Part shown: piece by piece, positions 1-46,195 of the stretch
Layout of the letters: each line of letters starts with the position of its first letter
Position numbering within the stretch: position 1 is the first letter of the stretch
DNA from: Thermomonas sp.
GTDB taxonomy: Bacteria; Pseudomonadota; Gammaproteobacteria; Xanthomonadales; Xanthomonadaceae
Reading direction: 5' to 3'
Assembly (NCBI RefSeq): GCF_025993755.1
Contig: NZ_JAMQHN010000062.1
Location: 1 to 46,195, forward strand
DNA length: 46,195 nt
Made by a program: the position numbers and the translations under genes
The notes under the pieces: generated by a model
Databases searched by the model: none
What the model was told of the DNA's origin: nothing
What the model saw: only the letters and a program-made list of their open reading frames with translations

Positions 1-100
1 CCGGCGACTGCCGCCGGGCGCTCGCAACGCGGCCGCGAAGGCCGTTTCGCGAACCGCCCGCCGGTCATGCCGTCGCGTTCCACCTGATCCTCGAGGACGT

Positions 101-1144
101 ATGGGCAACAACCGATACAAAGTGGCCGTGGTCGGCGCGACCGGCGCGGTGGGCGAAACCATGCTGGCGATCCTGGCCGAGCGCCAGTTCCCGGCCGGCG
201 CCGTGGTGGCGATCGCCAGCGAGCGTTCTGCGGGAATGCAGGTCGCGTTCGGCGACGACGCGCTGGTGGTCCAGGATCTGGCGACCTTCGATCCGGCCGG
301 AATCGATATCGCCCTGTTCTCGGCGGGAGGCAGCATCAGCAAGGAATACGCGCCGAAGTTCGCCGAAGCCGGCGCGGTGGTGATCGACAATTCTTCCGCC
401 TTCCGCTACGACGACGACGTGCCGCTGGTGGTCAGCGAGGTGAACCCCGAAGCGGCCAGGAACCGCCCGCGCGGGATCATCGCCAACCCCAACTGCTCGA
501 CCATGCAGCTGATGCCGGTGCTGGCGCCGATCCACCGCGAGTACGGCATCGAGCGCGTCAACGTCGCCACCTACCAGTCCGTCTCGGGGGGCGGGCGCAG
601 CGCGATGGAGGAACTGGGCCGGCAGACCGCGCAGCTGCTGAATTTCCAGGACATCCAGCCGGCGAAATTCCCGGTGCAGATCGCCTTCAACCTGATTCCG
701 CAAATCGACGAGTTCCAGCCCAACGGCTACACCAAGGAAGAAATGAAGCTGGTCTGGGAAACGCAGAAGATCCTGGGCGACGCCTCCATCCAGGTGAACC
801 CGACCGCGGTGCGGGTGCCGGTGTTCTACGGCCATTCCGAGGCGGTCAACGTCGAGACCCGGCGCAAGATCACCCCGGAGCAGGCGCGCGAGTTGCTGCG
901 CGCGGCGCCGGGTGTCGAGGTGGTGGACGAACAGCGGGCAGGCGGCTATCCGACGCCGGTCACCCACGCCTCGGGCAAGGATCCCGTGTTCGTCGGCCGC
1001 ATTCGCGAGGATTTCTCGCACCCGCGCGGGCTGAACCTGTGGGTGGTGGCCGACAACATCCGCAAGGGCGCCGCGCTCAACGCGGTGCAGATCGCCGAAC
1101 TGCTGGTGGTGGAGGGACTGGAGCCCAAAACCCGAACGGCTTGA
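101..1144 (+). CDS. asd: aspartate-semialdehyde dehydrogenase
   Basis: This enzyme reduces aspartyl phosphate to aspartate semialdehyde with NADPH, the branch point towards lysine/diaminopimelate, methionine and threonine; it is cytoplasmic. The 347-residue product opens with the nucleotide-binding loop VGATGAVGET (residues 11-20) and carries the active-site motif NPNCSTMQ with the nucleophile Cys132. Length and both motifs fit the family. The ATG at 101 is preceded by GAGGA at a normal distance. The next gene is fimV, 145 bases downstream, an arrangement I associate with Xanthomonadaceae. The identification is secure. Confidence 0.97.
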   Translation: MGNNRYKVAVVGATGAVGETMLAILAERQFPAGAVVAIASERSAGMQVAFGDDALVVQDLATFDPAGIDIALFSAGGSISKEYAPKFAEAGAVVIDNSSAFRYDDDVPLVVSEVNPEAARNRPRGIIANPNCSTMQLMPVLAPIHREYGIERVNVATYQSVSGGGRSAMEELGRQTAQLLNFQDIQPAKFPVQIAFNLIPQIDEFQPNGYTKEEMKLVWETQKILGDASIQVNPTAVRVPVFYGHSEAVNVETRRKITPEQARELLRAAPGVEVVDEQRAGGYPTPVTHASGKDPVFVGRIREDFSHPRGLNLWVVADNIRKGAALNAVQIAELLVVEGLEPKTRTA

Positions 1145-1289
1145 ACTGCCGGGCCGGGGCGGTGGCAGGCGGTGGATCCATACTCTCGGGAATCGTGATG
1201 GCCGTTGCAGCGTCGAGCGGTTGGGCTGTCGGAAAACCGCGACAATCTGCTAGAGTCGGCGCGCAGCCGCAGTGGATGATGGAGCCTTC

Positions 1290-3287
1290 GTGATCGGATT
1301 CTTGCGCAAAGCAGCGATCGCCGCGCTGTTGCTGGCCGCCGGCAACGCCTGGGCTTTGGGTCTTGGCCAGATCAAGGTCAAGTCCGGGCCCAACCAGCCT
1401 TTGCTGGCTGAAATCCCGATCATCTCGACCACGCCAGGCGAACTTGCGGCATTGCGCGCTCGGCTGGCTTCGCCCGAGACGTTCCGGCGGATCGGCCTGC
1501 CTCCGCCCACCGGGGCCGCGGCGGATCTCCAGTTCAGCCTTGGCAGCGATGCGCGCGGCCGTCCGGTGATTCGTGTCACCAGCATCCGGCCGATCGATCA
1601 GGCGGTGGTCAATTTCCTGATCGAAGTCGATTGGGGCGAGGGCAAGCTGGTCCGCGAATACTCGGCGCTGGTGGATGCGCCCAACACCGCCAGCGCGCCG
1701 GTTGCGCAGGCGGACGTGCAGATGCCGTCGGCGGAGGCGCCGAACCTCGTCCAGCGTCCGGAGCCGTCGGTAGCGACTGTCGAACCGTTGCCGCCTGTGC
1801 CCGAAGCCGCCGCGCCGGCTGCGCCCGCACCCGCACCCGCACCGGTCGCCGCGGAATCCCAGGTGCCGGAGACGGATGTTGATGTCGCCACGCCGCCGCC
1901 GGTGGCAAGCGCGCCGCCGGCGCCTGAAGTGGCGGCGATGTCGCCTGCACCCGCGGCAACGGCCTCCGCCGAGGACTCGGGGCAATATGGCCCGGTCAAG
2001 CGCGGTGAAACCCTGTCCGCGATCGCCGGCGGTCTGGGGCTGCGCAGCACCTTCAGCCTCGACCAGACCATGCTGGCTCTGCTGCGAGCCAACCCCGATG
2101 CCTTCCTCGGCGACAACATCAACCGGTTGCGCCAGGGCGCCGTGCTGCGGGTTCCCGACAGCGGCGAAGTGGGGCAAATCGACGCGTCCGAAGCCGGTGC
2201 GGTGGTGCGCCAGCAGATGCAGGCCTGGCGCCAGTCGCAGCGGCCGGTGCTGCAGCCGCAGTCCACGGCCGATACGGCGGCCAATACGGCAAACAACGGG
2301 AACGCGCGCGCGCTGCGACCTGATGCGGGCTCCACGGCCATGCGTCCCAACGTGGCGGCCATGCCGTCCACCGTCGCGGCGGCCAGTGCCGGCCCGCGCC
2401 GTTCCGAAGCGCGTCTGCAGATCATTCCACCCACGGGCGCCACGCCCGCGGCGGGGGCAAATACCGGAACCGGCAATCGGGGTGGGGGAAGCATGTTGCA
2501 ACAGGAGTTGGCGCAGCGCGACGAAGAAATTTCAGCGAAGACTGCGGAAATCGGAGACCTCAAGGAGCGCGTGGCCGAACTTGAGCGGATTCGCGACGAG
2601 CAGAATCGCCTGTTGTCCATGAAGGACACCGAACTGGCCTCCGCGCAGCACCGTCTGGCCGAAGCCAACCAGGTTGCGGCCCAGCCTGCGGCGGCCAGCG
2701 CGGAACAGGCGCCCGCCGCGACCCATTCGAATTACAACCTGTATTACATCGGCGGCGGCCTGGGGGTCCTGCTGCTGGGTTTGCTGGTCTGGTTCCTCAG
2801 CAAGCGCAACCGGCCCGAGGTCGAGGCCAAGCCGCGCCGCCGTTTCGACCACGACGCCCTGGCGGCGAGCATGCAACGGCTGGATCGCCAGCGCAGTGGC
2901 CAGAAATCCGATTCCGAAGCGGCACCGGCACCGGCACCGGCTCCGGCGGAGGAAACGCCTCCTCCTGCCAGCCCGCGTGGCGAGACTCCGGCTTGGCACT
3001 CGGGCTGGGTGGTGAAGGGTTCCGTGTCACGTTCGGGAGCGCCGGATTCGGATGCGGCGCCGGCAACCGCGCACGAGCCTGCGCAACCGGCGGCACCGGC
3101 GGGCGATTCTGCCGACAACGAGCCGCCCGCCCGCGCCAGCGCCGAGCAGCGCTTCAAGCTGGTCGATGCCTTCATCGACATGGGCGATCGCACGTCCGCC
3201 CAGCAATTGCTTGCCGAGTTGCTCAACGATGAAGACGATGCGGTGAGCGAGAAGGCTGGCAAGATGCTGGCCCGCATCATGGGCTGA
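1290..3287 (+). CDS. fimV: FimV/TspA-type pilus and polarity hub protein
   Basis: FimV is an inner-membrane, peptidoglycan-binding polar organiser needed for type IV pilus assembly and twitching. The product has about 665 residues. It shows a signal peptide ending near AWA (residues 20-22), the FimV N-terminal domain (about 23-120), an Ala/Pro linker with PAPAPAPAP runs, a LysM-like segment (about 232-290), a coiled coil (about 402-462), one membrane span (about 484-504), an acidic Ala-rich cytoplasmic part and the conserved FimV C-terminal domain (about 625-665, [10 protein letters not shown]). I chose the GTG at 1290 because GGAG lies 5 bases upstream and a clean signal peptide follows; a GTG at 1272 would add six residues. 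A minor-pilin operon lies about 9.6 kb downstream in the same window. Confidence 0.92.
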
Positions 3288-3303
3288 TTGCGAAGCGGCA
3301 GGC

Positions 3304-4095
3304 ATGCGCTTCGCGCTGGGGATCGAATACGACGGCAGCGGATTTTCCGGCTGGCAGCGGTTGAGCCAGCCCGGGACGACGGATCCCGACGCCAGCCTGC
3401 AGGCGGCGCTGGAGACCGCGCTGTCGCGGGTGGCCGATGCGCCGGTGGCGACCGTGTGCGCCGGACGCACCGATGCCGGCGTGCATGCGCGCTGCCAGGT
3501 CGTCCACTTCGACACCGACAGCGTGCGCGATCTCCGTGGCTGGATCCTGGGCACCACGGCCAATCTGCCGCCGGCGCTGGCGGTGCGCTGGTGCGTGCCG
3601 GTGGATCCGGATTTCAGCGCGCGGTTTTCCGCCCGTGCGCGTCGCTACCGCTACCGCATCCTCAACCGCAGCGCCCGTCCCGGGCTGGAGCGCCAGTACC
3701 TCGGCTGGGATTACCGCCCGCTGGACGCGGAAAAGATGCACGTCGCAGCGCAGGCGCTGCTGGGCGAGCGCGATTTTTCCAGTTTCCGCAGCGCCCAGTG
3801 CCAGGCCAGTCACGCCCGCCGCAACCTGCACGACATCGGCGTGCGCCGCAGCGGCGACGAGGTGGTGGTGGAGGTGCAGGGCAACGCCTTCCTGCACCAC
3901 ATGGTGCGCAACATCGTCGGCTCGCTGCTGCTGGTGGGTTGCGGCGAGCGTCCGCCCGAATGGATTGCCGAACTGCTGGAAAGGCGCGATCGCACCCGGG
4001 CCGGCCCGACCGCGCCATCGGCGGGTCTGCTCTTTCTCGGTCCGCTCTATCCGCGCCGCTGGGGCCTGCCGGAGGAGGCCTGCCTCGATGACTGA
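3304..4095 (+). CDS. truA: tRNA pseudouridine(38-40) synthase TruA
   Basis: TruA isomerises uridines 38-40 in the anticodon stem-loop of tRNAs. The 263-residue protein has the family hallmark [10 protein letters not shown] with the catalytic Asp57, and the C-terminal [13 protein letters not shown] segment typical of TruA. The gene starts 16 bases after fimV and its stop overlaps the trpF start by eight bases, so fimV-truA-trpF are probably co-transcribed. The fimV-truA-trpF order is known in Pseudomonas and Xanthomonas relatives. Nothing unusual is seen in the sequence. Confidence 0.97.
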
Positions 4096-4747
4096 CGGTG
4101 CCGTCGCCGCGCGTGGATCCGTGCGGATCAAGTTCTGCGGCATGACCCGAGCCGAAGACGTGCGGCTCGCGGTGGAACTGGGCGTGGATTACGTCGGGTT
4201 GATCCTCGCGCCACGCAGCCCGCGTCGGCTTGGCATGGCGCAGGCGGCCGAACTGCGAAGCCTGGTCGCGGACCGCAGCGCGGCAGTCCTGCTGCTGATG
4301 GACAACCCGGGCGAGAAAGTGCAGCGTGGCGTGGATGCGATCCGGCCCGACCTGCTGCAGTTCCACGGCGCCGAGGACGATGCCTTCTGCGCCCGCTTCG
4401 GCCTGCCGTTCCTGAAAGCCATTGCGATGGGCGATGGCGCCGACCCGCTGGTCGAGATGGCGCGATTCCCTTCGGCCTTCGGCTTCGTGCTCGACGGCCA
4501 CGGTGCGGGACAGGCCGGCGGCAGCGGGCATCGCTTCGACTGGTCGCGCCTGCCGCACGCCTGCGACCGGCCGATCCTGCTGGCCGGCGGCCTGGGGCCG
4601 GGCAACGTGGCCGAGGCCATCCAGGCGGTGCGGCCATGGGGCGTCGATGTCTCCAGCGGGATTGAAACCGCCCCCGGGCGCAAGCATCCCGAGGCGATGC
4701 GTCGGTTCGTGGAGGCTGCGCGCGCGGCCTCGGATGCAATCGGTTAA
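4088..4747 (+). CDS. trpF: phosphoribosylanthranilate isomerase
   Basis: TrpF performs the Amadori rearrangement of phosphoribosylanthranilate in tryptophan biosynthesis. The predicted product has 219 residues. It carries the catalytic Cys17 in KFCGMT, the general-acid Asp136 in FVLDGHGAG, and the C-terminal phosphate-binding LAGGL and VSSGIE loops of this TIM barrel. I chose the ATG at 4088, which overlaps the end of truA (ATGACTGA), because it places the conserved IKFCGMT at the usual distance from the N-terminus. The open frame extends much further upstream, but that part is a shadow of truA. Confidence 0.95.
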
Positions 4748-4970
4748 TCTTGCCCGCGATGCCTCCTTCGAATCGCCACCCCGCGCCCTTCGGCCGCTCG
4801 CTGCGGCGCTGGCGGCGCGTGCCCGCGGCGGCGGTCAGATAGCGGTCCGTCGGCGCAACAAGTGCCGATCGCGCGATGACTGCGCGTTTCCCAGAGAGCA
4901 CCCGTTTCCTCCCTGTTCTCGTCTGCGCATGCTCCGCGCGGCGAACGTCGAATCCCTGGAGTCTCCTTCG
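4748..4970 (+). other. trpF-trpB intergenic region
   Basis: This stretch of 223 bases between trpF and trpB holds no convincing gene. I looked for a short leader peptide with tandem Trp codons and an attenuator hairpin, and saw neither. Weakly purine-rich sequence (CTGGAG) precedes the trpB ATG and can act as its ribosome binding site. Confidence 0.5.
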
Positions 4971-6206
<1,236 letters not shown>

Positions 6207-6234
6207 TCCCGTGGGTTCCTGGCCGGGGCTGGGA

Positions 6235-6266
6235 TGTGGCTGTCGCGCGCAGGGCGCGCTCCCACA
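6235..6266. repeat. REP-like palindrome between trpB and the DUF3144 gene
   Basis: The sequence forms a hairpin with an outer TGTGG/CCACA pair and an inner perfect GCGCGC-AGG-GCGCGC stem (6245-6259). On the minus strand it reads CTGTGGGAGCGCGCC, which matches the common GGAGCG-type repetitive extragenic palindromes of Pseudomonas and Xanthomonadaceae. A related element appears at 20596-20618. The assignment rests on the pattern only. Confidence 0.6.
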
Positions 6267-6352
6267 GGACGCCGGTTCCACGGATTTGGTGGTCGCGCGG
6301 ATTTGCGCGACAATGCACGATTGTCCCGCGTACTTTCATTCAGGAGTCGGCT

Positions 6353-6808
6353 ATGGCCGAAGAAACCCAATCCCAACTCAACGACGCAACGCAGGCTGAC
6401 CAGCAGTCGAACCAACTCGATCCGGCGTTCGTGGAAGCCGTGAACGACTATCTGGCCGTTGCCGACAAGCAGACCCAGAAAGTAGGCCCGGGCGGTCCGG
6501 CCATGGCGATCATGTTCGCCGCCGCGCGCTTCAACTCCCATCATTTCCTGATGGCGGTCAAGCCGATGTACGCGGCGCAGGAGCGCAAGAACTTCCTCGA
6601 CCAGTCGACCGAGACGTTCCGCAAGATGCTCAACCAGCATCTGGACGGCATCGGCGAAGAGCGCGGCATTGACGTTGGCGATTCCGAGCTGGTGGATGAC
6701 TATCTTGCCGCCGGCGTCAAGATCGGTCGCATGAAAGATGCCGCCCAGACCCCGGCCGAAGGCTACGTCGCCGCCGCCCAGCCGACCCCGCCGGCCAGCC
6801 AAGCGTAA
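6353..6808 (+). CDS. DUF3144 family protein
   Basis: The product has 151 residues, is soluble, has no signal peptide and is of unknown function. The central part (about 30-125) fits the DUF3144 family: FVEAVNDYLAVAD, then FNSHHFLMAVKPMY and FRKMLNQHLDG. The N-terminus is rich in Gln, Asn and Asp and the C-terminus in Ala and Pro. CAGGAG precedes the ATG at 6353 by seven bases. Its stop overlaps the trpA start by one base (TAATG), so translation of the two is probably coupled and the gene is effectively part of the trp operon. A role in tryptophan metabolism is only a contextual guess. Confidence 0.8.
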   Translation: MAEETQSQLNDATQADQQSNQLDPAFVEAVNDYLAVADKQTQKVGPGGPAMAIMFAAARFNSHHFLMAVKPMYAAQERKNFLDQSTETFRKMLNQHLDGIGEERGIDVGDSELVDDYLAAGVKIGRMKDAAQTPAEGYVAAAQPTPPASQA

Positions 6809-7614
6809 TGACCCGGCTGGATCAGCGGCTGGACGCGCTGCGCGCGGCCGGCCGCAAGGCGCTGGTCCCGTTCATCACGGCCGGCGACCCCTCGCTCGAA
6901 GCGACCGTGCCGGTCATGCGCGCGCTCGTGCAGGCCGGCGCCGACGTGATCGAACTGGGCGTGCCGTTTTCCGATCCGATGGCCGATGGGCCGGTGATCC
7001 AGCGCAGTTCCGAACGTGCGCTGGCGCGCGGCGCCGGGCTCGGCTACGTGCTCGGCTGCGTGCGCGAATTCCGCCAAAGCGACGCCGACACGCCGGTCGT
7101 GCTGATGGGCTATCTCAACCCGGTCGAAATCCACGGCGTGGAGGCCTTTGCGGCCGACGCCGCCAGGGCCGGGGTGGACGGAGTGCTGCTGGTCGACCTG
7201 CCGCCGGAAGAAGCGGACGACTACCGCCGCGCGTTTTCCGGGCACGGCCTGGCGCTGGTGTCGCTGGCCGCTCCGACCACGCCGCAGGCGCGCATGGCGC
7301 GGCTGTGCGAACAGGCGCAGGGTTATCTTTATTACGTGAGCTATGCCGGCGTCACCGGCGCTGCGCAGCTGGATGCGGCCGACGTCGGTCGCCGCCTGGG
7401 CGATCTGCGCAGGCAGGCGCGGGTGCCGGTGTTCGCGGGGTTCGGCATCCGTGACGCCGCCAGCGCGGCCGCGGTGGCCCGGCATGCCGATGGCGTCGTC
7501 GTCGGCAGCGCCCTTGTTTCTGGTCTGACGAACGCGTCGGGGCCGGAGGCTGCGGCACAGGCGTCGGCGTTCCTTCGTCCCCTGCGGGCGGCGTTGGACG
7601 CCGCCCCGCGCTAG
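6808..7614 (+). CDS. trpA: tryptophan synthase alpha chain
   Basis: TrpA cleaves indole-3-glycerol phosphate to indole, which is channelled to TrpB. The product has 268 residues, with both catalytic acids in their classical places: Glu49 in DVIELGVPFSDP and Asp60 in PMADGPVIQ. The phosphate-binding GFGIRDA loop is present near the C-terminus. The ATG overlaps the stop of the DUF3144 gene by one base. accD follows after 42 bases, a familiar trpA-accD linkage. Confidence 0.97.
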   Translation: MTRLDQRLDALRAAGRKALVPFITAGDPSLEATVPVMRALVQAGADVIELGVPFSDPMADGPVIQRSSERALARGAGLGYVLGCVREFRQSDADTPVVLMGYLNPVEIHGVEAFAADAARAGVDGVLLVDLPPEEADDYRRAFSGHGLALVSLAAPTTPQARMARLCEQAQGYLYYVSYAGVTGAAQLDAADVGRRLGDLRRQARVPVFAGFGIRDAASAAAVARHADGVVVGSALVSGLTNASGPEAAAQASAFLRPLRAALDAAPR

Positions 7615-7656
7615 ACTTCCGCGCGCCGACCGCAAACAGAGGATGGATCGAATCCG

Positions 7657-8546
<890 letters not shown>

Positions 8547-8550
<4 letters not shown>

Positions 8551-9905
8551 TCCAGCGCAGGTATTTCGGCACCGACGGCATCCGCGGCCGGGTCGGCGAG
8601 GGTCCGATTTCCGCCGATTTCGTGCTGCGCCTGGGCAACGCCTACGGTCACGCGCTGGCCGATGCCGCGCGCGCGCGCCAGGAATGGCGCAAGCCGATGG
8701 TGGTGATCGGCAAGGACACCCGCATTTCCAACTACATGTTCGAAGCGGCGCTGGAAGCCGGGCTGGTCGCGGCCGGCGTCGACGTGCAGCTGATGGGGCC
8801 GATGCCGACCCCGGCGGTGGCGCACCTGACCCACTCGATGCGCGCCGATGGCGGCATCGTGATTTCCGCATCCCACAACCCGCACTTCGACAACGGCATC
8901 AAGTTTTTCTCGGCGCTGGGCGAAAAGCTCGACGATGCGACCGAACTGGCCATCGAAGCCGCCCTTGACCAGCCGTTCCGCACCGTGGAATCGGTCGCGC
9001 TGGGGCGGGCGGTGCGCACACGCGATGCCGTCGGCCGCTACGTCGAGGCCTGCAAGAATTCGGTGCCCAAGGGCTTCCACCTCAACGGCCTGCGGGTCGT
9101 CGTGGACTGCGCGAACGGGGCCACTTATCAGCTGGCGCCGCTGGTGCTGCGCGAACTGGGCGCGCGCGTCGATGCGATCGGGATCGAACCGAACGGGCTG
9201 AACATCAACGACGGCGTCGGCTCGACCCATCCGGAAGGCCTCGCCCGACGCGTGCTCGAAACCGGCGCCGATCTCGGCATCGCCTTCGACGGCGACGGCG
9301 ATCGCGTCCTGTTCGTCGATGACAAGGGCCAGGTGCGCGATGGCGACGGCATCCTCTATCTGCTGGCCTGCGACTGGCAGGACAGCGGGCGGCTGCGCGG
9401 GCCGGTGGTCGGCACGCTGATGTCGAATTTCGGTTTCGAACAGGCGCTGGCGGCGCGGGGGATCCCGTTCCTGCGCGCCAACGTCGGCGACCGCCACGTC
9501 CACCAGATGCTGCTGGCGAACGACGGCATGCTCGGCGGCGAGGCCAGCGGCCACATCCTGTGCCTGGACCGCGCCAATACCGGCGACGGCATCGTCAGCG
9601 CGCTGCAGGTGCTGGAGGTGCTGCAGCGGCGCGGTCTGACGCTGTCCGAGGCGCTCGCCGACCTGCACAAGGTGCCGCAGAAAACCGTCAACGTCCGCTG
9701 CGCGGGCGCTTCTGCAGCAGTATCGACTGCTGAGGTGCAGGCGGCGCTGGCACAGGCGCAGCAGGCGGTGGTCGGTCGCGGCCGCGCCTTCCTGCGGCCC
9801 TCCGGCACCGAGCCGGTGGTGCGGGTCACGGTCGAGGCCGACGATGCGGCCCTGGTCGATGCCACGCTGGCCACGCTGGCTGATGCCGTCCGCGCCGTGG
9901 CCTGA
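8547..9905 (+). CDS. glmM: phosphoglucosamine mutase
   Basis: GlmM converts glucosamine-6-phosphate to glucosamine-1-phosphate for UDP-GlcNAc, and so for peptidoglycan and surface polysaccharides. The 452-residue protein starts with the diagnostic [11 protein letters not shown], has the phosphoserine loop ISASHNP (Ser109), the metal site DGDGDR (about 248-253) and the C-terminal phosphate-binding [11 protein letters not shown]. It overlaps accD by four bases, which implies co-expression. GlmM and the related phosphomannomutases share the fold, but GTDGIRG plus the length favour GlmM. Confidence 0.95.
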
Positions 9906-10028
9906 GCCGCAACCCGCCTGCGCCGAAGCCTTGTTCGCAAGCATTCGATCCGGCTTCCCCTGCCGCTGCTGCCGGGTTCACAATGCGCGATCGGGCGGCC
10001 ACTGTCGCCGCCGCTGAAGGACACGCGC

Positions 10029-10982
10029 ATGACTTCGCAGATCCCCACCTTCGACATCCGGCGCTTCACCCATCCCGGCGATGCCGCCGAACGTCAGGCC
10101 TTCGTCGACGACCTCGGCGCCGCCTACCGCGAGTGGGGCTTTGCCGGCATCCGCAACCACGGCATTCCGCAGGCGCAGATCGACGCCGCCTATGCCGCGT
10201 TCCGGGCGTTCTTCGCGCTGCCGAAGGACGCCAAGATGCGCTACCACGTCCCCGGCGGCGGCGGCGCGCGCGGCTACACCCCGTTCGGGATCGAAACCGC
10301 GAAAGGCTCGCAGTTCTTCGACCTCAAGGAGTTCTGGCATATCGGCCGCGAGCTGCCCGACGATGCGCCGCAGCGCGACGTGATGCCGCCCAACCTGTGG
10401 CCCGCGGAGGTGCCGGAATTCCGTTCCGCCGGGTACGGGCTGTATCAGGCGCTCGACGCGCTGGGTTCGCAGGTGCTCTCGGCGCTGGCGCTGCACATCG
10501 GTCTGCCGGCCGATTACTTCGCCGACAAGACCGACCACGGCAACTCGATCCTGCGCCCGCTGCACTATCCGCCGATCCCCGAGGGCGACATCCCCAACAT
10601 CCGCTCCGGCGCGCACGAGGACATCAACCTGATCACCCTGCTGGTCGGCGCCAGCGCCGAGGGACTGCAGGTGCTCTCGCGCAAGGGCGAATGGGTGCCG
10701 TTCACCGCGGACGCCGACACCATCGTCGTCAACATCGGCGACATGCTCCAGCGCCTGACCAACCACGTCTATCCATCGACGACCCACCGCGTGGTCAACC
10801 CGCCGGGGCCGAACGCGCGCCAGCCACGCTACTCGGTGCCGTTCTTCCTGCACCCGAACCCGGAATTCCTGATCGACGTGCTGCCGTCGTGCGTCACGCC
10901 GGATAACCCCAGTCGCTATCCCGAGCCGATCACCGCACAGGGCTATCTGGAAGAACGCCTGCGCGAGATCAAGCTGATGTGA
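10029..10982 (+). CDS. isopenicillin N synthase family 2OG-Fe(II) dioxygenase
   Basis: This is a cytosolic non-haem iron oxygenase of 317 residues. The N-terminal DIOX_N-like half contains GFAGIRNHGI. The C-terminal double-stranded beta-helix holds the iron triad His196-x-Asp198 (AHEDINLITLL) and His253 (STTHRVVNP), with the 2-oxoglutarate-binding R-x-S in PRYSVPFF. AAGGA lies upstream of the ATG at 10029. The substrate cannot be read from the sequence; bacterial relatives are mostly uncharacterised, so I do not assign a pathway. The next gene is convergent and encodes a DUF6445 protein that also carries a possible HxD...H iron site. Confidence 0.9.
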   Translation: MTSQIPTFDIRRFTHPGDAAERQAFVDDLGAAYREWGFAGIRNHGIPQAQIDAAYAAFRAFFALPKDAKMRYHVPGGGGARGYTPFGIETAKGSQFFDLKEFWHIGRELPDDAPQRDVMPPNLWPAEVPEFRSAGYGLYQALDALGSQVLSALALHIGLPADYFADKTDHGNSILRPLHYPPIPEGDIPNIRSGAHEDINLITLLVGASAEGLQVLSRKGEWVPFTADADTIVVNIGDMLQRLTNHVYPSTTHRVVNPPGPNARQPRYSVPFFLHPNPEFLIDVLPSCVTPDNPSRYPEPITAQGYLEERLREIKLM

Positions 10983-11081
10983 GCCAACCGGGACGCCGCA
11001 AGGCGGTCGGCTTTGGCGTAGTCCAGCCGGCTTCGGTGGCAGATCAGCGTTCGCGTGCCGGTGCCGCTCGGATTCCCGGAC

Positions 11082-11792
11082 TCACCCCATCCAGAAGAAC
11101 ACCGCAGCCATCCGCTCATCCGCCAGCACATTGCCGAAGTAGGCGGTGGCGCTGTGGATCATCGCCGCGCTGTAGAGCAGCAGCCGGTTGAAGCGATTGG
11201 GCACCCGCAAGTCCTCGACGAACGAGCCGGGCGGGACGAAGCGCGTGCCCAGCGCTTCCACCAGATTGTTGTGTGGCGCGGTGACGGTGTTGCCGCCCAG
11301 CTGACCTGTCGGCATCCGCTGGCGGAAGAAGCTGGTGCCGCAGTGCTCGGGAGCCTCCGGCGTGAGATAGAGCACCGCCGCATAGCGGCACAGCGCGCGC
11401 GAATCCGTATGCGGGCGCGCCCCGGCTTCCCTGGCGCCCACCACCTGCACGCAGTTGTGGTTCAAGGTCTTGCCTTCGGGCGTGGACTGCACCCACAGCT
11501 TGCGCGCGCCAGTGGCCTGGCGAACGCGTTCTTCCACCAGCGCAAGTTCGTCACCCTCCAGCGCCGGGATCGCGCGCCGCCCCGGCCAGCTTTCGCCGGT
11601 ATGCGGGAAGCCCAGCGCCCAGTCCTGCTTGTCCAGACAGCGCGCGCGCACTTGCGCGGCATCCGGAAGAATGTCATCGAACACCCAGTAATCGCGCCCC
11701 TCGGTGGGCTTGCGATAGGGCAGGGTGCGCAGCATTGGCGTGGGACGGTTCATCGCGGAATGACTCGGTTTGTTCGGGTTTAATTCGATCAT
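11082..11792 (-). CDS. DUF6445 family protein, probable cryptic 2OG-Fe(II) oxygenase
   Basis: The product has 236 residues with no signal peptide. The sequence resembles the DUF6445 family, for which I know no established function. The C-terminal half reads like a prolyl-hydroxylase-type jelly roll: His128-x-Asp130 (RPHTDSR), then a CGTSFF turn, then LLLYSAAMIHSA with His213, and a basic residue, Arg227, fourteen positions later. That spacing is what an HxD...H...R/K iron/2-oxoglutarate site would need. It is transcribed convergently with the dioxygenase and divergently from tpiA. Internal ATGs at residues 14 and 20 are alternative starts, since no strong ribosome binding site decides among them. 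The enzymatic role is inference. Confidence 0.75.
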   Translation of the reverse strand: MIELNPNKPSHSAMNRPTPMLRTLPYRKPTEGRDYWVFDDILPDAAQVRARCLDKQDWALGFPHTGESWPGRRAIPALEGDELALVEERVRQATGARKLWVQSTPEGKTLNHNCVQVVGAREAGARPHTDSRALCRYAAVLYLTPEAPEHCGTSFFRQRMPTGQLGGNTVTAPHNNLVEALGTRFVPPGSFVEDLRVPNRFNRLLLYSAAMIHSATAYFGNVLADERMAAVFFWMG

Positions 11793-11839
11793 CTGAAGAA
11801 CCCGATCGAATCGGCATGGGTCGGACTCGGCAGGGCCGG

Positions 11840-11860
11840 AAAAGTTCGGGGTGAACTTTT
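11840..11860. promoter_or_regulatory. AT-rich inverted repeat upstream of tpiA
   Basis: AAAAGTTC and GAACTTTT form a perfect eight-base inverted repeat around the five-base loop GGGGT. It lies in the 112-base divergent gap between the DUF6445 gene and tpiA, 45 bases before the tpiA ATG. It stands out from the GC-rich background and could be an operator or a weak hairpin. No binding protein can be named. Confidence 0.35.
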
Positions 11861-11904
11861 TCAGGGTTGCCTTAAACTGTACGCTTTCGCATCAGGAAGC
11901 GCCC

Positions 11905-12648
11905 ATGCGCCGCAGGATCGTCGCCGGAAACTGGAAACTGCACGGAACCCGCGCCTTCGCCGATGCGCTGGTGACGGCGATCGCCACCGCGATCCCGCAG
12001 GGCGTCGAACTGGTGGTGCTGCCGCCATACCCGTATCTGGGCGAACTGGTCGCCCGCTTTGCCGGCACCGGGCTGGCGTTCGGCGCACAGGACGTGAGCT
12101 GTCACGACAAAGGCGCATTCACCGGCGAGGTGTCGGCGGCGATGCTGGCCGACCTCGGCGCGCGCCATACCCTGGTCGGACATTCCGAACGGCGCCAATA
12201 CCACGCGGAAAGCAGTGAACTGGTGGCGCGCAAGTTTGTCGCGGCGCAGGCGGCCGGGCTTGTTCCGATCCTGTGCGTGGGTGAAAGCCTCGACGCACGG
12301 GAGGCCGGACACACCGAAGACGTCATCGCCAGCCAGCTGCAACCGGTGCTGGAACTGGCCGGCGCGGCGGCGTTCGCCACCGCCGTGGTGGCCTACGAAC
12401 CGGTCTGGGCGATCGGTACCGGCCGCACCGCCAGCCCCGAACAGGCGCAGGCCGTCCACGCCTTCATCCGCGCGCAGGTGGCCGCCCGCGATGCCGCCAT
12501 CGCTGCCACATTGCCGATCCTGTACGGCGGCAGCGTCAAGCCCGACAACGCCGCCAGCCTGTTCGCCCAGCCCGATATCGACGGCGGCCTGATCGGTGGC
12601 GCCGCGCTGGTGGCCGACGACTTCCTCGCCATCGCCCGGGCCGCTTGA
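11905..12648 (+). CDS. tpiA: triosephosphate isomerase
   Basis: TpiA interconverts dihydroxyacetone phosphate and glyceraldehyde-3-phosphate in glycolysis and gluconeogenesis. The product has 247 residues, with Asn9 and Lys11 in AGNWKLHG, the electrophile His93 in VGHSERR, the catalytic Glu165 in AYEPVWAIGTG and the phosphate-gripping YGGSVKP. The ATG at 11905 follows AGGAAG; an upstream in-frame ATG at 11851 would add an unrelated leader and is rejected. In many relatives secG follows tpiA; here a repeat and the minor-pilin operon follow instead. Confidence 0.97.
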   Translation: MRRRIVAGNWKLHGTRAFADALVTAIATAIPQGVELVVLPPYPYLGELVARFAGTGLAFGAQDVSCHDKGAFTGEVSAAMLADLGARHTLVGHSERRQYHAESSELVARKFVAAQAAGLVPILCVGESLDAREAGHTEDVIASQLQPVLELAGAAAFATAVVAYEPVWAIGTGRTASPEQAQAVHAFIRAQVAARDAAIAATLPILYGGSVKPDNAASLFAQPDIDGGLIGGAALVADDFLAIARAA

Positions 12649-12659
12649 ACCTTTTTGCT

Positions 12660-12727
12660 CGTCATCCCCGCGAAGGCGGGGGCGGGGATCCATGGACGTT
12701 GACCCATCGAACATCAACGTCCTTGGA
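12660..12727. repeat. CGTCATCCCCGCGAAGGCGGGG-type palindromic repeat
   Basis: The left part (12660-12688) has the motif CATCCCCGCGAAGGCGGGG, a short hairpin around GCGAA that is widely dispersed in Xanthomonadaceae genomes as part of the phrase ending GGGGATCCA. Here the GGCGGGG portion is repeated, giving an imperfect copy. Immediately right of it, TCCATGGACGTTGA (12689-12702) and TCAACGTCCTTGGA (12714-12727) form a 14-base inverted repeat with one mismatch. The whole looks like a mobile palindromic element; it also lies where a tpiA terminator would be. Confidence 0.65.
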
Positions 12728-12855
12728 CTTGGGTTCTTCTCCTCCCGGAACGCCCCGGTCAACCGCTTGACCCCACGAACCGCCCGCCTGTCGCCGATCC
12801 GTGGCATTGGTGCATACTCGCGGCTAATGTGCCTAGTGCCTGAAACGGGGGCGAT

Positions 12856-13404
12856 ATGCTGCAACGCAATAAACATCCGGAGGGGACGCCAAACCCTGTG
12901 CCAGGGCGTCACGCATCGCGCGGCTTCACCCTGGTGGAGCTGATGGTGACGGTGGCGGTGATCGCGGTGATCGCGGCGGTTGCGGTTCCCAACATGAGCA
13001 CGATCATCAAGCGCAACCGTCTCAAGAGCCAGGCCGAAGACGTGATGGGCACCCTGCAATTGGCGCGTTCGGAAGCGATTCGCACCAACGCGCGGGTCAC
13101 CGCCTGCGCGTCCGCCGGCGGAATCACCTGCAGCACGGGTGCGCAGCGTTTCGTCGTCTTCGATTCGAACAATGCCATCGTGCGCGAGGTGACCATGCCC
13201 GCAGACGTGCAGCTCAGCGGGCCGGCGGCGGGCCTCGTGTTCCGCTCCACCGGACGGATCGACCCGAGCCTGCCCGCAGCGGATCGCGTCTTCGTGGTCT
13301 GCATTCCCGATGCCGCCCTCGGCGAGAACCAGCGGGAGATCAGCGTGGCCCTGGGGGGCGCGTCCACGAGTACAGCCGTGAACGGCGGAGGGAGCTGCCC
13401 ATGA
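12856..13404 (+). CDS. fimT: GspH/FimT family minor pseudopilin
   Basis: This is a minor pilin that helps prime type IV pilus assembly. The 182-residue product has a 23-residue leader ending SRG, then the prepilin-peptidase-processed helix starting FTLVELMVTV with Glu at +5, followed by a GspH-like globular domain (ARSEAIRTNARVTAC, GLVFRSTGRID) and paired cysteines. It opens the cluster fimT-pilV-pilW-pilX-pilY1-pilE and overlaps pilV by four bases. FimU is the alternative name for the same family. The leader is longer than usual. Confidence 0.88.
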   Translation: MLQRNKHPEGTPNPVPGRHASRGFTLVELMVTVAVIAVIAAVAVPNMSTIIKRNRLKSQAEDVMGTLQLARSEAIRTNARVTACASAGGITCSTGAQRFVVFDSNNAIVREVTMPADVQLSGPAAGLVFRSTGRIDPSLPAADRVFVVCIPDAALGENQREISVALGGASTSTAVNGGGSCP

Positions 13405-13865
13405 ACCGACCGATTTCATTCCCGCGCGCGCAGCGCGGCCTGAGCATGATCGAAGTGCTGATTTCCGTGCTGGTGCTCGCCCTCGGGCTGATGGGCATGG
13501 CGGCGATGCAGGCGCTGGCGCTGCGCGGCGGTCAGAGTTCGCTGGAATCCTCGCAGGCGGTCATGGCCGCCAATTCCATCATCGAGGCCATGCGCGCCAA
13601 CCGCGCCAATGCCGCCAGCTACGTTTTCGATGGCACCGTCAACTGCGCTTCGGTTCCGGCGGCTGGGTTGTCGCTGGCGACCTGGGATATCCACCAATGG
13701 ACGGTGCAGCTGAAGACCGCCATCGGCAACGATCCCGCGGATACGGGCACCTGTGGAAGCATCGCCCAGGTGGGCGGCGGTGTCTATGAAATCACCGTCC
13801 AGTGGGACGACCGGCGCGCCGGCGGCGGCCAGACCCGGCGTCTGACCACGAGGGCCACCCTATGA
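13401..13865 (+). CDS. pilV: type IV pilus minor pilin PilV
   Basis: PilV is a minor pilin that joins the PilY1-containing tip complex. The product has 154 residues, with a 13-residue leader ending AQRG and the mature helix LSMIEVLISVLVLALGLMG, including Glu at +5. The segment MAANSIIEAMRANR after the helix is typical of PilV. Two cysteine-containing loops follow. It overlaps fimT by four bases and pilW by four bases (ATGA), so the operon is translationally coupled. Confidence 0.9.
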   Translation: MNRPISFPRAQRGLSMIEVLISVLVLALGLMGMAAMQALALRGGQSSLESSQAVMAANSIIEAMRANRANAASYVFDGTVNCASVPAAGLSLATWDIHQWTVQLKTAIGNDPADTGTCGSIAQVGGGVYEITVQWDDRRAGGGQTRRLTTRATL

Positions 13866-14749
13866 AGCGGCTTCATGTCCGGCATTCGGCGCAGGGCTTC
13901 AGTCTGATTGAAATGATGATCGCCCTGCTGCTGGGTCTGATCGTCCTTGGCGCGGCGTTTGTCCTGTTCGTGGGGAACCTGCGGACGTTCAATTCCAACG
14001 ACGGGCAGAACCGCGTGCAGGAAAACGCGCGGGTGGCCTATGAAATGCTGGCGGCCGACGTGCGTTCCACGGGAACCACGGCCTGCACCAGGGAGTCCTC
14101 GGTGCGCGGAACGGACAGCAACAGCGATGCGTTCCGCTCGCCGCTGGACGGGACCTCCAGCAGCCTCACGATGGTCGGGGTCGACGAGATGGCCTACCGC
14201 GTCGATCCGAACAACAGCGATGCCAGCCACGTCACCCTGCTGGATGCCACGCCCGCAGCTTCGGACATCTTCAACGTCAACGACGTTCTGATGATCTGCA
14301 ACGGCTCCATGACCGGTTTCGCCACCGTCAATTCCATCAGCGGGCAGCAGATCAATTTCACCACTCCGCTGGCGTTCAACCCGGTCGATACCGTGGGGGC
14401 CTCTCGGGCCAGCATCTCGATTGGCCGCCTGCGTACGACCACCTGGTCGGTGGCGCCCAACGGCGGCCCGACCGGAAGCTCGCTGTACGTGGATCTCAAC
14501 GATGGCGCCGGCAACCAGGAAGCCGCGGTCGGCATCCAGCCGTGGACGCTGCTTTTCCACCAGACGCAGGGCGGCAATCCGAACGTGTACGCGCCGGCAA
14601 CGGGGGCCTCGTTCAACTACCAGAACGTGGATGCCGTGAACATGCTCATCCCCATTCGCGCCATCATCCCCGGGAACGCGCCGGGGGAATCCAACCAGGT
14701 GAATCGGAATCTCGCCGCCACGGTTGCCATCCGCAACCGTGTGCCCTAG
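13862..14749 (+). CDS. pilW: type IV pilus minor pilin PilW
   Basis: This is a minor pilin of the PilW/PilW-like family, 295 residues from the ATG at 13862. The leader MKRLHVRHSAQG is followed by FSLIEMMIALLLGLIVLGA with Glu at +5. After it come NRVQENARVAYEMLAADVRSTG, the conserved post-helix segment of PilW, and a long beta-rich globular part. The open frame continues upstream within pilV, but the ATG overlapping the pilV stop is the sensible start. It acts with PilV, PilX and PilY1 at the pilus tip. Confidence 0.9.
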   Translation: MKRLHVRHSAQGFSLIEMMIALLLGLIVLGAAFVLFVGNLRTFNSNDGQNRVQENARVAYEMLAADVRSTGTTACTRESSVRGTDSNSDAFRSPLDGTSSSLTMVGVDEMAYRVDPNNSDASHVTLLDATPAASDIFNVNDVLMICNGSMTGFATVNSISGQQINFTTPLAFNPVDTVGASRASISIGRLRTTTWSVAPNGGPTGSSLYVDLNDGAGNQEAAVGIQPWTLLFHQTQGGNPNVYAPATGASFNYQNVDAVNMLIPIRAIIPGNAPGESNQVNRNLAATVAIRNRVP

Positions 14750-14764
14750 TCGCGCAGGTATGCC

Positions 14765-15304
14765 ATGAACAGATCGTCCCAATCCCAACGCGGTGTCTCC
14801 CTGCTGGTCGTGCTGATCCTGCTGGTGGTGATGTCCGTGCTCGGCATTGCCGTCATGCGCAGTTCGGTCATGCAGGAACGCATGGCGGCCAACCTGCGCG
14901 ACCGCAGCCTGACCACGCAGGCGGTCGAAAACGCGCTGGCGTTCGCCATGAACTCGCTGGAGACCGATCCTATGAATGGCGTGACGAACGACCCGCCCGA
15001 AACTTCCACCGATTGCCCGATCTCCGGATCCAATATCATCTGTGGCCCACTTGCACAGACGCCAGCCGTGGGCAGTTCGGCCTGGATCAACGGACCTACA
15101 TTGAATGGCGTCAGGACGGAATACTGGATCCAGTATCTGGGTCGGAATCAGGCATTCCAGGAAAGCGGTGGCGTGGTCCCCAACCCGGGCAGCCAGCAGA
15201 CCGGCCCGCTGTTCCGGATCACCGCGCAAAGGCACCACAACCAGCCGGAACGTGCCGCCGTCACGCGTCAAACCGATGTCATCTACAGCATGCCACGCCT
15301 GTGA
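14765..15304 (+). CDS. pilX: type IV pilus minor pilin PilX
   Basis: The product has 179 residues, with the PilX N-terminal domain: a short leader ending SQRG, then VSLLVVLILLVVMSVLGIAVM. The usual Glu at +5 of major pilins is absent (Val here), which is known for PilX. The segment MQERMAANLRDRSLTTQAVENAL is the family signature. Cysteines at DCPIS and IICGP may pair. It lies 15 bases after pilW and seven bases before pilY1, in the expected position. Confidence 0.9.
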   Translation: MNRSSQSQRGVSLLVVLILLVVMSVLGIAVMRSSVMQERMAANLRDRSLTTQAVENALAFAMNSLETDPMNGVTNDPPETSTDCPISGSNIICGPLAQTPAVGSSAWINGPTLNGVRTEYWIQYLGRNQAFQESGGVVPNPGSQQTGPLFRITAQRHHNQPERAAVTRQTDVIYSMPRL

Positions 15305-15311
15305 GCCCGTC

Positions 15312-18300
15312 ATGAAGACCAAGAACATGGCCCGTATCAATGTCTGCAGTCGCCGCTCCTGGTGGAGCCTGCCGCTGGCCTGCCTGGCCACCCTGCTGTC
15401 GATGCCGGTGACCGCGGCGACCTTCGCGGTGCCCATCCCGGGCGATCCGCTGACCGCCGGCGCGCGCGTGCCGCCGAATATCCTGTTCGTGCTGGACGAC
15501 TCGGGGTCGATGGCCTTCAACTACATGCCCGACAGCGTGCCGCCACTCAGCGTCATCAGCAATAGACTGGCCTATACCCGCAATTCGCTGTCCTACAACC
15601 CGAACATCGACTACCTGCCGTGGACCAGGGCCGACGGCAACCGGATGACCGGGGGCACCAGCTACTACGCCGCCTATGGCAGCTTCAATCTGGTGGGCGG
15701 CAGCACGATTGACTTGTCCAATACCAGCAGTTGCAGGCAGTTCAACTACAACAGCAATTCCACGACGGATGAGGGCGTTGGCACGAATGTCTGCGGCGGC
15801 GTGCAGACCTTCTATGTGCCGAAGGATCTGACGGACACTTCGGAAACGTATTTGAGCAATGGCTACAACTACTACCGCTATCAGATCCATGCCGACGGCG
15901 TGATCGTACGCAGCTGGTATGGGGCCCGCAGTGGCTCCAGCCCCAATTACAACCGGGGCTTGTCCGGCCGCGGTTGCAGCACGAATACGGGCAACCAATG
16001 GCGCGAATGCACCCAGGTGACCCCGACCGGGCGCAGCGAAGCCGATGAGCGCACCAACTACGCGACGTGGTTTTCCTACCACCGCACCCGCATCAAGGCG
16101 GCCAAGGCCGGCGCCAGCGCCGCGTTCTCGCCGCTGACGCGTGACGTGCGCGTCGGTTTCCGCACCATCTGGGGGCGCGGTCCCAACCATTCCAACCCGA
16201 TTCCGGTCACCAAGGATGAAGGGCGGTTTGCCAACGACGGCGGCTCCACCAACCGCAACGACTGGTATGCGTCCCTGTTCTCGATCATCGGCTACAACGG
16301 CACCCCGCTGAAAGGGGGGCTCTACCAGGCCGGCAAGTATTTCGAGAACCAGACGGCCACCGGACCTTACGGCCCCGAGCCGCAAGCCGACCAAATCAGC
16401 TGCCGGCAGAACTTCACCATCCTGACCACCGACGGCTACTGGAACAACGACAGCGGCTATACGGCCGTCAATGAGCAGGACGACAACAACGGCTCGACCA
16501 TCACCGGGCCGGGCGGCAAGAGCTACACCTACACGCCGAAGACGCCGTACAGCAGCAGCGACGGCAATACCCTGGCCGACGTGGCCATGTATTTCTGGAA
16601 GCGCGACCTGCGCACGGATCTGACCAACAACGTGCCGACCAGCACCACCGACGACAGCCACCCGAAGCTGGGGGACCCGGCGTTCTGGCAGCACATGGTG
16701 ACCTTCGGGATTTCCATCGGTCTGTCGGGGACTTCCGGGATTGGCTCGGTGGATGACGTGCCGCAGAACATGTCCTGGAGAAACCCGAACGACACCGAAG
16801 ACAACGACCGCATCGACGACCTGCTGCACGCGGCGGTCAACGGGCACGGCACCTTCGTGGCCGCCACCAGCCCCGACGAGTTCACCCAGGGCCTGCAGTC
16901 GGCGCTGGCCACGATCGCGCAGCGCACCAGCGCGGCGTCCAACGTCGCCACCAGCGCCTTCCAGATCCGCTCCGGCGGCAAGGTCTTCAATGCCGCCTAC
17001 ATCGCCGGCAAGTGGACGGGCACCATCAACGCCTGGAATCTGGATGCCAACAACACGCCGTCCTCGCTCGCCTGGGCCAGTTCGGTGCCGAACTACAACG
17101 TGCGCAAGGTGTTCACCCGCGAGAGCAATGTCGGCCAGACTTTCCCGACACCCACCCAAATCGCGGCCCTGACCCGTACCGGCGGCCCGGTCAACTTCCA
17201 GGTGACCGGCGTGAACAACGCCAATTACCTCAAGGGTGATGCCAGTCAGGAGAAGCGCAACGGCGGCCTGCTGCGCGACCGTCCCAACAATTCACTGGGC
17301 GATATCGTCAACTCCTCGCCGTTCTACGTGGATGACACCCAGACCCTCTACGTCGGCGCCAACGACGGCATGATGCACGCGTTCAACGTGGCCGACGGCA
17401 AGGAGCTGTTCGCCTATGTGCCGGGACTGATCAAGATGGCCGATCTTTCCATGCTCAGCCGCGGCGATTACGAAAACTCCCACCGTTGGTACGTGGATGG
17501 CCCGATTGCAGTGACGGATCGCAAGCTGACGCCAAGTGCCAACTATCTCGTAGGCTCGCTGGGGCGTGGCGGCAAGGGAATGTATGGGCTGAATGTCACC
17601 AATCCCGCGTCCTTCGGCAACGCCGACGTCAGATGGGAGCTTGCCGAAACGGCCGGAAACAACATGGGCATGGTGACCGGGCGCCCGGCGCTGGCACTGG
17701 TCAACACCTCGCCCACGGCCAAGACGGCGGCGGCCATCGTCGGCAACGGCGTCAACAGCACCAACAACAAGGCGGTGCTGCTGGTTGTCAATGTCCAAAC
17801 CGGTGCGGTGATCCGTGAGATCAATACCGGCGCGGGCAGCGCGTCCCAGCCCAACGGGCTGTCTGCCCCGACGGCGATCCTGGGCACTGATGGCAAGTCG
17901 GTCGACTATGTGTATGCGGGCGATCTGCTCGGCAACGTGTGGAAATTCGACCTGACTGCATCCAATCCCTCGAGCTGGACGGCCAAGCTGTTGTTCCAGG
18001 CGAAGTCCGCCGATGGTACGGGTGTCCCGCAGCCGATTACCGGCGGCGTGACGATTGCCACCAATCCGGTGACATACAAGCGCTGGGTCTTCTTCGGTAC
18101 CGGCCGGTTCATGACGGTGTCGGATACCAACGACAAGGCGCCGCTGATGCAGGGGATCTACGGGTTTGAAGATACCGATGCCCAGTTGCAGTATTCGGAT
18201 CTGGTCAAGCGCACCATGATCAATACCGGCGCCACCCAGAGCGGCTATCCGGTGCGGACCTTCGAACCCAAGGCGGATCTCAACCCGGGAGCCAAGGGCT

Positions 18301-18683
18301 GGTATGTGACGTTGCCTGCCGGCGGTGAACGCATCATCCAGGATGCGCAGCTTCTGGCCAATGCACTGGTGACGGCCAGCATGATCCCGGAGAGCAACGT
18401 CTGCGATGCCACGGGTACCGGCTACATCAACGCCGTGGATGCGTTCACCGGCACCAGCCTCGGAACCTCGCTGTTCGATCTCAACAATGACGGCAGCACG
18501 ACCGACAACAATGTCGGCGGGGTTGCGGTTGGATCCGTGGACGTGGGCGTGGGCATGCCGACGCTGCCGATCTTCATCGACGGGCAGATGATCGTCACGG
18601 GCTCGGCCGGCAGTCTGGCGACCACCCGCACCCACCGCAGCATCTGGCGCACGGTGTCGTGGCGCGAATTCAGGAAGGATTGA
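15312..18683 (+). CDS. pilY1: PilY1-type pilus tip adhesin / mechanosensor
   Basis: PilY1 is the large secreted subunit at the pilus tip, used in adhesion, surface sensing and control of retraction. The product is about 1123 residues. It has a signal peptide ending near residue 35, and a von Willebrand A-like domain whose MIDAS motif Asp62-x-Ser64-x-Ser66 lies in LFVLDDSGSM. A long insert with TTDGYWNNDSG follows. The C-terminal PilY1 beta-propeller (about 640-1100) has landmarks VGANDGMMHAF, KGMYGLNVTNP and FFGTGRF. A DLNNDGSTTD loop at about 1056-1065 resembles the calcium site that controls retraction in Pseudomonas. It ends by overlapping the pilE start (TGATG). Confidence 0.93.
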   Translation: MKTKNMARINVCSRRSWWSLPLACLATLLSMPVTAATFAVPIPGDPLTAGARVPPNILFVLDDSGSMAFNYMPDSVPPLSVISNRLAYTRNSLSYNPNIDYLPWTRADGNRMTGGTSYYAAYGSFNLVGGSTIDLSNTSSCRQFNYNSNSTTDEGVGTNVCGGVQTFYVPKDLTDTSETYLSNGYNYYRYQIHADGVIVRSWYGARSGSSPNYNRGLSGRGCSTNTGNQWRECTQVTPTGRSEADERTNYATWFSYHRTRIKAAKAGASAAFSPLTRDVRVGFRTIWGRGPNHSNPIPVTKDEGRFANDGGSTNRNDWYASLFSIIGYNGTPLKGGLYQAGKYFENQTATGPYGPEPQADQISCRQNFTILTTDGYWNNDSGYTAVNEQDDNNGSTITGPGGKSYTYTPKTPYSSSDGNTLADVAMYFWKRDLRTDLTNNVPTSTTDDSHPKLGDPAFWQHMVTFGISIGLSGTSGIGSVDDVPQNMSWRNPNDTEDNDRIDDLLHAAVNGHGTFVAATSPDEFTQGLQSALATIAQRTSAASNVATSAFQIRSGGKVFNAAYIAGKWTGTINAWNLDANNTPSSLAWASSVPNYNVRKVFTRESNVGQTFPTPTQIAALTRTGGPVNFQVTGVNNANYLKGDASQEKRNGGLLRDRPNNSLGDIVNSSPFYVDDTQTLYVGANDGMMHAFNVADGKELFAYVPGLIKMADLSMLSRGDYENSHRWYVDGPIAVTDRKLTPSANYLVGSLGRGGKGMYGLNVTNPASFGNADVRWELAETAGNNMGMVTGRPALALVNTSPTAKTAAAIVGNGVNSTNNKAVLLVVNVQTGAVIREINTGAGSASQPNGLSAPTAILGTDGKSVDYVYAGDLLGNVWKFDLTASNPSSWTAKLLFQAKSADGTGVPQPITGGVTIATNPVTYKRWVFFGTGRFMTVSDTNDKAPLMQGIYGFEDTDAQLQYSDLVKRTMINTGATQSGYPVRTFEPKADLNPGAKGWYVTLPAGGERIIQDAQLLANALVTASMIPESNVCDATGTGYINAVDAFTGTSLGTSLFDLNNDGSTTDNNVGGVAVGSVDVGVGMPTLPIFIDGQMIVTGSAGSLATTRTHRSIWRTVSWREFRKD

Positions 18684-19096
18684 TGGACATGACCAAGCAA
18701 CGTCCGGCCCAGAGGCACAGCGCGGGTTTCACCCTGATCGAGCTGCTGGTGGTGGTGGCGATCATTGGCGTCCTTGCGTCGATCGCCTATCCGTCCTACG
18801 TGGATCACGTCCGCCGGACCCGCAGGGTGGCGGCGGAGGCCTGTCTCTCCGCCGTGGCCCAGCAGCTGGAACGCTGGTACACGACCAACATGACCTATGT
18901 CGGGTTCGCGCCGGATTTCGGGGCGTGCGATCAGAAAGTCACGAACGAGTTCTACAACGTCGTTCTGCCTACGCCTACGGTCCGGGCCTATACCCTGACG
19001 GCGTCGCCGATAGGGCCGCAGGCTGGCGATTCCTGCGGAACCCTGAGCCTCGACCAGGCGGGAACCAAGAGCCCGTCCACGAGCGGCTGCTGGTAA
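18683..19096 (+). CDS. pilE: type IV pilin protein PilE-like minor pilin
   Basis: The product has 137 residues, with a 15-residue leader ending HSAG and the mature N-terminus FTLIELLVVVAIIGVLASIAYP, including Glu at +5. The following SYVDHVRRTRRVAAEACL and QQLERWYTTNMTY are typical of the PilE-type minor pilins that close this operon. AGGAAGGA (18672-18679) serves either the ATG at 18683 or the one at 18689. A strong terminator follows 23 bases after the stop, marking the operon end. It is unlikely to be the major pilin because of its place beside pilY1. Confidence 0.88.
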   Translation: MDMTKQRPAQRHSAGFTLIELLVVVAIIGVLASIAYPSYVDHVRRTRRVAAEACLSAVAQQLERWYTTNMTYVGFAPDFGACDQKVTNEFYNVVLPTPTVRAYTLTASPIGPQAGDSCGTLSLDQAGTKSPSTSGCW

Positions 19097-19119
19097 CCCC
19101 GGCCGGATGCGGCAATTCC

Positions 19120-19151
19120 ACGACAAACCCGCCGAAAGGCGGGTTTGTCGT
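19120..19151 (+). terminator. strong hairpin ending the minor-pilin operon
   Basis: A perfect 14-base-pair stem (ACGACAAACCCGCC with GGCGGGTTTGTCGT) closes on a GAAA tetraloop. The AAA/TTT steps inside the stem are typical of intrinsic terminators in GC-rich bacteria, though no clean T-run follows. It lies between the pilE stop and the rarA start. Confidence 0.85.
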
Positions 19152-19217
19152 CATGGCCGTCGTGGCGAAGGCAGGCGCGTCGCACCGCCTGCGACGCCGC
19201 GCCCGTACAATGCCTGG

Positions 19218-20582
19218 ATGGGCGTTTCGCGCAAATCATCCGGTTCGCTGGATCTGCCGATCGGCGCTGCCGACGCCGAGGCGCTGCGGCCGCTGGCCGA
19301 GCGGATGCGGCCGCGCACGCTGGATGAAATGGTCGGCCAGCCGCGCCTGCTGGCGCCGGGGTCGGCGCTGCGCAAGGCCATCGAAGCCGGACGGCTGCAC
19401 TCGATGGTGCTGTGGGGGCCGCCGGGCTGCGGCAAGACCACGCTGGCCCTGCTGCTGGCCCGTCACGCCGAGGCCGAGTTCGTCGCGATTTCTGCGGTGC
19501 TCTCCGGCCTGCCGCAGGTGCGCGAGGTGCTGGCGCGGGCGCAGGCACGCTTCGAGGCCGGCGAGCGCACGCTGCTGTTCGTCGATGAGGTGCACCGGTT
19601 CAACAAGATCCAGCAGGACGCCTTCCTGCCGCACATCGAACGCGGCACCATCCTGTTCGTCGGCGCCACCACCGAAAACCCCTCATTCGAACTGAATTCG
19701 GCGTTGCTCTCGCGCTGCCGCGTGCACGTGCTTGATGCGGTATCCGCCGAGGACATCGCCATGGCGCTGCGCCGTGCCCTTGAGGATCACGAGCGCGGAC
19801 TGGGTGGACTTGATCTCAAAGTTTCCGATGCGGCGCTGGCCGAAATCGCCGCCGCCGCCGACGGCGACGTGCGCCGTGGCCTGACGCTGCTGGAAATCGC
19901 CGCAGACATCGCCCAGCAGGAGGGCGGGGAGGTCACCACAGCCACCTTGCACCAGGTGCTGGCCGACCGCACTCGCCGGTTCGACAAGGGCGGCGAGCAG
20001 TTCTACGACCAGATTTCGGCCCTGCACAAATCGGTGCGCAGCAGCCATCCGGACGCGGCGCTGTACTGGCTGGTGCGGATGCTCGACGGCGGCGCCGACC
20101 CGGCCTACCTCGCGCGGCGCATGACCCGGATGGCGGTGGAAGACGTCGGTCTGGCCGATCCGCGCGCGCTGCAGATGGCGCTGGAGGCATGGGACGCTTA
20201 CGAGCGGCTCGGCAGCCCCGAAGGCGAACTGGCGCTGGCGCAAGCCGTGATCTATCTGGCCAGCACCGCCAAATCGAATGCCGGCTACAAGGCGCTGGGC
20301 GCCGCGCGTCGCGACCTGCGCGAATTCGGCACCCAGCCGGTGCCCATGCACCTGCGCAACGCGCCGACCAAGCTGATGAAGGAACTCGGCTACGGCGACG
20401 GCTACCAGTACGACCACGACGTCGCCGGCGGAGTGGCGCTGGATCAGACCGCCTTCCCTGAATCCATGGGCGAACGCGCCTACTACCACCCGGTGGCGCG
20501 CGGGCTGGAAATCAAGCTCAAGGAAAAACTCGACGCGCTGCGCGCCGCCCGCGCCAAGGCGCAGCGCGGGCGGAAAACCTAG
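19218..20582 (+). CDS. rarA: replication-associated recombination protein A
   Basis: RarA (MgsA) is a clamp-loader-like AAA+ ATPase that acts at stalled replication forks. The product has 454 residues. It shows the MRPRTLDEMVGQ lead-in, Walker A GPPGCGKT (67-74), Walker B LLFVDEVHRFN with Asp123-Glu124, the GATTENPSFELN sensor region and the C-terminal tetramerisation/DUF domain (PVPMHLRNAPTKLMKELGYG). The ATG at 19218 was preferred because the open frame upstream of it runs through the pilE terminator hairpin. The convergent sodB lies 39 bases beyond the stop. Confidence 0.95.
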   Translation: MGVSRKSSGSLDLPIGAADAEALRPLAERMRPRTLDEMVGQPRLLAPGSALRKAIEAGRLHSMVLWGPPGCGKTTLALLLARHAEAEFVAISAVLSGLPQVREVLARAQARFEAGERTLLFVDEVHRFNKIQQDAFLPHIERGTILFVGATTENPSFELNSALLSRCRVHVLDAVSAEDIAMALRRALEDHERGLGGLDLKVSDAALAEIAAAADGDVRRGLTLLEIAADIAQQEGGEVTTATLHQVLADRTRRFDKGGEQFYDQISALHKSVRSSHPDAALYWLVRMLDGGADPAYLARRMTRMAVEDVGLADPRALQMALEAWDAYERLGSPEGELALAQAVIYLASTAKSNAGYKALGAARRDLREFGTQPVPMHLRNAPTKLMKELGYGDGYQYDHDVAGGVALDQTAFPESMGERAYYHPVARGLEIKLKEKLDALRAARAKAQRGRKT

Positions 20583-20595
20583 CAGCGTTCCAAGT

Positions 20596-20618
20596 GCAGG
20601 AGCGGCCCATGGCCGCGA
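20596..20618. repeat. GCAGGAGCGGCCCATGGCCGCGA palindrome
   Basis: The stem GCGGCC (20602-20607) pairs with GGCCGC (20611-20616) around a CAT loop, inside the phrase CAGGAGCGGCCCATGGCCGC. This matches the GGAGCGGC-type REP family. It sits exactly in the 39-base gap between the convergent genes rarA and sodB and may act as a transcription barrier for both. Confidence 0.65.
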
Positions 20619-20621
20619 TCC

Positions 20622-21200
20622 TCACTTCATCTGCGACGCGGCAAAGTCCCAGTTGACCAGATTCCAGAACGCTTCGAGGTACTTCGGGCGGGCGTTGCGG
20701 TAGTCGATGTAGTAGGCGTGTTCCCACACGTCGCAGGTCAGCAGTGGCGTGTCCTGCCCGGTCACCGGCGTGGCGGCGTTGGGCGTGCTCGCCAGCGCCA
20801 GCGTGCCGTCGGGACGCTGCACCAGCCAGGCCCAGCCGGAGCCGAAGGTGCCGACGGCGGTCTTGGTGAACTCTTCCTTGAACTTGGCGAAGCTGCCGAA
20901 GGCGGCATCGATGGCCTCAAGCAGCTTGCCGGTCGGCTCGCCGCCGCCGTTCGGCTTCAGGCAGTTCCAGTAGAAGCTGTGGTTCCACACCTGCGCGGCG
21001 TTGTTGAACATCCCGCCCTGCGCCTTGCGGATGATCGCGACCAGATCGAGATCGGCGAACTCGGTGCCCTCGATCATCTTGTTGAGGTTGGTGACGTAGC
21101 CCTGATGGTGCTTGCCGTAGTGGAAGTCGATTGTTTCCGCGGAAATGTGCGGTTCCAGCGCGTTGTGGGCATAGGGCAGGGCAGGCAGTTCGATGGCCAT
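20622..21200 (-). CDS. sodB: superoxide dismutase [Fe]
   Basis: SodB dismutates superoxide in the cytoplasm. The product has 192 residues from the ATG at 21200, which GGAG precedes by nine bases; an upstream ATG would add seven residues. The metal ligands His27, His74, Asp157 and His161 all lie in canonical motifs ([24 protein letters not shown]). The active-site Gln70 in NNAAQVWNH is typical of iron rather than manganese enzymes. It is divergent from grxD, across a gap with a palindromic TACAAT pair. Confidence 0.96.
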
Positions 21201-21255
21201 GGGCGGATTCTCCATTTGCATGGGTGGGAAGGGCGGCCGTGGCCGCGCGACGCAT

Positions 21256-21272
21256 TACAATGACGGATTGTA
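21256..21272. promoter_or_regulatory. divergent TACAAT...ATTGTA palindrome between sodB and grxD
   Basis: TACAAT-GACGG-ATTGTA is a perfect inverted repeat with a five-base centre. Each half looks like a -10 box on one strand, so it may be overlapping back-to-back promoters, or an operator. No convincing -35 box is seen on either side. The setting is the divergent gap between sodB and grxD. Confidence 0.4.
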
Positions 21273-21330
21273 GCGGGCGATGCCGTGGTCGCCCCGTGAA
21301 GCGGCCATGCCGCGAACCTGCAGGAGTCCA

Positions 21331-21657
21331 GTGGTGCCGACCGTGAGCGAGCGCATTCGCGCCGAAATCGACAGCCATCCCGTCGTGCTGTTCATGAAGG
21401 GAACGCCCGAGTACCCGATGTGCGGCTATTCGAGCCGCGCCGTGCAGGCGCTGCAGGGCGCGGGCGCCGAGGAACTGCACACGTTCAACGTGCTGGAAGA
21501 CCCGGAAATCCGCGCCAACCTGCCGCGCTTCTCCGACTGGCCCACCTTCCCGCAGCTGTACGTGCAGGGCGAGCTGATCGGCGGCTGCGACATCATCGTC
21601 GAACTGGCCGAATCCGGCGACCTGGCGCGCATGCTCGCGGACGTGCGCAAGCCGTGA
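21331..21657 (+). CDS. grxD: monothiol glutaredoxin, Grx4 family
   Basis: This glutaredoxin binds and delivers [2Fe-2S] clusters, with glutathione as co-ligand. The product has 108 residues if the GTG at 21331 is used; GGAG lies four bases upstream, and the adjacent GTG at 21334 is equally possible. KGTPEYPMCGYS holds the single active-site Cys31. The usual motif is CGFS, so CGYS is a conservative variant. WPTFPQLYV and GGCDII are the glutathione-binding signatures. The SDR gene downstream overlaps the stop by four bases. Confidence 0.93.
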   Translation: MVPTVSERIRAEIDSHPVVLFMKGTPEYPMCGYSSRAVQALQGAGAEELHTFNVLEDPEIRANLPRFSDWPTFPQLYVQGELIGGCDIIVELAESGDLARMLADVRKP

Positions 21658-22418
21658 GTGCGCAAGACAGCCTGAAGGATCGCGTCGTCCTGATCGCCGG
21701 CGCGGCCGGCGGTCTCGGTTCCGCTGCTGCCGTGGCCTGCGCTGCGGCCGGCGCCAGCGTGATCCTGCTCGGGCGCAAGGTGCGCGCGCTCAACAAGGTG
21801 TACGAATCGGTCAAGGCGGCCGGTCCCGATCCCATGCTCTATCCGATGGATCTGGAAGGCGCCGTGCCGGACGATTTCGATCAGCTTGCGCAGGCCATCG
21901 ACGGCGAATTCGGTCGCCTCGACGGCCTGCTGCACTGCGCCGCCGAATTCCGCGCGCTGACCCCGCTGGCGCACACCGATCCGGCTGACTTCGCACGCGC
22001 CATCCACGTCGACCTGACCGCGCGCTGGTGGCTCACCCAGGCCTGCCTGCCGCTGCTGGCGAAATCCGACGCCGGCGCCGCGGTGTTCGTGCTCGACACG
22101 CCGGAAAGGCGCGGCAAGCCCGGGGCCGCCGGCGCCTTCTGGGGCGGCTATGGCCTGGCGCAAAGCGCGCAGGCGGCGCTGGTGCCGATGCTGCAGGCCG
22201 AACTGGGCGCCTCCGGACCGCGCATCTCCGGCCTGCGCCCCGGCCCGATGCGCACGGGACTGCGCGCCGCCGCCTACCAGCTCAACGTCGATCCCGAAGC
22301 GCGCCCCGCCGCCGACTACGCCCCGGCCTGCGTGGAACTGCTGGCCGCCACCGGCGCCGCGTGGCGCGGGAAGATCCGCGATCTTCAGGAGCCGCTCGCA
22401 GTGGCCGATCCGGCATGA
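21654..22418 (+). CDS. YciK-like short-chain dehydrogenase with altered active site
   Basis: The product has 254 residues, read from a GTG that overlaps the grxD stop (GTGA); a later start is possible. The NAD(P) fold is clear: VVLIAGAAGGLGSAAA supplies the glycine-rich TGxxxGxG-like loop, followed by LLHCAAEF in place of NNAG and the late LRPGPMRTGL. The catalytic YxxxK is changed: the region reads YGLAQS, so the Lys position is Gln, and the Ser position reads LDT. The family context (near grxD in relatives) suggests YciK, but the missing Lys questions any dehydrogenase activity. It overlaps the following marC-like gene by four bases. Confidence 0.8.
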   Translation: MSAQDSLKDRVVLIAGAAGGLGSAAAVACAAAGASVILLGRKVRALNKVYESVKAAGPDPMLYPMDLEGAVPDDFDQLAQAIDGEFGRLDGLLHCAAEFRALTPLAHTDPADFARAIHVDLTARWWLTQACLPLLAKSDAGAAVFVLDTPERRGKPGAAGAFWGGYGLAQSAQAALVPMLQAELGASGPRISGLRPGPMRTGLRAAAYQLNVDPEARPAADYAPACVELLAATGAAWRGKIRDLQEPLAVADPA

Positions 22419-23008
22419 CCATCACCTCGGCCGCGCTGCTGCTGTTCTTCATCCTCGATCCGCTGGGCAACATCCCGGTCCTCCTCGGCCTGTTCAAGGG
22501 GATTCCGGCCGCGCGCCAGCGCCGCATCCTCGCGCGCGAGCTGGTGATCGCGCTGGTGGTGCTGATGCTGTTCCTGTGGGGCGGCCAGCACGTCCTGTCG
22601 CTGATGCACCTGCGCCAGGAATCGGTGTCGATCGCCGGCGGCATCGTGCTGTTCCTGATCGGCCTGCGGATGATCTTCCCGACCGCCGAAGGCGTGATGG
22701 GCGACGTGCCCGGCGGGGAACCCTTCATCGTCCCGGTGGCCATCCCGATGATCGCCGGCCCCTCGGGCATGGCCGCGGTGATGCTGCTGGGCAGCCAGCA
22801 CCCGGCGCGGATGGGCGAGTGGATGCTGGCCCTGGCCCTGGCCTGGGGTGCGACCGCGCTCATCCTGCTGTGCGCGCCCTGGCTGCAGAAACTGCTGGGC
22901 AACCGCGCCCTGACCGCCGTCGAACGGCTGATGGGCATGGTGATCGTTGCGCTGTCGGTGCAGATGTTCCTCGACGGCGTGGCCAGCTATCTGCATCCGC
23001 CGGGCTGA
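22415..23008 (+). CDS. MarC family integral membrane protein (YhgN-like)
   Basis: The product has 197 residues with about six hydrophobic segments and no long soluble part. The opening LFFILDPLGNIPVLLGL is the MarC/YhgN signature, and it is mirrored by IPMIAGPSGMAAV in the second half, the internal repeat typical of this family. The function of the family is not settled; early links to multiple antibiotic resistance were not upheld. The start overlaps the SDR stop (ATGA). Confidence 0.9.
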   Translation: MTITSAALLLFFILDPLGNIPVLLGLFKGIPAARQRRILARELVIALVVLMLFLWGGQHVLSLMHLRQESVSIAGGIVLFLIGLRMIFPTAEGVMGDVPGGEPFIVPVAIPMIAGPSGMAAVMLLGSQHPARMGEWMLALALAWGATALILLCAPWLQKLLGNRALTAVERLMGMVIVALSVQMFLDGVASYLHPPG

Positions 23009-23357
23009 GACAGCCGGAAGCCGGGAGCCGGTTCCAAAGGACTCAGGCCCAGTACTCGCCGGCTGCGCGAGGCACGATGGCTCCAACGATGTGCCTCCAC
23101 ATGGACCCTCATATTCCCGTCATTTCAGCCGGTCAGCATCCCTGCGTACGCCTCGCGTGAGGCCGTGCGGCAAGCCGGATACATGATCCAGGGCACGTTC
23201 GCGGGCTTCAGGCCGTGTTAAACTTCCGTAACGGCGTACCCGTGCGTACGGCGTAGGGGTTGCATCCGATTTCGTCCCACGATGCCTGTCGGCGGTACCA
23301 GTGCAGCGTGCGGGGCGTGTCGGGCTCTTTATTCCGTCCATCTCCAGAGACCACACA
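23009..23357 (+). other. upstream region of the Oar-like receptor
   Basis: This 349-base gap contains no gene I can support. The part nearest the receptor (23215-23280) is less GC-rich and contains TTAAACTTCCGTAAC and a partly palindromic stretch, CGTACCCGTGCGTACG. It is a plausible promoter or leader, but I cannot pair -35 and -10 boxes with confidence. Confidence 0.4.
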
Positions 23358-26300
23358 ATGAATCGCAAGAATCGCGTCCGGCTGTCGAAGCTCTCGCTGG
23401 GTCTGATCGTCGCGCTCGCCGCGGCCCCCGTGTTCGCGCAAAGCACCTCGTCCGGCGTCGGTGGTTTGGTGACGGGCGCCAACGGCCAGCCTGTGGCGGG
23501 TGCCCAGGTGACGATCACCCATGTCGAGTCCGGCACGGTCAGCCGTGCCGTCACTGACGCCAGCGGTCGCTACAACGCCCGCGGCCTGCGCGTCGGCGGT
23601 CCGTACACGATCACCGTCACCAAGGAAGGTGAGGGGACCAAGACCGAGGAGAACGTCTACCTCGACCTGAACCAGGTGTCCACCGTCAATGCGACCTTCG
23701 GTACGGCTGGCGCCACTGAGCTGGGGACGGTGGTGGTACTCGGGAATGCGGGCAATGTCTTCGACCAGAACAACAAGGGCACCGGGACTTCGGTCAGCGG
23801 GCGCCAGCTCGAGACCGCGGTCAGCGGCAATCGCTCGCTCGACGACATCGCGCGACTGGATCCGCGGATCACCGTCACCGACCAGAACGACGGTTCGATT
23901 TCAGTCGCAGGCCAGAACAACCGCTACAACAACATCAGCGTGGACGGTTTGTCCGTCAACGATCCGTTCGGCCTGAATTCGAATGGCCTGGGCTTCACCG
24001 GATCGCCGATCTCGGCGGACACCATCGCCGCCTACGACATCAAGATTTCCGAGTTCGACGTCGGCACCGATTCCGTCGGCGCGAACATCAATGCGGTCAC
24101 GCGTTCGGGCACCAACGAGTTCCACGGCTCCCTGTACTACACCTTGACCGATGCCGGGAGCATGGTGGGTCGCCTCGGCGGTCCGCGCTATCGCGGGTTC
24201 GACCAGAATCGCACCTGGGGCGTCACCTTGGGCGGGCCGATCGTCAAGGACACCCTGTACTTCTACCTGAGTGTCGAGGATCAGAAGATCGACGGCATAT
24301 CCGGGGTCGGCGCCGATGCCGTCAGCAACGGCATCCTGACCGCGCAGCAGGTCAATGAAGTTGCCGCGGCATTCGATGCCATCGGCATCAAGGCCGGGAC
24401 CTACGGTGCCGCGACGTCCGTCGCCCTGCAGAACCGGCGTTATCTGGCCAAGTTGGACTGGAACATCAACGATAACCATCGCGCCAGTTTCACCTACCAG
24501 CGCACCGAGGAAACCAAGCCGACGCCGTACGCCAGCTATGCGCGCGCCACCAGCGCCATCCTGCCCAGCAACTGGTACACCGTCTCGACCACCACCAACA
24601 ACTACTCGGTCCAGTTGTTCAGCGACTGGACGGAAAACTTCAGCACCGAGCTGAAGATCGGCTACCAGCGATTCCTCGGAAACAACGGTGCTGCGGTCAA
24701 CCAGCCGGAAGTCTTTGCGTGCTTCACGGCGGTCGCTTCGCAGTGCGCCAACTATGCCCCGAACTCTTCGGCGCCGTGGGTCATCGGCGGTGAGGATCGC
24801 TATCGTCATGAAAATTCGATCGACAGCACCCGGGTCACCGGCAGCCTGATCGGCACCTATTACGCCGGCGATCACGTGATCAAGGCGGGCGTGGATTTCC
24901 TGAGCAACCGCGTCGCCAACGTCTTCGGCCAGCTGTTGAACGGCTCCTACGGGTTCATCGACAAGAACGGCAATGGCACGCCGGTGGACGAGATCCTCGC
25001 GGGCAATTACAACACGTTCGTCAAGAATTACCTGCCGACCGGCGTCACCCTGGGCGATATCGCGGGCACCTGGAAGTACACCCAGATCAGCCCGTTCATC
25101 CAGGACACCTGGCAGGTCAACGACAACCTCTCGCTCATGTTCGGCCTGCGCCTCAACTCCCCGCGGGCCGATCACGCCCCGCCGGTGGCCATTGAGAGCA
25201 CGACCAATCCTCCGCCGGGCACGACGCCGGGTTCGCCGGTCTGGGAAAGCCGCTTCGGCTATACCAGCGGGACGACCCTGGGCTCGAAGAATCGCGTCTG
25301 GGAACCGCGTTTTGCCTTCAATTACACCTTCGACACCCAGCGTCACATGCAGCTTCGTGGTGGCATCGGCCTGTTCCAGACCGTGCCGCCCTACGTCTGG
25401 CTGACCAACCCTTATACCAACAATGGTGTCACCTCGACCAAGCAGTACACGAGCTCGAATCCGGCCGCCGATCCATTCAGCCCGGATCCGAACAACCAGC
25501 CCGGCCCGACGGCTGCTGCCGCAGGACAGTGCGCGACCAACGCGACCTGCCAGATCGACGTGCTTGACCCGGACTTCAAGCTGCCGACGGCCTGGAAATT
25601 CAGCCTGGGCTACGACGTCGAACTGCCCTGGGGCCTGGTGGGCACCCTGGAATATCAGCGGATCAAGGCGCGTGATGCCATCGATTACCTGATCCCGAAC
25701 GTGGGCGTGCCCAAGGGCAAGCTGCCCGACGGCCGCGATTCCTACTGGGTGACGTATCCGAACCCGAGCCCGACCCAGATCGGCAGCGGCACCAACAACG
25801 GCAAGTTCCCTGAAATCAACACCCGTTCGACGCTGCTGACGAATACCAGCGGCGGCCACACCGATGTGTTCACGATGTCCGTGAGCCGGGCCATGTCGAA
25901 CGGTTTCAGCGGCAATGCCAGCATCACCTGGACCAACAGCACCGAAGTCAATCCGGGAACCTCGTCGCAGGCGTATTCCAATTACAACTATGTTGCCCGC
26001 GTCAATCCCAACGATTCGGTGGAGGCCGCTTCGCGTTTCGAGATCCCGCTGTCGTTCAAGGCTTCGTTGAACTGGGAGCGCGCGTTCTGGGGCGACAACA
26101 AGACCTCGGTCTCGCTGTATTTCAACGCGCATTCCGGCCAGCCCTACAGCTGGACCTTCGGCACCGACGTCAACGGCGATGGCGTCGCCAACGTGGACCT
26201 GGCCTACATCCCGCTGGTCAACGATCCGATCGTCACCTACAAGCCCGGAACGACGGCCGCCCAGATCCAGGCGTTCCAGGACTTCATCGAAGGCGATGCC

Positions 26301-26672
26301 TACCTGCGCTCCCACCGGGGCCAGATCGCCCGCCGTAACGCCGCGCACCAGCCGTGGGTGCAGCAACTGGATATCGGATTCCAGCAGGAGTTCCCCGGTT
26401 TCTTCAACGGCAACAAGATCGTGGTACGGCTCGACATCTACAACTTCTTGAACATGCTGGACAAGGACTGGGGCCAGCAGGATGGCGTCGGCTTCTTCGG
26501 GACCCGTCGTCTGGCCAACGTGGCCGATGTGACGGGTGGCCAGTACGTCTATGACCTTGGGTCGCCGACCAGCCCCAGTTGGCAGCAGTTTGGCACCTAT
26601 GACACCTACGCCAACCCCGCGCGCGTGATTTCGCGCTGGCAGGCGCTGCTGACGATCCGCTACAAGTTCTGA
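23358..26672 (+). CDS. Oar-like TonB-dependent outer-membrane receptor
   Basis: The product has 1104 residues. The signal peptide ends at VFA (residue 27). A CarboxypepD_reg-like domain (about 32-115) follows: GQPVAGAQVTITH ... DASGRYNARGL. Then come a TonB plug (about 130-230, LDDIARLDPRITV and NNISVDGLSVND) and a long beta-barrel ending with aromatic TIRYKF. The domain order and the phrase INAVTRSGTNEFHGSLY are those of Oar proteins, which import or translocate unknown substrates in Myxococcus, Bacteroidetes and Xanthomonadaceae. A ribosome binding site is poor (AGAGACC). The gene stands alone, followed by a strong terminator, so its ligand cannot be inferred from neighbours. Confidence 0.92.
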   Translation: MNRKNRVRLSKLSLGLIVALAAAPVFAQSTSSGVGGLVTGANGQPVAGAQVTITHVESGTVSRAVTDASGRYNARGLRVGGPYTITVTKEGEGTKTEENVYLDLNQVSTVNATFGTAGATELGTVVVLGNAGNVFDQNNKGTGTSVSGRQLETAVSGNRSLDDIARLDPRITVTDQNDGSISVAGQNNRYNNISVDGLSVNDPFGLNSNGLGFTGSPISADTIAAYDIKISEFDVGTDSVGANINAVTRSGTNEFHGSLYYTLTDAGSMVGRLGGPRYRGFDQNRTWGVTLGGPIVKDTLYFYLSVEDQKIDGISGVGADAVSNGILTAQQVNEVAAAFDAIGIKAGTYGAATSVALQNRRYLAKLDWNINDNHRASFTYQRTEETKPTPYASYARATSAILPSNWYTVSTTTNNYSVQLFSDWTENFSTELKIGYQRFLGNNGAAVNQPEVFACFTAVASQCANYAPNSSAPWVIGGEDRYRHENSIDSTRVTGSLIGTYYAGDHVIKAGVDFLSNRVANVFGQLLNGSYGFIDKNGNGTPVDEILAGNYNTFVKNYLPTGVTLGDIAGTWKYTQISPFIQDTWQVNDNLSLMFGLRLNSPRADHAPPVAIESTTNPPPGTTPGSPVWESRFGYTSGTTLGSKNRVWEPRFAFNYTFDTQRHMQLRGGIGLFQTVPPYVWLTNPYTNNGVTSTKQYTSSNPAADPFSPDPNNQPGPTAAAAGQCATNATCQIDVLDPDFKLPTAWKFSLGYDVELPWGLVGTLEYQRIKARDAIDYLIPNVGVPKGKLPDGRDSYWVTYPNPSPTQIGSGTNNGKFPEINTRSTLLTNTSGGHTDVFTMSVSRAMSNGFSGNASITWTNSTEVNPGTSSQAYSNYNYVARVNPNDSVEAASRFEIPLSFKASLNWERAFWGDNKTSVSLYFNAHSGQPYSWTFGTDVNGDGVANVDLAYIPLVNDPIVTYKPGTTAAQIQAFQDFIEGDAYLRSHRGQIARRNAAHQPWVQQLDIGFQQEFPGFFNGNKIVVRLDIYNFLNMLDKDWGQQDGVGFFGTRRLANVADVTGGQYVYDLGSPTSPSWQQFGTYDTYANPARVISRWQALLTIRYKF

Positions 26673-26695
26673 TTCGCGGAGTGTCGGCTTCAGAC

Positions 26696-26726
26696 AAACG
26701 CCCGGGTTTTCCCGGGCGTTTTCTTT
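26696..26726 (+). terminator. rho-independent terminator after the Oar-like receptor
   Basis: AAACGCCCGGG pairs perfectly with CCCGGGCGTTT around a TTTT loop and is followed by TCTTT, a classical intrinsic terminator 23 bases after the stop. Confidence 0.93.
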
Positions 26727-26804
26727 GCGCCACCGCGAGCTTTCTTTCCCGGCCATTGGACCGGATGCATCGTGCTTTATGCCCTGGGTTAGACTCTCCG
26801 TCCT

Positions 26805-28205
26805 ATGGATGACCACAACCCGAACATGCCGCAGAGCGCAGCCGGCTCCACCCTCCCCACTGTTTCCACCCACATCTATCCGCGCGGCGCGCTCGACGTG
26901 CTTTCGCGCGAGGAGGTCGCGCGCCTGCGCGATGCGTCCGGCGCCGGACTGCACGACCTGCTGCGCCGCTGCGCGCTGGCGGTGCTCACCTCCGGCAGCG
27001 CCAACGACGATCCGCGCGCCGCCCAGGAGCTGTACCCGCACTTCGACATCGAGGTGAAACAGCAGGACCGCGGCGTGCGGCTGGAGTTGCGCAACGCGCC
27101 GGCGATGGCCTTCGTCGATGGCCAGATCATCCGCGGCGTGGCCGAACTGCTGTTCGCGGTCGTGCGCGACCTGGCCTTCTCCGCGATCGATCCCGACAGC
27201 GCCTCCGAGCCGGACACCACGGGCGGCATCACCGACGCCGTGTTCCGCCTGCTGCGCAACGCGCGGGTGCTGTTTCCGACCGATCCGAACCTGGTGGTGT
27301 GCTGGGGCGGCCATTCGATCGGGCAGGAGGAATACAAGTACACCAAGCAGGTGGGCTACGAGCTGGGCCTGCGCGGTCTGGACATCTGCACCGGCTGCGG
27401 CCCGGGCGCGATGAAGGGGCCGATGAAGGGCGCCACGATCGCCCATGCCAAGCAGCGCCGTCGGCGCACCCGCTACATCGGCATCACCGAGCCGGGGATC
27501 ATCGCGGCGGAATCGCCCAATCCCATCGTCAACCACCTGGTCGTCATGCCGGACATCGAAAAACGCCTCGAAGCGTTCGTTCGCATGGGTCACGGCATCA
27601 TCGTCTTTCCCGGCGGCGTCGGCACCGCCGAGGAAATCCTCTACCTGCTGGGCATCCTGCTGCGCGAGGAAAACGCCCACCTGCGTTTCCCGCTGATCCT
27701 CACCGGCCCGACCGGCGCGGCGCCGTATTTCGAGCAGATCGACCGCTTCATCCGCCTGACGCTGGGCGATGCCGCCGCCGAACGCTACGAGGTGATCGTG
27801 GCCGACCCGCCGCGGGTGGCCTCGCGCATGCGCGCCGGCATCCAGCAGGTGCGCGAGCAGCGCATCGCCCAGAAGGATTCGTTCTTCTTCAACTGGGCGC
27901 TGCAGGTGCCGCTGGAGTTCCAGCAGCCGTTCGCGCCGACTCACGAGCGCATGGCCGCGCTCGACCTGCACCACGGCCGCAAGTCGCACGAACTGGCCGC
28001 CGACCTGCGCCGCGCGTTTTCCGGCATCGTCGCCGGCAACGTCAAGGAATCGGCCATGCAGCAGATCGAGGCCCGCGGCCCGTTCGAGATCAACGGCGAT
28101 CCCGACATCATGCGGGCCCTCGACGCGCTCCTGTGCGCCTTCGTCGCCCAGCGCCGCATGAAGATCTCCGGCGACTACCGGCCTTGCTACCGTGTGGTCG
28201 CCTGA
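26805..28205 (+). CDS. ppnN: nucleotide 5'-monophosphate nucleosidase PpnN (LOG family)
   Basis: PpnN (YgdH) hydrolyses purine and pyrimidine nucleoside monophosphates to base and ribose-5-phosphate, and in E. coli is controlled by (p)ppGpp. The 466-residue product has the PpnN-specific N-terminal extension, then the Rossmann-like LOG domain with CTGCGPGAMKGPMKG and the catalytic PGGVGTAEEILY, and finishes with the family C-terminal region. The length excludes the short cytokinin-activating LOG proteins. TTGGAC and TATGCC about 40 bases upstream are a weak promoter candidate. Confidence 0.93.
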   Translation: MDDHNPNMPQSAAGSTLPTVSTHIYPRGALDVLSREEVARLRDASGAGLHDLLRRCALAVLTSGSANDDPRAAQELYPHFDIEVKQQDRGVRLELRNAPAMAFVDGQIIRGVAELLFAVVRDLAFSAIDPDSASEPDTTGGITDAVFRLLRNARVLFPTDPNLVVCWGGHSIGQEEYKYTKQVGYELGLRGLDICTGCGPGAMKGPMKGATIAHAKQRRRRTRYIGITEPGIIAAESPNPIVNHLVVMPDIEKRLEAFVRMGHGIIVFPGGVGTAEEILYLLGILLREENAHLRFPLILTGPTGAAPYFEQIDRFIRLTLGDAAAERYEVIVADPPRVASRMRAGIQQVREQRIAQKDSFFFNWALQVPLEFQQPFAPTHERMAALDLHHGRKSHELAADLRRAFSGIVAGNVKESAMQQIEARGPFEINGDPDIMRALDALLCAFVAQRRMKISGDYRPCYRVVA

Positions 28206-28326
28206 ACGCGGAGGGGGATGATCCCGACGCTTCAGGGCCCCACCAGGGCTCCAGCGACTCCATTCTCCCTCCCGTGTGATTCGAAACCATCGACCGACCG
28301 TCAAAGCGGGGATCGTCAAGCCATGA

Positions 28327-30603
28327 GATGGCGATTTCCGGATCGCAGAGGGGGATCTGCGCCCCGTCGGTGCCCAGGCGGGCACCAAGGGCCTCATCAC
28401 GCAGATGGCCGAAACGCCCGACGGCACGCTGTGGCTGGGGGGACACACGCTGCGGCGCCTGCAGGGCCTCGGCGGCACCGCCACCGAGGATTCGCAGGAG
28501 CGCGTGCCCCAGGTCCGCGTCATGCGCCTGTTGAGCAATGGCGAACTCTGGGTCGGCACCCACGCCGATGGCCTGTATCGGCTTGGCGCCGACGGGCGTT
28601 GGCTGACGTCGCCCCCGCAGCTGCGGGGCGAAATGGTCACGGCCATTTTCGAGGACCGCGAACGCAACGTCTGGGTCGGCACCCAAGGTGGATTGCACCG
28701 CTTCGCGCTGGCGCCGATGGGCACGATCGAATCCAATCCCACGCTGCCAAGCCGCTTGTTGTCCTCGGTGGCCGCCGCACCCGATGGCCGGATCTGGGTC
28801 GGCAGCTACGGTCGCGGCATTGTCGAGATCGCGCCGGATGGCCGCAGCCGGACGTTCACCAGCGCTTGCGGCAGCGCCGTGCTGGGGCTGCTGTTCGAAG
28901 CACCGCGGTCGCTGTGGATCGCCAGCGAGCAAGGCCTGTGCGAATGGCGCGTCGATGGCCGCGAGATCCGGCATGAGGACGGGCCGGCGCTGGCCTTGGC
29001 GCCGGCGATCGGCGGCGGCTTCTGGGTGCAGGGCCAGAGCAGCCTCGAACGCTGGCTGGGCGGGCGGCGGCAATCGCAGCGTGCCATCGAGCCGCGCGTG
29101 CCGCTGCAACTCCTGGACCAGGGCCCGAACGGGCTTTGGCTGGCCAGTGACCGTGGCCTGTCGCGAGTCGATGGCGCTGGCCGGGAAACCGTCCTGGAAA
29201 CGCAGCCGCAGGTCATCTCGCTGCTGGCCGATCCCGGGCAGGGCGTCTGGTACCTGCACGGCCAACACCTGATCCTGCGCGATCGGGACGGCGCAAAGCA
29301 CGTGGCCACCGCTTTTCCCGGGGCCTGGCTGCTGCTGTAGGACGCCCGCGACGGACTCTGGCAGATCGGATCCAGCGGAGCGCTGCGCCTGGATCGGGCG
29401 GCGCTGCGGCAAGCCCTGCGTGACGGACAACCACCCCCGGCCGGCGTGCGCTTCGGGGACAGCGACGGTCACGGCGGCCTGCGCCCGAACCTGGTCGGTT
29501 CGCCCTCTGCGACGACCTTGCCGGAGGGCCGCGTCGCCTATGTCGGCTACGGCAAGCTGCGCATCGGCCTGCTGGCGCAGGCACCGCGCGCGGCAGTGCC
29601 CGTGGCAGCGCAGATCCTCGGCGTGCAGTCCCCCGGCGCTGGCAGCGTGGCATCGGGCCACCGCTTCTCTCCGGAACAGCAGCCGCTGTCGTTCCGCTTC
29701 ACCGCGCCAGGCCTGCGCGACCCGACGGGCCTGCGGTTCCGGTATCGCCTGCTGCCGATCGAACAGGCATGGAGCGCACCCACGGCCGAACGCAGCCAGG
29801 GTTATGGCCTGCTTGCGCCGGGCGAATACGTGTTCGAGGTGCAGGCGCTGGTTCCGGACGCAGTCGCCCTGCCGCCCGCCCGGTTCGCCTTCAGCATCCT
29901 GCCGCGTTGGCACGAGACCCGATTGGCCCGGGCTGGTTTCGTGCTCGCGTCGGTCCTGCTGGTCGCCCTGCTCACCGCGCTGGCGCTGCGGCTGCGTTTC
30001 GCGCGCCTGCGCGCGCAAAAGCGGCAGCTTGAAGCCGAGGTCGCCGCGCGCACCTTGGCGCTTTCGGCCGCCAACGAGCAGTTGCAGTCGCTGGCGCGGA
30101 CCGATGCGCTCACCGGCATCGCCAACCGTCGCTGCATCCTCGAGTGCTACGCCGAAGCCTGGGCGCGCGCACGGCGCGAACGCAAACCGTTGGCGGCGCT
30201 GATGGTCGACGTCGACCACTTCAAGGCCTACAACGACCGCCATGGCCACGCTGCGGGGGATGCCGCGCTGCAGGCGGTTGCCACGGCTCTGGTCGCTTGC
30301 GCACGCCAGCCAGGGGAGCATGTCGCGCGCTACGGCGGCGAGGAGTTCGTCGTCCTCCTGCCGAACTGCAGCCAGGAGGAGGCGCTGCGGGTGGCCGAAC
30401 GGATGCGCCAGGCGGTGTCGGGACTGAACATCACCCACCACGGCCATCCGGACAGCGACCATGTCACGGTCAGCATTGGCGTTGCCGTCACGGTGCCGGA
30501 CTCCGACGACGCCGAAGCCTTGCTCGCCCGCGCCGACGCGGCGTTGTACCGCGCCAAGAATGGTGGCCGCAACCGTGTCGCCGGTGAAGCGGAGGCGTCT
30601 TGA
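28327..30603 (+). pseudogene. decayed beta-propeller sensor diguanylate cyclase
   Basis: One reading frame encodes propeller repeats (ETPDGTLWLGG, RERNVWVGTQGG, APDGRIWVGSYG and more), a Y_Y_Y-like domain (about 29640-29900), a membrane span (about 29935-30000) and a GGDEF domain with RTDALTGIANRR and RYGGEEFVVLLP. Two lesions are visible. A TAG at 29338-29340 splits the frame, which continues in register as DARDGLWQIG, so a single substitution from CAG or GAG would explain it. The N-terminus, with signal peptide and first blades, is missing: an in-frame TGA lies at 28324 and no start with a leader exists. The intact active site suggests recent decay. The 3' part could be made from a GTG at 29446, with no signal peptide. 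The RxxD inhibitory site before GGEEF is absent (QPGE). Confidence 0.85.
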
Positions 30604-30736
30604 GGAGAGTCGTGGGACCGTCCCTGCCGGTCAGTCGGTTTCGGCAAGTGCGTGGCAAATTTGTGGCAACGAAATTGTTGAAACGCCCGAAAAGTGGTCT
30701 TTCCCGGGGATTTGCGCAATCACGCAGACAACAAAA

Positions 30737-30758
30737 AACCCCTGCAGAAACAGGGGTT
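30737..30758 (-). terminator. terminator of tRNA-Val
   Basis: AACCCCTG and CAGGGGTT pair perfectly around a six-base loop. On the minus strand the stem is followed by a T-rich run (TTTTGTTGT), as expected for an intrinsic terminator placed 14 bases past the tRNA 3' end. Confidence 0.88.
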
Positions 30759-30771
30759 CATGTGACTTTCT

Positions 30772-30846
30772 TGGTGGGCGGTGCAGGGATCGAACCTGCG
30801 ACCCTTGCCGTGTGAAGGCAATGCTCTACCGCTGAGCTAACCGCCC
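30772..30846 (-). tRNA. tRNA-Val (anticodon CAC)
   Basis: The minus strand reads GGGCGGTTAGCTCAGCGGTA at the 5' end and closes with ACCGCCCA plus an encoded CCA. The seven-base acceptor stem pairs perfectly. The D-arm has AGCTCAGCGGTAGAGC, the anticodon stem TTGCC/GGCAA encloses TTCACAC with anticodon CAC (Val, codon GUG), and the T-arm has GGTTCGATCC. All cloverleaf parts are intact. Confidence 0.96.
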
Positions 30847-30858
30847 GGTGAGCCGCGC

Positions 30859-30886
30859 ATTCTACAGGATCGCAGGTGGAGGGCAA
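30859..30886 (-). promoter_or_regulatory. promoter of tRNA-Val
   Basis: On the minus strand, TTGCCC (30881-30886) and TAGAAT (30859-30864) are separated by 16 bases, a good sigma-70 pair. The -10 box lies 12 bases upstream of the mature tRNA 5' end. Confidence 0.7.
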
Positions 30887-30966
30887 CGGTGCGGCAAGCT
30901 GTTCCTCGCCCGGATTGTCGTCTCTTCGCAGAGGGTGGGCGGGGAGTCGATGAACGGGTGGATGGG

Positions 30967-30994
30967 TTGCGCTGACGCGAATGCTCGGCATAAT
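30967..30994 (+). promoter_or_regulatory. promoter of the polysaccharide export operon
   Basis: TTGCGC (30967-30972) and CATAAT (30989-30994) are separated by 16 bases and lie just upstream of the wza-like gene, whose AGGAA (31011-31015) and ATG (31021) follow. This is the clearest sigma-70 candidate in the polysaccharide region. Confidence 0.65.
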
Positions 30995-31020
30995 CACCAG
31001 TCCCGGAACAAGGAACGTCC

Positions 31021-31737
31021 ATGCAGCGCCTGCCATCGCTCTGCTTGCTGTTGATCTTGACCCTGCTCCTGGCGGCCTGTGCCAGCGGGGGCGGGGCGCG
31101 TGGCGTTCCGCGCGCCGGCGCGGGTGCGGCGGCGCTGCCGCCGCCGGATACCAGCAATGCGCAGGTGGCGCTCGCCGAGGCCGTCGATTACCGGATCGGC
31201 GGCATGGATCTGCTTTCGATCGGTGTGTTTGGCGTGGACGCGCTGAGCAAGGACGTCCGGGTCAACGCCAAGGGCCAGATCTCCCTGCCGTTGATCGGCA
31301 CGGTGACCGCGGCGGGAATGACGACGCAGGAACTCGAAGCCGACCTCAAACGCCGGTACTCTGAAAATTATCTGCAAAACCCGCAGGTCAGCGTGTTCGT
31401 CAAGGAATTCGCCAGCCAGCGCATCACCATGGAAGGGGCGATCGGCAAGCCCGGCCTGTACCCGATCAGCGGCAAGATCACCCTGCTGCAGGCGATCGCA
31501 CTGGCTGGCGGCATCGACGAGAAGATCGCCGACCCGCGCGGAATCGTGATCATGCGCCAGGTCAACGGGCGGCGGATGGCCGCGGCCTACGACCTGCGGC
31601 AGCTGCGCAATGGTTCGATGGAAGACCCGCAGCTTTATGCCGATGACATCGTCGTGGTCGAGGAATCGGGAAGCAAGTCCGCGATGCGCAACTTCCTCCA
31701 AACCATGCCGATCCTCGGCTTGTTCCGCTGGTTCTGA
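31021..31737 (+). CDS. Wza/GumB-like outer-membrane polysaccharide export lipoprotein
   Basis: This is the outer-membrane channel component of Wzy-dependent polysaccharide export. The product has 238 residues, with a lipoprotein signal ending in the lipobox LAAC (Cys20). A Poly_export domain (about 55-130, YRIGGMDLLSIGVFGVDALS) is followed by one SLBB-type domain (about 137-200, MEGAIGKPGLYPISG and LLQAIALAGGID). It is closer in size to GumB (about 210 residues) than to E. coli Wza (about 380), so a C-terminal alpha-barrel helix as in Wza is not evident. The kinase gene follows after 24 bases. Confidence 0.92.
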   Translation: MQRLPSLCLLLILTLLLAACASGGGARGVPRAGAGAAALPPPDTSNAQVALAEAVDYRIGGMDLLSIGVFGVDALSKDVRVNAKGQISLPLIGTVTAAGMTTQELEADLKRRYSENYLQNPQVSVFVKEFASQRITMEGAIGKPGLYPISGKITLLQAIALAGGIDEKIADPRGIVIMRQVNGRRMAAAYDLRQLRNGSMEDPQLYADDIVVVEESGSKSAMRNFLQTMPILGLFRWF

Positions 31738-31761
31738 CGCCCCTACGAGGACGCGCTTCAA

Positions 31762-34077
31762 ATGACAGACGACAAGCTGCCGGTCGATCCGGCGCAAGGT
31801 GGTGACCGGCTTCCAGCGCGCCAGGAACCCGCCGATCAGCGGGCGCTGGCCCTTGTGCACGGCCGCGGCGCGTTGAGCCTGTTCGAGGAACAGGCCGAGG
31901 ACGAAGCCAACGAATTCGATCTTCGCAAGTACTGGCACATCCTGCTGAAATGGCGTTGGCTGGTGATCAGCATTGCCGCTGCCGTCACCGCGCTGGCGCT
32001 GGTCAACACGTTGATGACCACGCCGATGTACAGCGCTTCCGCCCTGGTGCAGATCGACAACAAGACGGCGCAGTTGACGGCGGCGGCGGCCGGCGGTGGG
32101 CAGATGGCCCCCGACTATGTCTGGGACGACGAATACCTCCAGACCCAGCTGGAACTGCTGAAAAGCCGAAGTCTGGCCGAGCGCGTCGCGAGCCGGTTGA
32201 ACCTCGATCAGGCGGCGCTGGGCCGCCTCGGAGGGGCCAGTTGGGAAGCCCGCCTGCTTGGGTTGATTCGTCCACGCTCGGCCGTCTCTGCAACTGCTCC
32301 CGCCCCGACGCGACCCACGGTCGTTTCGGCGGCCCAGGCGCAAGGTCTGCGCGATGCGGTGGCCGACGTGGTGCGCGGCGGGCTGAGCGTGACGCGGGTC
32401 GACAACACCCGGCTGGTGTGGATCCGCTATGACAGCCCGGTGCCGGATTTCGCTGTACAGGTGGCCAATGCCGTCGCTGAGGAGTTCATCGCCTCGAACC
32501 AGGATCAGAACACCGGGCGTTCGAACTATGCGAAGAGCTACCTCGAAGAACAGCTCGCGACGACCAAGGCCAAGCTCGAGGCCTCCGAGCGCAAGCTGGT
32601 CGAATACGCGCGTTCGCAGGGGCTGACGATTACCGACGAAGAAGGCCGCACGCTGGCGCTGGAGAGCCTGACCCAACTGAGCACGGCGCTGGCGCAGGCC
32701 CAGCAGGCGCGGATCCGCGCCCAGGCGCGCTGGCGCAACAACGCCACCTCGACCGAACAGCTCACCGCCTCGGCGATCGGGCCGCTGCAGCAGCAGCGCG
32801 CCGTGCTGATGTCGCAGTACCAGCAGAAGCTGGCGACGTTCAAGCCGGATTATCCGGACATGGTGCAATTGCGCCAGCAGATCGACGAGATCGACAAGCA
32901 GATTGCCGCCGAGCGCGGGCGCATCGGCGGCTCGGTCAAGGCCGAATACGATGCCGCGGCGGCGGAGGAGGCCGCGTTGTCCGAGCAGGTCGAGCAACTG
33001 CGGGCGCAGGCCTTCGTGGCCAGCAGCAGCAGCATCGAATACAACATCCTCAAGCGCGACGTCGACACCAACCGCCAGCTCTACGACGGACTGTTGCAGC
33101 GTTACAAGGAAATCGGCGCCACCAGCGCGGCGGCGGCCAACAACATCAGCATCGTCGATCCAGCAAACGGCGCCGGGCGCTTCAAGCCGAACGTGACGCA
33201 GGATCTGACCCGGGGCGTCATGTTCGGTCTGCTGCTGGGCGTACTGGTCGCCTTCCTGCTCGAATACCTTGATGATACCCTGAAATCGCCGCACGACGTC
33301 GAGCAGAAACTCAAGCTTGCCGTGCTGGGCGTGGTGCCCAAGGTCAAGGTCGGACAACGGGTGGCCGAGGCCGCTTCGGATCCGCATTCGGGCTTCTCCG
33401 AGGCCTACCGATCGGTTCGTGCGGCGCTGCAGTTCTCCACCGATCATGGGGTGCCGCGCACGCTGCTGGTGACCAGCCCCGGCCCCGGCGAAGGCAAATC
33501 CACGGCGGCGCTGGCGCTGGCGCGCAACTTCGCGCGGTTGGGCAAGAGCGTGCTGCTGGTCGAAGGCGACCTGCGCAATCCATCCTTGCACCGCACCCTG
33601 GGGCTGAAGGCCGCGGCGACGGGATTGAGCGGCCTGCTGTCCGGGTCCGACGTGCTCACCAGCGTCATCCAGCCCAGCGGCGAGGACGGATTGCAGATCA
33701 TCCTGGCCGGGCCGTTGCCGCCGAATCCGGCGGAACTGCTTTCCGGCTCCAAGCTGGTCTCGATGTTGACCGTGGCCATCGAGCGCTTCGACCAGGTCAT
33801 CGTCGACGGGCCGCCGGTGCTGGGGCTGGCCGACGCGCCCATCCTGTCCAATTCGGTCGATGGCACCGTGCTGTTGATCGATGCCGGGCATACCAAGATC
33901 CGCACCGCGCAAGTCGCGCTCAAGCGCCTGATGGCGGCGCGCGCGCGCGTGGTCGGGGCCTTGCTGTCCCGCTACGATATCCAGAAGTCGGCCTATGGCT
34001 ACGGCTATGGGTACGGCTACAACTACGACTATGGACGTGGCGCCCGCGAAGGAAAGCTGAAACTGACGAAGGGTTGA
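31762..34077 (+). CDS. Wzc/GumC-like polysaccharide co-polymerase with tyrosine autokinase domain
   Basis: This inner-membrane protein regulates polymer length and export together with the Wza-like channel. The product has 771 residues. A Wzz domain starts near FDLRKYWHILLKW, with membrane spans at about 60-80 and 483-505 and long periplasmic coiled coils between. The C-terminal cytoplasmic kinase has Walker A GPGEGKS (574-580). The Walker A' motif reads LLVEGDLRNP, where the usual first Asp is Glu, and VIVDGPPVLGLAD supplies the Walker B motif. The tail has seven Tyr between residues 745 and 757, alternating mostly with Gly, the autophosphorylation cluster. The J-domain gene begins five bases past its stop. 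Confidence 0.93.
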   Translation: MTDDKLPVDPAQGGDRLPARQEPADQRALALVHGRGALSLFEEQAEDEANEFDLRKYWHILLKWRWLVISIAAAVTALALVNTLMTTPMYSASALVQIDNKTAQLTAAAAGGGQMAPDYVWDDEYLQTQLELLKSRSLAERVASRLNLDQAALGRLGGASWEARLLGLIRPRSAVSATAPAPTRPTVVSAAQAQGLRDAVADVVRGGLSVTRVDNTRLVWIRYDSPVPDFAVQVANAVAEEFIASNQDQNTGRSNYAKSYLEEQLATTKAKLEASERKLVEYARSQGLTITDEEGRTLALESLTQLSTALAQAQQARIRAQARWRNNATSTEQLTASAIGPLQQQRAVLMSQYQQKLATFKPDYPDMVQLRQQIDEIDKQIAAERGRIGGSVKAEYDAAAAEEAALSEQVEQLRAQAFVASSSSIEYNILKRDVDTNRQLYDGLLQRYKEIGATSAAAANNISIVDPANGAGRFKPNVTQDLTRGVMFGLLLGVLVAFLLEYLDDTLKSPHDVEQKLKLAVLGVVPKVKVGQRVAEAASDPHSGFSEAYRSVRAALQFSTDHGVPRTLLVTSPGPGEGKSTAALALARNFARLGKSVLLVEGDLRNPSLHRTLGLKAAATGLSGLLSGSDVLTSVIQPSGEDGLQIILAGPLPPNPAELLSGSKLVSMLTVAIERFDQVIVDGPPVLGLADAPILSNSVDGTVLLIDAGHTKIRTAQVALKRLMAARARVVGALLSRYDIQKSAYGYGYGYGYNYDYGRGAREGKLKLTKG

Positions 34078-34081
34078 GTGG

Positions 34082-35641
34082 ATGGACGGTGCGAACGGCA
34101 CCGCGCTGGAATGGGCTCTGGCGTTGCTGCACGCGCCGGCGGAGCGCTACCGCCTGCGGCAGCGGCCGTTGCCACCCGGGGTCGGCGAACTGTTGGCGGT
34201 GGCCGCCAATGTCGCGCCGGAAGAGTCAGAAACGGCGGCGGTGCGATTGCGGGAATCGGCCGGGACGCTGCGCGAGGCGGCGCGTTTCTATGCCCGCGAA
34301 GTGCTGTTCCACGCCGAGGCCGATGCCTACCGCACGCTGGGCGTCGCGGCGGACGCCACGGTGGCGGAAATCAAGGCTCACCATCGCCTGCTGCAGGCGT
34401 GGTTGCACCCGGACCGGGAGCAGAGCGGCGACGATTCGGTGTTCGCGGCGCGCATCAATACCGCATGGAACCATCTGCGCAGCAGCGAGCGGCGCGCGGC
34501 CTACGATGCCGAGCGGGCATCGACGCGCACGGCTGCCCCCGGGGTGCCCGAGGCTGCAGGCATGGCAGCGACCCCGGGGGGGCTCTGGCAGCCTCCGGCC
34601 GCTGCGCCGGCGATGGGCCGCCGACGCCACCGGCTGCTGGTGTTCGGACTGCTGGGCGCGTGCCTGCTGCTGGGGGGGCTGGTTGTGCGCGAGAGCGAAC
34701 GCACGCCCGAGCCGTGGGCGTTGACTGCAGCCGCAGCGAGTGGGGCGGATCGGTCGCTGCCTGTGCCGGAACTGCCGGCGGTCGCCTCGACCGTGGAGCG
34801 CCCCACTGAACGCCATGCGACCGGCGAAGCCAATGCGGCTCGCCTTTCGGCACCGCCGCCGGCATCGGCGGTCGGACGGCCGGAGCCTGTCCCGCACTCG
34901 GAGCCATCGCCGGCCGTGGCAGCGTCCGTCGCGCCGGAGCGGCCTGCACCGGTGCCTGTGCCTGCGCTTTCCGCAGCGACGGCATCGCCCACGGTGCGAC
35001 CGCCGGGTGCGACCGGCGCCCCGAGGATTGTCGAGGCCAAGCCAGGGCGCGACAAAGCCGCGCCCGGACTCCCTTTCGCGGCACCAGCCGTCGCCGCGTC
35101 CACCGCGCCGAGCGGGCGAAACCTCGCGCCGCAGGGTCGGGAAGGCGCAGCCCCGCAGCAGGAATCGTCCACGAGGCCGGAGATCGTGAATGCCGCAGTC
35201 CCTGCTCCGCCGATAGAAGCCGCACCCGCTTCCAGCCAGGACAGCCTGTTCGGGCGTCTGCGTCAGGCGTTCGGGCGGCGCGGGCAGGCCCGGGCCGTGC
35301 CGGAACTGGGCGTGGAGGGAGACGTCGCTTTCGCCCGCATCCAGCAGGCGCGCCAGGTGGGGCAACTGCTCTTGCGCTATCTGGCGTCGGAAAACCGGAC
35401 GCCGCCGCCGATATGGGACAACCCGACGATTCTCGACCGCACCGATGGACTTCGTCGTGACCTGCGGCGGGCCGGTTCGCCCCGGCTTGGGACGGCGCAG
35501 TGGCGAATCGGAAAGACCTCGGCCGCGCTGTCCTCGGATTACAGCGTCGGCGGCGTGGTCCAGGGCACCCTGACGGCGGCGATCGTCTGGCGCGAGGATC
35601 GCTGGCTGGTGACGTCCGTGGCACTGGAAACCGAGCCATGA
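34082..35641 (+). CDS. membrane-anchored J-domain protein of the EPS locus
   Basis: I do not recognise a named family for the whole 519-residue product. Residues 82-144 are a convincing J-domain: AYRTLGVAADATVAEIKAHH, the DnaK-contacting His109-Pro110-Asp111 in AWLHPDRE, and INTAWNHLRSSERRAAYD. A single membrane span (about 185-203) follows. Next comes a long Pro/Ala/Val linker (about 205-385), then a folded-looking C-terminal domain (about 388-519) ending TAAIVWREDRWLVTSVAL, which vaguely resembles NTF2-like folds. The topology implies a cytoplasmic J-domain and a periplasmic C-terminus. It is packed between the kinase gene (five-base gap) and the TPR gene (four-base overlap). A role in bringing DnaK to the export machine is inference. 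Confidence 0.85.
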   Translation: MDGANGTALEWALALLHAPAERYRLRQRPLPPGVGELLAVAANVAPEESETAAVRLRESAGTLREAARFYAREVLFHAEADAYRTLGVAADATVAEIKAHHRLLQAWLHPDREQSGDDSVFAARINTAWNHLRSSERRAAYDAERASTRTAAPGVPEAAGMAATPGGLWQPPAAAPAMGRRRHRLLVFGLLGACLLLGGLVVRESERTPEPWALTAAAASGADRSLPVPELPAVASTVERPTERHATGEANAARLSAPPPASAVGRPEPVPHSEPSPAVAASVAPERPAPVPVPALSAATASPTVRPPGATGAPRIVEAKPGRDKAAPGLPFAAPAVAASTAPSGRNLAPQGREGAAPQQESSTRPEIVNAAVPAPPIEAAPASSQDSLFGRLRQAFGRRGQARAVPELGVEGDVAFARIQQARQVGQLLLRYLASENRTPPPIWDNPTILDRTDGLRRDLRRAGSPRLGTAQWRIGKTSAALSSDYSVGGVVQGTLTAAIVWREDRWLVTSVALETEP

Positions 35642-36948
35642 AACCGGCGCTGCGCTGGGCCGTGGTTCTGGCGGTGCTGGCCTTCGCGATCCTTGCCGGA
35701 TCCAGGGTGGTCGGCCTGCTGCAGGCCGAGCGCCTTGCCCGCAGCGACCCGCAGCGCGCCCTGCGCTGGCATCCCGGGGATCCGGATGCCCTGTGGGCCA
35801 TGGCCGAGCAACGACTTGCAAGTGGAGATCATGCCGGTGCCGCGTCCGCTGCCCGCACGCTTCTTGCGAAGGAACCCTTGCAGGGGCGCGCCTTCCGGCT
35901 GCTTGCGGGCATCGATGCCGAAGCCGGGCACGAACGGCGCGCTCATGCGCTCTATGCGATCGCAGCCCATCGCGCCCCGCGCGATCCGCTCGCCATTGCC
36001 GGACTGGTCCAGGGCGATTTGCAGCACGAGGACTACGCGGCGGCGTTGCGCTGGATCGATTTCTACCTGCGCACCTCTCCGGACCGCGCCGCGGCCAGCG
36101 GGCGGGTGCTGCCACGTCTGGTGCCGCTGGCGCTCGATGGCCGCTTTGCCGATGCGATGGTTGCCGCGCTTCGCGGCAATCCACCCTGGCGCGCGCAGAT
36201 GATGGGCCTGCTGTGGGGCAATTCGACGGCGGCCGAGCGCGTCTACGGCCAATTGGATCGAGAAGGCGCACTGCGTCAGGACGAGTTTGCCGGCTGGATC
36301 GATGGTCTCATTCGCGCAGGCGACTGGGACCTTGCCCATACGCGTTGGGCTGCGCATGCCCCCGGCGCCGCGCAGGCTCGTGCGGGGCTCTACAACGGCG
36401 ATTTTTCCCGCGATCCGTCCGGGATCGGATTCGACTGGCGGCTGGCGCCCGGCATGGCGAGCGACTTCCAGTCGGTGCCGCGAACGACCCGCCGCGCGCT
36501 GGGACTGCGGTTCTTCGATCAGCCGGTCAGGGGCCCGCTGCTGCAGCAAAGGCTGCACCTCGCGCCGGGAGAGTATGTCCTGCAACTGCGAATGCGCGCC
36601 CGTGGCTTGCGCGGCGATGGGGCTCCGGTCTGGCAGGTGCTGTGCGCGGGCAAGGCAGGGACGATCGCCGCCGGCGACCCGCTGGACGGCGGCTTCGACT
36701 GGATCGGCAGGGAACTGCGGTTTCAGGTTCCGAAGGAAGGCTGCCCAGGGCAGACCCTGCAATTGACCAGCCTGGTCCAGTCCCGGAACGGCCAGCGGAT
36801 GGCGGGCGAGATCTGGATTGACGATGTCCGCATCGAGCCAGGCCCGCCCACGGCATCTGCGCCCGACGGAACCGTGCCCATCCCGTCGCCTGCCGGCCAA
36901 CTTCAGCCAGCCAGCCTTGACAGCGCTTCCCGGAGAACCCTAAAGTGA
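35638..36948 (+). CDS. TPR protein with C-terminal jelly-roll (CBM-like) domain
   Basis: The product has 436 residues, starting at an ATG that overlaps the J-domain gene stop (ATGA). The N-terminus has a signal anchor (residues 5-28). Helical TPR-like repeats occupy about 30-245 (ALWAMAEQRLASGDHAGAA, LAGIDAEAGHERRAHALYAI). From residue 252 the sequence reads YNGDFSRDPSGIGFDWRL and ends with GEIWIDDVRIE, the opening and closing strands of CBM4/9-like carbohydrate-binding jelly rolls. The protein is therefore probably periplasmic and may touch the nascent glycan. This is inferred from fold-like motifs and gene position; no named family was recognised. Confidence 0.82.
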   Translation: MKPALRWAVVLAVLAFAILAGSRVVGLLQAERLARSDPQRALRWHPGDPDALWAMAEQRLASGDHAGAASAARTLLAKEPLQGRAFRLLAGIDAEAGHERRAHALYAIAAHRAPRDPLAIAGLVQGDLQHEDYAAALRWIDFYLRTSPDRAAASGRVLPRLVPLALDGRFADAMVAALRGNPPWRAQMMGLLWGNSTAAERVYGQLDREGALRQDEFAGWIDGLIRAGDWDLAHTRWAAHAPGAAQARAGLYNGDFSRDPSGIGFDWRLAPGMASDFQSVPRTTRRALGLRFFDQPVRGPLLQQRLHLAPGEYVLQLRMRARGLRGDGAPVWQVLCAGKAGTIAAGDPLDGGFDWIGRELRFQVPKEGCPGQTLQLTSLVQSRNGQRMAGEIWIDDVRIEPGPPTASAPDGTVPIPSPAGQLQPASLDSASRRTLK

Positions 36949-36991
36949 CACAACGCGTCTTTGCGTTGCGAACCGTGCAAAGGGAATTTCC

Positions 36992-37414
36992 ATGAAAAAA
37001 CTTGCGATTCTTCTTGCTGCCTCCAGCCTGTTGTTCGCGGGCGTGGCCTGCGCGCAATCGCAGGAAAACATCACCCTGCGGATCAAGAACGGCTCGGTCA
37101 TGACCAGCAGCGGCGGCGATTTCATGACGGCGCAGTCCGGTCAGGCGCTTTCCCAGGGCGAAAAACTGTCGGTCAGCGCCGACACCCATGCACAGGCGGT
37201 CTACGATCGCGGCACCGCGGACACCAGCGACGATTGCGTCATCGAATTCAAGGCCGCGGGCGTGTACGAGGTGCCGGGCGACTGCAAGCCGGCCGGTGCG
37301 TGGCAGGCCAACTCCAGTGGCGTCAACATGTGGATCGTGGCCGGCGTGGTCACGGGCCTCGGGATCGAGCTGGGTTCGTCGAGCAACACGGCTGTCAGCA
37401 ACGGCGGCCTGTGA
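36992..37414 (+). CDS. small secreted protein of the EPS locus
   Basis: The product has 140 residues and is of unknown function. A signal peptide runs to ACA (residues 19-21); the lipobox is poor, so peptidase I cleavage is likelier. The mature part has a FecR-like look (NGSVMTSSGGDFMTAQSGQALSQGE and VSADTHAQAVYD), a Cys82-Cys98 pair flanking AAGVYEVPGDC, and a Gly-rich hydrophobic tail (112-129). Similar small proteins occur in exopolysaccharide loci in my recollection, but no role is known to me. GGGAATTTCC precedes the ATG. A terminator-like hairpin follows. Confidence 0.75.
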   Translation: MKKLAILLAASSLLFAGVACAQSQENITLRIKNGSVMTSSGGDFMTAQSGQALSQGEKLSVSADTHAQAVYDRGTADTSDDCVIEFKAAGVYEVPGDCKPAGAWQANSSGVNMWIVAGVVTGLGIELGSSSNTAVSNGGL

Positions 37415-37451
37415 GTCGAACGGGCGCTCGTGCGCCAACCTGACGTGAAGA

Positions 37452-37479
37452 GCGGGGCGGATCGCAGGGTCTGCCCCGC
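37452..37479 (+). terminator. possible terminator after the small secreted protein gene
   Basis: GCGGGGCGGA pairs with TCTGCCCCGC (one G-T pair) around an eight-base loop. The T-run after it is weak (GTCGTTTGCG), so it may only attenuate transcription into the polymerase gene. Confidence 0.5.
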
Positions 37480-37530
37480 GTCGTTTGCGGTATTTCCCCT
37501 CGCCATCGATCTTGTCTGCGGCGGATCGGG

Positions 37531-39012
37531 ATGCGTACTGCGCTGCGCGCAGGCAAGGCGCTTCCGCGCATCCGGCCCTCAGTACCAAGGGTGGCTTGCT
37601 TGAATCGACTGTCCGCCGCCTGCGACGGCTCCATCGGAATTGCGGCCTGGCTGTCCGCCGGCTGTCTCGTTCTCCTGTTGCTGGCATCGTGGCTGCTGGG
37701 CGGTCTCACCCACGACAGCAGTTGGCACGACGAAGGGCTGCAGCTGCTGGCGCTTCCGGCGCTGGTCGTGGCAGTGTTCTTGCTTGCGCGCAATCCGCCG
37801 CAAACGCGACTGGCCCGCGGGGCGCTGGCGGTCATGCTGACCGCCTTTGCGGCCGTGGCCCTGCAACTGGTCCCGCTGCCGGAAGGGCTATGGAAGGCAT
37901 CGGCGCCGCGCGTCGAGTTGGCCCGGGATCTTGTCGCCGCAGGCGTGCCCTCAAGCGTGTGGCACTGGACCCTGACCCCGCATGGCACCGAGGCCGCGCT
38001 GTGGCGGATGTTGCCGCCGCTGGCGGCGTTTCTGTCCGGGCTGGCTCTGGCGCGCGGGTTCCGGCGTGGCGTGCTGCTGTGCGTCGTGCTGTTGTCGCTG
38101 GCCAATCTGGGATTGGCATTCCAGCAGGCGGGCCTGCCGCAGAACAGCCCCCTGCGCATCTATCCGGTCATCGATGGCGTGGCGATGTTCGGTGGAATCT
38201 TCATCAACCAGAACCACTTCGCCACCGCGCTGGTGATCGCCATGACGCTGGCGCTGTGCCTGGCGGTGGACGCCTGGCGCCGGCGCGTTCGCGGCACCCG
38301 CAAGCACGAGTTGCACGCCCTGGCCCTGGCCGGTCTGGCGGCCATCTGCATGGCTGCGGTGCCTTTGACGGCCTCGCGTGCCGGTATCGCGCTGGTGGCG
38401 CCGGTGCTGCTTGGCGGGCTTGTGCTCACCGGACTGTTGCGCCTCGACCGCCTCCTGAAGCGACCGGCGTTTGCGGTGACGGCGGCGGCGCTGGCTGTCG
38501 CCATGGCCTGGGTGTTCCTGCGTTGGCTGGCCGTTGCCAGGGCGCAGGATCCGCGATTCCTGATTGCCGATTCGACCTTCCGTCTCGGGCTGTCCTATCT
38601 GCCCTGGGGCAGCGGTGCTGGCAGCTTCACTCCGGTATTCGAAACCGACCTGCCCAAGGCGCTGTGGATTCCGCAGTACGTCAATCACGCCCACAACGAA
38701 TTCGCCCAATGGTGGCTGGTCGGCGGCCTGCCGGCGATGGCCGTCGTCGCGGCCGGGCTGGTGGTGTTCGTGCTGGCGGGGCTGCGGCTGCTGCGGCTGC
38801 ACGGCAGGCGTCCGATGGCGGTGCTCGCCTCCGGCTGCTGGATGGCCGTCGCCGCCGCATTGGCCCATTCCTGGGTCGATTTCCCGCTGGGCACCACCGC
38901 ACTGGCCGTCACCGTGTCCCTGCTGGGGGGCGTACTGTTCGCGTGCCTGGACGAGCTGGCGGTCGACAGGGAGCCGCAGCGTGCGCCGAGGCAACGCGCT
39001 GCGTCAGGATGA
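37531..39012 (+). CDS. O-antigen ligase / Wzy-like polysaccharide polymerase
   Basis: This is a polytopic inner-membrane protein of 493 residues with about 10-12 hydrophobic segments. The Wzy_C/O-antigen-ligase signature is visible: INQNHFATAL, TASRAGIAL, and the large periplasmic loop with YVNHAHNEFAQWWLVGG. Beside wza- and wzc-like genes, a Wzy repeat-unit polymerase is more likely than a lipid-A ligase. The start is uncertain; the ATG at 37531 gives about 30 extra hydrophilic residues, and TTG or GTG codons near 37590-37600 are alternatives. Confidence 0.88.
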   Translation: MRTALRAGKALPRIRPSVPRVACLNRLSAACDGSIGIAAWLSAGCLVLLLLASWLLGGLTHDSSWHDEGLQLLALPALVVAVFLLARNPPQTRLARGALAVMLTAFAAVALQLVPLPEGLWKASAPRVELARDLVAAGVPSSVWHWTLTPHGTEAALWRMLPPLAAFLSGLALARGFRRGVLLCVVLLSLANLGLAFQQAGLPQNSPLRIYPVIDGVAMFGGIFINQNHFATALVIAMTLALCLAVDAWRRRVRGTRKHELHALALAGLAAICMAAVPLTASRAGIALVAPVLLGGLVLTGLLRLDRLLKRPAFAVTAAALAVAMAWVFLRWLAVARAQDPRFLIADSTFRLGLSYLPWGSGAGSFTPVFETDLPKALWIPQYVNHAHNEFAQWWLVGGLPAMAVVAAGLVVFVLAGLRLLRLHGRRPMAVLASGCWMAVAAALAHSWVDFPLGTTALAVTVSLLGGVLFACLDELAVDREPQRAPRQRAASG

Positions 39013-39132
39013 ACTCGCGGGCACGCCGCGGCGACGCGATACCATGCGCAGCCGCCATTCGCGGATTGCCCCAACGACGCCCGCACGGCGAAAGCCGTTC
39101 CCCACGCAACGACTCATTCACCGGAACCCTCG

Positions 39133-40485
<1,353 letters not shown>

Positions 40486-40487
40486 GG

Positions 40488-41465
40488 ATGCGCAACTACG
40501 AAGCGCGCAAGCGCGTGCTGGTGACCGGGGGCGCGGGTTTTCTCGGCTCGCACCTGATCGACCGCCTGCTGGACCGTGGCGACGAGGTGATCTGCGTCGA
40601 CAACCTGTTCACCGGCAGCAAGCGCAACGTCGAGCATCTGCACGGCCATCCGCGCTTCGAGTTCGTCCGCCACGACGTCACCTTCCCGCTCTACATCGAA
40701 GCCGACGCGATCTTCAACCTGGCCTGCCCGGCTTCGCCGATCCACTACCAGCACGACCCGGTGCAAACCACCAAGACCTCGGTCCACGGCGCGATCAACA
40801 TGCTCGGGCTGGCCAAGCGGCTGCGCTGCCGGATCTTCCAGGCTTCGACCAGCGAGGTCTACGGCGACCCGTCGGTGCATCCGCAGACCGAGGCCTACTG
40901 GGGCAACGTCAATCCGATCGGGGTGCGCTCCTGCTACGACGAGGGCAAGCGCTGCGCCGAGACCTTGTTCTTCGACTACCACCGCCAGCACGGGCTGGAC
41001 ATCAAGGTCGCGCGCATCTTCAACACCTACGGACCGCGCATGCACCCCAACGACGGCCGGGTGGTGTCCAACTTCATCGTCCAGGCCCTGCGCGGCGAGC
41101 CGATCACGATCTACGGCGAGGGCCAGCAGACGCGCTCGTTCTGCTATGTCGACGACCTGGTGGAGGGCTTCCTGCGCCTGATGGACACCGAGCCTGGCTT
41201 CACCGGCCCGGTCAACCTCGGCAATCCCGGCGAATTCACCATCCGCGAGCTGGCGGAAAAGGTGATCGCGCTGACCGGCTCCGGCTCGACGCTGGCGTTC
41301 AAGCCGCTGCCGGCCGACGATCCGCTGCAGCGCAAGCCGGACATTGCCCTTGCGCAGGAGAAGCTCGGCTGGCAGCCGCAGGTGGCGCTGGAGGAGGGCT
41401 TGCAGCGCACCATCGGGTATTTCGACGACCTGCTGGCGGGCCGGCTGGACAAGCCGACGGTTTGA
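40488..41465 (+). CDS. UDP-glucuronate decarboxylase (UDP-xylose synthase type)
   Basis: This extended SDR of 325 residues has the NAD loop [11 protein letters not shown] and the UXS signature [16 protein letters not shown], with Tyr150 and Lys154 in SCYDEGKR and the [10 protein letters not shown] segment. These strongly indicate the UDP-xylose synthase family. It lacks the eukaryotic N-terminal membrane anchor. AAGGATG places the ribosome binding site unusually tight on the ATG at 40488. It would need UDP-glucuronate, but no Ugd is seen in the window; the neighbouring TviB-type enzyme makes a HexNAcA, so precursor supply comes from elsewhere or specificity differs. Confidence 0.9.
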
Positions 41466-41544
41466 CGGTGGCAGGTGCAGAGAGGATCCTTCCGCCTTGC
41501 GGGCGGGATTTCCGATCTTGTGAATGCGGTCGCGCTCCGCTAGG

Positions 41545-42084
41545 ATGCGTTCACGTCTTGAACGCATGGAGCCCCGCAGCGTGCGGTACTGGTTCGCCGT
41601 GACCACCAAGCCCCGGTCGGAAGGGCTGGCGTTCGAAAATCTCCAGCGTCAGGGCTATGCCTGCCTGTGGCCACGGGTTCGAAGCGCGCTGCGCGGACCG
41701 GGTGGCATGCGCGAGCGGGTCGAATGCCTGTTTCCCAACTACCTGTTCCTGCACGCCGACCCCGAGCGCGAATCGCTGGCGCCGGTGCGCTCCACCCGCG
41801 GCGCGCTCGGCCTGGTGCGCTTCGGCGGCCAGCCGGCGCGGGTGCCGGAGGGTGTGATCGAACGCATCCGCGCGCGGATCGACGCCGACGACGGGCTGGT
41901 GCGTCTGGAAACCCCGGAACTGGCGCCTGGCGATCGGGTGCGGGTGCGCCAGGGGCCGCTGTCGGGCGTCGAGGGCATCTTCATGGCCGAGAGTGGCAAC
42001 CAGCGCGTGCGCCTGCTGCTGGACCTGCTGGGCAGCACCCGCGAAGTACTGCTGCCGCGCGCGCAGTTGGCGCTGCGCGTGTAG
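41545..42084 (+). CDS. rfaH: transcription antitermination factor RfaH
   Basis: RfaH is a NusG paralogue that loads on RNA polymerase at ops sites, suppresses termination and couples translation in long surface-polysaccharide operons. The product has 179 residues from the ATG at 41545, or 172 from 41566. The NGN domain reads WFAVTTKPRSEGLAFENLQ, with the RfaH-like PLFPNYLF equivalent (CLFPNYLFLH). The KOW domain follows from about residue 125 (LAPGDRVRVRQGPLSGVEGIF). A perfect ops sequence lies 90 bases downstream, which supports RfaH over NusG itself. Confidence 0.92.
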   Translation: MRSRLERMEPRSVRYWFAVTTKPRSEGLAFENLQRQGYACLWPRVRSALRGPGGMRERVECLFPNYLFLHADPERESLAPVRSTRGALGLVRFGGQPARVPEGVIERIRARIDADDGLVRLETPELAPGDRVRVRQGPLSGVEGIFMAESGNQRVRLLLDLLGSTREVLLPRAQLALRV

Positions 42085-42102
42085 CGGTTGGCTGCACGTC
42101 CA

Positions 42103-42123
42103 CCGCGGGCCTCCGGCCCGTGG
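42103..42123 (+). terminator. hairpin between rfaH and the ops element
   Basis: CCGCGGGCC pairs with GGCCCGTGG (one wobble pair) around a TCC loop, 18 bases after the rfaH stop. There is no T-run, so it is a pause or terminator-like leader structure, not a sure terminator. RfaH-dependent operons often carry such structures near ops. Confidence 0.4.
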
Positions 42124-42173
42124 CGGAATGACAATCCGTGCCAAGCGGGCCCGCGGCGTGCCCCCGACCGCAG

Positions 42174-42185
42174 GGCGGTAGCGTG
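42174..42185 (+). promoter_or_regulatory. ops element (RfaH recruitment site)
   Basis: GGCGGTAGCGTG matches the E. coli operon-polarity-suppressor (JUMPstart core) sequence at all 12 positions. It lies between rfaH and the MarR-type EPS regulator, 14 bases before the latter's start and in the sense orientation. The known mechanism is RNA polymerase pausing here and RfaH binding the exposed non-template strand. Confidence 0.9.
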
Positions 42186-42199
42186 CCTGAAGGCGGCGT

Positions 42200-42574
42200 T
42201 TGCAAGACGCAAAGTTGAACGACGAACTCCGATTGAAGCTGCTGCGCCTGCTGGCCGAACGGCCGGCGATGAGCCAGCGCGAGCTGGCGCAGGCATTGGG
42301 GCTGTCGCTGGGCAAGACCAATTACAGCCTGCGCGCCCTGATCGCCCGCGGCTGGGTCAAGGCCAACAATTTCCGCAGCAGCGGCAACAAGCGCGCCTAC
42401 GCCTACGTGCTGACCCCGAGCGGAATGCAGGCCAAACTGGCCACCGCCGCTCGCTTCCTGATGGCGCGGCAGGCCGAATATGCGCGTCTGGAGCGCGAAA
42501 TCGCCGAACTGCGGGCGGATGTTGCACGGCAACCTGCTGCCGACGCCGATTCGAGGAGCCTGAGGGACGCATGA
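42200..42574 (+). CDS. MarR-type EPS-associated transcriptional regulator
   Basis: The product has 124 residues and starts with a rare TTG at 42200, preceded by GAAGG. The winged helix reads MSQRELAQALGLSLGKTNYSLRALIARGWV, and a C-terminal coiled coil (ARLEREIAELRADVA) probably dimerises. This resembles the MarR_EPS family (I recall TIGR04176), found in exopolysaccharide loci. It is the first gene after the ops element and overlaps galE by four bases. Its target is not known; the operon itself is the natural guess. Confidence 0.87.
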   Translation: MQDAKLNDELRLKLLRLLAERPAMSQRELAQALGLSLGKTNYSLRALIARGWVKANNFRSSGNKRAYAYVLTPSGMQAKLATAARFLMARQAEYARLEREIAELRADVARQPAADADSRSLRDA

Positions 42575-43557
42575 CCACCGTTCTCGTCACCGGCGGCGCC
42601 GGCTACATCGGTGCCCACGCCTGCAAGGCGCTGGCGCGGGCCGGCTACACGCCCGTCACCTACGACAGCCTGGTCCACGGCCATGCCGATGCGGTGCGCT
42701 GGGGGCCGCTGGAGCAGGGCGACATCAGTGACCGCGCCCGCCTCGACGCCGTGCTCGCGCAGTGGCGGCCGGCGGCGGTGATGCACTTCGCCGCCTACGC
42801 CTACGTCGGCGAATCGGTCGAAAACCCCGGCAAGTACTGGCGCAACAACGTCGCCGGCACGCTGACCCTGCTCGAAGCGCTGCGCGACCACGGCATCGGG
42901 TCCTTCGTGTTCTCCAGCACCTGCGCCACCTACGGCGTGCCGCAGCGGCTGCCGCTGACCGAAGACCACCCGCAACATCCGATCAATCCCTACGGCATGA
43001 CCAAGCTCGCGGTCGAGCGCATGCTGGCTGATTTCGATGCCGCCCACGGCCTGCGCTCGATCAGCCTGCGCTACTTCAACGCCGCCGGCGCGGACCCCGA
43101 CGGCGAAACGGGGGAAAGCCACGACCCGGAAACCCACCTGATCCCGCTGGTGCTGGACGCCGCCGCCGGCCGCCGCGCCGGCATCACCGTGTACGGCAGC
43201 GACTATCCCACGCCGGACGGCACCTGCGTGCGCGACTACATCCACGTCAGCGACCTCGCCGAGGCCCACGTGCTGGCGCTGCGCGCGCTGCTGGCCGGCG
43301 CCGGCACCACCGCCTACAACCTCGGCAACGGCCGGGGCTTTTCGGTGCGCGAAGTGATCGACTGCGCGCGCAGCGTTACCGGTCGCCAGATCGCCGAAAC
43401 CCCCGGTCCGCGTCGCCCGGGCGACCCGCCGGTGCTGGTGGGCGATGCCGGCCGCATCCGCAGCGAGCTTGGCTGGGCGCCGAAGCACGTTGAGCTTGCG
43501 GCCATCGTCGGCACCGCCTGGCGCTGGCACCAGTCCCGGCACCCCGATCCTGCATGA
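42571..43557 (+). CDS. galE: UDP-glucose 4-epimerase
   Basis: GalE interconverts UDP-glucose and UDP-galactose (or the N-acetyl forms). The product has 328 residues, with the NAD loop TGGAGYIGAH, the catalytic Tyr141-x3-Lys145 in NPYGMTKLA, the Thr/Ser-rich FSSTCATYG, and CVRDYIHVSDLA near the C-terminus. It supplies sugar nucleotides to the glycan made by this cluster. It overlaps both neighbours by four bases, so it belongs to a tightly coupled operon behind the ops site. Confidence 0.95.
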   Translation: MTTVLVTGGAGYIGAHACKALARAGYTPVTYDSLVHGHADAVRWGPLEQGDISDRARLDAVLAQWRPAAVMHFAAYAYVGESVENPGKYWRNNVAGTLTLLEALRDHGIGSFVFSSTCATYGVPQRLPLTEDHPQHPINPYGMTKLAVERMLADFDAAHGLRSISLRYFNAAGADPDGETGESHDPETHLIPLVLDAAAGRRAGITVYGSDYPTPDGTCVRDYIHVSDLAEAHVLALRALLAGAGTTAYNLGNGRGFSVREVIDCARSVTGRQIAETPGPRRPGDPPVLVGDAGRIRSELGWAPKHVELAAIVGTAWRWHQSRHPDPA

Positions 43558-44411
43558 ATCCACCCGACGCCCGCGACGCGCAGTTCGACCGCGCCCACCT
43601 GACCGAAATCAGCGCGTCCGGCAACTCGCTGCGCGCCGAGCTGCGCGAGCTGTGGGCCTACCGCGACCTGCTGGTGCTGCTGATCCAGCGCGACGTCAGC
43701 ATCCGCTACAAGCAAAGCGCGGTCGGCATCGGCTGGGCGGTGCTGCAGCCGCTGCTGACCACGCTCATCTTCACCGTGGTGTTCGGCAAGTTCGCCAAGC
43801 TGCCGTCGGAAGGCTACCCCTACGCCCTGTACACCATGTGCGCGATGGTGCCCTGGACCTTCTTCACCCGCGCGCTCGGCGGCGCCAGCACCAGCATCGT
43901 CACGTCCTCCAGCATGATCACCAAGGTGTATTTCCCGCGCCTGGTGCTGCCGATCAGCAAGACCGTTTCAGGGCTGGTCGATTTCGCGGTGGCGTTCGGG
44001 ATGCTGATCCTGCTGCTGCTGGCCTACCGGGTGACGCCCAGCCTCGGCCTGCTGCTGCTGCCGCTGTTCGTGCTGCTGGCGCTGGCCACCGCGCTTGGCA
44101 TCGGCCTGTGGCTGACGGCGCTCAACGTGAAGTACCGCGACATCGGCCTGCTGGTGCCGTTCCTCACCCAGATCTGGATGTACGCCTCGCCGATCGCCTA
44201 TTCCAGCCAGATCGTGCCGGCGAAATGGCTGTGGCTGTACAACCTGAACCCCATCGCCGGCGTGGTCGAAGGCTTCCGCTGGGCGCTGCTGGGCAAGGCG
44301 GCCCCCGCGCTCGGCCCGATGGCGCTGTCCTGCACGATGGTCGTGCTGCTGCTGGTCAGCGGCTTCTGGTACTTCCGCCGCACCGAGCGCGAGTTCGCGG
44401 ACAACATCTGA
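43554..44411 (+). CDS. wzm: ABC-2 type polysaccharide exporter permease (Wzm)
   Basis: This is the membrane half of an ABC transporter that moves a finished lipid-linked polysaccharide across the inner membrane. The product has 285 residues with six hydrophobic segments. The amphipathic gate-helix region LLIQRDVSIRYKQSAVGIGW and the closing TEREFADNI are typical of Wzm/RfbA permeases. It overlaps galE by four bases and wzt by one (TGATG). Its pairing with wzt defines a second, Wzy-independent export route beside the wza/wzc/wzy-type genes upstream. Confidence 0.93.
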   Translation: MNPPDARDAQFDRAHLTEISASGNSLRAELRELWAYRDLLVLLIQRDVSIRYKQSAVGIGWAVLQPLLTTLIFTVVFGKFAKLPSEGYPYALYTMCAMVPWTFFTRALGGASTSIVTSSSMITKVYFPRLVLPISKTVSGLVDFAVAFGMLILLLLAYRVTPSLGLLLLPLFVLLALATALGIGLWLTALNVKYRDIGLLVPFLTQIWMYASPIAYSSQIVPAKWLWLYNLNPIAGVVEGFRWALLGKAAPALGPMALSCTMVVLLLVSGFWYFRRTEREFADNI

Positions 44412-45709
44412 TGAGTACCGCCGTCAAGGTCGAAGGCCTGAGCAAGCGCTTCCTGCTGGGGGAAAGCATCGAGCACACCCTGTCCAGCCGGGTTGGCGAC
44501 CTGCTGCGTGGCAGGGGCTTGCGGCGCAGCGCCGGGCGCGAGGAATTCTGGGCGCTGCGCGACGTCAATTTCGAAGCCGAGGAAGGCCAGGCGCTGGGCA
44601 TCATCGGCGGCAACGGCGCCGGCAAGTCCACTTTGCTCAAGGTGCTGTCGCGGATCACCCCGCCGACCGAGGGCCGTGCCCGCGTCAAGGGACGCCTGTC
44701 CAGCCTGCTGGAAGTCGGCACCGGCTTCCACCCGGAGTTGACCGGGCGCGAGAACGTGTTCCTCAACGGCGCAATTCTGGGCATGCGCAAGGCCGAAGTG
44801 CAGCGCAAGTTCGACGAGATCGTGGCCTTTTCCGGCGTCGAGAAATTCATCGACACCCCGGTCAAGCGCTATTCCTCCGGCATGTACGTCCGCCTGGCCT
44901 TCGCCGTCGCCGCCCACCTGGAACCGGACGTGCTGATCATCGACGAGGTGCTGGCGGTCGGCGACGCCGACTTCCAGAAGCGCTGCCTCGGCAAGATGGG
45001 TGAAGTGGCCAGCCAGGGACGCACCGTGCTGTTCGTCAGCCACAACATGGCGGCAGTGCAGAAGCTGTGCCAGCGGGCGGTGTGGATGCGGGACGGGCAG
45101 GTGGCGCAGATCGGGGCATCCGAAGAGGTCATCGGCGCCTATATCGGCGCGTCCAGCCCCAGGGAGAACAGAGGGGAGTCATTGCGCCCTGGCTATCTTT
45201 ACCAATCCGATGATGGCGAGGAGGCCGGCAGCGAGGCCCGGGTGACCTCCCTGCAACTGTTGGACATGTGCGATCGTCCACTGCAGGCAGCCGCGACGTT
45301 CGAGGCGCTCAAATTCAGAATCGAATTCTCGACGCCACGCCTCTATCGGAGTTTTTCCGCCGTGTTGCAGGTCACGACGGCAGACGGCGTTCCGCTCCTG
45401 CTTACCTCGACCTCACCCGACCAACAGCTGGCATTCTCGGTGTCGGAAGGTCGCTACGTGATCGATTGTGATTTCGAGCGATTTCCGCTCGCGGCGGGGG
45501 AGTACCTGCTCGGGCTGGGATTGGCCATTCCCGGCGTCGAGTTTGTCTGGCGCGACGATGCCGTGTGCCGATTGCACGTGGTGCCCAGGGACGTCTTCGC
45601 ATCCGGCTTGCCACCGGCGTCCAACCGCTACCTCGTGGCCACGCCGCACCGCTGGGGCGCGTTGCGTGAGCTTGATGCTTTCGATGTGCGGGAAGCGCAT
45701 GGAGGATGA
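44411..45709 (+). CDS. wzt: ABC polysaccharide exporter ATPase with glycan-binding tail (Wzt)
   Basis: This is the ATPase partner of Wzm, 432 residues. The nucleotide-binding domain has Walker A GGNGAGKST (Lys72), the Wzt-type signature RYSSGMYVRLAFA, Walker B LIIDEVLAVGD and the switch His in FVSHNMAA. After about residue 250 a beta-sandwich domain follows (AATFEALKFRIEFSTP ... SEGRYVIDCDFERFPLAAGEYLLGLGL), as in Wzt proteins whose tail recognises the modified non-reducing end of the glycan. From about 45155 codon choice changes (AGG, AGA, TCA, TTG, more T/A at third positions), which suggests the tail was acquired or exchanged separately. The methyltransferase gene overlaps its end by 11 bases. 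Confidence 0.93.
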   Translation: MSTAVKVEGLSKRFLLGESIEHTLSSRVGDLLRGRGLRRSAGREEFWALRDVNFEAEEGQALGIIGGNGAGKSTLLKVLSRITPPTEGRARVKGRLSSLLEVGTGFHPELTGRENVFLNGAILGMRKAEVQRKFDEIVAFSGVEKFIDTPVKRYSSGMYVRLAFAVAAHLEPDVLIIDEVLAVGDADFQKRCLGKMGEVASQGRTVLFVSHNMAAVQKLCQRAVWMRDGQVAQIGASEEVIGAYIGASSPRENRGESLRPGYLYQSDDGEEAGSEARVTSLQLLDMCDRPLQAAATFEALKFRIEFSTPRLYRSFSAVLQVTTADGVPLLLTSTSPDQQLAFSVSEGRYVIDCDFERFPLAAGEYLLGLGLAIPGVEFVWRDDAVCRLHVVPRDVFASGLPPASNRYLVATPHRWGALRELDAFDVREAHGG

Positions 45710-46195
45710 AGTCCGCTGTCGCAGTTGCGGTGGCGATGGCTTGGTCGACCTCGGTCCGATACCCGGAAGTCAGGACGAACGGGCTTCCGCCCAGGCCCAC
45801 CTGTACCGGTGTCCGCACTGCGCGCTGGGGCAACGCCATCCCATTCCGGATGCGGCCGGCATCGCGGCGTTGTATGCCGATGCCATGCCGGAAGAAATGG
45901 CCTACGTCTACGAGGACAATGCCGCGTGGGCACTGGCGAGAAACATGCTGGTCAAGCGTCTGGTGTCGGTGGAATCACCCAATGTCCTCGACGTCGGTTG
46001 CCATACCGGTCGCTTCCTCGCGGGCTTGCCCAAGGCGTGGCGACGCTTCGGGGTCGAGAATCCTGGCCCACCTGCCGACGCAGCACGCCGGGACAACCAG
46101 GTCGAGATCATCGCTGACTGGATCGAGACGGTCGGGGGCGAATGGGATGCACGGTTCGACGCCGTCAGCCTGTTCGACGTGTTCGAACACGTCCC
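45699..46195 (+). CDS. class I SAM-dependent methyltransferase, partial
   Basis: The gene runs off the right edge after 165 codons. The N-terminus has a Cys7-x2-Cys10 ... Cys38-x2-Cys41 zinc-ribbon-like knuckle (VRCRSCGG and YRCPHCAL). The SAM motif I follows (VLDVGCHTGRFL, Asp98-Gly104), and the post-I region ends FDAVSLFDVFEHV. This layout is common in methyltransferases of surface-polysaccharide clusters. ATGs at 45675 and 45684 are in frame and would lengthen the N-terminus. Next to wzt, it could cap or decorate the glycan end that the Wzt tail recognises, but that is inference. Its base composition resembles the Wzt tail. Confidence 0.85.
   Translation, partial: MEDEVRCRSCGGDGLVDLGPIPGSQDERASAQAHLYRCPHCALGQRHPIPDAAGIAALYADAMPEEMAYVYEDNAAWALARNMLVKRLVSVESPNVLDVGCHTGRFLAGLPKAWRRFGVENPGPPADAARRDNQVEIIADWIETVGGEWDARFDAVSLFDVFEHV

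Follow-up and report, generated by a model that had tools for sequence, protein, structure and literature searches.

A stretch of Thermomonas DNA that codes for an RfaH protein and a MarR_EPS regulator on either side of an ops element is quite likely, as we read the sequence, to be a self-contained two-gate module of a surface-polysaccharide operon, with one gate at initiation (a MarR operator) and the other at elongation (RfaH acting at ops). The module is real and conserved and probably functional, with a predicted mechanism. Its parts are known; their combination is new.

The window, as we call the whole stretch of DNA that was analysed, is one complete contig of 46,195 nucleotides; the draft genome to which it belongs comprises 207 contigs and 2.69 Mb. 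On the 5' side of rfaH it carries genes with family matches to Poly_export, Wzz/kinase, Wzy_C, nucleotide-sugar dehydrogenase and epimerase/dehydratase (polysaccharide/export). The features used below are the following, in order along the forward strand:

41518-41546, + strand: promoter-like TTGTGA-N17-TAGGAT, found by eye, with 8 of 12 consensus positions
41549-41563, + strand: palindrome GTTCA-N5-TGAAC at a conserved position, the probable MarR_EPS operator
41566-42084, + strand: rfaH, 172 aa (TIGR01955, E 2e-37, 128.6 bits, curated cut-off 144.5; Pfam NusG)
42153-42171, + strand: possible 5' hairpin, GCGG (42153-42156) with CCGC (42168-42171), from comparison of relatives
42167-42191, + strand: extended ops element ACCGCAG-GGCGGTAGCGTG-CCTGAA, with flanks conserved over 54 sites
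42174-42185, + strand: ops core GGCGGTAGCGTG, a sequence match whose position is conserved in relatives
42215-42574, + strand: marR_EPS regulator with a TTG start, alternative start 42200 (TIGR04176, 137.7 bits, curated cut-off 88)
42571-43557, + strand: galE (TIGR01179, 428 bits)
43554-44411, + strand: wzm-like ABC permease (PF01061)
44411-45709, + strand: wzt-like ATPase with a Wzt_C domain (PF00005 and PF14524)
45699-46195, + strand: methyltransferase, truncated by the window end (PF13489/Methyltransf_23, 27.9 bits against 27)

The initial annotation of this DNA reported the exact 12-mer GGCGGTAGCGTG at 42174-42185 on the forward strand and its identity with the E. coli ops core. The 12-mer is present there, and the same 12 bases occur in both E. 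coli K-12 leaders examined (rfb and waaQ); GGCGGTAGNNTG, the degenerate pattern of that annotation, has a single exact match in the window, at this same site. The gene overlaps described from marR through galE, wzm and wzt to the methyltransferase agree with the coordinates. Other details needed adjustment. The distance from rfaH to ops had been given as 90 bases and is nearly that, the rfaH stop codon ending at 42084 and leaving a gap of 89 nt. For marR, the TTG start codon stood, but its placement 14 bases past ops gave way to the TTG at 42215 (29 nt after ops), which is more likely because the TIGR04176 match extrapolates to that position. First calls of the start in four relatives (G003, G006, G022 and G030) lie 27-28 nt after ops; anchored on the HMM, the distances become 27, 109, 28 and 31 nt, with 236 nt in G021 and 335 nt in G019, and since these anchored starts vary, the ops-to-marR distance is not fixed. 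Finally, ops had been said to head the exopolysaccharide operon. It does precede marR_EPS-galE-wzm-wzt, but a probable promoter and operator precede rfaH, and thus the transcript probably begins before that gene and ops is probably not its head. Between rfaH and ops, no promoter- or terminator-like site scored above the scan threshold.

The initial annotation also proposed comparing rfaH-ops adjacency across the family. When 198 Lysobacteraceae genomes were searched for rfaH (E up to 1e-20), the gene proved sporadic, being found in nine, and in all nine the exact 12-mer follows 56-111 nt past rfaH on the same strand. Within the genus, where a true rfaH was defined by E under 1e-30, 9 of 25 genomes have the gene, again with ops after it in 9 of 9 (six exact, three mismatched at the last base). 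A wider survey combined these relatives with an RfaH alignment scan of named genomes, from which the best 80 of 553 confirmed candidates were taken, for a total of 104 loci. Removal of near-duplicates (8 of 104) left 96 distinct loci, mostly from Beta- and Gammaproteobacteria; for the count by strand, an imperfect filter removed 6 of 104 and left 98. In the 96 loci (named genomes: best 80 of 553), ops lies 45-242 nt (median 83) downstream of rfaH in 46, with 41 exact and 5 one-mismatch sites, while 8 have a distal exact copy only, 34 have none in the examined stretch and 8 are too short. Exact copies in the 98 loci, which have the same scope and still include a few near-duplicates, number 53 on the rfaH strand and 0 on the opposite strand. 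In one family (f9), 11 of 13 loci examined show no ops, 10 of these having more than 1 kb of downstream sequence and one having 109 nt. As judged from these loci, rfaH-ops adjacency is common but neither obligatory nor universal.

Conservation extends past the 12-mer. Over 54 sites the core is preceded by A-Y-Y-G-Y-A-G and followed by C-C-Y-G-A-A, and the best-kept flanking bases include G at -4 (50/54), A at -2 (52/54) and C at 14 (47/54). Several loci show departures from the usual layout. L130, scored as 'none' in the survey, has rfaH and marR and then a GGCGGTAGCATG site. Degenerate ops-like sequences, GGCGGTAGCTTC in L158 and GGCGGTAGGCTT in L153, lie 47 and 62 nt past rfaH and are possibly decaying or divergent. 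L117, a Gammaproteobacterial cluster, has two exact and two one-mismatch ops-like sites and two marR_EPS genes, all on the same strand, an arrangement that looks like a duplication of the module.

The presence of ops goes together with that of marR_EPS. Among the surveyed rfaH loci (named genomes: best 80 of 553), marR_EPS is found in the stretch in 48 of 54 that bear ops versus 4 of 34 that do not (p 2e-13). The gene order in the 54 ops-bearing loci, with the same scope, is rfaH-marR in 28 and marR-rfaH in 20, with marR not found in 6; ops lies beyond marR in 5 of the 28 and before marR in 2 of the 20. By eye, the genes after ops in nine loci are seven nucleotide-sugar dehydrogenases, one epimerase and one ABC-type transporter.

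The association can also be approached from the regulator. In the local stretch around 26 marR_EPS loci of relatives, both rfaH and ops are present in 15, ops only in 1, rfaH only in 1 and neither in 9 (Fisher p 3e-5). The ops-only locus belongs to G032; there, rfaH is on the same contig but some 6.3 kb farther upstream. All nine loci with neither are from the genus of the window (G002, G007, G008, G009, G015, G016, G018, G023 and G024), and two of them, L009 and L023, end at contig ends. For 30 class-wide marR_EPS loci, scored for ops near marR and for rfaH anywhere in the genome, both are present in 11, ops only in 1, rfaH only in 2 and neither in 16 (p 1.5e-5); two of the 12 ops sites carry one mismatch. 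These counts retain as exceptions G034 and G776 (rfaH and marR_EPS, no recognised ops), G636 (a one-mismatch ops, rfaH not found) and G760 (rfaH present, no ops in the 7.8 kb around marR).

These comparisons bear on whether the window's 12-mer could have arisen by chance within a GC-rich leader. The initial annotation had called a 12-base match very unlikely by chance, and given the window composition the probability is 2.3e-7 per position, or 3e-5 per 130-nt leader. Taken by itself the 12-mer is weak evidence: the whole genome has two exact copies against 1.2 expected by composition, an expectation that speaks for chance, and the second copy lies inside a FecR-like open frame (named by eye). 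GGCGGTAGNNTG occurs three times in the genome, compared with 12 for the reversed pattern and 10.9 expected. The match is significant because of its position and conservation, not its genomic count. As the site keeps its position, its strand and its flanks and occurs together with rfaH, a chance origin is scarcely conceivable, and we regard it as ruled out by the comparative data.

Other copies of the 12-mer were considered as possible further targets, since the initial annotation had named many ops copies away from polysaccharide genes as an observation that would count against it. Such copies occur at the background rate: within the genus, 10 exact non-adjacent 12-mers were found in the 9 rfaH-bearing genomes versus 15 in 16 genomes lacking rfaH. 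Inspection of 13 (these 10, with 3 from other Lysobacteraceae) revealed none with both conserved flanks; frames of at least 200 aa that are stop-free on at least one strand contain 12 of them, and the remaining one is in a frame of 126 aa. Since ops copies elsewhere in these genomes are not in excess, RfaH probably serves a single operon.

A different picture, in which RfaH acts in trans on several operons as in E. coli, with the adjacent ops as one target whose closeness is incidental, is unlikely in view of those counts, the other 12-mers being about as frequent without rfaH as with it and free of the paired flanks. It does draw support from two genomes in which an ops-bearing marR locus is far from rfaH. 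In G626 the two are on separate contigs, and the surroundings of rfaH showed no ops. In G575 (L252) a marR-like gene and ops adjoin rfaH, and a second ops-marR_EPS locus is about 137 kb away, so that one factor with two targets is possible there. These arrangements suggest that RfaH can also act at a distance. The trans reading is further favoured by the protein itself, in which residues for ops contact (K10 and R73) and for autoinhibition (E48, I93 and F130) are all kept. The kept residues count in favour of the two-gate module as well. R23, Q24 and T72, which we take to be ops-contact residues as well, are likewise kept, as are R138 and L142; R16L, H20N, T68P, N70R and other sites are changed relative to E. 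coli. The E. coli roles of K10, R73, E48, I93 and F130 are those given in passages of PMC7593976.

In overall sequence the window protein matches the RfaH family TIGR01955 best, at 128.6 bits although under the curated cut-off, followed by the models for UpxY (79.2 bits), LoaP (42.5 bits) and NusG (29.7 bits). A search of its own genome with the RfaH model returned two matches, RfaH and a much weaker one taken as NusG. In a tree, the RfaH proteins of the genus fall into two separate clades of six and three. Forcing all nine into one group is worse by 121.5 log units (AU p 1.7e-8, from a test run after a quick tree had been seen, on a group not named in advance). In the clade of six rfaH precedes marR; in the clade of three, marR precedes rfaH in two, and in the third (L120) marR was not found in the stretch. 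The two clades fit separate acquisition of the module. The earlier idea that the module travels with the polysaccharide cluster is borne out by these clades, together with the sporadic occurrence of rfaH and its constant association with ops in the family. Some source labels or bins look wrong: L093, L091 and L166 are labelled Obscuribacter, Xanthomonas and Bacteroidetes, respectively, and the RfaH proteins of the first two are close to Thermomonas, that of the third to Oxalobacteraceae.

The initiation gate is suggested by the sequence before rfaH. The promoter-like elements at 41518-41546 did not score above threshold in a promoter scan of that site; in relatives, TTGAC.. and TA..T elements can be seen by eye at similar places in a set of 94 loci, obtained by dropping near-duplicates and loci with other than one palindrome. 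Just two bases separate the palindrome GTTCA-N5-TGAAC from the start of rfaH. It has no second copy in the window or in the rest of the genome, where 0.67 would be expected by composition. When spacers of 0-12 were allowed, the spacer was 5 in 114 of 124 palindrome matches. In several relatives the palindrome overlaps or follows the promoter-like elements (by eye).

The placement of the palindrome was compared with that of ops at 74 sites. Besides the 96 surveyed loci, this comparison took in 9 of the 26 order-level ones (excluding 6 repeats and 11 that lack ops), 28 of the 30 from the class (excluding L209 and L211 as repeats) and, from the 26 marR_EPS loci, L010. The palindrome is upstream of 69 sites, only downstream of 1 and absent within 3 kb of 4. 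Its distance to ops is 60-151 nt at 14 sites, 582-773 nt at 30 and 819-1261 nt at 23, with 2 sites between, and these groups fit no, one or two intervening genes. In relatives it is usually at whichever gene comes first in the module. With a narrow limit on position, the palindrome is at rfaH in 21 of 36 loci with rfaH first, at marR in 20 of 27 with marR first and at marR in 22 of 35 with marR only; it is also at rfaH in 11 of 58 rfaH loci where marR was not found in the stretch. This placement count takes some loci twice (L011 = L039, L209 = L143 and L211 = L161). In six rfaH-first loci with ops beyond marR (L097, L118, L130, L140, L149 and L150), the palindrome is at marR.

The palindrome also marks 24 of 26 marR_EPS loci that have no rfaH or ops in the stretch, which makes MarR_EPS, assigned here well above the family cut-off, the obvious candidate binder. 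The 11 loci with the palindrome at rfaH and no marR in the stretch count against this assignment. GTTCA-N5-TGAAC is probably the MarR_EPS operator, a prediction that applies to the MarR_EPS family. In the portion of the open-licence PubMed Central literature that was covered, no published MarR_EPS binding site was found.

In the proposed mechanism, MarR_EPS would repress its own transcript by binding at GTTCA-N5-TGAAC, over the promoter that precedes rfaH. On derepression, polymerase would transcribe rfaH and pause at ops about 90 nt farther on, where RfaH made from the same transcript would bind ops in the non-template strand. RfaH would then exclude NusG and so Rho, and polymerase would run through marR-galE-wzm-wzt and beyond. 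If RfaH also recruited ribosomes, a marR gene past ops might lack Shine-Dalgarno pairing; mean values were -1.14 for 31 marR genes after ops and -1.99 for 61 without, and the difference is not significant (p 0.10). At least two of the 61 (L010 and L141) are mis-sorted because the called start lies inside ops.

A further element may lie just 5' of ops. Across relatives, the fold energy of the segment from -30 to -1 has a mean z of -1.65 relative to shuffles, compared with -1.01 to +0.27 for other segments; the -1.01 belongs to a second, weaker dip about 70-41 nt 5' of ops (42104-42133 in the window). In the family the two arms of this hairpin covary, as judged by swapping 5' arms among loci, which lowers the pairing every time. 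None of 2000 swaps attained the observed pairing, for either the 54 sites or 35 cluster representatives, and the fractions were 4/5000 for 10 held-out class-wide sites and 40/5000 for 11 order-level sites. Six of these 11 repeat loci already used, so only the 10 class-wide sites count as held out, and because related loci share both arms, the fractions are not exact probabilities. At one position the pair type changes on both sides among G-C, A-T and T-A. Folded alone, the hairpin of the window itself is not more stable than its shuffles (z +1.33); in the lowest-energy window fold CCGC pairs instead with 42145-42148. A stem that stops short of ops was preferred to an ACCGC:GCGGT pairing inside ops, which had been considered first: in that pairing the 3' arm would consist of invariant ops bases, and it does not suit several of the loci.

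The Rfam JUMPstart model RF01707 scored 16.7 bits (E 1.8) on the window, below its cut-off of 35, and gave no match at the cut-off in 14 relatives or in 14 further ones (L049 reached 27.4 bits). On the comparative evidence we take the element to be a diverged counterpart of Rfam JUMPstart that reaches beyond the 12-mer; these loci suggest that the hairpin and the 3' flank, in addition to the 12-mer, belong to the functional ops. The E. coli ops pause is described in part of PMC11001881 as distinct from hairpin-stabilised pauses, and anti-backtracking factors are reported there to promote escape. We suggest that a hairpin close behind the paused enzyme could make backtracking harder.

Adjacency invites one more explanation: a constitutively active, NusG-like RfaH that is recruited co-translationally in cis without needing ops, as in the monomorphic class of PMC13015549, ops being no more than a pause site. 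We consider this marginally less probable than action in trans. The window rfaH does adjoin its operon, as passages of PMC13015549 report for monomorphic proteins, and AlphaFold gives it a NusG-like beta KOW domain, but the control L134 is also predicted as beta, so AlphaFold cannot decide the free fold or autoinhibition. A more specific form of the two-gate proposal is a mobile cassette of MarR_EPS operator-promoter, rfaH, marR_EPS and hairpin-ops, in which an autoinhibited, ops-dependent RfaH would work in cis on a single operon; we hold this tentatively, at somewhat less than an even chance. If true, this would add a third state to the trans/metamorphic and cis/monomorphic ones of PMC13015549. 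Recognition of ops may then have originated at this step, and the hairpin in the nascent RNA would be an ancient second half of the element.

The closest known system is E. coli RfaH with its ops/JUMPstart leaders (rfb and waa), which shares the 12-mer core, surface-polysaccharide targets and an RfaH-type protein. Both K-12 leaders (rfb and waaQ) also have a hairpin with its stem ending just before ops, as in the present family. In part of the description of RF01707 (Weinberg 2010, PMC2864571), a stem-loop is likewise directly 5' of the ops core; those stems differ in often being longer and of other sequence, and the model reaches its cut-off in both K-12 leaders. Unlike in E. coli, here rfaH is adjacent, there is one apparent target, and a MarR_EPS gene and an operator-like palindrome are present. 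That rfaH is remote in E. coli, as the initial annotation had it, is correct: in K-12 the gene lies between tatD and ubiD, and the 10 kb around it contain no ops with up to one mismatch.

LoaP, as here, is an antiterminator whose gene accompanies the operon it acts on. Passages of PMC7593976 describe UpxY and TaA as being of this kind. Unlike UpxY and LoaP, the window protein fits RfaH better than either of those families (128.6 vs 79.2 and 42.5 bits) and has ops. The same passages describe one RfaH cluster that adjoins an HTH regulator and several that adjoin polysaccharide genes. Cluster CL4 (Wang 2020, PMC7593976) has, in what is described there, both beside rfaH, as here, and we would guess that it and the window RfaH probably belong to the same group. 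Those passages detail recruitment for E. coli RfaH only, give the recruitment modes of operon-encoded paralogues as unknown and, apart from the known E. coli type, mention no ops adjoining rfaH, whereas the present loci have one. Within the open-licence PubMed Central literature covered, neither rfaH-ops adjacency nor the palindrome was found.

RfaH is a well-studied fold-switching factor, and loci with a cis-encoded RfaH and conserved ops make it possible to test, in existing reporters, how a local activator became one that acts remotely and in a sequence-specific way. According to passages of PMC13015549, most metamorphic RfaH proteins act in trans via ops and most monomorphic ones adjoin a long operon. 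Adjacent rfaH-ops pairs that keep both the contact and the autoinhibition residues do not fit this division well.
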